Source: Streptomyces antibioticus
Lineage (GTDB): Bacteria; Actinomycetota; Actinomycetes; Streptomycetales; Streptomycetaceae
Length of the DNA stretch: 43,894 nt
Direction: 5' to 3'
NCBI RefSeq assembly: GCF_001514065.1
Contig: NZ_KQ948437.1
Coordinates: 1-43,894 of the forward strand
Below the pieces are notes generated by a model. That model was not told the DNA's origin and did no database searches. It was given only the letters and a program-made list of their open reading frames with translations. The translations under genes were made by a program, and so were the position numbers. Below are positions 1-43,894 of this stretch, in pieces (positions within the stretch are counted from its first letter, which is position 1; each line of letters opens with the position of its first letter).

Positions 1-24
1 AATCTCATCAACTATCGTGGGACC

Positions 25-1656
25 ATGGCATCGGGAGAAGTGCGGCGCGTACCGCACATGGGAGGGCTCCGGGTCGTTGGGGCGGTGCGGCTCAGCCGCT
101 ACACAGACGCCACCACGTCGCCTGAAGTCCAAGAGGAAATGATCACTGCCGCCCAACGGCGTGTGGGCGGCTCCTTCGTCGGATGGGCCACTGATCTAGA
201 TCTGTCGGCGCTCAAGACGACACCGTGGGAGCGCCCTGAGCTAGCGCATTGGCTGGAGCATCCCGACGACTGGGACGTCATCATCTGGCAGCGTATGGAC
301 CGCGCGGTGCGGTCCATGGCGGACATGGCGGACCTAGGGCGTTACGCGAAGAAGCACAAGAAGCGACTCATCTTCGCGTCCGGCCCCGGCGGCGACATGC
401 TTGAACTCGACTTCGGATCTCCGATGTCTGAGCTCATCACGCTCATCCTGGCCTTCGCTGCCCAGATGGAGGGGCAGACGATTATGGAGCGGAATCAGGG
501 TGCGGCTGCGCACCTTGAATCGCTCGGCCGTTGGGGAGGAGGGCCGGTCCCTTACGGGTGGAGGCCCGGACGGAAGACCTTCGAAGACGGGAAGGACGGG
601 TGGTGGCTATTCCTCCACACCGACGAAGAACCGACGCGATCCACGTCGGATATCCGCCGGGGAATGATCGCACGGGCAATTTCCGGGCAGGGATTCTCGG
701 AAATCACGAGGTGGCTAGAAGCAATGCACGCCATCACGCCGTTCAACCACCGGGCACTTCTAGCCGATCCTCCCCGCGATATCGACCCCGAAAGCCAGTG
801 GAACGTCACCGTCGTCCGGGACATGTTGCAGTCGGCCTTGAACCGTGGGTACATCGTGAAGCGCGACGGGACGATTGTCCGTGAGGATGACGGGACGCCG
901 CGCCTCCAGGCGGAGCCACTCATCGACGACGAGACGGCGTATCGGCTCAAAGACGCGTTGGTGAAGCTGGAGAACGGCCTCGCCGGCAAGCCCCGGAGTG
1001 ACGGTCACGAACTCCTGGAGATCATCGTTTGTGGTGCCTGCGACCGGAATTTGGTCCAGTCGTGGACGCCTGAGACGAAGGGGAAGGGGCGAAACCGTGT
1101 GCCGACCGGCGTCCGCGTCTACAACTTCCGGTGCAACGGCAAGTACCACCCGAAGGGCGTTCCGGGGCTCAGTGTCCGACGCACTGAAACCCTGGAGTGG
1201 CTCGACGAGCAGTTCATGGCGAACGTCGGCCCGTTCAAGCGAACGGAAGTGATCACAACCCCCGGCGTCGACCACCGAGGCGAGATCGAGGAGCTTGAAG
1301 CGGCCGTGGACGAGCTCGCGGAGCGTCTCGGGCGACTGACCGGTCCCGCCGCGGATGCCGTCGAGAAGCAACTCACCGGACGCTCCAACAGGCTCGCTGA
1401 ACTCCGTAAGACGCCCTACATCCCGCCGCGTCAGGAGGTCGTGACGCTTGACCAGACATGGGGCGACGCCTGGCGAGCCGCTGACGACTGGTATGAGCGG
1501 GCTGAGTTGATGCGTGCCATCGGCGTGCGCGTGGAGGCCGCTCCGTCGACGGGGTGGCGCCAGGACATCTCGGAGCGGCTGACGTTCCGTGTGGGGACTC
1601 ACGTCGACCCGGAGCAAGACGCCCTCGACGATGTGGCCTACCAAGAGAGCCTCTGA
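25..1656 (+). CDS. int: Large serine recombinase (phage integrase)
   Basis: A 543-residue site-specific recombinase that would integrate the phage between attP and attB. The N-terminal resolvase domain has the expected nucleophile in VRLSRYTD (Ser24). The recombinase domain follows. A zinc-ribbon with CGAC near residue 336 and FRCNGKYH near 370 comes next, then a charged coiled-coil region around 410-450. Length fits the large serine integrases of Streptomyces phages. The frame is open to the left edge and Met12 is an alternative start; neither start has a strong ribosome site. Such genes usually sit next to attP, so the left edge of the window may lie close to an attachment site. The likely RDF partner is encoded about 36 kb away at 37800. 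Function is confident; the exact start is not. Confidence 0.95.
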   Translation: MASGEVRRVPHMGGLRVVGAVRLSRYTDATTSPEVQEEMITAAQRRVGGSFVGWATDLDLSALKTTPWERPELAHWLEHPDDWDVIIWQRMDRAVRSMADMADLGRYAKKHKKRLIFASGPGGDMLELDFGSPMSELITLILAFAAQMEGQTIMERNQGAAAHLESLGRWGGGPVPYGWRPGRKTFEDGKDGWWLFLHTDEEPTRSTSDIRRGMIARAISGQGFSEITRWLEAMHAITPFNHRALLADPPRDIDPESQWNVTVVRDMLQSALNRGYIVKRDGTIVREDDGTPRLQAEPLIDDETAYRLKDALVKLENGLAGKPRSDGHELLEIIVCGACDRNLVQSWTPETKGKGRNRVPTGVRVYNFRCNGKYHPKGVPGLSVRRTETLEWLDEQFMANVGPFKRTEVITTPGVDHRGEIEELEAAVDELAERLGRLTGPAADAVEKQLTGRSNRLAELRKTPYIPPRQEVVTLDQTWGDAWRAADDWYERAELMRAIGVRVEAAPSTGWRQDISERLTFRVGTHVDPEQDALDDVAYQESL

Positions 1657-1681
1657 GGTAACAGGTTCATAACGACGCTAG

Positions 1682-1711
1682 GAGCCCCGGGAGCTGTACG
1701 CCGGGGCTCTT
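1682..1711 (+). terminator. Terminator after integrase
   Basis: Nine-base-pair GC stem GAGCCCCGG/CCGGGGCTC with a 10-base loop, ending in TT, 25 bases after the integrase stop codon. It probably isolates int from the region to the right. Confidence 0.75.
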
Positions 1712-1764
1712 GGCACCCTCGACGGCCTTCGCGTCCTCGTCTGTCACGTCGGCCCGCAGCCTCC

Positions 1765-1788
1765 TTGTCCACAAGCGGCTGTGGATAA
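1765..1788. promoter_or_regulatory. Inverted pair of DnaA boxes (candidate origin element)
   Basis: TTGTCCACA and TGTGGATAA lie in opposite orientation with six bases between them. The first is the preferred Streptomyces DnaA box and the second is the complement of the E. coli consensus TTATCCACA; both match at all nine positions. The stretch has no protein gene, and an AT-rich palindrome starts 75 bases downstream. This suggests a host-DnaA-dependent origin or a DnaA-binding site, but no replication function can be shown from sequence alone. Confidence 0.55.
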
Positions 1789-1862
1789 CTCCATAGAGTC
1801 ACGTGGATCGTTTACTTCGTCACAGACCGCAACCGTCGAGGTCGATCCAACGGCCAAAGTGT

Positions 1863-1934
1863 CGAACCAACCCCCTACTTTCAATTTCTTCCGACACGCA
1901 TAGAGAGAAAATGAAAACAGGGGTTAGTTTGGCA
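1863..1934. repeat. AT-rich imperfect palindrome, copy 1
   Basis: Two arms of about 33 bases face each other around a short centre. The left arm begins AACCAACCCCCTACTTTC and the right arm ends GGGGTTAGTTTGG. It is clearly more AT-rich than its surroundings. A second copy in the same orientation is at 31169-31239. In both places a GTCACA...CATAAC motif follows within 45-60 bases. It could be a replication element, a compound operator or a large bidirectional terminator. Confidence 0.7.
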
Positions 1935-1979
1935 GTTTGGGCCAAGTCTGTCGGAGGGCGATTCCAAGATCGCTAACGC

Positions 1980-1998
1980 GTCACAGCTCCCCCATAAC
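1980..1998 (+). promoter_or_regulatory. Shortened GTCACA...CATAAC motif
   Basis: GTCACA and CATAAC with the usual CCCC before CATAAC, but only seven bases between the boxes instead of 17 in the copies at 27845, 31297 and 37707. It is either a decayed promoter or evidence that the motif is an operator rather than a promoter. A purine-rich ribosome-site-like stretch follows. Confidence 0.35.
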
Positions 1999-2017
1999 AG
2001 TAGTAGGAGGGGAGGAC

Positions 2018-2167
2018 GTGGCGACGCCGGCGAATGGCGCGGCGTCCCGCTTCCCTCCTCGACGGCCGGTACCGCTCCCGACGTTCCCCGCACTCTCCTC
2101 CGGGTTGAAGCGCGGTTGCAGCGGTCCGGCCGTCCAAGACTTCCCGTCGGGCGGGCCTGGCGGATGA
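2018..2167 (+). CDS. Possible 49-residue protein
   Basis: GTG start three bases after the strong purine-rich stretch GGAGGGGAGGA and downstream of the shortened promoter-like motif. The predicted peptide is rich in Pro, Ser and Arg and has no recognisable domain. The only support is the ribosome site and the open frame; it may not be a gene. It ends four bases before the tRNA-like element. Confidence 0.25.
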   Translation: MATPANGAASRFPPRRPVPLPTFPALSSGLKRGCSGPAVQDFPSGGPGG

Positions 2168-2170
2168 GGT

Positions 2171-2274
2171 GGACGCGTGCCCCGAGCGGCCGATGGGGTG
2201 ACACTGCCAAGATCCTTACCCGTCCGGCAGTTGGGCGAAGGGTGGGAACGCGGGTTCAAATCCCGCCGCGTCTA
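2171..2274 (+). tRNA. tRNA-like element with an aberrant anticodon arm
   Basis: The acceptor stem GGACGCG/CGCGTCT (one G-U pair), a D arm with CCCC/GGGG around GAGCGGCC, and the T arm GCGGG-TTCAAAT-CCCGC are all good. The length of 104 is about 15 more than a normal class II tRNA. No standard seven-base anticodon loop forms. The best central stem is ACTGCC/GGCAGT closing a 17-base loop. CTGCCAA looks like a Gly(GCC) anticodon loop but lacks a matching stem. It may be a degenerate tRNA, a tRNA with an insertion, or a tRNA mimic. CCA is not encoded. Confidence 0.4.
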
Positions 2275-2334
2275 CGACGAGCCGGAGCAACGGGGATGAC
2301 GGCATGTCCGTGCGGTCCGCCGGTTCGTCTCACT

Positions 2335-2406
2335 TCCTCGCTGGTGTAACCGGCAGCACGCCCGCCTCTGGAGTGGGTAGTTCGGGTTCGAATCCCGGGT
2401 GAGGAG
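2335..2406 (+). tRNA. tRNA-Gln (anticodon CTG)
   Basis: All four arms fold. The acceptor is TCCTCGC/GTGAGGA, the D stem GTGT/GCAC, the anticodon stem CCCGC/GTGGG with loop CTCTGGA, and the T loop TTCGAAT. The anticodon at 2368-2370 reads CAG codons. T at position 1 and the D-arm form GTGTAACCGGCA resemble actinobacterial tRNA-Gln. Discriminator G; CCA is not encoded. Confidence 0.85.
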
Positions 2407-2510
2407 CTCAGGTAAGGGGCCGCTCTGGCGGGAAAATCCACCTCCCCGAGAACGTTGGTGCCGCACGCTACCGGGACAACCGGAGGGGCCGCGGATCGGC
2501 TCGACGTTAT

Positions 2511-2586
2511 GCCGCACTAGCCCAATCTCGGCAGAGGCGCCTGATTCAGGATCAGGAGGTTGGGGGTTCGAGTCCCTCGTGCGGTA
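2511..2586 (+). tRNA. tRNA-Leu-like (anticodon CAG) with a short variable loop
   Basis: The acceptor is GCCGCAC/GTGCGGT, the D stem GCC/GGC, the anticodon stem CCTGA/TCAGG with loop TTCAGGA, and the T loop TTCGAGT; discriminator A. The anticodon at 2547-2549 reads CUG leucine codons, the dominant Leu codon at high GC. Bacterial tRNA-Leu normally has a long variable arm, but here it is only five bases (AGGTT). The tRNA is therefore class I in shape. CCA is not encoded. Confidence 0.8.
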
Positions 2587-2701
2587 CTTCCCGAAGCTGA
2601 CGCCCTCACTACGCAGGGTCGGGCGAGCCTGACGCCTGTCACGAGGCGGACGGCGGGCCGAAGCGGTGCGTGACGCCGTGGAGGAAGGCAGCGACAACCC
2701 A

Positions 2702-2726
2702 CCCCGTCCCTCGTGGGCGGGGTTTT
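2702..2726 (+). terminator. Terminator directly before tRNA-Thr
   Basis: CCCCG...CGGGG stem extended by CCC/GGG with a TCGT loop, followed at once by TTTT, whose last T is the base before tRNA-Thr. It would end transcription arriving from the other tRNA genes, so tRNA-Thr would need readthrough or its own promoter. Confidence 0.65.
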
Positions 2727-2803
2727 GCCTCCGTAGCTCAGTTGGCCAGAGCGCCGACCTCGTAAGTCGGAAGTCGCGCGTTCGAGTCGCGCCGGGGGCT
2801 CCA
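2727..2803 (+). tRNA. tRNA-Thr (anticodon CGT)
   Basis: Canonical 77-base tRNA: acceptor GCCTCCG/CGGGGGC, D stem GCTC/GAGC, anticodon stem CCGAC/GTCGG with loop CTCGTAA, T arm GCGCG-TTCGAGT-CGCGC, discriminator T. The anticodon at 2761-2763 reads ACG. It is the only tRNA here with an encoded CCA end, and it closely resembles host actinobacterial tRNA-Thr. Encoded CCA and 3' tRNA sequences are typical of attachment sites, but serine integrases rarely use tRNA genes, so I infer no att site. Confidence 0.92.
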
Positions 2804-2809
2804 CATAGC

Positions 2810-2842
2810 GAAGAGGCCCCGTGACGGCAACGGGACCTCTTC
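2810..2842 (+). terminator. Hairpin after tRNA-Thr
   Basis: GAAGAGG and CCTCTTC arms, extended by CCCGT/ACGGG across a single mismatch, with a seven-base loop and no T run. Probably a terminator or 3'-processing signal of the tRNA transcript. Confidence 0.55.
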
Positions 2843-2901
2843 GACGCTCATCCCTGCGGATGGCAGGGAACACCGCTGACGGCTCACTAGTGCCTGTCGA
2901 C

Positions 2902-3003
2902 GGGCCACCCCCGCTCGCGCGGGGAATGCTGCGTGACCTAGAAGTCAGAGCCAAAACCGACAGGCTCATCCACTGGTTCACCCCCGCCTTCGCGGGGAGC
3001 AGC
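2902..3003 (-). repeat. Two units shaped like type I-E CRISPR repeats
   Basis: Read on the minus strand, the unit at 2975-3003 is CTGCT-CCCCGC-GAAG-GCGGGG-GTGAACC. The unit at 2902-2930 is GCATT-CCCCGC-GCGA-GCGGGG-GTGGCCC. Both share the block lengths (5-6-4-6-7) and the C/G stem of type I-E repeats such as that of E. coli, and the GTGAACC tail is typical of actinobacterial ones. The unit-to-unit period is 73 bases, with 44 bases between them, not the usual 61. No cas gene is present. They may be repeat mimics, a relic mini-array, or two chance terminator-like hairpins. Confidence 0.45.
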
Positions 3004-3023
3004 AAAAACCACGCTAGCAGACG

Positions 3024-3060
3024 AGCCCCGCCCCGGAGGAGAGTTCCCGGGAGCGGGGCT
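3024..3060 (-). terminator. Strong hairpin downstream of the lipoprotein gene
   Basis: AGCCCCGC and CCCGG pair with their complements to form a GC stem of about 13 pairs. It starts eight bases beyond the lipoprotein stop codon on the minus strand. There is no T run. It separates the converging lipoprotein and tRNA transcripts. Confidence 0.6.
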
Positions 3061-3068
3061 GACTACGT

Positions 3069-3677
3069 TCAGGACTTCGGCATCGCCACGGTGAACGCAG
3101 CCTCGCCGGCGTCATCGAAGTACAGCACCGTCCCGCCCTTGCGGCCAACGTCGAGGACGACGCCGCCAGTCACGGACTGGCCCGGCCGATACTCCGTGTC
3201 GACGTCTTGCCCGTCGACGGACTCCAGCGTCGTGCAGTCCTGCGCGGCCGTCTGGTCGTCCATCCACTGCATGGCCCCGTACGGACTGAAGCGCCCCGGC
3301 TGATCGCCCACGTTCGCCACGGTGAGCGTGAGGACGGCGTACTGACCGTTCTTCGGCTTGTTCGACGTGTCCAGGGCGGCCGGCGTCACGTACTTCACCG
3401 ACTTCACGGTGACCTTCAACGTCGTCGTCACCGACTCGTCTGAACTGTCCACGGCTGTGAACTCCCCTGCCTGCCCGACCTTCAGGACCGGCGCCGCGGG
3501 AGCGGACGAGGACGGCGTCTCTGACGGCTCCGGCGTGGGCTCCTCAGCCACGGCCTCCACGGTCGCGGACTTCGACGGAGCGGCGTCATCGCTGTCGCCC
3601 CCTGACGAACACCCCGCCAACAGAACGGCGGACATCAGCACTGCCGGCACGCAGGCACGGCGGACGTAGGCGCGCAT
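3069..3677 (-). CDS. Secreted lipoprotein, DUF4352-like; possible superinfection-exclusion or lysogenic-conversion factor
   Basis: A 202-residue protein beginning MRAYVRRACV, with a hydrophobic stretch and the lipobox LLAGC near residue 23, so it should be lipid-anchored outside the cell. A low-complexity Ser/Thr/Pro/Glu linker follows. The beta-rich C-terminal domain has KVGQAGEF, GQYAVLTLTVANVG and FSPYGAMQW, which resemble DUF4352-type Ig-like domains. GGGGGG lies eight bases before ATG and decides this start; a longer upstream frame is unlikely. A small hairpin at 3698-3715 sits in the leader. It is the only clear minus-strand gene, which is typical of genes expressed from a prophage. The exclusion role is inferred from lipid anchoring, orientation and position; no target can be named. 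Confidence 0.8.
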   Translation of the reverse strand: MRAYVRRACVPAVLMSAVLLAGCSSGGDSDDAAPSKSATVEAVAEEPTPEPSETPSSSAPAAPVLKVGQAGEFTAVDSSDESVTTTLKVTVKSVKYVTPAALDTSNKPKNGQYAVLTLTVANVGDQPGRFSPYGAMQWMDDQTAAQDCTTLESVDGQDVDTEYRPGQSVTGGVVLDVGRKGGTVLYFDDAGEAAFTVAMPKS

Positions 3678-3744
3678 GCGCAACCCCCCATGAATCAGTG
3701 GCTCTCCCCAGCCACACGGAGCCACAGCGTAAGGCAGGCGGCGA

Positions 3745-4050
3745 ATGGCGTGGCAAGGAAGCACACGCAGATCACGCCTGCCTAGCAACTGGCCCGCCAT
3801 TAGGCGCCGTGTGCTGCGACGTGACGGCTACATCTGCCAAGCCCGATTCAGTGAGGGGCAGTTGTGCGGCGCACCCGCCACGGACGTGGACCACATCGAG
3901 GCTGGTGACGACCACAGCATGGCCAACTTGAGGGCACTGTGCGGGTGGTGCCACGCCAGGAAGAGCGCGAGTGAGGGCGGCACAGCAGCAGCCCGCAAGC
4001 GCGTGCGCACAGAGCGAGCCAAGCCCAACCATCCGGCCCTGGAGGACTAG
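3745..4050 (+). CDS. HNH endonuclease
   Basis: A 101-residue HNH nuclease with a CQARF...CGAP zinc pair, the catalytic-type TDVDHIEAGDDHSMANLRAL core (DH plus N), and a CGWCHARKS ending with a second zinc pair. Short HNH proteins next to the terminase genes of tailed phages commonly help terminase cleave cos DNA. The position a short distance before terminase fits that role. The start has GGCGGCGA upstream. The gene overlaps no other convincing gene but lies head to head with the lipoprotein gene. Confidence 0.88.
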   Translation: MAWQGSTRRSRLPSNWPAIRRRVLRRDGYICQARFSEGQLCGAPATDVDHIEAGDDHSMANLRALCGWCHARKSASEGGTAAARKRVRTERAKPNHPALED

Positions 4051-4053
4051 CCC

Positions 4054-4305
4054 ATGAGCGGCGCACACGTGGTGCTGGAGGAGGACGACGACACAGGCGC
4101 AGATGGAGTGATCGTCACGCGCGTGATCGTCAACGGTGTCGACGTTGGCCGGCTCGCTGAGGCACCGAAGATCACGGTCGGCACGAAGGACGAGGTCACG
4201 AAGATCATGATCACGCTCGTCCCGAGCCGCCTGGAGATCCGCGGCGAGCTCGCCGACGGTGATCGTCGAGAGCCGCGAGCCGGCTTCGCTGCCAAGATCG
4301 ACTAG
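4054..4305 (+). CDS. Conserved-looking 83-residue protein, unknown function
   Basis: Starts three bases after the HNH stop codon with GGAGGA upstream, so it is co-transcribed with HNH. The sequence is acidic at the N-terminus, then alternates beta-type segments (VIVTRVIVNGVDVG, ITVGTKDEVTKIMITL). No catalytic motif or membrane segment is visible. A packaging or head-related accessory role is possible from context only. Confidence 0.7.
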   Translation: MSGAHVVLEEDDDTGADGVIVTRVIVNGVDVGRLAEAPKITVGTKDEVTKIMITLVPSRLEIRGELADGDRREPRAGFAAKID

Positions 4306-4486
4306 CCCCACCCCAGGGGGGTGATCCCCGCCGGCCCGCCTTGCAGACCGTATAGGTGCTGGGGCTCGCTGTCTGTACGGGTCTGGGGAAGTGGCACGAG
4401 GCGTCCACAGGAGCCCGCAGGAGGCCCGAACGCCGGCTCGCCGGACTGATCCGGACCCCGAACCGGGAGACGGGCACACAGGGCTT
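4306..4486. other. Intergenic region with two hairpins; possible packaging region
   Basis: No gene is visible. CACCCC/GGGGTG forms a tight hairpin at 4309-4323 just after the preceding stop codon. CAGACC/GGTCTG with GTA/TAC forms a longer one at 4344-4385. In related phages the cohesive end lies near the HNH and terminase genes, so cos could be in or near this stretch, but I see no diagnostic overhang. Confidence 0.35.
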
Positions 4487-4553
4487 CGGTCACACAGCTA
4501 CTTGGATATGTGCTGGTCAGAGCCTTGAAAGTGTGACCGGCCGCATCTAGGAT
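4487..4553 (+). promoter_or_regulatory. Leaderless SigA/HrdB-type promoter with an overlapping inverted repeat
   Basis: TTGAAA (4525-4530), a 17-base spacer and TAGGAT (4548-4553) match the main vegetative Streptomyces consensus. The ATG of the next gene is seven bases past the -10 box, so the transcript should start on or beside the start codon. The nine-base arms CGGTCACAC (4487-4495) and GTGTGACCG (4531-4539) form an inverted repeat 44 bases centre to centre. One arm lies inside the spacer, as expected for a repressor operator. Confidence 0.7.
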
Positions 4554-4559
4554 GGACCC

Positions 4560-5159
4560 ATGAACACGACTTGCGAGCATTGCGCCGGGCCCATGCCGAT
4601 CATGGCGCGTGCCCACGCTAAGACGTGCTCGCCTCGGTGCCGGAAGGCACTGTCGCGCGCGAAGGCGCGTAACCCGCTCCCCGTCGAGCTGACGACCCGC
4701 GACAGGTGGGTACGCCGCTCCGCGGATAAGAGGCCGCTCACGGTCGCCGGCATGGCGGCATCGAGCACCGACGACCGCACGTGGAGCACGCACAAGGATG
4801 CCGCCGCTTCGACGGTCGGCGCAGGTCTGGGCTTCGTCCTCTCCGACGTCGACGACATCGTCTGTCTCGACCTGGACCACTGTCTCAACCCGCTCACTGG
4901 GCAACTCGCCCCGTGGGCCGCAGCCGTCATCCGCGACGCGGGCGCCACCTACGTAGAGGTGTCCCCGTCCGGCGACGGCTTGCACATCTGGGGTCGTGCG
5001 GACGTCCGACAGGGACGCCGCATCCGACGTCCCGACGGTACGGCCGTGGAGATCTACGGGACCGGCCGATACATCGCAATGACGGGGCGCCGACATGGCT
5101 CGTCCCCGTCGATCCTCGCGGACCTCTCCGCGGTGGTTTCCAAGCTGACGGCTCGCTAG
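4560..5159 (+). CDS. Compact primase-polymerase (PrimPol-like) with N-terminal zinc finger
   Basis: A 199-residue protein. An N-terminal CEHC...CSPRC zinc-binding cluster (residues 5-28) precedes an archaeo-eukaryotic-primase-type fold. The metal-binding motif is CLDLDHCL near residue 101, the SPSGDGLHIWG motif is near 139, and VEIYGTGRYIAMTG is near 163. These are the marks of phage and plasmid bifunctional primase/polymerase N-terminal domains. No helicase or other domain follows, so it is a free-standing domain. It has no ribosome site; the promoter lies seven bases upstream, so translation is probably leaderless. Its place beside the late genes, far from the other primase at 43070, is unusual. 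Confidence 0.75.
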   Translation: MNTTCEHCAGPMPIMARAHAKTCSPRCRKALSRAKARNPLPVELTTRDRWVRRSADKRPLTVAGMAASSTDDRTWSTHKDAAASTVGAGLGFVLSDVDDIVCLDLDHCLNPLTGQLAPWAAAVIRDAGATYVEVSPSGDGLHIWGRADVRQGRRIRRPDGTAVEIYGTGRYIAMTGRRHGSSPSILADLSAVVSKLTAR

Positions 5160-5203
5160 CTCCCGCCACGGGACGGCCTAGCCGTTCCTACCCGGGAGGT
5201 GTC

Positions 5204-5668
5204 ATGGCTGGTCGTGGACCCGCCCCGAAGGACCCCACAAAGCGGCGCCGGCGCAACACGAGCGATCCGGAGACGGTCGTCGTCCCGGACGACGAACTCC
5301 GCGGTCCGGAGCTCCCTGACGGCGTCTTGGGCGTCAACGAGGACACAGGCGAGATCGTCGAATGGCACCCACGGACCGTTGCGTGGTGGGAGTCCTGGCG
5401 CACGTCGCCGATGGCTCAGACCTTCGTCGCAACCGACTGGGACTTCCTGATCGACACAGCGCTCATGCACCACAAGATGTGGTCCGCAGGGCGATGGGAC
5501 TTCGCCTCCGAAGTGCGGCTCAGAGCGGCCAAGTTCGGCGCCACGCCGGAAGACAGGGCGAGACTGAAGCTCAAGGTCGACGAGCCCTCAAACGTCCCGC
5601 AGAGGGCCGCACAGCGCCCCGACAACGTCAGCGACATCACGAGCCGACGTGCTCGCCTGACCGGATAG
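5204..5668 (+). CDS. terS: Terminase small subunit
   Basis: A 154-residue protein with a basic N-terminus (MAGRGPAPKDPTKRRRRN) typical of actinophage small terminases, then a helical, Trp-rich body (WHPRTVAWWESWRTSPMAQTF) and a basic tail. It would recognise packaging sites and load the large subunit. GGGAGGT six bases upstream fixes ATG5204; the frame upstream is not coding. It ends eight bases before terL. The assignment rests on family style and on adjacency to the large terminase. Confidence 0.85.
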   Translation: MAGRGPAPKDPTKRRRRNTSDPETVVVPDDELRGPELPDGVLGVNEDTGEIVEWHPRTVAWWESWRTSPMAQTFVATDWDFLIDTALMHHKMWSAGRWDFASEVRLRAAKFGATPEDRARLKLKVDEPSNVPQRAAQRPDNVSDITSRRARLTG

Positions 5669-5675
5669 GGGACCC

Positions 5676-7382
5676 ATGCCGCGCGCAATCGTGCGCGCCC
5701 CCGGTCACGACCGAAGCCGCTCCCTTGGGTGGCTGTCGATTGCATGGATGGAGTACTTCGTCGTACACGGCCCCGGTGACGTCCAGGGCATGCCCGTACG
5801 GCATGGTGACGAGTACACAGGCTTCGTCGTCGACTGCTACGGCCTCGACGCCGACGGCCGACGCTTCTACGACTCCGCCTTCTTCTCACGCCCGAAGGGC
5901 TGCGACAAGTCGGGCCTAGGCGCCCGCCTGGCGCTCTTCGAGGCTCTCGGCCCAGCCCGTTTCGACGGGTGGGCTGAAGGCGGGGAGGTCTACCGCGACC
6001 CGTGGGGTCTTGGCTTCGAGTACGTCTACGAAGCCGGCGAGCCCATGGGGCGCCCTGTGTCCGTTCCGTACATCCGGATCATGGCCACGGAGGAAGGCCA
6101 GACGGGCAATGTTTTCGACACCGTTCACTTCAACCTGACCGACGAGGCGTCGCTCCTCAGCAGCATCCCGGGTCTCGACGTCGGGATCACCCGAATCAAC
6201 CTCCCCGACGGCGGAGAGATCACGCCGTCGACTGCCTCGTCCTCCTCGAAGGACGGCGGCAAGGAGACGTGGGTCTGTTTCGACGAAACCCACCTCTACA
6301 ACACGCCTGAACTGCGGCGCATGTACGCCACGGTGACGCGTAACCTCCGGAAGCGCAAGCGGCTCGCGGAACCGTGGTACCTCGAAACGACCACGATGTT
6401 CGCCCCCGGGCAAGACTCCGTCGCTGAGCGCACCTACGAGGAAGCCGAAGCGATCCGCGACGGTCGTAAGAAGCGCGGTCGTGCGCGGCTCATGTACGAC
6501 CACCGTTGGGGCGAGTGCCCCGACTTGAAGAACGAGGACGCTCTCCGTGCCGCTCTCATCGACGCCTACGGCGACGCCATGGAGTGGATGGACCTTGAGG
6601 CGCTCGTCGACGACTTCTACGACACGCGTAACGACTCCGCGGACGGACGGCGCTACTTCCTCAACTCCCGGACCGTCGCTTCGAATGCGTGGATGGACCC
6701 CGATGCGTGGGCCCTGTGCCGACGCGACGAGGAGATAGCCCCCGGCGAGCTCATCACGCTCGGGTTCGACGGCTCGATCAAGGATGACGCCACGGCCCTA
6801 TGCGCCTGTCGTGTCTCGGACGGTCACCTCATGCTCCTCGGGGTCTGGGAGAAGCCAGAGGGCGCCGAAGGCGAGGGTTGGCAGGTGGACCGCAACGCGG
6901 TCGACTCCGCCGTTGCCCGTGCTTTCGACACCTACGAAGTATGCGGCTTCTACGGCGACCCGCCTCACTGGCAGGACTACATCGACCGCTGGACGCGGGA
7001 CTTCGGCGACGACCTGAAGGTCCGGGCCACGCAGAAAGCCCCCATCGAGTGGTGGACCAATCGCCCGACGGCCATGGAGGCGAGCCTGAACCGGTTCGTC
7101 GAGGCCGTCGATGCGAAGGAGCTCTCACACGCGGAGTCCCTCGACCCTGACGTCTCTTCGGAGTACCTCCAGCGGGGCGCCCGCCTCACGCGCCACGTGC
7201 TGAACGCTCGTCGTCGCGAGATGGGCCGCAATCACATGGGCATCGGCAAGGAGCACGCCAAGTCGCCCAAGAAGATCGACGCCGCGATGGCGGCGTGCCT
7301 GGCCTACGAGTGCCGCGCCGACGCCGTGGCCGCAGGCATCACGAAGCGCAAGAAAAAGACCGGTCGACTAGTCGCCTTCTGA
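5676..7382 (+). CDS. terL: Terminase large subunit
   Basis: A 568-residue packaging ATPase/nuclease. The ATPase part has a Walker-A-like segment SRPKGCDKSGLG (about residues 71-82) and a Walker B strand TWVCFDETH (about 198-206). The C-terminal RNase H-like nuclease has LGFDGSIKDDATAL (about 361-374), GFYGDPPHW near 424 and KKIDAAMAACLA near 532. It drives DNA into the prohead powered by ATP and cuts at packaging sites. The GC-style Walker A resembles that of other actinophage terminases. Spacing places it in one late operon with terS and portal. Confidence 0.95.
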   Translation: MPRAIVRAPGHDRSRSLGWLSIAWMEYFVVHGPGDVQGMPVRHGDEYTGFVVDCYGLDADGRRFYDSAFFSRPKGCDKSGLGARLALFEALGPARFDGWAEGGEVYRDPWGLGFEYVYEAGEPMGRPVSVPYIRIMATEEGQTGNVFDTVHFNLTDEASLLSSIPGLDVGITRINLPDGGEITPSTASSSSKDGGKETWVCFDETHLYNTPELRRMYATVTRNLRKRKRLAEPWYLETTTMFAPGQDSVAERTYEEAEAIRDGRKKRGRARLMYDHRWGECPDLKNEDALRAALIDAYGDAMEWMDLEALVDDFYDTRNDSADGRRYFLNSRTVASNAWMDPDAWALCRRDEEIAPGELITLGFDGSIKDDATALCACRVSDGHLMLLGVWEKPEGAEGEGWQVDRNAVDSAVARAFDTYEVCGFYGDPPHWQDYIDRWTRDFGDDLKVRATQKAPIEWWTNRPTAMEASLNRFVEAVDAKELSHAESLDPDVSSEYLQRGARLTRHVLNARRREMGRNHMGIGKEHAKSPKKIDAAMAACLAYECRADAVAAGITKRKKKTGRLVAF

Positions 7383-7395
7383 GGGAGGTCCGTAA

Positions 7396-8916
7396 GTGCC
7401 TATCGATGCTTCGAAGGTGGAGTCTCCCGGGTGGTGGCTTCAGCGTCTCGGGAAGAAGCTCCTCGACGAGCGTGAGGACAGCACCGGCACCGACGGTGAG
7501 ACGACCCCGGGACTCGACACGCTCCGGGACTTCGCCGAAGGGCGTCCGCCTGTCCCTCACGTGCTGGGGGTCGACCCGCGTGAAGCTCGCGAGTGGATGA
7601 AGGACGCGCGGACCAACTGGACCGCTCTCGTCCTCGACTCCCCGGCGGAGCGAATGCACGTCGACGGGTTCCGCTTCGGTGACCCGGACGACGACAGTGA
7701 GGACGCGCGTAAGGCCGACACGGACGCTAACCGCATCTGGCAGGAGAACAGCCTCGACGCGGACGCCGACCTCATTCACTACGGCGCGCTCTCGCAGCGA
7801 CGGGCGTTCGCTCTCGTCGAGCGTGGCGACGACGGCCGCCCGGTCATCACCCACGAGACACCGCGTCAGGTGGCCGTCGAGCACGAACAGGGGAGTCGGC
7901 GGAAGCTCGCGGCTGGTCTGAAGCTCTGGCGCGACGACTGGACGGGGAACACGCGGGCCACGCTGTGGACGCCGGATCGGATCTTCGACTTCGTGTCGGA
8001 GACGGACCTCGTCCAGTTCTCCGGGAACGCCGCGGAGCTCCGCGGGTGGGATGCCCTCGTCCTCCCGGACTCGCCTGACGGTGAGCGTCCGAACGATCTG
8101 GGCATGGTCCCGCTCGTCCCCTTCATCAACCGCCGTAACCGACGGCTGACGGGGTTCGCGGAACATGAGGACGTACTGACGATCCAGAACCGGATCAACC
8201 TCAGCTTGATCAACCTCCTCGCTGCGATGAAGTACGGCGCGTTCCGGCAGAGGTGGGCCGCAGGTCTGGAGGTCGGGGAAGACCCCGTCACCGGGAAGGC
8301 CATCGAACCGTTCCAGCTCGACATCCGGCGTCTGTGGACGACGGACGACGCTGAGGTGAAGTTCGGCGAGTTCGCCGCGACGGACCTCAAGCCGTACGTC
8401 GCTGCCGTTCAGTCGGCTGTTCAGGATCTCGCGGCCATCTCCAGGACGCCCCCGCACTACCTGATCGGAGCTGTCGTCAACGTCTCCGGCGACGCGCTGA
8501 AGGCTGCGGAGACGGGATTGATCAGCAAGGTTCGTGATCGTCAGCGATCCTTCGGTGAGAGCTGGGAACAGACCATGCGGCTTGCCTTCCGTGTCCTCGG
8601 TGACGAGGCGAAGGCGACGACTTTCACCGCTGAGACCCTGTGGCGTGACCCGGAGTCCCGCAGCATTGCGGAGCTCGCGGACGCTGCCGTGAAGAAGAGC
8701 ACCGCGGGTGTTCCGTGGCGTCAGCGCATGGAGGACATGGGCTACACGCCGGCGCAGATCTCCCGCATGGAGATCGACCGGGCGGCGGACGCCATCAACG
8801 CGCAGACGGCTACCGACCCGACGGCGCCTCAGCCGACGTCCCTCGACGATGCTCGCGCGGCGCGTGACCAGCGGCCCGTGATCGGGCGGGGTGATGATGG
8901 CGCTATCGCGGCTTGA
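7396..8916 (+). CDS. Portal protein
   Basis: A 506-residue protein that would form the dodecameric portal at the head vertex. The GTG start has GAGGGAGGT upstream. The order after terminase and before a MuF-like protein, the length, and blocks such as GMVPLVPFINRRN, NRINLSLINLLAAMKYGAFRQRW and SRTPPHYLIGAVVNVSGDALKAAE are characteristic of SPP1/HK97-type portals. The C-terminal tail is acidic and flexible. It overlaps the next gene by 20 bases, suggesting translational coupling. Confidence 0.94.
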   Translation: MPIDASKVESPGWWLQRLGKKLLDEREDSTGTDGETTPGLDTLRDFAEGRPPVPHVLGVDPREAREWMKDARTNWTALVLDSPAERMHVDGFRFGDPDDDSEDARKADTDANRIWQENSLDADADLIHYGALSQRRAFALVERGDDGRPVITHETPRQVAVEHEQGSRRKLAAGLKLWRDDWTGNTRATLWTPDRIFDFVSETDLVQFSGNAAELRGWDALVLPDSPDGERPNDLGMVPLVPFINRRNRRLTGFAEHEDVLTIQNRINLSLINLLAAMKYGAFRQRWAAGLEVGEDPVTGKAIEPFQLDIRRLWTTDDAEVKFGEFAATDLKPYVAAVQSAVQDLAAISRTPPHYLIGAVVNVSGDALKAAETGLISKVRDRQRSFGESWEQTMRLAFRVLGDEAKATTFTAETLWRDPESRSIAELADAAVKKSTAGVPWRQRMEDMGYTPAQISRMEIDRAADAINAQTATDPTAPQPTSLDDARAARDQRPVIGRGDDGAIAA

Positions 8917-9706
8917 CCGGCAGTACGGCGCGGCAGTCCGGAGCGTATGGACGAACGTCCTCGGGCGCGTCAACCGCTCGTGGTCGGGGCTTGGGTCCTG
9001 GCGAGACGCAGATGTCCGCACCTTCCAGCGGCAGACGCTTCCGATCATCCTCGCCGGCGAGCGACGGGTAGCGAACCTGACGGCGTCCTACCTGGATCAG
9101 CTGAACCGGGCTAGCAACCCTCGCGCCCGCAACATCGCTTTCGATGTGGACGCCGTTACGGGGAAGGCTTTGCGCGGTGTCGACCCGACTGAGGTCTACG
9201 AGCGCCCCTTCAAGGAAGTGTGGACGGCGCTCTCAAACGGAGAAGCGCTGGACGCTGCCGTCGCCCGCGGAGCTCACCGACTGGAGACCATCGCGAAGAC
9301 GGACCTCCAGCTCGCCCGGACGCACACGGTGCGGGAGGTTGCGGCGGACATGCCGCGCTTCACCTACACCGTGCGCGAGCTCCAGGGTGAGTACGACTGC
9401 GCGCTCTGCATGATCGCGTCGACGCAGAGGTACCACAAGCGCGATCTCGCCCCGATCCACCCCGGCTGTGACTGCCTCGTCAAGACGGTCACGGCCGACT
9501 ACGACCCGGGGCAGGTCATCGACGAGGAGTTCCTCAACCGCGTTCACGACGCCGTGGAGAGCGCCCTCGGGGAGTTCGACCGCGGAGGACGAGCGGTCGA
9601 CTACCGAAAGATCATCGTCTCTCGCGAGCACGGCGAGATCGGGCCCGTTCTGGGCTACCGGGGGCAGCGCTTCACGGGCCCCGACGACATCAACCTTCCG
9701 ACCTGA
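8897..9706 (+). CDS. MuF-like minor head protein (SPP1 gp7 family)
   Basis: A 269-residue head morphogenesis protein. The C-terminal MuF domain is marked by CALCMIASTQRYHKRDLAPIHPGCDCLV (first Cys near residue 168), whose CxxC and HPGCDC motif is diagnostic. The helical N-terminus is typical of the portal-binding part. ATG codons at 8894 and 8897 and GTG 8891 are all possible; GGGCGGGG favours 8897. Some members eject with the DNA or act on host targets, but no toxin domain follows here. The C-terminal part after the motif is about 80 residues. Confidence 0.88.
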   Translation: MALSRLDRQYGAAVRSVWTNVLGRVNRSWSGLGSWRDADVRTFQRQTLPIILAGERRVANLTASYLDQLNRASNPRARNIAFDVDAVTGKALRGVDPTEVYERPFKEVWTALSNGEALDAAVARGAHRLETIAKTDLQLARTHTVREVAADMPRFTYTVRELQGEYDCALCMIASTQRYHKRDLAPIHPGCDCLVKTVTADYDPGQVIDEEFLNRVHDAVESALGEFDRGGRAVDYRKIIVSREHGEIGPVLGYRGQRFTGPDDINLPT

Positions 9707-9748
9707 CGCCCGCCATGGGCCGACGACACCCGACAGGGGTTCTTCAGC

Positions 9749-10411
9749 ATGCCTCGACGCACTCTCGCACGCCGCAACGCGCTTCTGACTCTGGCTCACG
9801 AGCCCTGGACGCTCTTCGAGGCAGACCCGGGCACCGGAGGCGGTGGGGGCGGTACCGGTGCGCCGGCCGTCAACGAGCACGGCTTCCCGGACAACACTCC
9901 GGTTGCCGACATGCCCGCGGAGCAGCAAGCCGCGTACTGGAAGCACCACGCGAGGAAGCACGAACAGCGCGCGAGTCAGGCCCCGGATGCCGCGGAGATC
10001 CAGCGGCTGAAGGACCGTGATGCCGCCCTGAAGGCGATCGAAGAGCAGAACCTGACCGACGCCCAGCGCGCGGACCACGAGCGCCAGACACTCACGCAGG
10101 AGCGCGACTCCGCGCAGTCCTCCGTGACGACGCTCACCGACGAGAACGCGCGCCTGAAGGTCGCCCTGGCGAAGGGGCTGACGCTCGAACAGGCGGAGCG
10201 ACTCCGCGGCTCTACGCAGGCGGAGTTGGAGGCCGACGCCGACACGCTCCTGAGCCTCTTCGGTGGCTCCGGCTCCAACTCGGGTCAGGGCACGGGCACT
10301 ACGCCTCCGCCCCCGCGCTCCGGTGGCAACCGGGGCGGCGACGTCGGCAACCCCGGATCTATCAGCGCAGGTGCTGACCGCTACGCGCAGAAGCACCGCA
10401 AGCAGCAGTAA
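9749..10411 (+). CDS. Scaffolding protein
   Basis: A 220-residue protein with a Gly-rich N-terminal region, a long charged coiled coil (about residues 75-155, containing QRLKDRDAALKAIEEQN) and a Gly/Ser/Pro-rich basic tail ending YAQKHRKQQ. This is the usual shape of a capsid scaffold that is lost after prohead assembly. The position between MuF and decoration/capsid genes agrees. The ribosome site before ATG is weak. Confidence 0.85.
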   Translation: MPRRTLARRNALLTLAHEPWTLFEADPGTGGGGGGTGAPAVNEHGFPDNTPVADMPAEQQAAYWKHHARKHEQRASQAPDAAEIQRLKDRDAALKAIEEQNLTDAQRADHERQTLTQERDSAQSSVTTLTDENARLKVALAKGLTLEQAERLRGSTQAELEADADTLLSLFGGSGSNSGQGTGTTPPPPRSGGNRGGDVGNPGSISAGADRYAQKHRKQQ

Positions 10412-10432
10412 CCACCCACCATCGGAGGACAG

Positions 10433-10828
10433 ATGGACCTCAGCTTGAAGGTCGAGTCGTTCACGCAGGACAAGCGCAATTGGCTGGGGTCCGCCCACGG
10501 CACCGACGCGCCTGTCTCCGTGACGCTCGACGTCTCCAAGTTCACCGCCGGCACGCACTACCCGGACGGCTACATCAAGTCGGGGATTCCCCTCGGCAAG
10601 GTGACCGCGACGGGCCTCTACGGGCCGTACGACGACGCGGCCTCGGATGGCCGACAGACGGCCGTCGGCTTCCTCTTCACCGCGCAGGACGTGAACGCCC
10701 GCGGCGTCGCCTCGACGAAGGTCGTGGGCTCGATGCTCCTGCACTGCTTCATCCGTGAGGCGAAGCTCCCCGTCGCCATCGACGCAGCCGGAAAGACCGA
10801 CGTCGCCGGCCGCATCATCTTCGTCTGA
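10433..10828 (+). CDS. Head decoration protein
   Basis: A 131-residue beta-rich protein (YPDGYIKSGIPLGKVT, GFLFTAQDVN) like the lambda gpD-type or HK97-fold-associated decoration proteins that stabilise expanded capsids. Such genes lie exactly between scaffold and major capsid genes, as here. CGGAGGACAG gives a clear ribosome site. The assignment combines context with sequence style. Confidence 0.8.
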   Translation: MDLSLKVESFTQDKRNWLGSAHGTDAPVSVTLDVSKFTAGTHYPDGYIKSGIPLGKVTATGLYGPYDDAASDGRQTAVGFLFTAQDVNARGVASTKVVGSMLLHCFIREAKLPVAIDAAGKTDVAGRIIFV

Positions 10829-10838
10829 GAGGTAGAGC

Positions 10839-11858
10839 ATGCAGCTCTTCACTGAGTACGCGACCCCCGCGGAGCTGACGGGATACGCCCGCGCTGCGCT
10901 CCGGGACCGCGAGGAGAATCAGTTCTCCCTCAACCGTTGGCTCCCCAACGACACGATCAACGACCTGACCTACCGGTTCAACCGGGGTGGCGGTGGCCTC
11001 GTCGAGGCGGCCGTGTACCGGGCGTACGACGCTGAGTCGGACATCGGTACCCGTGCCGGCGCTACGCGCGTGAGCGGCGAACTGCCGCCCATCTCGCGGA
11101 AGATGCCCGTCGGCGAGTACGAGCAGATCCGTATGCGGAACGTCGACACGCAGGCGGCGGAGATCCGGGACGCGATGGAGGCCGACTCCGTCAAGCTCGT
11201 CAACGCCATCGCTGCTCGTGTCGAGCTCGCCCGTGGCGACGCGATCTTCAACGGTTCCGTGACGATCAACGAGAACCGGGTGAGCGCGAGCGTCGACTTC
11301 GGTCGTAACGCGGCGCACAACGTGACGGCCGCGATCCTGTTCAGCTCGACGGAGACGTCCCTCGCGTACGACTACTTCCAGTCGTGGTTGGACACCTACG
11401 TCGCCACGAACGGGAGCCTCCCCGGCGCGACGCTGATGTCCCGGAAGATCTACAACTTCCTCCGCCGGAACAAGCAGCTCCGGGAGCTCTTCGCCGGCTC
11501 GACGAACGCCCCCACGGTGCTCACCCGCGATCAGCTCACGTCGGTGCTGGGCGACTTCGACATCCCGGAGCCGATCATCTACGACGCTCAGGTGTCGGTC
11601 GACGGTGTGGCAACGCGAGTCACTCCCGAAGACAAGCTCGCGTTCCTCCCGGCGCAGGGTGACGCTCTCGGCAAGACCCTCTGGGGCGTCCCCGTCGAGG
11701 CCAACGACCCGCGGTACGGCCTCCAGGGCGATGCGGCCGGCGTGGCTGTGGGTGGCTACAAGTCCGAGGACCCGCAGACCGTGTGGACGCGCGCGACCTC
11801 GATCGTCCTCCCGGTGCTGGGCAACCCCGACCTGACGTTCGTCGCTGACGTCCTCTGA
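10839..11858 (+). CDS. Major capsid protein
   Basis: A 339-residue protein resembling the phage capsid E family (HK97 fold). The N-terminal blocks EENQFSLNRWLPNDTINDL and the segments MPVGEYEQIRMRNVDTQAAEIRDAMEAD and GATLMSRKIYNFLRRNKQLRE are typical. A C-terminal EDPQTVWTRATSIVLPVLGNPDLTFVADVL strand is also typical. GAGGTAGAGC precedes ATG, ten bases after the decoration gene. It builds the icosahedral shell. Confidence 0.93.
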   Translation: MQLFTEYATPAELTGYARAALRDREENQFSLNRWLPNDTINDLTYRFNRGGGGLVEAAVYRAYDAESDIGTRAGATRVSGELPPISRKMPVGEYEQIRMRNVDTQAAEIRDAMEADSVKLVNAIAARVELARGDAIFNGSVTINENRVSASVDFGRNAAHNVTAAILFSSTETSLAYDYFQSWLDTYVATNGSLPGATLMSRKIYNFLRRNKQLRELFAGSTNAPTVLTRDQLTSVLGDFDIPEPIIYDAQVSVDGVATRVTPEDKLAFLPAQGDALGKTLWGVPVEANDPRYGLQGDAAGVAVGGYKSEDPQTVWTRATSIVLPVLGNPDLTFVADVL

Positions 11859-11881
11859 CCTGAAACGCGAGGCATTCACGC

Positions 11882-12121
11882 ATGGCAACCCTGGCAACGA
11901 ACGTCCACGTGACGGACGAGAGCGGGACGGCCCACGTGTTCGGCCCCGCGGACGAGGTCCCCGAGTGGGCTCAGGTACTCATCGACAATCCGAAGGCGTG
12001 GGCGGAGGCTCCGAGTCCCGCAAAACGACTCACGGAGCTAGAGCCCGCGCCTGCGGTGAAGGCCCCGTCGAAGCGTGCCGCACCGCGACGGAAGGCGGCG
12101 GCGAGTGGATCTGCTGACTAA
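11882..12121 (+). CDS. Small head-region protein, unknown function
   Basis: A 79-residue protein: an N-terminal beta-rich part (ATNVHVTDESGTAHVFGPADEVPEWA) similar to small proteins found after actinophage capsid genes, then a Lys/Ala/Arg-rich basic tail. The tail contains an operator-like repeat at 12018-12035, which encodes AKRLTE. It overlaps the next gene by 17 bases. The basic tail could bind DNA, but no function is recognised. Confidence 0.75.
   Translation: MATLATNVHVTDESGTAHVFGPADEVPEWAQVLIDNPKAWAEAPSPAKRLTELEPAPAVKAPSKRAAPRRKAAASGSAD
12018..12035 (+). promoter_or_regulatory. Operator-like repeat, copy 1 (inside a gene)
   Basis: CCGCAAAACGACTCACGG differs from the best palindrome at 14264 only at positions 4 and 5. 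It is the only copy wholly inside a coding frame, and it weakens the outer symmetry, so it may be a weak site or coincidence. Confidence 0.35.
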
Positions 12122-12485
12122 GACGCAGCTCGAAGCGCTGACGAGCCGTACGTACACGCCAGACGAGTACGACGTCATCTCGATGATGACGCTCGACAGC
12201 ATCCGAGGTGAGGTGGGGGACCGGATCACGGACCCCCCTCAGCCGGGAATCAGGTCGGTGGCGCTGACCATCGCCGCACGAGTCCTCGTGAACGCTGCGG
12301 GCGTCAGCTCAGAGCAAGCGGGCGGAATGCTGATCTCGTACTTCGCGACGCAGATCGGTAAGGCCATAACGGCGGACGAGCGGCGGACCCTCCGGCGAGC
12401 CGTGGGTCTGTCGGCGGGCGCGTCCTCACTGGACATCGCACCCCGTGAGTGCGGTCCGACGGTGACGGTCTGGAGGGCGCAATGA
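12105..12485 (+). CDS. Head-tail connector protein
   Basis: A 126-residue helical protein (MTLDSIRGEVGDRI, VALTIAARVLVNAAG, ERRTLRRAVG), like the gp6/gp15-type adaptors that extend the portal channel. GTG12105 is chosen because the upstream part of the frame is shared with the previous gene and GGCGGCG lies before it. Its stop codon overlaps the next start as ATGA. Confidence 0.75.
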   Translation: MDLLTKTQLEALTSRTYTPDEYDVISMMTLDSIRGEVGDRITDPPQPGIRSVALTIAARVLVNAAGVSSEQAGGMLISYFATQIGKAITADERRTLRRAVGLSAGASSLDIAPRECGPTVTVWRAQ

Positions 12486-12835
12486 CCCTCAAAGCTCGCC
12501 TCATGTCGGAGACGCTCATCATCGAGCGGACCGGGACGCCTATCCGCGACTCGGCGGGCTCCGTGGTGCCGGGAACGAAGGTACAGATCACCGTGACCGG
12601 CTGCGGGATCATCAGCCCGTACGGCGTCACGGTCGGCAGTTCCTCGGAGACGCACAACGCGTCGAACACCGTCGACACGGACCGCGTCTTCGTGGCGCCC
12701 CTCGGCACTGACGTACGTCCTGACGACGTCATCATCCGCGGCACGGAGCGATGGTCAGTCACAGGGCGACCGATGGTCCTACCGCTGACGTCCCTCGCCC
12801 GCGTCGAAGCCCCTGTTGAGTGGGTGACCGGCTGA
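12482..12835 (+). CDS. Head-tail stopper or adaptor
   Basis: A 117-residue beta-rich protein starting MTLKARLMSETLIIERTGT, of the size and position of SPP1 gp16 / HK97 gp7-like head completion proteins. The repeated strand pattern (VQITVTGCGIISPYGV, DDVIIRGTERWSVTGRP) fits a small barrel. ATGA overlap with the gene before and TGATG with the gene after show tight coupling. Confidence 0.72.
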   Translation: MTLKARLMSETLIIERTGTPIRDSAGSVVPGTKVQITVTGCGIISPYGVTVGSSSETHNASNTVDTDRVFVAPLGTDVRPDDVIIRGTERWSVTGRPMVLPLTSLARVEAPVEWVTG

Positions 12836-13203
12836 TGGCGAGTCAGTTCCGGTCGAAGTACACCGGTCGGTACTCCGGTATCGGACGCATGCTTCAACGC
12901 CCCGGAGTTCAGCGAGCCTGCCGCAAGGCGGCCGTCGAGATGAAGGGGATATGCGAGGGGATCGCTCCTGTCGGCGACCCCGCAGACGGAGACCGTCACC
13001 CGGGCGCCTACAAAGAAGCGTTCGACGTCGTTCCGCTCTGGAAGAACGTCCCCTTCCGCGGCAAGCCGCGATTCCGTGCCGGCGCGAGGCTCATCAACAC
13101 CGCTCCGCATGCCTGGCGCGTGGAGTACGGCGACGGACGAGTCCCGCGGTACGCGGTCATGCAACGGGCCATCGACACGATGAAGGCGGCGCACAGTGGC
13201 TGA
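12835..13203 (+). CDS. Tail completion protein (HK97 gp10-like)
   Basis: A 122-residue protein with an RKAAVEMKGICEGIAPVGDP...HPGAYKEAF block and AWRVEYGDGR, the usual pattern of HK97 gp10/minor-tail-joining proteins. It starts at the ATG in TGATG rather than the upstream GTG. The short basic N-terminus is typical. Confidence 0.75.
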   Translation: MASQFRSKYTGRYSGIGRMLQRPGVQRACRKAAVEMKGICEGIAPVGDPADGDRHPGAYKEAFDVVPLWKNVPFRGKPRFRAGARLINTAPHAWRVEYGDGRVPRYAVMQRAIDTMKAAHSG

Positions 13204-13561
13204 CATCGAAGCCGTTCTCAACCCGTGGGCAGAGCAGACCTTCGGGGTCTTCGCCGGCGCTGAGACACCTGCCGATCTGGAGGAGCGCCTCCCCGTCATC
13301 CGCATCGAGCGGGGCGGAGGCAGCGACGACCGGTTCTCCCGAAGCCCCCGCGTCTATGTCGACGTCTTCGCGGCCACGGCAGACGAGGCACGCACCCTGG
13401 CAAACGCCATACGGGACGCGCTCCTCTTCCTCCGCGGCCCTGTCCCTGGCGCCGTGATTCGCGACGTCCGATGCGACTCCGGCCCCTCCCGGCAACCGTG
13501 GGCGAACACCGAGATTCATCGACGGGGCGCGACGTACACCGTGAGCCTCCGGGACGCGTAA
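13196..13561 (+). CDS. Tail terminator protein
   Basis: A 121-residue protein with GTG start overlapping the previous gene by eight bases. The fold signature is helix, then strands (LPVIRIERGGGSDDRF, RVYVDVFAATADEARTLANAIRDALL) and a final strand TYTVSLRDA. This is typical of gpU/gp17-like tail terminators that cap tail length. Position just before the tube protein agrees. Confidence 0.77.
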   Translation: MADIEAVLNPWAEQTFGVFAGAETPADLEERLPVIRIERGGGSDDRFSRSPRVYVDVFAATADEARTLANAIRDALLFLRGPVPGAVIRDVRCDSGPSRQPWANTEIHRRGATYTVSLRDA

Positions 13562-13618
13562 ACCACTGACACTCTGACCCGCCTGCCGCGGGTCTCTCGC
13601 ATGCCCCGTGGAGGGTTC

Positions 13619-14212
13619 ATGGATACCCGCAATGCCGACCTGACGTTCGGCGCAACCGACTACCTCGTCTACATGGCGGCCATCAACACGGCGAAGCCCA
13701 CCGGGTTCGCCGACCCGGCGACGCCGTGGCAAATGCTCGGGTGGGTGACCACCGAAGGCGGGCTCTTCAAGATCGAGGAGGAGACCAAGGATGTCGACGC
13801 GGCCGGCTCCCTGGAGCCGATCCGGACCCTGAGCACCAAGTCCACGAAGTCGCTTCAGGTGACCTTCCTGGAGGGTCTGAACCCGCTGGTCCGGTCCCTG
13901 TACGACAACGTCCCCATCACGTCCCTGGAGCCGTCCGAGACGACCGGCATCGCCTCGTACGACCTCCCCGACAAGCCGAACGATCTGCGATACGCGTTCG
14001 TCTTCGACACGCTCGACGGGGACAAAAGGATGAGGCTCTACATGCCGAACGGCAAGGTAGTGGACCGCGGGGACGAACAGCCCCAGACCACCGACGTCAT
14101 GCCGGTTCAGATGAGCTTCCGCTTCTACAAGGGAGCCACGGCGAAGGCCGTCAACCGCTCGATCGACTACGGCGACGTGGACGTCTCGGGCTTCTTCCCG
14201 ACCACGCCGTAA
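13619..14212 (+). CDS. Major tail (tube) protein
   Basis: A 197-residue protein starting MDTRNADLTFGATDYLVYMA, with features of siphophage tube proteins: GWVTTEGGLFKIEEETKDVDAAGSLEPIRTL, a beta-hairpin for ring stacking, and VMPVQMSFRFYKGA. GTGGAGGG before ATG13619 favours this start; ATG13601 would add six residues. A very strong terminator follows, so this gene probably ends a heavily expressed structural transcript. Confidence 0.88.
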   Translation: MDTRNADLTFGATDYLVYMAAINTAKPTGFADPATPWQMLGWVTTEGGLFKIEEETKDVDAAGSLEPIRTLSTKSTKSLQVTFLEGLNPLVRSLYDNVPITSLEPSETTGIASYDLPDKPNDLRYAFVFDTLDGDKRMRLYMPNGKVVDRGDEQPQTTDVMPVQMSFRFYKGATAKAVNRSIDYGDVDVSGFFPTTP

Positions 14213-14218
14213 GTGACT

Positions 14219-14254
14219 AGCGGGGCCCGTATCTGCGCGGGTCCGGGCCCCGCT
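14219..14254 (+). terminator. Strong hairpin after tail tube gene
   Basis: Eleven perfect pairs, AGCGGGGCCCG/CGGGCCCCGCT, with a 14-base loop and no T run. It lies between the tube gene and the tail chaperones, a common point for reducing downstream expression. An operator-like palindrome starts ten bases later. Confidence 0.7.
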
Positions 14255-14263
14255 GCATGACCA

Positions 14264-14281
14264 CCGTGAAACGACTCACGG
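14264..14281 (+). promoter_or_regulatory. Operator-like palindrome, copy 2 (best match)
   Basis: CCGTGAAACGACTCACGG has perfect six-base arms CCGTGA/TCACGG around AACGAC. It is the most symmetrical of six copies and lies between the terminator hairpin and the tail chaperone gene. Confidence 0.55.
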
Positions 14282-14322
14282 AACGACCCGCGCGCACCCA
14301 TCTGAGAGAGGCAGACCCGCGC

Positions 14323-14652
14323 ATGTCTGAGACCACGAGCACCCCCGCTGAGTCGCAGGAGAACGAGGCCACGGCGGAGGAGTACACCACCCACGAGCTG
14401 GCGGGGACCCCGCTCCGCGTGCGGCCCATGGGGAAGTGGCGCCCCTCGTACCTGAAGGCGCTCCGCAACGGCGACTTCGAGGGTTGGGCCGCGGGGGCGC
14501 TCCACGAGGACGACGCTGAGAAGTTCGTCGAGATCGACGCCACCTTCGACGAGATCGGCGAGTTCACCGCCGCTGTGATGCAGTCCAGCGGGGAGGCCCC
14601 GGGAAAGTCTGGCGCACGCTCCGCACGCTCGAAGACCACGCGGAAGCGGTAG
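14323..14652 (+). CDS. Tail assembly chaperone (gpG-like)
   Basis: A 109-residue acidic chaperone that should coat the tape measure before tube assembly. ATG14323 (MSETTSTPAESQENEATAEE) is preferred over the in-frame upstream ATG, because that extension would encode the operator-like repeat. The slippery site GGGAAAG near its 3' end allows a -1 shift into the next frame. The unshifted product ends with a basic tail (RSARSKTTRKR). Confidence 0.87.
   Translation: MSETTSTPAESQENEATAEEYTTHELAGTPLRVRPMGKWRPSYLKALRNGDFEGWAAGALHEDDAEKFVEIDATFDEIGEFTAAVMQSSGEAPGKSGARSARSKTTRKR
14601..14607 (+). other. Programmed -1 frameshift site
   Basis: GGGAAAG is read G-GGA-AAG in the chaperone frame, so it has the X-XXY-YYZ form required for simultaneous -1 slippage. 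After slipping, the frame reads VWRTLRTLEDHAEAVEADL and remains open to 15065. This is the lambda G/GT arrangement used by most siphophages. Confidence 0.82.
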
Positions 14653-15065
14653 AGGCTGACCTCTGCCGCTATTACCCCGGTACCGATCTCCTCGACGTGT
14701 ACCGGGGTCGGCTCTCCTTGCGCCGGCTCCGCGTACTGATCGAGCACCTTCCTCCAGAGAGTGCGACGAAGACGGCGCTCCGGAACGCGATTCCCGTCGA
14801 GGAGCTCGAACGCAGCACTGACGCGGGGCGTCCCGACCTAGCGCCGTGGAGCGGCACGGAGACCCTCCTCGCGGCCGTGAAGGACGAGATCCGCCTCACG
14901 CGGATGGTGCTCGTCGCTGCCAACGGCGGCAAACCCGGTGAGTTCACCCCCACGCCCCGCCCCGGCATTCCGCCGAAGAGCGCGCAGAAGTCGCGCCGAA
15001 CCATGACCGACGAGCAGCGCCGCGCTCTTGACCCGCGGCTGAGAAACCAGCCGAAGGAGGCGTAG
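14607..15065 (+). CDS. Tail assembly chaperone T part, made by -1 frameshift
   Basis: This frame has no start of its own with a ribosome site; it is reached from the upstream chaperone by -1 slippage. The fusion is about 247 residues. The added part includes LCRYYPGTDLLDVYRGRLSLRRLRVLIEHLPPES, a pattern typical of gpT parts of actinophage chaperones, and a basic tail. It would link the chaperoned tape measure to tube subunits. Confidence 0.85.
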   Translation, partial: VWRTLRTLEDHAEAVEADLCRYYPGTDLLDVYRGRLSLRRLRVLIEHLPPESATKTALRNAIPVEELERSTDAGRPDLAPWSGTETLLAAVKDEIRLTRMVLVAANGGKPGEFTPTPRPGIPPKSAQKSRRTMTDEQRRALDPRLRNQPKEA

Positions 15066-15068
15066 CGC

Positions 15069-18000
15069 ATGGCCGGTCCGGACCTGGACATCGTCGGTAC
15101 AGCAGCCGTCGACGTCGTCCCCATCGCCCCGACGTTCCACACGAAGCTGCAAGCGATCGTCTTGCCCGCTGCGGACCGAGTGGGCGAGGAGGCCGGCCGA
15201 CGCATGGGCCAGGCGATCTCGAACAACATCGTGATCGCCATCCCCAACGCCATCAACCGTGGCGGTCAGGCGGGGCAGCAGGCAGCACGCCGTCAGGGTG
15301 ATCAGGTGGGCGGTGCGTTCGCCCGGTCCATCAAGAACCGGCTGGAGATCGCGTTCCGATCCCTGCCGAAGGCCGACGTCCGACTCTCGGACACGGGCTT
15401 CAACGCCGACCTGGCTCGTCTCCGGGCTCGCATGGAGACGCTGAGTCGGAAGACCGTCGGTGTCGACGTGGACGCCGGGGCGGCCCTGGCGGAGATCCAG
15501 GCAATCGACGCTGAGCTGAAGCGGCTCGGAGCCAAGCACCCGGACATCAATGTCCGCGCGGACACGGCTGCGGCTCGTGCTGAGCTGAAGTTGATCAAGG
15601 AGATGGCGGACGCCGTCGACCGCAAGCGGGTGAATATCCGGGTCTTCGCCAACACGGCGCAGGCACAGTCGGCGATCTTCCAGCTCACGGTGTCGCTCGG
15701 AATTCTTGCAGCGCTCCCGGTCGTCCCCATCGCAGCCGCAGGTATCGGCGCCATCGCGTCAGCTACGACGGTGGCCGCTGCTGGGGTCGGCGCCCTCGTG
15801 CTCGCGGCCATCCCCGCAATCAAGGGCGTCACCAGCGTCATTCAGCTGAAGACTGCTGCGGAGAAGCAAGCCGCCTCCGCGACGGACAACAGCGCTGCCG
15901 CGAACCAGCGTGCCGCGCAAAGCGCGTTGCAGATGGCTTCCGCGCAGCAGTCCCTTGCCTCCGCGCACCGCAATGCTGCCCGCTCCATCGCTCAGGCGAA
16001 CCGTCAGGTTGAGGACGCCGAACGCGCCCTCGGTCAGGCTGCGGCTCGCGCGATGGAGCAGCGCCAAGAGGCCGCAAGGCGGGTGGAGGACGCGGAGCGC
16101 TCCCTCACCGACGCGAAGCGCGACGCATGGCGTGCGGAGGTTGATCTCGCGGAGGCTCGCGCTGAGGCTGCTCGGGAACTCGCTGACCTGAACGACCAGT
16201 TGGAGCGCGGGAAGCTCGACGAGCGTGAGGCCACTCTCCGTCTGAAGGAGGCGGAACAGGAGCTCGCGGAGGTCCGCGCCTCCTACGACGCCGGCAACGC
16301 GACTGAGCTGGAGATGGAGCGGGCGCAGCTCGCCTACGACCAAGCCGCAGCCAACGCGAAGCAGTCCTCGAAGGACTACGAGCAGCTCCAGAAGGATGCC
16401 GACGCGGCGAAGAAGGCGGGCGTCGACGGGAACAAGGATGTCCAGGACGCTGCGAACCGCCTGGCTGACGCACAGGAGAAGGTCAGGGACCAGGTTCAGG
16501 CCGTCGCTGACGCTCAGCGTGAGGCCGCAAAGGCTCAGGTCGACGCGGCTCAGTCTGTCGCCGCCGCACAGCGGAACCTTGCGGACGCCGTGGACAACGC
16601 GGCCAACACGCAGGTTCAGGCTGCGGAGTCCATCGCCTCCGCGGAGCGTGGCGTCGAGTCTGCACGCCTGTCGAGCATCGACACCACGGCTCAGGCGACG
16701 ACCAAGACGGATGAGTACCGTGAGGCGCTCGCGAAGCTCACCCCAGAGCAGCGAGACTTGTACGACTCGATCGCCGGCCCGGATGGTCTGACGGCCGCCT
16801 TCAAGGAGTGGTCGCGCGAGCTACAGCCTGAAGTCCTCCCGCTCTTCACGCGGGGAGTTGACGGCGCGAAGAACTCGCTCCCTGGCCTGACGCCGCTCGT
16901 CGAGAACTCCGCGGACGCTATCGGTGAGCTCATGGACCGTGCGAGCGAGGAACTCGACTCGCCGTTCTGGGACCGCTTCAAAAAGGGCATCGTCGAGAAT
17001 GCCGAACCCGCGATCATCGGCCTCGGAGTCTCCTTCGGGAACGTCTTCAAGGGCATGGCGGGCGTAGTCGACGCATTCTTCCCGCACATGGACTCCATAT
17101 CGGAGCGGATGCAGCGCATTACCGGTCGGTTCGCCAACTGGGGAACCAACCTCCGAGGCTCACCGGAGTTCGAGAAGTTCCTTGACTACGTCTCGGAGCA
17201 CGGACCCATTGTTGGCGAGGCATTCGGCGACATCGCGGAAGCGGTCATCGATCTCGCGAAGGCGCTGGAGCCGTTCTCGACGGTGACGCTTGAACTCCTC
17301 GGATACGTCTCGGACGCAATCAGTTGGGTTGCCGAAAACGCGCCGTGGTCAATCCAGTTGATCTACGGACTGTGGATTGCAACGAAGCTGTGGTCGCTCG
17401 CTATGGCAAGCAGCCCGATCGGCCTCGTCGTTCTCGGGCTCGTGGGCCTGGCGCTCGCCGTGCGTTATGCCTGGGACCATTTCGAGTGGTTCCGCGACAT
17501 CGTCACGGCTTCCTGGGAGGGAATCCAGGAGGCGGCGGAGTTCGCCTGGACGAAGGTGCTCGCGCCGACGTTCGGCGGCATCTGGGACGCGATCAAGTTC
17601 GTCGGTGACGGTGCGGTCTGGCTCTGGCAAGAGATCTTCGCCCCCGCGTTCGCCGGGATATCGCTGATCGTCCGGACGGCCGTGGCAATCGTCGTAACGG
17701 CGCTGCTCACGCCCCTCTGGCTCGCGATTCAGGGCGTCGGCCTCCTCGTCGGATGGCTCTACACCGACTGCTTCAAGCCGACGTACGACGGGATCGCATG
17801 GGCGGCTGAGCAGCTCTGGAAGTACGCGCTGGAGCCGTTCTTCGGCCTCGTGTGGGACGGGACGAAGTGGGTCGGCGACAAGTTCGTCTGGCTCTACGAC
17901 AGTGCCTTCAAGCCGTCCGCGGACTGGATCGCCGAAAAGGCGGCGTGGCTGTGGGAGAACGGGCTTGATCCGGCGTTCGGCTGGATCTGGGACGGTCTGA

Positions 18001-19766
18001 AGTGGGTGGGCGATAAGTTCGTCTGGCTCTACGACCACGCCGTGAAGCCGTCGTTCGGCTGGATTTCCGACCGCTCCGAGTGGCTCTGGGAGAAGGGGCT
18101 CAGCCCCGCCTTCGAGCTCATGAAGGACGGAGTCGGCCTAGTCGGCGACGCCTTCGAGAGTGCGCGTGACGCGATCTCGGATGCCTGGGGCGAACTGAAG
18201 GACATCACGAAAACGCCCGTTAACTTCATCATCAAGTGGGTTTACACGAAAGGCATCAAGGCCGTCTGGGATAAGGTGGCCTCTTTCGTCGGACTCGATC
18301 CGCTCCCCGATGCTCCGAAGCTCCTGGAGGCCGGCGGTACGGTCGGAAATGGGTGGGGTCCCGCAGTTCCTATGCGGGTGAACCGTCCGACGGCAATCGT
18401 CGGCGAGGGAAACCCGAATTACCCCGAGTACGTCATTCCGACGGACCCGAAGTACCGCTCTCGCGCGCTTGCTCTCCATCAGGCGGCGGGGACGCAGCTC
18501 CTCGAATCCGGGGGCATCCTCGGCGGCTTCTCGTCCGCGTGGGACTGGACGAAGGACACCGTCGGCGACGTCGTGGGTAAGGGGATCGACTGGGCGAAGA
18601 CGGGTGCGGATCTGATCGCACACCCGTCGAAGATCTGGAACAAGCTCACTGCCCCGATCCTCAGCAAGATCCCCGACGGTATCGGCACGTCGCCCATGGC
18701 GAAGTCGCTGACGAAGCTACCCGGGAAGATGGTCGGCGGTCTGAAGGACATGATCGTGAACGCCGTCTCCGGGATGTTCGCCGGGGGAGGCGGAGTCGGT
18801 CAGTGGATCAAGCCCGTCAACGTCCCGTACGGGACGAAGTTCGGCGTAGCGGGCTCGATGTGGAGCTCCGGCCATCACACGGGCCTCGACTTCCCGGCTC
18901 CCGTCGGGACCCCGGTCCACGCGGTGGCCGGCGGAACGGTCGTCGGCGTTGGTCACGGTGGCCCGTACGGCAACAACATCGAGATCAGCCACGGCGGAGG
19001 CCTCACCTCCCTCTATGCGCACATGTCGAAGACCCTCGCGGGCCTGAACAAGTACGTGGCGCAGGGCGAGACGATCGGCAAGGTTGGAGCGACGGGCAAC
19101 GTCACCGGGCCTCACCTCCACCTGGAGGCGCGGCTCAATGGCAAGGCCGTTGACCCCATGCCGTACCTGACGTCGCTCGGTGCGGGCTCGAAGGTCTCGC
19201 AGTCCATCGCGGCGGCTAAGAACTTCGCGAAGGGGCAGCTCCGCTACTTCGGCTGGGGCCCGTCGCAGTTCGCTCCCTTGGAGAGGCTGTGGGAAGGCGA
19301 GTCCGGATGGCGCTGGAACGCGGAGAACCCGTCGAGCGGCGCGTACGGCATCCCGCAGGCTCTTCCCCCGACGAAGATGGCCTCTGCCGGCCCCGACTGG
19401 AGGACGAACGCGGCGACTCAGATTCTGTGGGGTCTGGACTACATCCGTGACCGTCCCGACTACGGCTCCCCGTCAGCTGCTTACTCGAAGTGGCTGAGCC
19501 GTAGCCCGCATTGGTACGACGACGGCGGTTACCTCCCGCCGGGTCTCTCCCTCGTGGCGAACGGTACGGGTAAGCCTGAGCCGATCTTCACGTCCGGTCA
19601 GTGGGACGACATCCGCGCCTCGAAGGGCGGCGGAGGGACGACCGAGATCCACGCCGACGTCCGCGTCTTCGTCGGCGACCGAGAGATCACGGACATCGTG
19701 CGCACGGAGGTGGACGCACGCGAATCACTCACGGCTTCGGCCATTGACGATGGAAGGTGGATCTGA
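15069..19766 (+). CDS. Tape measure protein with M23 peptidase and lysozyme-like domains
   Basis: A 1565-residue protein that sets tail length and passes through the tail at infection. The N-terminal part is basic and helical. A hydrophobic, Ala-rich stretch lies at about 210-252 and long Ala/Glu/Gln coiled coils at about 260-560. Trp-rich tandem repeats of about 45 residues (FVWLYD...KPS) lie around 820-1035. An M23 endopeptidase domain has HHTGLDFPAP near 1266 and HLHLEA near 1347, giving the HxxxD and HxH zinc ligands. A lysozyme/transglycosylase-like segment follows, with ERLWEGESGWRWNAENPSSGAYGIPQA near 1400. The two wall-degrading domains would help DNA cross peptidoglycan. It is by far the longest gene and lies directly after the frameshifted chaperones. 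Confidence 0.95.
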   Translation: MAGPDLDIVGTAAVDVVPIAPTFHTKLQAIVLPAADRVGEEAGRRMGQAISNNIVIAIPNAINRGGQAGQQAARRQGDQVGGAFARSIKNRLEIAFRSLPKADVRLSDTGFNADLARLRARMETLSRKTVGVDVDAGAALAEIQAIDAELKRLGAKHPDINVRADTAAARAELKLIKEMADAVDRKRVNIRVFANTAQAQSAIFQLTVSLGILAALPVVPIAAAGIGAIASATTVAAAGVGALVLAAIPAIKGVTSVIQLKTAAEKQAASATDNSAAANQRAAQSALQMASAQQSLASAHRNAARSIAQANRQVEDAERALGQAAARAMEQRQEAARRVEDAERSLTDAKRDAWRAEVDLAEARAEAARELADLNDQLERGKLDEREATLRLKEAEQELAEVRASYDAGNATELEMERAQLAYDQAAANAKQSSKDYEQLQKDADAAKKAGVDGNKDVQDAANRLADAQEKVRDQVQAVADAQREAAKAQVDAAQSVAAAQRNLADAVDNAANTQVQAAESIASAERGVESARLSSIDTTAQATTKTDEYREALAKLTPEQRDLYDSIAGPDGLTAAFKEWSRELQPEVLPLFTRGVDGAKNSLPGLTPLVENSADAIGELMDRASEELDSPFWDRFKKGIVENAEPAIIGLGVSFGNVFKGMAGVVDAFFPHMDSISERMQRITGRFANWGTNLRGSPEFEKFLDYVSEHGPIVGEAFGDIAEAVIDLAKALEPFSTVTLELLGYVSDAISWVAENAPWSIQLIYGLWIATKLWSLAMASSPIGLVVLGLVGLALAVRYAWDHFEWFRDIVTASWEGIQEAAEFAWTKVLAPTFGGIWDAIKFVGDGAVWLWQEIFAPAFAGISLIVRTAVAIVVTALLTPLWLAIQGVGLLVGWLYTDCFKPTYDGIAWAAEQLWKYALEPFFGLVWDGTKWVGDKFVWLYDSAFKPSADWIAEKAAWLWENGLDPAFGWIWDGLKWVGDKFVWLYDHAVKPSFGWISDRSEWLWEKGLSPAFELMKDGVGLVGDAFESARDAISDAWGELKDITKTPVNFIIKWVYTKGIKAVWDKVASFVGLDPLPDAPKLLEAGGTVGNGWGPAVPMRVNRPTAIVGEGNPNYPEYVIPTDPKYRSRALALHQAAGTQLLESGGILGGFSSAWDWTKDTVGDVVGKGIDWAKTGADLIAHPSKIWNKLTAPILSKIPDGIGTSPMAKSLTKLPGKMVGGLKDMIVNAVSGMFAGGGGVGQWIKPVNVPYGTKFGVAGSMWSSGHHTGLDFPAPVGTPVHAVAGGTVVGVGHGGPYGNNIEISHGGGLTSLYAHMSKTLAGLNKYVAQGETIGKVGATGNVTGPHLHLEARLNGKAVDPMPYLTSLGAGSKVSQSIAAAKNFAKGQLRYFGWGPSQFAPLERLWEGESGWRWNAENPSSGAYGIPQALPPTKMASAGPDWRTNAATQILWGLDYIRDRPDYGSPSAAYSKWLSRSPHWYDDGGYLPPGLSLVANGTGKPEPIFTSGQWDDIRASKGGGGTTEIHADVRVFVGDREITDIVRTEVDARESLTASAIDDGRWI

Positions 19767-19879
19767 TGGACGAGGCGGACGACATCCCCGTCTACGAGGC
19801 ACCAACCGCGGAGCCGGTCGTCAGCCCCGACACGCTCCCTCGACGCGGCATTGAGCCGACGAGGGAGGTCGACGAGTGA
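19766..19879 (+). CDS. 37-residue acidic protein, coupled to the tape measure
   Basis: ATG overlaps the tape measure stop codon (TGATG) and its own stop overlaps the next start (GTGA), so it is translated as part of a coupled chain. The peptide is acidic (MDEADDIPVYEAPTAEPVV) with no domain. Overlaps on both sides are the main support; a minor tail or assembly role is possible. Confidence 0.6.
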   Translation: MDEADDIPVYEAPTAEPVVSPDTLPRRGIEPTREVDE

Positions 19880-22110
19880 GCGTCGCAACCAACCTCCTGG
19901 CGCCGAACACGAGCAACATCGATACGGACACGTCCGGGTGGACCGCAGGGAGCAACACGACTCTCGCGCGGTCCACCAGCCGGGCATACTCCGGAACGAC
20001 GTCGTTGCAGCTCACTGCCACGGCCGCAGGTTCTGTCACCGCCACCACGTCCGCTCGCGTGGCGGTGACGGCCGGCAGTACCTACACGGCGTACGCGTAC
20101 TTCTCCAACGTCGTAGCGGCATCGGGGCGGGCCTCGACGGTCACGGTCACGTGGTACGCGGCTGTGACGGGCGGAACCGCTCTGTCGTCAGTCACTAGCG
20201 CGGCCTCGTCCCTGCCGAACTCCACGGCATGGATGACGCCGCCCCCCGTAGTAATCGCAACGGCCCCCGCTGGAGCGGCGTACGCGTCCGTCACGGTCAC
20301 GGCAACCGGGCTCACTGCCGGCGCCGCGATCGTCACGGACGTCATCTCCTTCGGCCCTCCAGCGGCGATCAGCGGAAACCTCCTGCCGTACAGCGTGGCA
20401 AGCGTGGAGGTGGACGCGAGCGGATGGCAGGGGATTTGGCAAGCGAGCGTCGGAGTCTCCGCGTCTCAGTCGTACGAGGGGTGGAGGTCACTCTCCCTGA
20501 CGTCTACCGCGACGGGAGCCTGCCGCGCTACGCAGGTGGCGTCATTCGCGGTGACGGCCGGAGTCGAGTACATGGGCTACGCGTGGGTGTACGCGCCTGC
20601 GTCGGCCCCGGAGTGGCACACCGGAATCCGGTGGTACGACGCAAGCGGGAACCTGATCTCGTCCAGCTCTCAGACCTGGACACTGACGGCGTCGACGTGG
20701 ACCCGATGCGCCGTCATCGACAGAGCCCCCGCGGGGGCGGTGACTGCTCGCCTCCTCCTGGAGCCCGTTGCTACGGCGTCGGGTCAGGTGTGGTTGTGCG
20801 ACCAGATGGCGATGATCGTCGCCCCGGTAACTCCTGGTGGGCTGCTCGGGTTCAATGCTCAGTCGATGGAGGTCGACACCCACGACTGGAAGGCGGACGG
20901 AGGATGTTGGACCGGACGCGCTACTTGGCGTTGGTTCCAGGGCATCGGATCGTTGCTGATCGGAGCCAACGGTGAAGCGACGGACGCCACCGTTCGGACA
21001 GTCGGAACGGTGCCGGTCACACCTCGTCAGGCATACCGGCTGACGCCACACGTCTACCACGACGGGCGGACGGTAGCGCCCGTGGTCGACCTCCTGTTCA
21101 CGTGGTACACCGCCACGGACGCGCAGATCGCTACGTCGTCGTACCGGTGGACGATGGGCACGGATGCGGCGTGGTACGCCCCTGTCGGTAGTGCCGTCGC
21201 TCCAGCCGGAGCCGCGAAGTGCCGAGTCGGTCTGCGGTTCCTGAACGTCGCTCTCGACGACCTGTTCTACCTCGATGCAGTCAACATCGCTCCCGGCGGA
21301 CTTGGCGCGGTCGCTGACCTCATCGACGGAAGCTACGGCGCGAGAGTCTCCATACAAGGGCTCACCACCGACGGGCTGACGAAGTGGGGCATCTGGCGGA
21401 TGCTCGACGACGGCTCCATGACGCCTCTCCGCGGACCCACTGGTGACCTGACGAGCGCCACGGTCACGGGTGATCTTGCCGTCGTGGAGGACTACGAGGC
21501 GCCGCTAGGCGTCGAGTACCGCTACTACGTGAAGGTGTGGACGGGCTCCGTCTATCAAGCTTCGACGTCCGACCCCGTGACTCTGCCGGAGCCTGACGAC
21601 ATCGCCGTGATCATCAAGGACCCTGGTCTTCCCGCCAGATGGGCGGAGGCGGTTGTCGCCAGGGGAGGCATGCCCGACTGGACGAGGAGCGCCCGACAGG
21701 GCGTTAACCCGGTCCGCGGACGTGCACGGCCCGTCATCATCTCTGACGTCCGTACGTCGAGGACGGGGACGATGACGCTCGTCACGGAGACCCGCGAGGA
21801 GCTTGACTCCATGTGGTGGCTCCTGGAGACAGGCAACACGCTGCTTCTCCAGTGGCCGTCCGAGTGGGGCGAGCGCGACGTGTACGTCCAGGTTGGCGAC
21901 GTCACCGAAGCCCACGTCGTCGAGTACGCCGGCTATCAGGATCGGACGTGGAGCGTCCCGCTGACGGAGGTTGACCGTCCCGTCGGAGGTATCACGGGCT
22001 CGACGGACCGCACATGGCAATCCGTCCTCGACACGCGAACCGACTGGCTCGACGTGATGACGCAGGCGACGTCGTGGCTCGACGTCTACACCGGAATCCA
22101 GGGGGGTTGA
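19876..22110 (+). CDS. Minor tail protein with repeated carbohydrate-binding-like modules
   Basis: A 744-residue protein with GTG start after GAGGGAGGTC. At least three related beta-sandwich modules each begin with a form of NLLAPNTSNIDTDTSGW (about residues 6, 168 and 322). They contain TYTAYAYFSN- or YMGYAWVYAP-like strands, as in CBM4-type or concanavalin-like modules. The C-terminal 250 residues resemble the tail-tip protein of actinophages (TRTGTMTLVTETREELDSMWWLLE). It probably forms part of the tail tip and may contact host glycans. Confidence 0.82.
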   Translation: MSVATNLLAPNTSNIDTDTSGWTAGSNTTLARSTSRAYSGTTSLQLTATAAGSVTATTSARVAVTAGSTYTAYAYFSNVVAASGRASTVTVTWYAAVTGGTALSSVTSAASSLPNSTAWMTPPPVVIATAPAGAAYASVTVTATGLTAGAAIVTDVISFGPPAAISGNLLPYSVASVEVDASGWQGIWQASVGVSASQSYEGWRSLSLTSTATGACRATQVASFAVTAGVEYMGYAWVYAPASAPEWHTGIRWYDASGNLISSSSQTWTLTASTWTRCAVIDRAPAGAVTARLLLEPVATASGQVWLCDQMAMIVAPVTPGGLLGFNAQSMEVDTHDWKADGGCWTGRATWRWFQGIGSLLIGANGEATDATVRTVGTVPVTPRQAYRLTPHVYHDGRTVAPVVDLLFTWYTATDAQIATSSYRWTMGTDAAWYAPVGSAVAPAGAAKCRVGLRFLNVALDDLFYLDAVNIAPGGLGAVADLIDGSYGARVSIQGLTTDGLTKWGIWRMLDDGSMTPLRGPTGDLTSATVTGDLAVVEDYEAPLGVEYRYYVKVWTGSVYQASTSDPVTLPEPDDIAVIIKDPGLPARWAEAVVARGGMPDWTRSARQGVNPVRGRARPVIISDVRTSRTGTMTLVTETREELDSMWWLLETGNTLLLQWPSEWGERDVYVQVGDVTEAHVVEYAGYQDRTWSVPLTEVDRPVGGITGSTDRTWQSVLDTRTDWLDVMTQATSWLDVYTGIQGG

Positions 22111-23219
22111 TGTACGCCGTCACCCCTCAGTTTCTCCAGACCCTGACGACCTCTCACTCCATGGTCACCAGGGTCGACGTCCACTACGCCGGCGCATTGC
22201 TGAAGTCGGACATCCCGATAGCCGACGGCTCTGTGACCATCGACCGCGGATCGAAGATCAGGCGGACGATCTCGCTGACGGTGAGCGACCCGAAGCTACT
22301 CCCGTGGAGATCGATCGATCCGCTCGCGGTCTACGGTCAGACGCTCGTCGTCCGCCGCGGAATCCGATACTCCAACGGGCTAGAGGAGACGGTTCCTCTC
22401 GGGACCTTCCGCATCGACGAGCCGCAAGGCGACGTGCACCTAGGGCCGGTCACCCTGACGGGGAAGTCGTCGGAGTGCTACATCATCGACGACAAGTTCC
22501 TGACGCCGAAGTCCACGCGTGGCTACGCGAATTGCGTCGACGCAATCACGGCGTTGATCCGTGAAACACTCCCGGACGCCGTTGTCGTCAATGCCACTTC
22601 TGGCGGCCGCAATCCGTCCGTCGCAGTGAAGAACTGGGATGCGAATTCGGATCGTTGGGATGCGGTTCAGCAGATCGCATTGTCGATGCAAGCCGACATC
22701 TACGTTGACGCGCTCGACCGCTTCGTGATTACCGACGTTCCGGAGGTGTTGGCCTCTCGCGTCGTGTGGGACATCGCGGAGGGGGAGGGCGGCACGTTGA
22801 TGAGCGCCTCCCGGCAGATGTCAAGAACGGCCGTTTACAACGCCGTTGTGGCCTCGGGTGAGAACTCAGCCTCGAATTCAGCGCCCGTGAGCGCCATCGC
22901 CTATGACGATTCTCCGTCGAGCCCGACCCGGTGGGGTGGCCCATTCGGCAGGGTCCCGAAGTTCATCTCATCTGCCCTCTGGACGACGGTTGGCGCCTGT
23001 CAGGCAGCAGCGCGGTACGCCCTTTTCGATGCCGTTGCGCCGAACATCTCGACCTCGATCGACGCCGTTCCGAATCCGGCATTGGAGGGCGGGGACTGCC
23101 TCCGGATCAGCTACGCCGGCCGGAGGGAGCTCTTCATCCTCCAGTCCGCGACGATCCCGCTCACGGCTGACGGGACCTTCTCCGTAGGGCTGCGCGGAGG
23201 GAAGGAAGACACATCGTGA
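22110..23219 (+). CDS. Minor tail protein, DUF5047-like
   Basis: A 369-residue protein starting MYAVTPQFLQTLTTSHSMV, the pattern of DUF5047 tail proteins of Streptomyces phages. The middle has ITLRTLEPL-like tail-hub strands (SDPKLLPWRSIDPLAVYGQTL) and a Cys-containing SSECYIIDD. GGGGGG precedes ATG, which overlaps the previous stop codon. A longer in-frame upstream start would run through the previous gene and is rejected. It probably forms part of the baseplate hub. Confidence 0.85.
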   Translation: MYAVTPQFLQTLTTSHSMVTRVDVHYAGALLKSDIPIADGSVTIDRGSKIRRTISLTVSDPKLLPWRSIDPLAVYGQTLVVRRGIRYSNGLEETVPLGTFRIDEPQGDVHLGPVTLTGKSSECYIIDDKFLTPKSTRGYANCVDAITALIRETLPDAVVVNATSGGRNPSVAVKNWDANSDRWDAVQQIALSMQADIYVDALDRFVITDVPEVLASRVVWDIAEGEGGTLMSASRQMSRTAVYNAVVASGENSASNSAPVSAIAYDDSPSSPTRWGGPFGRVPKFISSALWTTVGACQAAARYALFDAVAPNISTSIDAVPNPALEGGDCLRISYAGRRELFILQSATIPLTADGTFSVGLRGGKEDTS

Positions 23220-23470
23220 ACAGGGCAAAGGTCGCTGACGCCGTTCAGCGCGCGGCAAGCCGCACGGTCACGCAGGAGGCCGCGGGATGGCGCCTGGCGA
23301 CTGTCACGGCCACCTACACGGACGGCACAGTGGACATCTCGACGGCTCACGGGCCGGTCCCAAAGGTGCGACGGCTGAAGGGCTACACGGCGGCCGTCAA
23401 TGACCTCGTCGTCGTCCTCACCAACTCCGATGGGAACTGGGTCGTCATCGGCGCCCTGGCGACGAATTAG
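23216..23470 (+). CDS. Small OB-fold-like tail tip protein
   Basis: An 84-residue protein with GTG start overlapping the previous gene. The sequence has the compact beta pattern RLATVTATYTDGTVDISTAHGPVPKVRRLKGYTAAVNDLVVVLTNSDGNWVVIGAL. This is typical of small OB-fold tail-spike-stem or hub proteins. The role is inferred from position and fold style. Confidence 0.72.
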   Translation: MNRAKVADAVQRAASRTVTQEAAGWRLATVTATYTDGTVDISTAHGPVPKVRRLKGYTAAVNDLVVVLTNSDGNWVVIGALATN

Positions 23471-23516
23471 CGGTAGTCGCTCTACCGAATTCCGATAAAC
23501 GAAGGGGACTACCGCT
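23469..23516 (+). promoter_or_regulatory. Alternative hairpins over a ribosome site
   Basis: The long arms AGCGGTAGTC and GACTACCGCT (ten pairs) flank the ribosome site GAAGGGG, and the second arm ends at the base before ATG. The same 5' arm can instead pair with CTACCG at 23482-23487. The two structures exclude each other and would differ in how free the start site is. Confidence 0.5.
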
Positions 23517-24149
23517 ATGCCCAAGGGCGATAAGTACGGTCAGAACGTTCAGTATCCAGTTCTCGCCGACGTGCCGAACATCGAAACGGCACTGTCAACG
23601 CTGGTAAACGGCATCGTCCCGCAGGTTGTCTTGCGTTTCGAGAACGCCAACGCCCGTGCGGCGACACTCACCGGAGCCTCAAAGCCCGTTCCCGGGATGA
23701 TTACCTATCTCATCGCGGAGGACCGGTGGGAGGGACGTCAGGGTGACGGCACGTGGTTGCTGTTGTCCGATGGTCCGTGGCAACCGTTGACCTACAAATC
23801 GGGCTACACCGCGAACGGCGGTTCTCCCGGCTGGAGGAGAAAGGCGGGAGGCGGAATCGAACTCCGCGGTCGAATCCAGCGAAGCAATTCCGGATCTCTG
23901 GTCGACGACGGAACGGTCACGCCGTTCGCGTCCATCCCCGCGGCTGTAGCGCCCGCAGCGCTTCGCTACTACATCGCCCCGTCGAAACGCATCACCACCG
24001 ACGGCGTCTCGCGCTACACGGCGCGCGTCGAGATCGACAGCGATGGACTCATGTCCTACACGTGCGAAGCCGGCGGCGGAGTCAGCAACACCGGTAGCCC
24101 CGGATGGTTCGGACTCGACGGAATCATGTTCAGCCCCGCCGGCGACTGA
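23517..24149 (+). CDS. Minor tail / fibre-like protein
   Basis: A 210-residue protein. The N-terminus MPKGDKYGQNVQYPVLADVPNIETALSTLVNGIVPQ is the usual attachment segment of actinophage tail fibres. The C-terminus is beta-rich and Gly-rich (YTANGGSPGWRRKAGGGIELRGRI) as in receptor-contact domains. GAAGGGG lies close to ATG within a hairpin. A terminator follows before the lysin gene. Confidence 0.75.
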   Translation: MPKGDKYGQNVQYPVLADVPNIETALSTLVNGIVPQVVLRFENANARAATLTGASKPVPGMITYLIAEDRWEGRQGDGTWLLLSDGPWQPLTYKSGYTANGGSPGWRRKAGGGIELRGRIQRSNSGSLVDDGTVTPFASIPAAVAPAALRYYIAPSKRITTDGVSRYTARVEIDSDGLMSYTCEAGGGVSNTGSPGWFGLDGIMFSPAGD

Positions 24150-24171
24150 CGCCCACACCACAAGACATTCA

Positions 24172-24197
24172 CGCCTCGCAGCAGCGGGGCGCTTTTT
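24172..24197 (+). terminator. Terminator before lysis genes
   Basis: CGCCTCGC/GCGGGGCG (eight pairs, one G-U) with loop AGCA followed by CTTTTT, a classic factor-independent terminator. The endolysin ribosome site comes only about ten bases later. Confidence 0.85.
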
Positions 24198-24219
24198 CAT
24201 GCCCTGGAGGGGATCACGC

Positions 24220-25128
24220 ATGGGTGAGATCTGGATCAAGGAAGCGGAGCGGCTGGGCGACGGCAGCATCGGCGGCGCGATGGACACGCCGGGCAACCCC
24301 GGCCGTGTCGTCTGGCACACGACGGAGAGCGGGCAGGGTGACAGCTCCTTCAACGCCGTCGGTAAGTACCTGATCACCATCGGCGCGGAGCCGCACATCC
24401 TCTACGACCCGACGACCGACCGTCTCGCGCAGTACGGACCGCTGAACGAGAGCGCCCGTGCGCTGAAGAACGACGGGACGACGAGGACGAACCGCACGGG
24501 CAAGGTGTGCATTCAGATCGAGGTGCTCGGTCGTGCCGGCTCCCCGTTCACGAAGACCTGGAAGCCCGGTCCGAACTTCAAGGCGCTCATGCGGGCTATC
24601 CGTTCGTGGGGCGTCCCGGACGTCTTCCCCATGGGTGCTCTGGCGTCGCAGTACGGCGACCCGGCGGCGAAGCGGACCCGGTCGACGTGGCTGACGAAGG
24701 GTGGCCACTACGGGCACTGCAACGTCCCGGGCAACGATCACTGGGACCCGGGGAACATCGACAAGGCCGCACTCTTCGCTGCGGCCCCGGTGACCTCGAC
24801 GCCGAAGCCGACGCCCCCGAAGCCGTCCACCCCGACGAAGCCCGTCGTCTCCGTCGCGCACCTGAACGCCGCGCGGCGGAAGGACATCCCGGCCCCGACG
24901 GGTCACACCACCTACAAGACGGAAGTCGACGTCGTGGAGGAAGCCCTCGTCGCTGAGGGGCTCCTCGAAAAGCGCTACGCCGACGGCTCTTGGGGGACCA
25001 AGACGGACGACGCGTACAACGCCTTCCGCCGACGCATGGGCTACAAGGGCGACGAGGCGAAGGGCGCCGTCGGTCTGGAGTCCCTGAAGAAGCTCGCCGC
25101 CCGCCGCAACTTCACGGCGAAGGCTTGA
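24220..25128 (+). CDS. Endolysin: N-acetylmuramoyl-L-alanine amidase with C-terminal wall-binding domain
   Basis: A 302-residue lysin. The N-terminal amidase_2/PGRP-like domain has VVWHTTES (zinc His near residue 31), IQIEVLGRAG and HYGHCNVPGNDHWDPGNID (later zinc ligands near residues 163-175). A Pro/Thr/Lys-rich linker (about 187-210) joins a peptidoglycan-binding-type helical domain (VVEEALVAEGLLEKRYADGSWGTKT...). It cuts the bond between MurNAc and the stem peptide at lysis. GGAGGGGATC fixes the ATG; the open frame upstream is not coding. No lipid-layer esterase (LysB) is present, consistent with a host lacking a mycolate layer. Confidence 0.93.
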   Translation: MGEIWIKEAERLGDGSIGGAMDTPGNPGRVVWHTTESGQGDSSFNAVGKYLITIGAEPHILYDPTTDRLAQYGPLNESARALKNDGTTRTNRTGKVCIQIEVLGRAGSPFTKTWKPGPNFKALMRAIRSWGVPDVFPMGALASQYGDPAAKRTRSTWLTKGGHYGHCNVPGNDHWDPGNIDKAALFAAAPVTSTPKPTPPKPSTPTKPVVSVAHLNAARRKDIPAPTGHTTYKTEVDVVEEALVAEGLLEKRYADGSWGTKTDDAYNAFRRRMGYKGDEAKGAVGLESLKKLAARRNFTAKA

Positions 25129-25427
25129 GCCCCGAAGTCCTCGTTTCGCTGATCACGGCCGCATCCGTCATGGGTGCGGCCCTGATCGCGGCTATCCCCG
25201 CGCTCCTCACCCTCCAGCGCCGTACGACTGGCGCCGTGGAGGCAGAGGGATCGGCCACGCGAACCGCACTGGACGCCATAGCGGAGCAGCTCAACACCCG
25301 CATCAACGACGTGCGTGACGACATCGACGACATCCGCGAGCACGTCACGGAGGTCCGCGCCTGGCAGGCCGGCCACGACGCCGAACACCTGTTGCTCGGA
25401 CGCCCGCAGAGAGGCGACACCACATGA
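25125..25427 (+). CDS. Membrane protein, holin candidate
   Basis: A 100-residue protein with one N-terminal membrane helix (VLVSLITAASVMGAALIAAIPALL) and a charged coiled-coil tail (AIAEQLNTRINDVRDDIDDIREHVTEV). TTG overlaps the lysin stop codon (TTGA), so it is coupled to the endolysin. This shape resembles DUF2746-type membrane proteins next to actinophage lysins. A holin or holin-regulator role is inferred from context. Confidence 0.7.
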   Translation: MSPEVLVSLITAASVMGAALIAAIPALLTLQRRTTGAVEAEGSATRTALDAIAEQLNTRINDVRDDIDDIREHVTEVRAWQAGHDAEHLLLGRPQRGDTT

Positions 25428-27826
25428 CCATGCCCGCAGGCATCGCAACCGTGACCCTGACGGGTCGCTACGTCCGCCCGGACGGCACCCCGTTCGCAGG
25501 CAACGTCACCTTCTCCGCCCCGGAGTACGTGCGTATCCCTGGCGCCGACACGACGGCCGGCGGCTCCGTCACGGTGGCGCTCGACACGACGGGCGCTTTC
25601 TCCGTTGTCCTCATCGCGACGGACAACGAGGACGCCCGCCCCATCAACTTCACGTACCAAGTAGAGGAAGCGCTCACGGGCGTTGCCTCCCGGACGTATC
25701 ACATCGCCCTTCCGCAGGCGACGGGGACGATCAACCTTGCGGACATCGCCCCGGCGGTACAGAGCGACGGCGAGTACCTCCTCGTCTCTGGCCCCGCGGG
25801 GAAGACGATCCTGAACGGAACGGGCGCTCCCTCCGCCGGAACGGGCGTCGACGGCGACTTCTGGATCGACACGGCCTCGTGGACGATCTACGGCCCGAAG
25901 GCGGGCGGGACGTGGCCCTCGGGTCACTCTCTGGGCTCCGGTGGCGCAGTGTCGAGCGTCAACGGGAAGACGGGCGCCGTCAACTTGGTGGTTGCCGACA
26001 TCACCGGAGCCGCCTCGTCGGCGAGCGTGACGTCCGCAATCTCGTCGGCCATCAGCGGTGAGGTGACCCGAGCTGACGGGAAGTACCTGTCGAAGGAGGG
26101 CAACCTCGCCGACCTAACGGACCCGGCGACGGCACGCGCCAACCTCGACGTCACGCCCGCCACCATCGGCGCACTGACTCCCGCAGCGGCCAACGCCGCG
26201 TACGCGCCGATCGGTAAGGCCGACACGGGTGACTGGGTCTTCAACGTCAAGGCTGCTGCCTACGGCGCCGTGGGCGACGGTAAGGTCCGGACGGACGGCG
26301 CCATGACCTCCGGCTCCGCGGTACTGACGTGCTCCACCTCCGCCCCCTTCACGGCGGGCGACGTCGGCAAGCGCGTCATGGTGAAGGGTGCCGGCCCGAC
26401 GGGCGTTACGACCTTGACGGGCACGATCTCCGCCTTCACCTCGTCGACGAGCGTCACGCTCTCCGCGAGCGCCTCGACGACGGTGACCAACGCGGTCGTC
26501 CTGTGGGCGACGGACGACACGACGGCGATCCAGAACGCGATCAACGACGCCGTGACGTGGGCGACGGCGAACGGTGGGGCAGCGCGCGTCTTCATCCCGA
26601 TCTCCTCCGGCTTCTACGGCATCGGTGGAGCGCTAGTCACTGGCGGAGCGACGAAGGGCAACGCGCAGCTCACCATCCCTGTCGTCGCGGACACGGCGCG
26701 GAAGATCGTGCTGACGATCGAGGGCGCGGTCAACGGCGCCGGAGTCCAGCACTGGAATCAGACGGTTCCGCAGCTGTCCGGCTCGTGCCTCGTCAGCTTC
26801 GGCGTCTTCGCCTCGACGGGCGCACAGTCGGCGTCGATCACGGCGAACGCGAACCCCGTGGTCCTCGGGGCGGCGAACCAGGCGGGAGGCTACGGTGTCG
26901 CACCGGGCGTGTTCTCGAACATGCTCGTGAGCATCCGGAGCCTGTCGATCGTCACGGCCTACAGCTCGTACGGCCTGACGTATGGCGCGGTTGACCTCTC
27001 CGGCGTGGCGAACGCATCGATCGAGGACTTCGCCTACGGAACGACGGGCGTTGTGGCGACGGGCGATTACGCGTCGGTCAACGGCTTCGCGACGGGGCTC
27101 AGCGCGGGTCTCCTCCTGCCGGCGAACGGCAATAACGACAACGTGGTTCTGCGGAACGTCACGTGCCACGGTGGCTACACCTACGCGATGTTCGTGACGG
27201 AGCACTGCACCCCGGAGTTGGTGAGGATTCTCTACTCCTGGAGCGCTCTGTGCATCACGGGCGTCTACCGAGGAGGCGTCGGCGCGACGCACGCCTTCAA
27301 GATCGGTCAGATCTCCATCGAGGTGTGCACGAACCTGGTCCACATCTTCGGGACGGGCTCCGACTCGAAGGGCGTGTTCCTGGACATCGACCAACTCGAC
27401 ACGGAGACGAGCCTCCCCGTCTTCAAGGACGACAACTCCGGCGCCGGGCTCTCGACGGCCCGGGGGACGATCAAGCTGACGGGACTCTACACGGTCGCCA
27501 ACATCGCCACGGCGGGCGGCTACCCGACGGGCCTGCGCATCATCGACGGGCAGAACCCGGAGGGCATCCGGACCCTGAACTCCACCGCGACGGTGCGCAT
27601 CACGGATCGCGTCCTCCTCTGCGACACGTCGAGCGCAGGCTTCACGGTGAACCTGGTGAGCGCGGGCAACACCGCGTGCGAGTTCGTCTTCAAGAACACC
27701 GGGACGAACACGCTGACCCTCGACGGCGCCGGCGCGGAGACGATCGACGGCAGCGCGACGAAGACGGTCGCGGCTGGAGCGTCGGTGCGGCTCGTCCCGT
27801 CCGGCGGGGCTTGGTACTCCGTCTGA
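25424..27826 (+). CDS. Tail fibre with pectate-lyase-like beta-helix
   Basis: An 800-residue protein. The N-terminal attachment domain (IATVTLTGRYVRPDGTPFAGNVTFSAPE) and linker GAVSSVNGKTGAVNLVVADITGA are typical of actinophage fibres. The segment AAAYGAVGDGKVRTDGA followed by DDTTAIQNAINDAV (from about residue 275) marks a pectate-lyase-3 type right-handed beta-helix. Such fibres bind or cut surface polysaccharide. ATG overlaps the previous gene by four bases. Placement after the lysin is common in this phage group. It is a candidate host-range determinant. Confidence 0.83.
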   Translation: MTMPAGIATVTLTGRYVRPDGTPFAGNVTFSAPEYVRIPGADTTAGGSVTVALDTTGAFSVVLIATDNEDARPINFTYQVEEALTGVASRTYHIALPQATGTINLADIAPAVQSDGEYLLVSGPAGKTILNGTGAPSAGTGVDGDFWIDTASWTIYGPKAGGTWPSGHSLGSGGAVSSVNGKTGAVNLVVADITGAASSASVTSAISSAISGEVTRADGKYLSKEGNLADLTDPATARANLDVTPATIGALTPAAANAAYAPIGKADTGDWVFNVKAAAYGAVGDGKVRTDGAMTSGSAVLTCSTSAPFTAGDVGKRVMVKGAGPTGVTTLTGTISAFTSSTSVTLSASASTTVTNAVVLWATDDTTAIQNAINDAVTWATANGGAARVFIPISSGFYGIGGALVTGGATKGNAQLTIPVVADTARKIVLTIEGAVNGAGVQHWNQTVPQLSGSCLVSFGVFASTGAQSASITANANPVVLGAANQAGGYGVAPGVFSNMLVSIRSLSIVTAYSSYGLTYGAVDLSGVANASIEDFAYGTTGVVATGDYASVNGFATGLSAGLLLPANGNNDNVVLRNVTCHGGYTYAMFVTEHCTPELVRILYSWSALCITGVYRGGVGATHAFKIGQISIEVCTNLVHIFGTGSDSKGVFLDIDQLDTETSLPVFKDDNSGAGLSTARGTIKLTGLYTVANIATAGGYPTGLRIIDGQNPEGIRTLNSTATVRITDRVLLCDTSSAGFTVNLVSAGNTACEFVFKNTGTNTLTLDGAGAETIDGSATKTVAAGASVRLVPSGGAWYSV

Positions 27827-27844
27827 GATTCCTGACAGCCCCGC

Positions 27845-27873
27845 GTCACATCCCCTCTCGATTCCCCCATTAC
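27845..27873 (+). promoter_or_regulatory. Promoter-like motif, copy at the dNMP kinase gene
   Basis: GTCACA, 17-base spacer ending in TTCCCC, and CATTAC. The spacer and boxes match the copies at 31297 and 37707. Here CCCCTCTC and GAGAGGGG (27852-27859/27883-27890) also form a hairpin around it, so the motif lies inside a possible terminator for the tail fibre gene. Confidence 0.55.
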
Positions 27874-27898
27874 CGGGGTACAGAGAGGGGAGAGGGAC

Positions 27899-28498
27899 GT
27901 GAACCTAGGAATCATCGGCCGCGCACGGAGCGGTAAGGACACGGCGGGGAAGTTCTTCGTCGACGGGCACGGGTACAGGCGCCTCGCCTTCGCGGACGCG
28001 TTGAAGGAAGCGGCGCTGAAGGTGAACCCGGTTGTCGCGGCGTTCATGACGGTCGACTCCGGCGGTAGCAACGTGGGTACTTCCCGGCTGTCGAGCCTCA
28101 TCACGGGGCAGGGATGGGAGGCTGCGAAGGCGTACCCCGAGGTCCGCCGCTTCCTCCAGGAGCTTGGCTCCGCCATGCGAGCCGTCGACCCGGACATCTG
28201 GATTCGCCCGGTACTGGAGAAGGCGATCGAGGCCAACGACGCAGGCGTCCCGGTCGTCGTCACCGACGTCAGGTACGAGAACGAGGTGGAGGCGTTGAAG
28301 CGCGCGGGCTTCCGTCTCCTCCACATCAACCGCCCCGGCATCCCGCAGCTCGACCACGAGTCGGAGCGACTGGGCCCGGAGGCGGCGCACTACCTCGTCC
28401 AGAACGACGGGGACCTCCCGCATCTGGGCGAGCAGCTCGAACGCATCTGGGACGAGATCCACGCCATCGAGTCCGCACGATTCGCCATGAAGTTCTAA
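27899..28498 (+). CDS. Deoxynucleoside monophosphate kinase
   Basis: A 199-residue P-loop kinase: MNLGIIGRARSGKDTAGKFF (P-loop, residues 5-16), FADALKEAAL, RRFLQELGSAMRAVDPDIWIRP and VVVTDVRYENEVEALKRAGF match phage dNMP kinases such as T4 gene 1. It would phosphorylate dNMPs to dNDPs and feed DNA synthesis. GTG is preceded by GAGAGGGGAGAGG. It is separated from the late genes by a promoter-like motif. Confidence 0.87.
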   Translation: MNLGIIGRARSGKDTAGKFFVDGHGYRRLAFADALKEAALKVNPVVAAFMTVDSGGSNVGTSRLSSLITGQGWEAAKAYPEVRRFLQELGSAMRAVDPDIWIRPVLEKAIEANDAGVPVVVTDVRYENEVEALKRAGFRLLHINRPGIPQLDHESERLGPEAAHYLVQNDGDLPHLGEQLERIWDEIHAIESARFAMKF

Positions 28499-28510
28499 CG
28501 AGAGGCACTC

Positions 28511-28753
28511 ATGAACCCGCTGATCACGTACCTCCAGATCGTTGCCCTCCGCGCGAAGGCGAAGGTCCAGGCGTTCGCCACGCAGGAGCCCGTACGGCTG
28601 CGGGCGGCTCTGACGTCGCTGGTCCTCGCTGCGGCCGTCGTCTTCCCCTCGGTCAACGCCGACGTGGCGGAGACGGTCGGAGCCGTCGGAGTCGTCGCGC
28701 TCCCGATCCTCGTCGGGGAGTCGGCCCGGTCGAAGGTAACGCCGACGAAGTAG
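28511..28753 (+). CDS. Small membrane protein
   Basis: An 80-residue protein with two hydrophobic helices (LTSLVLAAAVVFPSV and VGAVGVVALPILVG) and charged ends. It starts 12 bases after the dNMP kinase stop codon with GAGAGGC upstream and is followed by a terminator. The topology would suit a second holin, but nothing proves that role. Confidence 0.7.
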   Translation: MNPLITYLQIVALRAKAKVQAFATQEPVRLRAALTSLVLAAAVVFPSVNADVAETVGAVGVVALPILVGESARSKVTPTK

Positions 28754-28759
28754 TACCTG

Positions 28760-28792
28760 AGCCCCCTGGTTCCTCGGAGCCCGGGGGCTTTT
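28760..28792 (+). terminator. Terminator with attached ribosome-site cassette
   Basis: AGCCCCC/GGGGGCT stem, 16-base loop, TTTT. It is followed at once by GGCGTAGGAGGAGAG, the ribosome site of the next gene. The same terminator plus GGCGTAGGAG cassette recurs at 33916 and 39718. Confidence 0.82.
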
Positions 28793-28807
28793 GGCGTAGG
28801 AGGAGAG

Positions 28808-29419
28808 ATGGATCTGAGTGACAGCAGTGTTCGGCGGCGCATAAACCGACTCCTGTGGGAGCAGCGGGCAGGAGTGAAGATCTGCAACGCGTGCTTCAAG
28901 GTGAAGCGCCTAACGGACTTCAACGTTCGGAGCGGCGTACGCGACGGTCGCCAGCTGAAGTGCGCTGCGTGTGGGATACGGACCAACAGAGCCCGGTATG
29001 AGGAGAAGCGCGAGCACTGCCGGAAGGTCAACGATGCGTGGCGGGAGTCCAATCCCGCTGCGTACAGAGCCAACAACAGAGCGCAGGCCTCCAGACACCG
29101 GGCTATAAAGCGAAACGCCACGGTCGAGTCCTTCACTGCACGGGACCTCCGCCACGACTGGGAAGAGTACGACCTCTACGAGTGCTTCTTCTGCGGCGGC
29201 TCCCTCGTCGACGGCTACGAGGTGGAGCACTTCTACGCCTTGTCGAAGTATGGGCCGCACGCCCTCTTCAACCTCGTCCCCTCATGCATACCGTGCAACC
29301 GCGGAGCCGGCGGGAAGGGGACGAAGGAGCCGTGGGGTTACCTGCGGGAAGCCCTGGCAGAGCAGGGCGTCGACCTGGACGCCGCAATCGCCATCCTCGT
29401 CAGCCGCGAGCGACCGTGA
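28808..29419 (+). CDS. HNH endonuclease with N-terminal zinc ribbon
   Basis: A 203-residue protein. The N-terminal CNACFKVKRLTDFNVR...CAAC motif is a zinc-ribbon common in homing-type HNH proteins. A basic helical spacer follows. The nuclease core is ECFFCGG...DGYEVEHFYALSKYGPHALFNLVPSCIPCN (residues about 130-165, with EH...N...CxxC). Free-standing HNH genes often behave as homing endonucleases that spread between phages. GGAGGAGAG gives a strong ribosome site. Confidence 0.85.
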   Translation: MDLSDSSVRRRINRLLWEQRAGVKICNACFKVKRLTDFNVRSGVRDGRQLKCAACGIRTNRARYEEKREHCRKVNDAWRESNPAAYRANNRAQASRHRAIKRNATVESFTARDLRHDWEEYDLYECFFCGGSLVDGYEVEHFYALSKYGPHALFNLVPSCIPCNRGAGGKGTKEPWGYLREALAEQGVDLDAAIAILVSRERP

Positions 29420-29478
29420 CCCCGGCAAAGTCCTGATGGATACGCCTCACAGACAGAAAGCGTTCACTCCGTAACCGA

Positions 29479-29546
29479 GTGACGAGCCTCACATCACCGG
29501 TATAGACCTGAGCCCCCGTGTCCCATCTGGGATGCGGGGGCTTTTT
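29479..29546 (+). terminator. Terminator with a possible promoter in front
   Basis: AGCCCCCG...CGGGGGCT stem with extra TCCCA/TGGGA pairing, followed by TTTT (29511-29546): a strong terminator. Just before it, GTGACG-N16-TATAGA (29479-29506) resembles a promoter whose start would fall inside the hairpin. The terminator is solid; the promoter is weakly supported. Confidence 0.75.
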
Positions 29547-29558
29547 GCATTTTCAGGA

Positions 29559-29576
29559 CCGTAAAACGACTCACGG
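29559..29576 (+). promoter_or_regulatory. Operator-like repeat, copy 3
   Basis: CCGTAAAACGACTCACGG lies nine bases before the -35 box of the leaderless promoter that follows. This is the most suggestive position of all six copies for direct control of a promoter. Confidence 0.55.
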
Positions 29577-29584
29577 ATGGCTAG

Positions 29585-29612
29585 TTGTACCGGTCGACAT
29601 GCCCCCTATACT
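29585..29612 (+). promoter_or_regulatory. Leaderless SigA-type promoter
   Basis: TTGTAC, 16-base spacer, TATACT. Six bases separate the -10 box from ATG29619, so the start of transcription should coincide with the start codon. The spacing is the same as at the other leaderless promoter (4525-4553). Confidence 0.68.
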
Positions 29613-29618
29613 CCGCGC

Positions 29619-30242
29619 ATGCCGACCTCACCCGGCCCGCTACTGGCAGCGCTCTCCGCTCTATGGGAGCGGCTACGCGCAGAAGTACCGGAGCTACCAC
29701 CTGTTAGGCCCGTTGTCTCGCCGACCACGAGACTCGCGGACCATCGTCCCCGTTGGTCGAGGGACGACGAAGGCCTCCTCACTGGCCTCGTCGTCACTGG
29801 GCAGGTTGCCCAAGAGGGACCGGAAGCAGTTCTGGAGACCGTCCTCCACGACGCCGCGCATGTACTGAACTGGCTGCGTGGCGTCAGCGACACCACGATG
29901 AACGGGGTGTACCACAATCAGAGCTTCCTCACGGCCGCGGAGGAGGTAGGGCTCGTCTGGCCGGACGGCGCGGAGAGGGTGAAGGGGAAGGGATTCCCTA
30001 ACCCGGTCCTGAGCGACGCAGCGAGGAAGAGACACGCCCCGGATCTACTCGCCTTAGAAGAGATCATCCCGCTCGTCCTGCCGCACCTGGAGCTTCCGTC
30101 GACGTCTCGCGCCGGCCGCACGGACCGACTGTCGATGTCCTGTAGCTGCACTCCGCCGCGGAAGTTCAGAATCGGTCGCACCGTCGCAGCTCAGGGGCCG
30201 ATTATCTGCGGAGTGTGCGGGGAGCCCTTCAAGGCAGAGTGA
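29619..30242 (+). CDS. SprT-like zinc metalloprotease-like protein with variant active site
   Basis: A 207-residue protein. LETVLHDAAHVLNWLRGVSDTTMNGVYHNQSFLTAAEEVGL (about residues 83-123) matches the zincin core of SprT-like proteins of actinobacteria, which normally read HExxH; here it is HDAAH. A C-terminal zinc-ribbon CSC...CGVCGEPF (about 175-203) is also typical. ATG29619 is chosen because the promoter -10 lies six bases upstream; there is no ribosome site. The conservative Glu-to-Asp change may lower or abolish catalysis. It lies before a candidate repressor gene, so an ImmA-like role in prophage induction is possible but unproven. Confidence 0.68.
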   Translation: MPTSPGPLLAALSALWERLRAEVPELPPVRPVVSPTTRLADHRPRWSRDDEGLLTGLVVTGQVAQEGPEAVLETVLHDAAHVLNWLRGVSDTTMNGVYHNQSFLTAAEEVGLVWPDGAERVKGKGFPNPVLSDAARKRHAPDLLALEEIIPLVLPHLELPSTSRAGRTDRLSMSCSCTPPRKFRIGRTVAAQGPIICGVCGEPFKAE

Positions 30243-30247
30243 TCAAG

Positions 30248-30313
30248 TACAGAGGTTTTACTGTAAGGTCGCCCTAAGAGCAGTGTTTCACGCTACCCTC
30301 GGGAACGGTAGCG
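30248..30313 (+). promoter_or_regulatory. Leader with inverted repeat and hairpin before the candidate regulator
   Basis: TACAG (30248-30252) and CTGTA (30261-30265) form an operator-like inverted repeat. CGCTACC/GGTAGCG (30291-30313) forms a seven-pair hairpin about 25 bases before the next start codon. No convincing -10/-35 pair is seen. The layout suggests local control of the following gene. Confidence 0.42.
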
Positions 30314-30338
30314 CCCCTATGACGTCGGAGAGGTCGGG

Positions 30339-31118
30339 ATGAGTTCACAGGAGATTGTGCGTCAGGCAGGCGCCAGTCACACCCTTAAGTGGGCGAGCTC
30401 CGCCGACCTCCCCACGCTGGAGCTGGAGGACATCGAGCATGAGGATCAAGCGCTCCTCATTGCTCGTGGCTCCGCATACGTCAAAGAGGTCGTGCGGATC
30501 GAGGACGCGACGACCACACTGAACCGGAACATTGCCGTCGTCCTCCTGGCGCTGCGCAAGCAGCTCGATGACTTGACGGGGAAGTCGCACGAGTACCGTC
30601 AGCTAGCCGCGCAGGTGTACTCGGTGGTGCCATCTGACGACAGGACGCGCGTCCAGGCGAACGTTCGCTACCACATGAGCAATGTCCTGCGGCGCAATCT
30701 GACGCCGCGTGAACTCCGTCGCGCCGGACTTCAGCCCACGTCGGCGCTGGAGCGGCAACAGGACACACGCGCGACGCAAAAAGCCCTCGTGACGGCAGCA
30801 AAGATCATCGCTATCCCGGACGCTGAGCTCGTGTCGGAGCCCGCCGAGCCGAAGAAGACGCCCGGACGGAAGCCCAAGGGCGGCGAGGTGAAGCCCGCCA
30901 CGGCTGCACTCCTGTCGGGCGCGGAGGTGAAGGCGACGGCCGACCACCTCCGACTCGCCGGCGCTGCGCGGAGCATCCTGTCCCAGATGCGCCCGGACGT
31001 CATCGAAACGGACATGACCGATGGGCAGCGTGCCAAACTGGACGAGGAGCTCGCAGCCATCTCGAAGGCGATCGCTGAGCTGCGCAAGCACACCCGAAAG
31101 TCCAGGTCAGCGCGCTAG
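30339..31118 (+). CDS. Candidate immunity repressor / DNA-binding regulator
   Basis: A 259-residue, highly charged, mostly helical protein. The central part NRNIAVVLLALRKQLDDL...YRQLAAQVYSVVPSDDRTRVQANVRYHMSNVLRRNLTPRELRRAGL could hold helix-turn-helix segments. The middle has a basic linker EPKKTPGRKPKGGEVK, and the C-terminus is a coiled coil. It sits between a leaderless protease-like gene and a palindrome-bearing early promoter region, where temperate actinophages keep immunity genes. GGAGAGGTCGGG gives a ribosome site. The DNA-binding and repressor role are inferred; a replication-linked role is also possible. Confidence 0.5.
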   Translation: MSSQEIVRQAGASHTLKWASSADLPTLELEDIEHEDQALLIARGSAYVKEVVRIEDATTTLNRNIAVVLLALRKQLDDLTGKSHEYRQLAAQVYSVVPSDDRTRVQANVRYHMSNVLRRNLTPRELRRAGLQPTSALERQQDTRATQKALVTAAKIIAIPDAELVSEPAEPKKTPGRKPKGGEVKPATAALLSGAEVKATADHLRLAGAARSILSQMRPDVIETDMTDGQRAKLDEELAAISKAIAELRKHTRKSRSAR

Positions 31119-31168
31119 CTCCCCTCCTCGTCAGCCCGCATCCTCGTCCTCCCGCCAGGACAGAACGT

Positions 31169-31239
31169 CAAACCAACCCCCTATTTTCAACTTCTCTCTA
31201 ACGCGTTAGGAAGAAATTGAAAGTGGGGGGTTAGTTTGG
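31169..31239. repeat. AT-rich palindrome, copy 2
   Basis: Arms of about 34 bases around ACGCGT. The left arm begins CAAACCAACCCCCTATTTTC; the right arm ends TGGGGGGTTAGTTTGG. It is more symmetrical than copy 1 at 1863-1934. The two copies have the same outer sequence, while the inner halves match in inverted order. A promoter-like motif follows 57 bases later. Confidence 0.75.
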
Positions 31240-31296
31240 CGATTCGGCACGCAGTTTGACCGACGGGGAGGAGGCGGAAGTTCCTCGACGGCTCGC

Positions 31297-31325
31297 GTCA
31301 CATCGGTGCTCGATTCCCCCATAAC
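31297..31325 (+). promoter_or_regulatory. Promoter-like motif before the exonuclease operon
   Basis: GTCACA, 17-base spacer containing CTCGATTCCCC, CATAAC, then CACTGTGT. It is nearly the same as the copy at 37707. TGTGTC/GACACA can form a small hairpin in the leader. Probably an early phage promoter. Confidence 0.6.
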
Positions 31326-31360
31326 CACTGTGTCAGCAAGAGAGCGACACAGGAGGCCGA

Positions 31361-32164
31361 GTGGCCGGAGTAGACACGATCAAGCGAAGCGGCTCCCGCT
31401 TCTACATTGACCCGGACGACGGGGACATCAAGGTCCCGGGTGTGACGTCGGTCGGCAACATGCTGCCGAAGGACTACCTCACGTTCTGGGCTGCGAAGGA
31501 GTCCGCGGAGGCGGCCGTCGAGAACTGGGACATCGTCTCGGAGCTCTGCAAGCGCGACCCGAAGGGCGCCGTCGACTACCTGAAGAACGCGCACCGACGG
31601 AAGAGCAAGGCGGCGACGGATCTCGGGTCGGCCGCTCACGACTACTTCGAGCGCCTGGCGCGCGGGGAGGTCGTCTCCGACCGGTCCGTCCACATGGATG
31701 TGAAGCCTCACGTTCGATGGTTCCGTGAGTTCCTCGCGGAGTTCCAGCCGCGCTTCCTCTACCTGGAGGAGACGGTGTGGTCGGACGCCCACAAGTACGC
31801 CGGCAGCTTCGACGCCATCGCGGAGATCGACGGGGAGATCGTCCTCCTCGACTGGAAGACGTCCGCGAAGGTCTACGACTCCGTGGCGCTCCAGCTGTCC
31901 GCCTACCGCTACGCGGACCGCATCATCCTGGCGGACACCGGGGAGAGCGTTCCCGTCCCGCAGATGGCCGGCGGAGCCGTTCTCCACGTCCGTCCGGAGG
32001 GCTGGAGCCTCGTCCCGGTGAAGTGCGACGAGGAGATCTTCCAGCACTTCCAGAGCCTCCGGCACACCTTCGACTGGGAGACGGTGACGAAGAAGAAGGT
32101 CGTCGGCAAGCCGATCGCGTCCGGTGGCGAGCTCGTCACGGGCACGCAGCGGAGGGCGGCGTGA
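31361..32164 (+). CDS. Cas4/RecB-like PD-(D/E)XK exonuclease
   Basis: A 267-residue nuclease. GSAAHDYFERLARGE (near residue 90), YAGSFDAIAEIDGEIVLLDWKTS (Asp near 150 and DWK near 163) and LQLSAYRYADR form the RecB-family active site with its QxxxY helix. There is no Cys cluster of true Cas4. In phages these proteins act in recombination or end processing. GTG start after AGGAGGCCGA; first gene of an early operon with a promoter-like motif and palindrome upstream. Confidence 0.82.
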   Translation: MAGVDTIKRSGSRFYIDPDDGDIKVPGVTSVGNMLPKDYLTFWAAKESAEAAVENWDIVSELCKRDPKGAVDYLKNAHRRKSKAATDLGSAAHDYFERLARGEVVSDRSVHMDVKPHVRWFREFLAEFQPRFLYLEETVWSDAHKYAGSFDAIAEIDGEIVLLDWKTSAKVYDSVALQLSAYRYADRIILADTGESVPVPQMAGGAVLHVRPEGWSLVPVKCDEEIFQHFQSLRHTFDWETVTKKKVVGKPIASGGELVTGTQRRAA

Positions 32165-32664
32165 GGGCGTTCTACCGCCCCGACGGTCGGGTTCGGATTG
32201 GGCTTCCAGAGGGCGGCTACACCGAGGAGCGACGAACCGCGCGCCCCTACAACGCGTTTGTTGTCGACCGCGTGGAGTTCGAGGAGCTCGCCGAACAGAT
32301 CAGAGAGGGTGATTCGGTACGCGAGGAGTTGAAGCGCTCTCTCGACGCCGCCCTGAGCCAGATCGAGCGGCTCTCCGACGACCGCGACCACTGGCAGCAG
32401 GAGGCGGAGAACCAGCAGAAGGAGACGGAGCTCTGGAAGTCCCTGGCTCAGCGCCAGGACAATACGGCCCCGATTCGCCTGAAGCTGCAAGCCGCGGAGC
32501 GTGAGCGCGACGAGCTGAAGAGGCTCCACGCGACGGCCATGGGGGACGCGTTCTACTGGCGGAACGCGTGGGAGGAAGACAGGGGCCCCGAACTCGACGA
32601 GTTGAAGGCCACCGTCGTTCGCCAGGCGAACGAGATCACACGACTGACAGGGGAGAGCGAATGA
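32161..32664 (+). CDS. Coiled-coil protein, unknown function
   Basis: A 167-residue protein with GTGA overlap to the exonuclease. The N-terminal 45 residues are compact (MRAFYRPDGRVRIGLPEGGY); the rest is a long charged coiled coil (REELKRSLDAALSQIERLSDDRDHW... to the end). Coiled-coil partners beside phage nucleases are often structural or recombination accessory proteins. It overlaps the next gene by four bases. Confidence 0.72.
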   Translation: MRAFYRPDGRVRIGLPEGGYTEERRTARPYNAFVVDRVEFEELAEQIREGDSVREELKRSLDAALSQIERLSDDRDHWQQEAENQQKETELWKSLAQRQDNTAPIRLKLQAAERERDELKRLHATAMGDAFYWRNAWEEDRGPELDELKATVVRQANEITRLTGESE

Positions 32665-32840
32665 CCGACCGACCCAACCCGGCAAGCATCGCAGCCGCCG
32701 GACTGCTGACGCTGCTGTTGTCCGCGGCGCTGGGCGTAGCGCTCCTGGTGCTCGCCGTCACCCATCCGCTCACGCTCGTGCTCGCGGTCGTCGGCTTGGT
32801 GGCCGTGGTGCGCGTCGTCCGCCGGCTCCGTCGCAAGTAA
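32661..32840 (+). CDS. Small two-helix membrane protein
   Basis: A 59-residue protein with two adjacent membrane helices (SIAAAGLLTLLLSAALGVALLVLAV and PLTLVLAVVGLVAVVRVV) and a basic C-terminus RRLRRK. ATGA overlap with the coiled-coil gene; GGGGAGAGC is the ribosome site. Function is unknown; early membrane proteins can alter host envelope or exclude other phages. Confidence 0.65.
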   Translation: MTDRPNPASIAAAGLLTLLLSAALGVALLVLAVTHPLTLVLAVVGLVAVVRVVRRLRRK

Positions 32841-32881
32841 CGCCAGTCACACACGCGGGGCGTCCACGTCGGGCGCCCCGC
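32841..32881 (+). terminator. Terminator with repeated 5' segment
   Basis: GCGGGGCG/CGCCCCGC (eight pairs, 11-base loop) followed by TT. The 16 bases in front, CGCCAGTCACACACGC, recur exactly at 33892-33907, again between a stop codon and a terminator. Confidence 0.7.
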
Positions 32882-32906
32882 TTCGCATGCACACGGAGGA
32901 GAGAGC

Positions 32907-33530
32907 GTGCACGAGTTCGTTGAGTGGCCGAAGACGAAGAGGCTGTTCCGCCCGGTCATCGTGTCCGAGAAGCTGGACGGGACGAACAGCGCGGTCCACA
33001 TCAGCAAGGTCCGGGACGACGAGCTGACGGCGACGCCGGAAGGGGCGCGGCTGACGTACGTTGCCGGTCAGTGGTACGCGCTGAGCGCGCAGTCCCGACG
33101 ACGCATCATCACGCCGGGGAAGACCAGCGACAACTATGGCTTCGCCGCGTGGGTCTACGACAACGCCGCGGAGCTCGTCGAGATCCTGGGGGAGGGGACG
33201 CACTTCGGTGAGTGGTGGGGACGCGGAATCCAGCGCGGCTACGACGTCGACGGGAAGCGGTTCAGCCTCTTCAACACCGCGCGGCACTTCGAGAACCCGG
33301 GCACGGAGGTGGGCGGCGTTCCCGTCGGTCCAGTGCCCGTCCTCTACGAGGGCGTGTTCAGCGAGGCGCGCATTCACCACGCTTTGATGAGCCTCAAGCT
33401 CCACGGTTCCCACGCCGCTCCTGGCTTCATGAACCCCGAAGGCGTCTGCGTCTTCCACACGCAGACCCGGAACGTCTTCAAGGTCACTCTCGACAACGAG
33501 GACGCGGGCAAGTGGGAGGCAGCAGCGTGA
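32907..33530 (+). CDS. RNA ligase (nucleotidyltransferase)
   Basis: A 207-residue protein. Motif I is VSEKLDGTNSAVH (adenylated Lys near residue 21). Motif III-like GTHFGEWWGRGIQRGY is near 97, motif IV EGVCVFHTQTR near 180, and motif V NVFKVT near 191. These define the RNA ligase / Rnl2 family catalytic core. It has no C-terminal domain. It would seal RNA breaks using ATP. Phages with tRNA genes often carry such ligases to repair tRNAs cut by host defence nucleases; the end-healing partner is not visible in this window. GTG start after GGAGGAGAG. Confidence 0.85.
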   Translation: MHEFVEWPKTKRLFRPVIVSEKLDGTNSAVHISKVRDDELTATPEGARLTYVAGQWYALSAQSRRRIITPGKTSDNYGFAAWVYDNAAELVEILGEGTHFGEWWGRGIQRGYDVDGKRFSLFNTARHFENPGTEVGGVPVGPVPVLYEGVFSEARIHHALMSLKLHGSHAAPGFMNPEGVCVFHTQTRNVFKVTLDNEDAGKWEAAA

Positions 33531-33543
33531 AACGACTTACGCT
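33524..33543 (+). promoter_or_regulatory. Operator-like repeat, copy 4, over a start codon
   Basis: AGCGTGAAACGACTTACGCT keeps the AAACGAC core. Changed outer bases are matched on both sides (AGCGT/ACGCT), which suggests that symmetry itself is conserved. The GTG of the next gene lies inside it, so binding or RNA folding could affect translation. Confidence 0.42.
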
Positions 33544-33733
33544 CCTCGCTCCGGTCGTCCTGATCGCCTTCGTCCTGGCGCTCCTCCTCGCCTCGTGCGA
33601 CTGGGACGCCGAACCGGCGCAGTCCCCGGGAATCGAGATCGACATCGATCACCCGAAGGCGAAGAAGACGCCGAAGACCACGAAGCGCAAGGCGCCGGCG
33701 TACCGCGCTCCGTCGGCGAAGAGGAGGCGGTAG
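33527..33733 (+). CDS. Small lipoprotein
   Basis: A 68-residue protein with a signal sequence MKRLTLLAPVVLIAFVLALL and lipobox LLASC (Cys near residue 23). A short acidic segment and a very basic Lys/Arg/Pro tail ending APSAKRRR follow. It would sit on the outer face of the membrane. GTGA overlap with the ligase. The position in an early operon suggests envelope modification or exclusion, but this is inference. Confidence 0.68.
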   Translation: MKRLTLLAPVVLIAFVLALLLASCDWDAEPAQSPGIEIDIDHPKAKKTPKTTKRKAPAYRAPSAKRRR

Positions 33734-33814
33734 ATGTCGACCGATCCCGAGCGTAGCCCTGACTGGTGTCACCGCCACGGTTGCCACCGGTCCGCGTGCC
33801 CGACGCCGGACTAG
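33734..33814 (+). CDS. 26-residue Cys/His-rich micro-protein
   Basis: ATG directly follows the preceding stop codon (TAGATG), and GAGGAGGCGG lies just upstream as a ribosome site. The peptide contains WCHRHGCHRSAC, with three Cys and three His in 12 residues, a possible metal-binding cluster. Very short, so support is mainly the ribosome site and the motif. Confidence 0.45.
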   Translation: MSTDPERSPDWCHRHGCHRSACPTPD

Positions 33815-33822
33815 GAGGACGC

Positions 33823-33891
33823 ATGGAACTGCTTTGTCTCGTCGTGGGGCTCGTCGTCGGATTCGCCGTCGGCAAGGCGCCGACTCTGTAG
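33823..33891 (+). CDS. 22-residue membrane micro-protein
   Basis: ATG follows TAGGAGGACGC, an excellent ribosome site at ideal spacing. The peptide MELLCLVVGLVVGFAVGKAP is a single membrane helix. It ends just before a terminator cassette. It is short but has better translation signals than many longer frames here. Confidence 0.45.
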   Translation: MELLCLVVGLVVGFAVGKAPTL

Positions 33892-33946
33892 CGCCAGTCA
33901 CACACGCATGAACCCAGCCCCCGGTCGCTTCGGCGCCGGGGGCTTT
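33892..33946 (+). terminator. Terminator cassette, second copy
   Basis: CGCCAGTCACACACGC, then AGCCCCCGG/CCGGGGGCT with an 11-base loop and TTT, then GGCGTAGGAG. Same design as the cassettes at 28760 and 39718. Here the GGCGTAGGAG is not followed closely by an obvious long gene. Confidence 0.8.
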
Positions 33947-33988
33947 CGGCGTAGGAGCGCCCACTGATCCGCGCAAACAGCACCCGAT

Positions 33989-34006
33989 CAAACCCGAGCG
34001 GGTTTG
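33989..34006 (+). terminator. Small perfect hairpin in a leader
   Basis: CAAACCC/GGGTTTG, seven pairs around GAGC, 27 bases before the next ATG. It lacks a T run and may be an attenuator or leader hairpin rather than a terminator. Confidence 0.4.
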
Positions 34007-34032
34007 GTCCCGGGGAGAGCTGAGGAGAGCAC

Positions 34033-34212
34033 ATGATCAAGTCCACCACCATCCACACGGCCGACGGCTCGACGGTCAGCATCACACCCCGCGGCATCGA
34101 GTACGACCTCCACGTCCAGAGTGCCGCCGGCCGATCGATAGCCACGGTCGTCATGAACGCCGACGATCTCGCCGCGCTGATAGCGGAGGCGGAGGAGGTG
34201 CAGGGGTGGTGA
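34033..34212 (+). CDS. 59-residue protein, unknown function
   Basis: GAGGAGAGCAC precedes ATG. The peptide starts MIKSTTIHTADGSTVSI and is predicted beta-rich, then a helix (ADDLAALIAEAEEVQ). First gene of a chain of overlapping small genes running to 37689. No domain recognised. Confidence 0.65.
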   Translation: MIKSTTIHTADGSTVSITPRGIEYDLHVQSAAGRSIATVVMNADDLAALIAEAEEVQGW

Positions 34213-34391
34213 GCGAGCGAAACGACGAGATCAGCGTCATGAAGGACATCCTGGACGAGTTCGCAGACAAGCTGCGTCACTACCCGGACGCCGAACTCGG
34301 CTGGGATGCGGACGATGTGGCGGCGTTCGAGCGGCTCGTTCAGCGCAACCGCGCGGAGGCATTGGCCGCGGGCTTCTGGTGGGCGCGATGA
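34209..34391 (+). CDS. 60-residue acidic helical protein
   Basis: GTGA overlap with the gene before and ATGA with the gene after. The sequence MSERNDEISVMKDILDEFADKL is acidic and helical, as in small early phage proteins that bind host enzymes. GGAGGTGCAGG is the ribosome site. No known family. Confidence 0.65.
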   Translation: MSERNDEISVMKDILDEFADKLRHYPDAELGWDADDVAAFERLVQRNRAEALAAGFWWAR

Positions 34392-34648
34392 CCGCCCGCG
34401 ACACCCTCGTCACCACCCTGACCAACCTCCTCGCCCGAACCCGCAACGGCCGCATGGACGAGCACCGCGCAGAGGCGGAGCGGCTCGTCGACGAGGCGGT
34501 GAAGGAGCACGCGCACGCCCTCACTGAGGAATCCCGTCAGCTCATGGGCCCCCGCGCGTACCCCGGCGAGTCGGAGTTCGTCACGCGCTACGTCGCCGGT
34601 TGGCACGACGCGCTGAACCAAATCGACCCGGAGGTCCCCGATGCCTGA
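34388..34648 (+). CDS. 86-residue helical protein, unknown function
   Basis: ATG in ATGA overlap is preferred over the GTG nine bases upstream. Mostly helical (DTLVTTLTNLLARTRNGRMDEHRAEAERLVDEAV) with a conserved-looking VTRYVAGWHDALNQI ending. No motif assignable. Confidence 0.65.
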   Translation: MTARDTLVTTLTNLLARTRNGRMDEHRAEAERLVDEAVKEHAHALTEESRQLMGPRAYPGESEFVTRYVAGWHDALNQIDPEVPDA

Positions 34649-34988
34649 GTGCCCTCCCGGGACACACAGCCTCTTCGACCCATGCCCCGGCAACTGCACG
34701 GAGCCCGTCGACGAGGAGGCGGAGCTCTTCGAGGAGCTCTGGTCGATGGAGTACCGGATCAGTGGCGACAAGCCGAGGGCGAAGGAGTTCGCCCGCGACT
34801 TCCTCGACCGTCATGCCCACGTGTTGGCGGAGAAGATCCGGACCGCACCGTTCGAGATCCACCTTCTCCAGCGGCACCAGCGCGCCAGAGCCGCGGGGTT
34901 GATCGACCCGCGGTGCGTGGGCTGCGGGGAGTCGCGGAACAACGGCCGGATGCACGGCTACGGAGCGGGATTCGGAGGCTGCGTGTGA
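34641..34988 (+). CDS. 115-residue protein with terminal Cys motifs
   Basis: The N-terminus has CPPGTHSLFDPCPGNC, the C-terminus CVGCGESRNN...GFGGC, and the middle is helical. Cys spacing suggests metal binding at both ends. It overlaps both neighbours. Function unknown. Confidence 0.67.
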   Translation: MPECPPGTHSLFDPCPGNCTEPVDEEAELFEELWSMEYRISGDKPRAKEFARDFLDRHAHVLAEKIRTAPFEIHLLQRHQRARAAGLIDPRCVGCGESRNNGRMHGYGAGFGGCV

Positions 34989-35422
34989 TGCACATCGGAC
35001 GATCCTTCGGCGGAGGCGGCCACATCGAGGCCTCGTGTCCCTGCGAGCTCGAACCGTGCGGGCTCGTCGATCAGGACAAGGTTGACGAGACGTGCAACCA
35101 GCATCCGCCGGCCGCGTGCAAGACGATGCGCTCGGGCCACTCCGCGGAGGACTGCCCCGGAATCGGGCGTGACGTCGTCGTCGCCATCGGCAAGACGGAG
35201 GCCGCGCGTCAGGCCGTCTTCGAGGCAGCTGCCATGGAGCCGCAGGGATTCGTGAATGCCTCGCTCTTGGGTGCCCTCGACGACTACCGCGCAGCCGTGG
35301 AGCACGAAGCCGCGGAGCGCATCCGCGCGCACGAGTGGGACGAGGGCTGTGCGGGCGTCGGGTGCTGCGCAGACACCCCGCAGGAGGCTGCGGACTTCAT
35401 CGATTCGAAGGAGAGCGAGTGA
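34988..35422 (+). CDS. 144-residue Cys-rich protein of an actinophage-type family
   Basis: The block CPCELEPCGLVDQDKVDETCNQHPPAACKTMRSGHSAEDCPG resembles small Cys-rich proteins common in Streptomyces and their phages. A helical middle and a CAGVGCC ending follow. It probably binds zinc. TGATG overlap to the gene before, GTGA to the gene after. No function is known to me. Confidence 0.68.
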   Translation: MHIGRSFGGGGHIEASCPCELEPCGLVDQDKVDETCNQHPPAACKTMRSGHSAEDCPGIGRDVVVAIGKTEAARQAVFEAAAMEPQGFVNASLLGALDDYRAAVEHEAAERIRAHEWDEGCAGVGCCADTPQEAADFIDSKESE

Positions 35423-35625
35423 GCATCCTGATCGCCGTTGCCATCGTCGTCGCCTACCTGAGTGCCGGTCTGGCGCTCGTGCGTTGGGGTCCTGACGAGT
35501 TGCGCGGCTACCAGTCTGACGACTTCATGCAGATCGCCGCAATCGTCATCTTCGGTCCGGCGTTCCTCGTCGTGATCAGCCCGTTCATGGCGCTCGGGTG
35601 GCTGGGGAAGAAGGTGGCGCGGTGA
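35419..35625 (+). CDS. 68-residue membrane protein
   Basis: Two hydrophobic helices (SILIAVAIVVAYLSAGLALV and IAAIVIFGPAFLVVISPFMAL) separated by a charged loop with WGPDELRGY. GTGA overlaps on both sides. It resembles small holin-like or envelope proteins, but the operon context is early, not lysis. Confidence 0.66.
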   Translation: MSILIAVAIVVAYLSAGLALVRWGPDELRGYQSDDFMQIAAIVIFGPAFLVVISPFMALGWLGKKVAR

Positions 35626-36053
35626 GCACGCCGGACCCGCTGAAGGACGCCCGTGGTGTCCCGATCCACGTCGGCGCAACCTGCGTCTACGGAGCCGGGG
35701 TTGGCCGCTCCATCGCCCTCGTGGAGGCCATCGTCGACGGCTTCACCGACGCCGGCCGCGTGTGGCTGAAGGTGGTACGCCGCTCCTACGGCATGACGAC
35801 GTGGAGCAAGCCGCGGGAACGCGTGCACGTCGGTCCCGACCGGCTCGTCATCGTCGACGCACTCCCGCCGTGCGACCTTCCGACGGACGCGGAGAAGGCG
35901 CAGGCGATTCGCAAGCAGCGCATGGAGCGCTTCCGGACGCGTATCGCCGAACTGGAGGCGGGAGGAGAGCCGATTGGTTGGGAGCGGACAGGCGGCGACC
36001 TCCTCGGTACATACCGCAAGTGGCTTGCAGAGGAGGAGGCGAGGGACGCGTGA
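35622..36053 (+). CDS. 143-residue protein, unknown function
   Basis: The N-terminal half is a small beta-barrel-like domain (DARGVPIHVGATCVYGAGVG...VWLKVVRRSYG), often seen in phage proteins of SH3-like fold. The C-terminal half is a charged helix (AEKAQAIRKQRMERFRTRIAELEAG). GTGA overlaps at both ends. Confidence 0.66.
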   Translation: MSTPDPLKDARGVPIHVGATCVYGAGVGRSIALVEAIVDGFTDAGRVWLKVVRRSYGMTTWSKPRERVHVGPDRLVIVDALPPCDLPTDAEKAQAIRKQRMERFRTRIAELEAGGEPIGWERTGGDLLGTYRKWLAEEEARDA

Positions 36054-36478
36054 CCTACACCCTCGCCGATGCCATCCGCCGGGAGTTCGAGCGCACGCAC
36101 CCGCGCGGGAAGAACACGCTCCTGTGCGGCGGGCTCTGCCGACGGCGGAAGGACCGGGAGGAGTTCCGTGAGACCCCGTGGCACGGCCGGCGCGCAGAGT
36201 GCCGGGACTGTGACGGCATGCGGTACGTCGACGAGTTAGCGCTCCGGGACCGGTGGCTGTTGGAGCAGGAGCGCGAGCGTACCCGGATGTACCGGCGCCA
36301 CATCGCATACCTGCGTCTGCGCCGGATCTTGGACAGGGTTCCCGGCTCGTCGGCCGACGCGATGCGGGCGCACATGGAGCCATACGAGCGTGCCGTTCAG
36401 CGCGCGAGCGAGAGATGGACGAGGGCGCTCGCCTTCGCCGTGACGACCTACAAGGAGGCGCAATGTACCCATTCCTAG
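36050..36478 (+). CDS. 142-residue protein with a zinc-ribbon
   Basis: TLLCGGLCRRRK and RRAECRDCDGMRY give a CxxxC...CxxC cluster typical of a zinc ribbon, followed by a long Arg-rich helical part (RERTRMYRRHIAYLRLRRIL). It could bind nucleic acid. GTGA overlap upstream; it overlaps the next gene by 16 bases. Confidence 0.66.
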   Translation: MTYTLADAIRREFERTHPRGKNTLLCGGLCRRRKDREEFRETPWHGRRAECRDCDGMRYVDELALRDRWLLEQERERTRMYRRHIAYLRLRRILDRVPGSSADAMRAHMEPYERAVQRASERWTRALAFAVTTYKEAQCTHS

Positions 36479-36654
36479 CTGAAGTTCTGTTCGAGACGTG
36501 GGCCGCGCAGTACGACCGGACACCGCAGGAGCTGACGCTCCGATCGCCGGAGAGGCTGGACCTGTACTCGCGACTCATCGCCGTCGAGCGTCCGCACGTG
36601 CTCCCGCCCCTCGTCCCCGAGACCTTCCGCGGGCCGAAGTGGGGGCAGCGATGA
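36463..36654 (+). CDS. 63-residue protein, unknown function
   Basis: AAGGAGGCGCA is a strong ribosome site before ATG. The peptide MYPFLAEVLFETWAAQYDRT is aromatic-rich at the start, with a Pro-rich ending. ATGA overlap to the next gene. No domain recognised. Confidence 0.64.
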   Translation: MYPFLAEVLFETWAAQYDRTPQELTLRSPERLDLYSRLIAVERPHVLPPLVPETFRGPKWGQR

Positions 36655-37199
36655 CCTACCCCCAGCCTGGCGACTTCGCCCTGACGAAGATCGGCGGCTT
36701 CACTGGGCGGTTCGTAGCCACGGGCCAATGGCTCGTGGGCGACGCCGCTCCCGTCCAACACGCCTTCATCTACGTCGGCAACGGGGAGATCGTCCAGGCC
36801 ATGCCCGGCGGGGCGGAGTTGATCCCGCTGGAGGAGGCGAACGAGCCTGTCGTGTGGTCGACGGGGAAGATCCCGTTGACGGCCGTGGATCGCGTGCGCA
36901 TCGTCGGTGCCGCGCGTGGCCTCGTTGGGACGCCGTACTCCTTCCTCGACTACGCCTCCATCGCGCTCGCTCACTACCGCGTTCGCCCTGCGTGGGTGCG
37001 TGACTTCGTCGCCGACTCGGGGCACCTGATCTGCTCTCAGCTCGTCGACGAGGCGTACCTCCGCGCCGACGTCCACCTCTTCGACGACGGCCGGCTCCCG
37101 GGCGACGTCACGCCGGGGGATCTGTGGAAATTGCTCGCCGCGAAGCGTGTGACATCGACGGACCGGGACCTGTGGAGGCTGGCCCGTGACGTCGCGTGA
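36651..37199 (+). CDS. Permuted papain-fold hydrolase (YiiX/NlpC-P60-like)
   Basis: A 182-residue protein. VQHAFIYVGNGEIVQAMPGG (His near residue 36) precedes GHLICSQLVDEAYLRAD (Cys near 126). His before Cys is the order of the circularly permuted NlpC/P60 class (YiiX/LRAT-like). PGDFALTKIGGFTGRFV at the start is also typical. Members hydrolyse or transfer acyl groups on peptides or lipids; the substrate cannot be told here. It lies among early genes rather than lysis genes, so an envelope or host-takeover role is possible. Confidence 0.72.
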   Translation: MTYPQPGDFALTKIGGFTGRFVATGQWLVGDAAPVQHAFIYVGNGEIVQAMPGGAELIPLEEANEPVVWSTGKIPLTAVDRVRIVGAARGLVGTPYSFLDYASIALAHYRVRPAWVRDFVADSGHLICSQLVDEAYLRADVHLFDDGRLPGDVTPGDLWKLLAAKRVTSTDRDLWRLARDVA

Positions 37200-37689
37200 G
37201 GAGGTCTACGACAGCTCCGACGAGTACAACCGGGACGATCGCATCGAGACCATCTATCAGGGGTGGGGCGCCCGCGAGATGGCGGAGCGCATCGTCGAGT
37301 TGGAGGACGAGCTAGGCGCGGACGCCGACGGTATGTGCACAGGCATGCATGCGGACGTGGCGGAGGCGCGGGCAGAGGTCGACCGTCTGACGCTGCTCGT
37401 TGCTGAGCTACAGACGGAACTAGCTACGTCGAAGCGCGATGCCGACGCCGGATGGACTCACGCGCAGAGGGCTGACGACAACGCGCAGGAGTGGGCGACG
37501 TCGTGGAAGTTCATGTTCAACGACCGGACACGCATCCTCCGCTACCGCCTCGCCTGGCTCTCCGCCCGCCGGCGTGCCGCGGACGAGCACAACTTCGGCA
37601 TGGAAGCGCTGGAGCTGAAGAACGTCGAGCTCCTACGTCTGCGCGAGGAGAACGAAGTCCTGAAGAGGTACGGCGGCGAAGTTCCGTAA
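37186..37689 (+). CDS. Coiled-coil protein, unknown function
   Basis: A 167-residue protein with GTG start overlapping the hydrolase by 14 bases. Long coiled coils (EARAEVDRLTLLVAELQTELATSKRDADAGW and LELKNVELLRLREENEVLKRYGG) flank a basic middle. It is the last gene of the overlapping chain; an operator-like repeat and a promoter-like motif follow. Confidence 0.68.
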   Translation: MTSREEVYDSSDEYNRDDRIETIYQGWGAREMAERIVELEDELGADADGMCTGMHADVAEARAEVDRLTLLVAELQTELATSKRDADAGWTHAQRADDNAQEWATSWKFMFNDRTRILRYRLAWLSARRRAADEHNFGMEALELKNVELLRLREENEVLKRYGGEVP

Positions 37690-37701
37690 AACGACTCACG
37701 G
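37684..37701 (+). promoter_or_regulatory. Operator-like repeat, copy 5, next to the RDF promoter
   Basis: CCGTAAAACGACTCACGG overlaps the end of the preceding gene and ends five bases before the -35-like GTCACA. It is identical to the copy at 29559, so both the protease-like gene and the RDF candidate have it just upstream. Confidence 0.58.
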
Positions 37702-37706
37702 ACCGC

Positions 37707-37735
37707 GTCACATCGGGGCTCGTTTCCCCCATAAC
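37707..37735 (+). promoter_or_regulatory. Promoter-like motif before the RDF candidate
   Basis: GTCACA, 17-base spacer, CATAAC, then CACTGTGT, as at 31297. A hairpin GGCCG/CGGCC lies in the leader. The start codon is 64 bases further on. Confidence 0.62.
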
Positions 37736-37799
37736 CACTGTGTAAGGCCGAACGGCCGCACACCGACACGCACACGCCCCCTACGAGAGGCATTCACAT

Positions 37800-38585
37800 A
37801 TGGCCAACAACCTTGCCAGCATCTGGGACGCCGACCCCGACGCCGCCCCGCGGGAGCTTCCCAGCTTCGAGAACGACACCGTGGGCCGCTTCCGCTCCGG
37901 TCGCCTCGTCAAGTCCGGACGTACGGAGACGCCGGAGGCGCTGAACGAGTGGCGCGTCACGACCGGTGACCCGACCGTCGCGGACAAGGTCGCGGAGCTC
38001 TTCGGCGGCGAGCCCGTCGAGTGGGACCCGGAGAAGGAAGACCGGCTCGAAGTCCTGACCGAGGCGAAGACGGTCAGCATCATCATCGAGCCGGACGGCG
38101 TCGACGCGAGCTTCAAGCAGTTCATCCCCGGCGTCGGCATGACGCATCACTGCGACGGCTTCAAGATCCTCAGCGTCCCCGAGGAGGACCAGGGCAAGGC
38201 GTGCGGGTGCCCGACCCTGATCGCGGAGCGGAAGCTGAAGGCGCAGCGCGGCGGCGCGAAGCCCAGCGTCGACGTCACCTTCCGCCTCCTGGACGCACCG
38301 GAGCTGGGCAAGTTCCGGTTCAACTCCGGCTCGTGGAAGCTCGTCGAGGCTCTCGGCCCGCTCTTCGGGGACCTGGACCGCTACGGCAACGCCGGCGACG
38401 AGGAGACGGGCGCGGAGGGCGTCCCGGTCCGTGCCTCACTGACGATCGAGAACGTCACGTACGTCCCGAAGAAGGGGCCCCGTGCGGGCCAGACGGTCTC
38501 GTACAACAAGCCGGTCATCAAGGTCTTCGGCGTCTACGAGGACGCGGGCGACCCGGCGGCCGACCTTCTCGGCAAGGCTGCGTAA
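37800..38585 (+). CDS. Candidate recombination directionality factor (phiC31 gp3-like)
   Basis: A 261-residue protein. The beginning MANNLASIWDADPDAAPRELPSFEND, the segments EPVEWDPEKEDRLEVLTEAKTVSIII and HHCDGFKILSVPEEDQGKACGCP, and the ending YNKPVIKVFGVYEDAGDPAADLLGKAA resemble the gp3-like proteins of phiC31- and phiJoe-type phages. Those proteins bind the serine integrase and switch it to excision. Size fits. Some members may have another DNA-related function, because they also occur apart from integrases. GAGAGGCATTC precedes ATG. It has its own promoter-like motif, operator-like repeat and following hairpin. Confidence 0.68.
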   Translation: MANNLASIWDADPDAAPRELPSFENDTVGRFRSGRLVKSGRTETPEALNEWRVTTGDPTVADKVAELFGGEPVEWDPEKEDRLEVLTEAKTVSIIIEPDGVDASFKQFIPGVGMTHHCDGFKILSVPEEDQGKACGCPTLIAERKLKAQRGGAKPSVDVTFRLLDAPELGKFRFNSGSWKLVEALGPLFGDLDRYGNAGDEETGAEGVPVRASLTIENVTYVPKKGPRAGQTVSYNKPVIKVFGVYEDAGDPAADLLGKAA

Positions 38586-38613
38586 GCGGCTCGCGCTACT
38601 GGCGCACATAACG

Positions 38614-38652
38614 ACACCCGCTCTCCCCAATTGCGGTGGGGAGAGCGGGTGT
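38614..38652 (+). terminator. Long perfect hairpin after the RDF candidate
   Basis: Fifteen uninterrupted pairs ACACCCGCTCTCCCC/GGGGAGAGCGGGTGT with a nine-base loop; no T run follows. It is the longest perfect hairpin noticed in the window. Confidence 0.75.
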
Positions 38653-38684
38653 ACTTCACGATACTACGCACACTGAGGAGAGCA

Positions 38685-38960
38685 ATGGGCAAGGCCCGAC
38701 TGACTGACTTCACGGGCGCGGAGATCAAGCCCGGCGTCGTCATCGCGTACCCGTCCCGTCAGGGGAACCGGGTGCGCAACTCGGAGGCCGTCGTCCTGGA
38801 GACGTCGACGGACAGGAGCACGGGGCGCGTCGTCCCCATGCTGAAGGTGAAGCCGACGGGCCGGGATTCCGGCTTCATCGCCCGCAAGACACTCGCGGTC
38901 CAGAACGTGGCCGCGGAGCACGTCGTAGTGATCGCCGACACCAGGGAGGAGAGCAAGTGA
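38685..38960 (+). CDS. 91-residue protein, unknown function
   Basis: GAGGAGAGCA before ATG selects MGKARLTDFTGAEIKPG over a longer upstream frame that would run through the hairpin. Beta-rich, small SH3-like pattern (GVVIAYPSRQGNRVRNSEAVVLET). GTGA overlap to the next gene suggests a shared function. Confidence 0.67.
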   Translation: MGKARLTDFTGAEIKPGVVIAYPSRQGNRVRNSEAVVLETSTDRSTGRVVPMLKVKPTGRDSGFIARKTLAVQNVAAEHVVVIADTREESK

Positions 38961-39709
38961 CGGTGACGTTCGAGGTCGGACAGCGTGTGCAGCACCGTCT
39001 TCGAGGCGTGGTGACTGTCACCTACGGCCCCTTTGAGAATACCTTCATGCCGCGCGCCTACCTGGTCCAGGAAGACGGACGCACGAACGAAGTGATCGTG
39101 CCTGCGGAGCGGCTCTCCGCCATCCCCGAAACCCCGACCTTCGCCGTCGGCGACGTGGTCACCCTGGCGACGCGCTCCGGCGCGAAGGCGACAGTCGAGT
39201 ACGGCCCCTTCGACAACCGAGACGTCTACGTCGTCAAGCTCCTCGACCCGCCGGCGAACCCCGACGACCCGCAGACCTTCACAGCCATGGCGCACGCGAT
39301 GACGAAGGTCGTCGAGCCGGTCAAGGTAGGTGACCGGGTGCGAGTGGTGAAGGGCGACGACACCACGAAGTTCGTCGGGCAGGTGGGCGTACTGAAGCAG
39401 GACGACGAAGGTGACCGCCTGCGATACCTCGTCGAGTTCGGTGATGGTAGCGGGTACCACGGTGACCCCAACGGTCAGTGGTGGTGCCAGGTAGTAGAGC
39501 GCGTCGAGGACGAGAACACCTACACCCACGACGGCGTGACGTACGACCTCACCGCGACCTACAACGACCGCGACAACGAACCGTGGACGTTCAAGCGGTT
39601 CGGTGACGAGGTCCGCGGCGGGTGCAACGGCTACCAGCCGTCGACCGTGACGGAGCCGCTGGAGAACGTCGTCGCGCTGTTCGGCCCCCTCACTCGCGTC
39701 GACGCCTAA
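38957..39709 (+). CDS. phiSA1p31-like protein with SH3/KOW-type repeats
   Basis: A 250-residue protein. Three SH3-like units begin VTFEVGQRVQHRLRGVV, PTFAVGDVVTLATRSGA and VKVGDRVRVVKGDDTT. The C-terminus NTYTHDGVTYDLTATYNDRDNEPWTF...ENVVALFGPLTRV is the hallmark of phiSA1p31-related proteins, found widely in Streptomyces and its phages; their function is unknown. GTG start overlaps the previous gene. It ends just before a terminator cassette. Confidence 0.76.
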   Translation: MTVTFEVGQRVQHRLRGVVTVTYGPFENTFMPRAYLVQEDGRTNEVIVPAERLSAIPETPTFAVGDVVTLATRSGAKATVEYGPFDNRDVYVVKLLDPPANPDDPQTFTAMAHAMTKVVEPVKVGDRVRVVKGDDTTKFVGQVGVLKQDDEGDRLRYLVEFGDGSGYHGDPNGQWWCQVVERVEDENTYTHDGVTYDLTATYNDRDNEPWTFKRFGDEVRGGCNGYQPSTVTEPLENVVALFGPLTRVDA

Positions 39710-39717
39710 CCCCCCTC

Positions 39718-39748
39718 AGCCCCCGGTGACTTCGGTCCCGGGGGCTTT
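39718..39748 (+). terminator. Terminator cassette, third copy
   Basis: AGCCCCCGG/CCGGGGGCT with an 11-base loop and TTT, followed by GGGCGTAGGAGAGAGGAGAGG, the ribosome site of the next gene. Confidence 0.82.
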
Positions 39749-39773
39749 GGGCGTAGGAGAGAGGAGAGGCATC

Positions 39774-40046
39774 GTGCCGAAGCAGTACAGGAAGAGGCCC
39801 ATCGTCATCAGCGCTCACCTGTGGACCGGGCAGGCGAGCGACCTCCCGGACGTCTACACGTTCCTCGGGGATGACCTCGAAGGGACGGAGCTCCGTGACG
39901 GACGCCTCCACTTGCTTATCCGCACGATGGAGCGCGGCGCGGAGCCGGACGTGATCCCGCCGGGGTGGCAGCTGATCGAGGGCATCAAGGGCGAGCACTA
40001 CGCGTGCGAGCCGGAGGTCTTCGCCGCGACGTACGAGGAAGTCTGA
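39774..40046 (+). CDS. 90-residue phage protein, PGDYG-like
   Basis: QYRKRPIVISAHLWTG at the start and PPGWQLIEGIKGEHYACEPEVFAATYEEV at the end are typical of a very common small phage protein family whose function is not known (PGDYG-like). GTG follows a long purine-rich ribosome site from the cassette. Confidence 0.74.
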   Translation: MPKQYRKRPIVISAHLWTGQASDLPDVYTFLGDDLEGTELRDGRLHLLIRTMERGAEPDVIPPGWQLIEGIKGEHYACEPEVFAATYEEV

Positions 40047-40056
40047 GGAGGAGAGC

Positions 40057-40227
40057 ATGGCGAAGGTGATCGCGAACAGCGGGATGACGGTGGAGCTCAC
40101 GGCGCGGGAGGTGGAGCTCATCCGCCAGGCGCTGAGGTTCTCCGTCAGCAACAACGGCGACTGGTACGCCGCGGACGACTCGCAGGCGGACGAGATCGAG
40201 CGCGTTCTCTCGCGGGGCGTGGAGTGA
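40057..40227 (+). CDS. 56-residue protein, unknown function
   Basis: GAGGAGAGC before ATG. Residues 10-30 (MTVELTAREVELIRQALRF) look like a small helical binding domain often seen in short phage proteins, followed by an acidic tail. GTGA overlap to the next gene. Confidence 0.62.
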   Translation: MAKVIANSGMTVELTAREVELIRQALRFSVSNNGDWYAADDSQADEIERVLSRGVE

Positions 40228-40424
40228 GTGAGCGCGAGGGGCTCCCCGGGCGGGAGCTCGTCGTGTCGGCCATCCCAGGGCGGAAGGGCAAGTGGCTCTG
40301 CACCCGGAATGGTCCTGTGTTTCACAGCCTCGCCAAGTTCCGAGACGAGGACGCCGTCACGGAGTTTTTCAAGTGGGTGGCGGAGAACGAGGGGCGGACC
40401 CTGATTCGGGGTGAGGACGAGTGA
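40224..40424 (+). CDS. 66-residue protein, unknown function
   Basis: GTG start overlapping the previous stop codon. The sequence ELVVSAIPGRKGKWLCTRNGPVFHSLAKFRDEDAVTEFFKWV is beta then helix, with no known motif. GTGA overlap downstream. Confidence 0.62.
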   Translation: MSEREGLPGRELVVSAIPGRKGKWLCTRNGPVFHSLAKFRDEDAVTEFFKWVAENEGRTLIRGEDE

Positions 40425-40615
40425 CCACCCTCCACCTCATCGACTCCGCCAACGCCCCCGCACTGGGCGACGTCCGTGCGGCCGGCGAAGGCGACTGCAT
40501 CTACATCCGCCCCGACGCGACGTCGAGGAAGGACTTCCCGAAGTACTGGGAGGCCGTCGGCGTCGCGTTAGGGCGTGGCGCGCTCGTGTGCGTGATGAAT
40601 CGAGAGGAGAGCTAG
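40421..40615 (+). CDS. 64-residue protein, unknown function
   Basis: GTG start in a GTGA overlap. TLHLIDSANAPALGDVRAAGEGDCIYIRPDA suggests a small alpha/beta domain. Its TAG shares the G of the next GTG, so the three genes from 40224 are read as a coupled chain. Confidence 0.6.
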   Translation: MTTLHLIDSANAPALGDVRAAGEGDCIYIRPDATSRKDFPKYWEAVGVALGRGALVCVMNREES

Positions 40616-40815
40616 TGACCATCGAACCCGGACACTTCTACCGCGACCGAGACGGCGACATCTGGCAGGCAGTGTCCACGAACGCGCTGATGTTCGCGGC
40701 GAACGCGGACGGGGACCCCGACGTGATCCCGTTCGACGTCATGCCCGCTGCGTCTGTCGAGGGCAGGGACGGCCCCCTCGTCGAGGTCCGGCCCGTCGGA
40801 TGGGAGGCAGCGTGA
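40615..40815 (+). CDS. 66-residue protein, unknown function
   Basis: GTG after GAGAGGAGAGC. A compact beta domain is suggested by GHFYRDRDGDIWQAVSTNALMFAA and LVEVRPVGWE. Such small beta proteins are common in phage early regions. GTGA overlap downstream. Confidence 0.6.
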   Translation: MTIEPGHFYRDRDGDIWQAVSTNALMFAANADGDPDVIPFDVMPAASVEGRDGPLVEVRPVGWEAA

Positions 40816-41051
40816 CGGATTCCTTCGGAACCCGCGTCGAGGCCGGCGACTACGTCCTTTCCGCAGCCTCGTCGACGGGCCTCTTCAAGCTGGGCATCGT
40901 CTACTTCACCCCGTCCGGTCGAGCGATGATGGAGGTGACGGCCTCCAACTGGCGTGGCGCGCAGCGTCGCAGTGAGGTCGGCTCGAACTCCCTCGTCCTT
41001 CGCAAGGCCGACGGCACCGTACCGACGCACGTGACGGGGGTGAGTGGCTGA
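40812..41051 (+). CDS. 79-residue protein, unknown function
   Basis: GTG at 40812 (VTDSFGTRVEAGDYVLSA) is preferred over the upstream frame. Beta-rich, SH3-like pattern typical of small actinophage proteins (GDYVLSAASSTGLFKLGIVYFTP). TGATG overlap to the next gene. Confidence 0.62.
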   Translation: MTDSFGTRVEAGDYVLSAASSTGLFKLGIVYFTPSGRAMMEVTASNWRGAQRRSEVGSNSLVLRKADGTVPTHVTGVSG

Positions 41052-41281
41052 TGGCCATGGAGATCGACGGCGAGTCCTACAGCATCAGCCCCGGGGCGTG
41101 GAAGGTCTTCGAGGGATGGCGGGATAAGGCGTACCGGGACGCGTGGATCGTCGAGCAGATAGAGGAAGAGGTCCGGCTCCAGGTGATCGCGGACCTCCGC
41201 GCGAAGGCTGCGAAGGACTGGCCCGGTATCGGCGTCTTCCTCGACGACATCGTCAGCGCTGTGTGTGAGGGTATCGAGTGA
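41051..41281 (+). CDS. 76-residue protein, unknown function
   Basis: ATG overlaps the previous stop codon. Mostly helical (WKVFEGWRDKAYRDAWIVEQIEEEVRLQVIADLRAKA) and acidic. No motif recognised. GTGA overlap downstream. Confidence 0.62.
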   Translation: MAMEIDGESYSISPGAWKVFEGWRDKAYRDAWIVEQIEEEVRLQVIADLRAKAAKDWPGIGVFLDDIVSAVCEGIE

Positions 41282-41409
41282 TCCGCGAGCCGGACACCGT
41301 CATCGTCCGCCCCGTACCCGACCCGCTCCCCGTCGTCTTCGACAAGCCGCGATGCGTGTATGCCTCGTGGATCACGGAGGAGCTCATGAGGGAGCTGGAG
41401 GAGCAGTGA
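41278..41409 (+). CDS. 43-residue protein, unknown function
   Basis: GTGA overlaps with both neighbours support translation. The peptide has a hydrophobic/Pro-rich first half (TVIVRPVPDPLPVVF) and an acidic helical end (TEELMRELEEQ). No known family. Confidence 0.52.
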   Translation: MIREPDTVIVRPVPDPLPVVFDKPRCVYASWITEELMRELEEQ

Positions 41410-41579
41410 GGTCGTACTTCAAGTGGTCCACCCGGCACCGGATCTGCGTGTACTTGACGGAGGCTGAGGCCGCGGACCTGATCGCGGAGACGGACGACAT
41501 GCCGGCGGACAGCCGACCGACGGTGTCCCGAGTCCGGCGGGCCGTTCAGCATGCGCAGTCGAAGGGGGAGAGCCAGTGA
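41406..41579 (+). CDS. 57-residue protein, unknown function
   Basis: GTGA overlaps at both ends. The sequence FKWSTRHRICVYLTEAEAADLIAETDDMPADSRPTV resembles a small ribbon-helix pattern, but the match is too weak to name. Basic ending. Confidence 0.58.
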   Translation: MRSYFKWSTRHRICVYLTEAEAADLIAETDDMPADSRPTVSRVRRAVQHAQSKGESQ

Positions 41580-41779
41580 GCCGGATCAACGTCCACAAGG
41601 TCAGTACCACAGCGGAGTGCGGTGCGCGTGATCAGATCCTCATCCCGCCCGTCCACGACGGGACGGAGAAGATCTCCACGCGTGAGGGCGAGGAGCTGAG
41701 CGCTGCGTCGGCGATCCTCGATCTCGTCGACGAGCTCGACAACGGCGAGGCGCTCGTGATCATTCGCGAGATCTGGTGA
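41576..41779 (+). CDS. 67-residue protein, unknown function
   Basis: GTG start overlapping the previous stop codon; GGGGGAGAGC upstream. A small alpha/beta protein with an acidic end (ILDLVDELDNGEALVIIREIW). No assignable function. Confidence 0.6.
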   Translation: MSRINVHKVSTTAECGARDQILIPPVHDGTEKISTREGEELSAASAILDLVDELDNGEALVIIREIW

Positions 41780-41783
41780 CGAC

Positions 41784-41903
41784 ATGTGGCAACAGATTCT
41801 GATCGCCGCCACCCTGGCCCCCGTCTTCGTCGCGCTCGCCTCGTTCGTCTTCGGATTGGCGTGGCTGTGTACCCGCAGTGAGGAGAAGCAGTGTTCCGAG
41901 TAG
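41784..41903 (+). CDS. 39-residue membrane protein
   Basis: A single membrane helix (ILIAATLAPVFVALASFVFGLAWL) followed by a short charged tail. It starts four bases after the previous stop codon without a clear ribosome site and overlaps the next gene by 13 bases. Confidence 0.5.
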   Translation: MWQQILIAATLAPVFVALASFVFGLAWLCTRSEEKQCSE

Positions 41904-42106
41904 TCCAGACCGTCAGCGCCTTCCGGTACCCGGAGGGGAAGGTGTGGGGTCCGTACGTCGAGGAGGTCGACGCGCAGGAACGCGTGAAGACGCTCCGCTC
42001 CTTCGACGGTGACGGCGTCATCGAGTCCGGCGAGTTCGGCACCCCTTGCGGCCTCCGCCTCGTCGATGCGGGTGGGGGAGGTGGAGGTCTCTTGGTCGCA
42101 GCGTGA
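41891..42106 (+). CDS. 71-residue protein, unknown function
   Basis: GTG after GAGGAGAAGCA. Beta-rich first half (FRVVQTVSAFRYPEGKVWGPYV), acidic middle, and a Gly-rich ending DAGGGGGGLLVAA that is probably disordered. No known family. Confidence 0.58.
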   Translation: MFRVVQTVSAFRYPEGKVWGPYVEEVDAQERVKTLRSFDGDGVIESGEFGTPCGLRLVDAGGGGGGLLVAA

Positions 42107-42227
42107 AGACCGCGTGCAAGCCAGTGTCCCCGTGTCCACGGAAGCGTTGAACCTTAGTCGTGGATATATCTGCTCTATCGAACACGCGTACGATAAAGCG
42201 GATGCCGAGGGAAGAGGGGTGCGGGTA
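42107..42227. other. AT-richer gap in the early operon
   Basis: A 121-base stretch between two small genes. The part at 42146-42206 is unusually AT-rich for this window and contains TTGAAC and TATATC, but not at proper promoter spacing. It may hold a promoter or could belong to a longer version of the next gene (in-frame starts at 42066 and 42114). Confidence 0.35.
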
Positions 42228-42404
42228 GTGACTGACGAGGCAGGCACGCGGGGCGGGGCTGACGACGAAGGGCACCTGACGTACCGGGGGACGACGTGGA
42301 GAGTTCAGTCGGAACCCGTGGTGATCGATTCGGATGACGGCTCAGACCTCGTCGAGGTGTGGGTCACGAGGGGTGAGGACAGCGACAAACCCATCGAAGA
42401 CTAA
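42228..42404 (+). CDS. 58-residue protein, unknown function
   Basis: GTG42228 is chosen for the AAGAGGGG ribosome site; longer in-frame versions start at 42114 or 42066. The core HLTYRGTTWRVQSEPVVIDSDDGSDLVEVWVTR is beta-rich and resembles small head-closure-like domains, but nothing firm. It overlaps the next gene by 32 bases. Confidence 0.55.
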   Translation: MTDEAGTRGGADDEGHLTYRGTTWRVQSEPVVIDSDDGSDLVEVWVTRGEDSDKPIED

Positions 42405-42789
42405 GGGGACTGCGTGGGAGTCGGCGATCGTCGCCTACCTGCGCGAGCATCACGACCCGGGCGCCCATCGCAACGTGCAGATGGGCGCCCGCGACATTGG
42501 CGACGTCGACGGCTACTACCTGCACGCCCTGGAGGCGAAGGCGGAGAAGTCCATCACGCTCGCCGACTACATCGCGCAGGCGAACCGTGAGGCGATCCAT
42601 GCCGGCCAACCCTTCGGGTGCGCGGTCGTCAAGCGGCGAATGCGGGGCGTGGCGGACGGTTACGTCGTGAGGGACTTGCGCACCGACGTGCGCCTCCTGA
42701 ACCGGCTGAAGGCCGCGGAGAACCTCCTCCGGAACATCGCGCCGGACTCGTTCGAGCAGCACGACAGAGCACACCGGGAGGCGGCGTGA
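42373..42789 (+). CDS. Holliday-junction-resolvase-like / PD-(D/E)XK nuclease
   Basis: A 138-residue protein. NPSKTKGTAWESAIVAYLREH, then ARDIGDVDGYYLHALEAKAEKSITLADYI and CAVVKRRMRGVADGYVV give the E...D...ExK pattern of small resolvase-type nucleases common in actinobacteria and their phages. It would cut branched DNA in replication or packaging. GTG42373 is the best start; the longer frame would overlap more of the previous gene. Confidence 0.72.
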   Translation: MRTATNPSKTKGTAWESAIVAYLREHHDPGAHRNVQMGARDIGDVDGYYLHALEAKAEKSITLADYIAQANREAIHAGQPFGCAVVKRRMRGVADGYVVRDLRTDVRLLNRLKAAENLLRNIAPDSFEQHDRAHREAA

Positions 42790-42989
42790 AGAAGGCAGTC
42801 ATCGAGTTCTCCGGCACCCTCACCGTCTATCCCGACGGCGACGAGTACGAGGGCGGCGAGATGTCCATGGAGGACGCTCGCGGCTGGGTCTGGCACGCAC
42901 TCGCCCGTGGAGACAAGCACGCGTCGGGCTATTCGTCGTGGGGCGGTCCGACGTCCATCACGTACGAGGACCACGACGAGGACGAGTAG
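42786..42989 (+). CDS. 67-residue protein, unknown function
   Basis: GTGA overlap with the nuclease gene. A beta-rich beginning (KKAVIEFSGTLTVYPDGDEYEGGEMSMEDARGWVWHAL) and an acidic end; no motif recognised. An operator-like repeat begins at its stop codon. Confidence 0.62.
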   Translation: MKKAVIEFSGTLTVYPDGDEYEGGEMSMEDARGWVWHALARGDKHASGYSSWGGPTSITYEDHDEDE

Positions 42990-43006
42990 CGCGAAACGAC
43001 TCACAC
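42989..43006 (+). promoter_or_regulatory. Operator-like repeat, copy 6 (degenerate)
   Basis: Core GAAACGACTCAC is conserved, but the outer arms are not complementary. It lies just before a terminator and the primase gene. Confidence 0.38.
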
Positions 43007-43019
43007 AAGTCACCACCAC

Positions 43020-43044
43020 AGGGGCGTCCTCCGGGGCGCCCCTT
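43020..43044 (+). terminator. Terminator before primase
   Basis: AGGGGCG/CGCCCCT with a 10-base loop followed by TT. The downstream TCCGCATGCACGAGAGGGG resembles the leader after the terminator at 32855, another reused cassette. Confidence 0.7.
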
Positions 43045-43069
43045 CCGCATGCACGAGAGGGGAGAGACC

Positions 43070-43894
43070 TTGCGACTGTCGGAGATCCTGGGGCGGCTCG
43101 ACGGAGTGGAGGAGGACCACGACGGGCACCTTGCGCTCTGCCCCGCGCACAACGACCGGGCGCACCCGTCGCTCAAGTTGACGCTGAAGGAGGACGGAAA
43201 GCTCCTCCTCGTCTGCCGTACGGGGTGCATCAAGGCTGACGTCCTGGCGAAGATGCGCCTCCGCGAGTCGGACCTCTTCGACGTCATCAACGACATGGGC
43301 GTGAGCACCATCTCTGCGAAGCCCGTGGAGGCCGTCGGCATCGCGGAGATTGCGGGGCTGCGGGCGTTCGTCGACGAGACGGTCGTAGAGTTCATGGCGG
43401 CCGACGTGCGCAACGAGTACCGCCCGCGGGAGTACGCGGCAGAGCGCTTCGGGCTCACGCCAGAGCAGTGCGAAGAGCTGGGGGTCGGCTACTCGCAGCC
43501 GGGTGACCGGACGAAGCCGTGGCTCAGCCGCGCCTTCACTCGGTACCCGCGGCTGACGGTTCCGCTCACGGGCTTCGACGGCGTGATCCGCGGACTCCAG
43601 GGACGCGACCTCTCCGGTAAGTGCCCGGCCCGTTGGGTCTCGCTGACCAACGTCGAGGGGAGGACGTGGGCGAAATACGGCGTCCTCCAGGGCGGCGCCG
43701 GGTACGACACGATCCTTGTGACGGAGGGACCGGGGGATGGTCTGACGTCGGTCGGTGTCGGCTACGACGCGCTCATCATCCGTGGCGCGGGACTGGCCCG
43801 GAACGCTGCCCTCGTCGCGGAGCTCGTCGAGCATCTGCGCGGCCGTGACGTCGTCCTGGCCTTCGACCCGGACGAGGCCGGCGCGCGCGGCATC
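43070..43894 (+). CDS. DNA primase (zinc-finger plus TOPRIM), cut by window end
   Basis: At least 275 residues; the frame is open at the right edge. An N-terminal zinc-finger-type CPAHNDRAHPSL...CRTGC (about residues 24-52) is followed by the TOPRIM domain with ILVTEGPGDGLTS (about 217) and VVLAFDPDEAGARG (about 262-275). These are the marks of phage primases of the T7/DnaG type, often fused to a helicase; the missing 3' part would show whether a helicase follows. TTG is the start because GAGGGGAGAGA lies just upstream and no other start precedes the zinc finger. Confidence 0.87.
   Translation, partial: MRLSEILGRLDGVEEDHDGHLALCPAHNDRAHPSLKLTLKEDGKLLLVCRTGCIKADVLAKMRLRESDLFDVINDMGVSTISAKPVEAVGIAEIAGLRAFVDETVVEFMAADVRNEYRPREYAAERFGLTPEQCEELGVGYSQPGDRTKPWLSRAFTRYPRLTVPLTGFDGVIRGLQGRDLSGKCPARWVSLTNVEGRTWAKYGVLQGGAGYDTILVTEGPGDGLTSVGVGYDALIIRGAGLARNAALVAELVEHLRGRDVVLAFDPDEAGARGI

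Follow-up and report, generated by a model that had tools for sequence, protein, structure and literature searches.

What are repeat units built like those of type I-E CRISPR arrays doing in a phage genome? The window, by which we mean the whole stretch of DNA analyzed (43,894 nucleotides), is an entire contig of a Streptomyces assembly (G000:C16), has a viral contig entry in IMG/VR, and encodes a serine integrase, an SPP1-type portal, and a Gp3-like directionality factor. An earlier note on this DNA had described two minus-strand CCCCGC-N4-GCGGGG units, 73 bases apart with 44 bases between them, in a noncoding stretch lacking cas genes, and had considered that they might be RNA anti-CRISPRs of the single-repeat kind, a phage mini-array, or chance hairpins.

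The units lie on the minus strand between tRNA genes and a DUF4352 gene, behind a promoter-like extended -10 element, TGCTAGCGT (3019 to 3011), recognized by sequence match only. The two units of the note are present as described, namely U2 (CTGCTCCCCGCGAAGGCGGGGGTGAACC; 3002 to 2975), which matches I-E repeats and bears the handle GTGAACC, and U1 (GCATTCCCCGCGCGAGCGGGGGTGGCCC; 2929 to 2902), an I-E repeat mimic with the handle GTGGCCC. Their start-to-start spacing of 73 is correct, and the linker between them (2974 to 2930) has 45 nt instead of 44. The count of two was too low, because a 28-nt linker (2901 to 2874) leads to a third unit, U0 (GTGTTCCCTGCCATCCGCAGGGATGAGCG; 2873 to 2845), which is degenerate, with a compensated stem CCCTGC/GCAGGG and a 5-nt loop. 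Next comes a terminator-like hairpin (2843 to 2809; inverted repeat 2809-2822/2830-2843), which lacks a long T-run, is shared with the tRNA genes of the other strand, and also forms in the RNA fold. Upstream of the tRNA-Gln gene, at 2188 to 2275 on the plus strand, a T-arm-like sequence, GTTCAAATCC, uncalled by ARAGORN, is perhaps a decayed or unusual tRNA.

All three units fall within 158 bp, with spacings of 73 and 56, and the predicted RNA fold contains all three hairpins, with pair probabilities of about 0.97 (U2), 0.98 (U1), and 0.9 (U0). The motif CCCCGCN4GCGGGG occurs twice in the window, against a shuffle mean of 0.05, and two sites were reached in none of 100 shuffles, so that two such sites are unexpected. 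A relaxed filter over the 44-kb window passed four sites, these three units and an isolated one at 14406. Taken as a whole, the two-unit stretch folds with no exceptional stability (z of -1.39; 19 of 200 shuffles as good). Mechanical ORFs overlap the unit stretch, none of them supported. The cas-less setting was borne out, in that no clear cas gene was found among the 17 window ORFs scanned (7 with Pfam only and 10 with Pfam and PADLOC); one ORF has a marginal PADLOC Cas4 match (E of 0.00098) and a Pfam PD-(D/E)XK match just below the cut-off, which fits a phage exonuclease. The phage ORF at 28808 to 29419 on the plus strand has a weak PADLOC PtuB-type (HNH) match, which alone makes no defence call.

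The units were compared with ten typed repeat entries. U2 differs by one base from an I-E array repeat of another Streptomyces, genome G300 (27/28; 96%), and matches the repeat of its own host at 24/28 positions, the differences being base 1 and three loop bases. U1 reaches 19/28 with its own host's repeats and at most 21/28 with any repeat compared, and both U1 and U0 are weak matches to every repeat compared, so that a match of at least 90% to a repeat of known subtype was reached by U2 and not by U1. The host arrays on contig 1 have the repeats GTGCTCCCCGCCGACGCGGGGGTGAACC and ...GTGGTTC. A close match to the own host is seen in Streptomyces sp. SID5910 (L108; G152), where 27 of 28 bases agree between the host repeat and unit 2 of the prophage cluster. 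The earlier note held that a lack of near-identical flanks outside the stem in the genus would count against mimicry; the flanks do match genuine Streptomyces repeats. Like the chromosomal I-E arrays of Streptomyces, the units have a 28-base repeat, the CCCCGC-N4-GCGGGG stem, and an [AG]TGNNCC handle. The chromosomal arrays differ in having near-identical repeats at a spacing of 61 and varied 33-nt spacers, whereas the direct-repeat spacings are 73 and 56 in the window and peak at 49/50 in the family described below.

The host carries an I-E locus (G000:C1:2800-28500; L013, L014, and L260) encoding Cse1-Cse2-Cas7-Cas5e-Cas6e, with Cse1 and Cas7 below the NCBIfam cut-off and Cse1 above that of Pfam, along with large arrays whose handles are of two types, GTGAACC and GTGGTTC. 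No Cas3 or Cas1e match above the cut-off was found in the host genome, and a Cascade-only system is possible. Cse1, Cas3, and Cas1e are all above the cut-off in G152, and three of the five cluster-bearing genomes tested (G073, G186, and G238) gave no Cse1 match. Since CRISPR-poor hosts may hold lysogens with or without a decoy RNA, host status neither proves nor excludes a function. Self-targeting was discarded as proof of need, as no self-targeting spacer was found in the window, where 149 host-array spacers gave a longest run of 15 nt, or in 20 kb of the 80-kb prophage contig of G152, where 12 of its own spacers gave at most 12 nt. I-E cas genes with arrays also occur on Streptomyces plasmids L302 (S. 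laculatispora), L303 (NBC_00162), and L306 (WAC00288).

At this genomic position, phage Samy has two units, L103 (= L019) and L107 have three each, L108 has four, and the relatives L020, L021, L024, and L016 show none. Streptomyces ambofaciens ATCC 23877 is a Samy lysogen that has been subjected to RNA-seq (PMC11302927). Among 31 HNH relatives from genome contigs, units passed a strict filter only in L108, which indicates that the feature is patchy. A scan of viral contigs gave, in at least 120 stretches, at least 292 adjacent pairs 43 to 73 apart, including at least 193 at 61 and at least 30 at 49/50, some of the latter being REP-like; with the I-E orientation rule, at least 156 pairs remained, at least 101 at 61 and at least 18 at 49/50. 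REP-like inverted pairs, found in both viral scans, were excluded by orientation. With spacings of 46 to 54 allowed, the oriented scan returned 49 matches in 42 stretches, 35 of them at 49 or 50. The spacing of the family peaks at 49/50, against the CRISPR value of 61. Phage ZL12 has three units with spacings of 61 and 49, and Cse1 had no match in Samy or ZL12. An S. anulatus plasmid has five units, and none of the five annotated genes within the surrounding 3 kb is a cas gene; several other plasmid matches are ordinary arrays, three of which adjoin cas genes. Twelve of 295 Streptomyces genomes match the oriented pattern. Four of them were judged to hold phage-type clusters, G152, G186, and G238 because their sequences recur in L108, L143, and L278, and G073 because its loops differ; the remaining eight, assessed only by their matched strings, were taken to be short spacers in ordinary arrays, with G187 ambiguous. 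Multi-unit clusters recur in syntenic and in unrelated phages, and on a plasmid.

For the cluster counts, nine of 50 listed loci were removed, leaving 41 clusters: L225 and L265 were REP-like; L263, L279, L281, L195, and L264 were array-like; L203 was ambiguous in strand; and L282 is a copy of L276. Gaps of less than 12 nt were also removed, and the window entered as two units, with U1 as the last. In L274 (IMGVR_UViG_2862725297_000001, 520 to 683), repeat and linker are tandemly duplicated and the 21-nt linkers are identical, a sign that the cluster may recently have grown by duplication. The very large viral contig of L263 and L279 (IMGVR_UViG_3300028840_006907; 469,617 bases) has repeats of a different type (CTATT.../ATATT...) in an array-like arrangement, most of them about 61 apart.

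Conservation of the crRNA-type handle extends to all units but the last. In the 98 inner units of the 41 clusters, the last two handle bases are C in 91 and 97 cases, and in the 41 last units in 15 and 18; handle positions 2 and 3, partly used for finding the units, were not counted as evidence. Among the 98 linkers, 33 have 21 nt, 20 have 22 nt, 11 have 33 nt, and 5 have 34 nt, the share of 21/22 nt (53/98) being favored by the scan window (46 to 54). A 6-nt ladder of lengths (15/16, 21/22, 27/28, 33/34, and 45) reflecting Cas7 footprints is not claimed, since counts outside the two main peaks are few and the 21/22-nt class was favored by the scan. The handles tend to pair with the linkers that follow them. 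Handles joined to their own linkers had a mean MFE of -7.34, against -6.52 with linkers of other clusters (sd 0.13; 0 of 200 as low), and the paired fraction, a less clear difference, was 0.540 against 0.500 (sd 0.015; maximum 0.549). In 79 deduplicated units with linkers of 14 to 36 nt, a range that leaves the 45-nt linker of the window outside, the gain from handle pairing was 4.51 kcal/mol, against 3.18 in shuffles. Real spacers gave 2.12 against 2.37 shuffled for 70 of 143 host spacers and 2.56 against 2.44 for 40 plasmid-array spacers, and the difference in z between units and real spacers had a P value of 1.1e-5. The pairing is a trend of the family, with only 18% of units reaching P<0.05 singly. 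In the window, U2 with its 45-nt linker gained 4.51 kcal/mol against 2.53 in shuffles, a level reached by 33 of 200 and not significant, and a handle hairpin of U1 read by eye was rejected (1.22 against 3.76 kcal/mol in shuffles; 184 of 200 reach it).

Regulators of the CreA type resemble crRNAs. The linkers could similarly be short guides, Cas6e yielding crRNA-like RNAs with guides of about 21 nt with which Cascade would bind a promoter of the host or a rival phage without cutting. Handles kept where a linker follows and decayed in the last unit are what such products would show, and shortened crRNAs are described for a type I-B system, where spacers cut down to 24 bp or below no longer support interference or priming yet still repress (PMC10989794). 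The family shares with such short crRNAs and with the CreA-type regulators the guide-like segment, shorter than a spacer, between a handle and a 3' hairpin; it differs in that no target was found, in having several units per RNA, and in being phage-borne. For the leading 21 nt of the 45-nt linker, a short guide that makes for a search of low power, the own genome has three sites at two mismatches and 18 matches besides the linker itself, against 7 in the reversed control, and the high score of this segment in the host CRISPR region was equaled by 1 of 60 shuffles. Against this, the second (28-nt) linker has one genome site at three mismatches versus 18 control matches, and the pattern searches of the own genome with the window linkers yielded no convincing target. 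Scored against their own loci, 2 of 92 linkers outdid each of 30 shuffles, about as many as chance would give, and four of five linkers were not above shuffles in host CRISPR/cas regions. Some linkers resemble each other between phages, and the linkers pair with the handle, so we regard guiding as an unlikely function.

The signals around the units and the changes within them bear on two further readings, taken up below. Samy, L103, L107, and L108 all retain TAGCGT behind TGN ahead of the first unit; the unit-less relatives L020, L024, and L016 lack it and any near variant, and L021 has TAGCAT. In 21 of 40 clusters, the pattern TANNNT ends between 3 and 32 nt upstream of the first unit, compared with 4.9% of 7,890 control positions, and [CG]ATAGT was seen in 11 further clusters by eye, without a control. 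After the last unit, a stem of at least 8 follows in 29 of 41 clusters, one of which (L160) is a padding artefact; the window is not among them because the search ended at U0. Stem sites were selected by closeness to the consensus, with pairing not used, and L286, a near-copy of L280, was additionally omitted. Among the changed stem pairs of 130 flank-filtered sites, 12 were compensatory (two-sided Watson-Crick), 4 were one-sided GU, 2 were one-sided and unpaired (both from a single doubtful site), and 1 was two-sided and unpaired; in 168 sites without the flank filter, the respective counts were 24, 7, 11, and 1. The stem changes are mostly compensatory by sequence comparison, which argues that the family is selected as RNA. 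In L270 (IMGVR_UViG_3300027319_000002), the compensated stem CCCCAC/GTGGGG occurs in three of the five units.

That the stretch is a hairpin-rich phage RNA or a cluster of terminators with no relation to CRISPR would agree with its GC-rich stems lying between two terminator hairpins and with Rfam, in which, the tRNA aside, no family reached its gathering score. We consider this improbable, as the similarity to genus repeats extends to the flanks beyond the stem, a promoter-like site precedes the units, and the CRISPR-DR family does appear on U1 below its threshold (19.8 bits of 35, opposite strand). In G000, G152, G186 (the rare TTG), and G073 (ATG), a small sample, cluster and host array moreover share their handle type; no array was found in G238 for this comparison. 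A decaying remnant of a captured CRISPR array would account for the diverged units and the irregular gaps of the window (45 and 28 nt), and seems to us no more probable, because the compensatory changes, the repeated 49/50 spacing, and the promoter and terminator signals in many phages speak for upkeep.

Virus-borne mini-CRISPR arrays are known, including in phages (PMC11656645; PMC6858448), and share with the locus cas-less repeats in a virus genome, and 11 of 98 linkers do have 33 nt; a mini-array against rival phages, the other proposal of the earlier note, is nevertheless very improbable here, as the repeats of mini-arrays are described as identical to the host's (PMC11656645), whereas the window units differ from each other and from their own host's repeats (24/28 for U2 and 19/28 for U1), family gaps are mostly 21/22 nt and differ from spacer length, certain linkers of different phages are related, and no target was found, the 45-nt linker having a best match at E of 4 among 50,697 phage records.

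We return to the RNA anti-CRISPR, and lean toward reading the minus-strand locus from 3019 to 2809 as encoding a small RNA, a tandem RNA anti-CRISPR that would act as a decoy for Cas6e/Cascade. The predicted hairpins, repeat mimicry that includes the flanks, compensatory stems, promoter and terminator signals, and recurrence point this way, as do the handles conserved except in the last unit and the family trend of handle-linker pairing. The proposal of the earlier note gains support in this respect, and gives way in another, as the units are not single repeats but parts of a three-unit member. Transcription from the locus's own promoter would yield about 200 nt of RNA comprising three hairpins like the I-E repeats of Streptomyces hosts and, at the end, a terminator hairpin. 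Each hairpin would be recognized by host Cas6e and probably cleaved at its 3' base, and the resulting fragments would sequester Cas6e and Cas7 in nonworking particles, to the benefit of the phage. Each inner product of the tandem RNA would carry a 5' handle, and the pairing of handle and linker, or an unusual linker length, would, as with RacrIF1, lead to a dead end. The particles would be no working Cascades because their guide-like linkers are of unusual length and without an evident target, and, in many family members, also because the 5' handle would fold onto the linker.

This proposed mechanism is modeled on RacrIF1. Solitary repeat units acting as RNA anti-CRISPRs (Racrs) include RacrIF1 and the I-E candidates RacrIE1 and RacrIE2 (PMC10651486). 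The RacrIF1 mimic is bound and cut by Cas6f, and the upstream product bears a Cas7f filament; Cas5f and Cas8f are missing from the particle because the product has no handle, and inhibition remained substantial when the handle was altered (PMC10651486). The window resembles a Racr as a phage-borne, cas-less repeat mimic behind a promoter, with a host-like hairpin and flanks and an expected occupation of Cas6 and Cas7, and it has the noncoding place and promoter-like upstream sequence by which Racrs are recognized. In contrast to the one unit of a Racr, the family has two to seven diverged units per RNA with structured linkers, and, whereas the inhibitory product of RacrIF1 is handle-less, tandem inner products would keep a 5' handle. 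The tandem locus thus probably works like a Racr, yet it is not a solitary repeat unit. SRUFinder, the program behind that collection, disregards full matches less than 100 bp apart and drops candidates resembling their own flanks (PMC10651486). With three units within 158 bp, the locus falls outside the solitary-unit definition and its class would tend to be dropped; as the known Racrs were collected with a program that removes neighbors, a multi-unit class would escape notice. Literature searches among open-licence PubMed Central articles turned up no title or opening of an abstract that describes a tandem or Streptomyces repeat mimic.

More tentatively, and as a possibility that we would not yet favor, Streptomyces phages and plasmids may bear a distinct class of tandem RNA anti-CRISPRs, in which varied mimics in one RNA would capture several Cas6e/Cascade units and cover the repeat variants of several hosts, while the linkers of many members would lock the new 5' handles in hairpins and so produce dead ends despite the handle. 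If it works, such an RNA would be a compact, multivalent Cas6e/Cascade sponge, possibly with built-in disabling of the handle. The family also yields a search rule for Streptomyces phages and plasmids, namely a 49/50-nt period, diverged repeats, and a decayed last handle.
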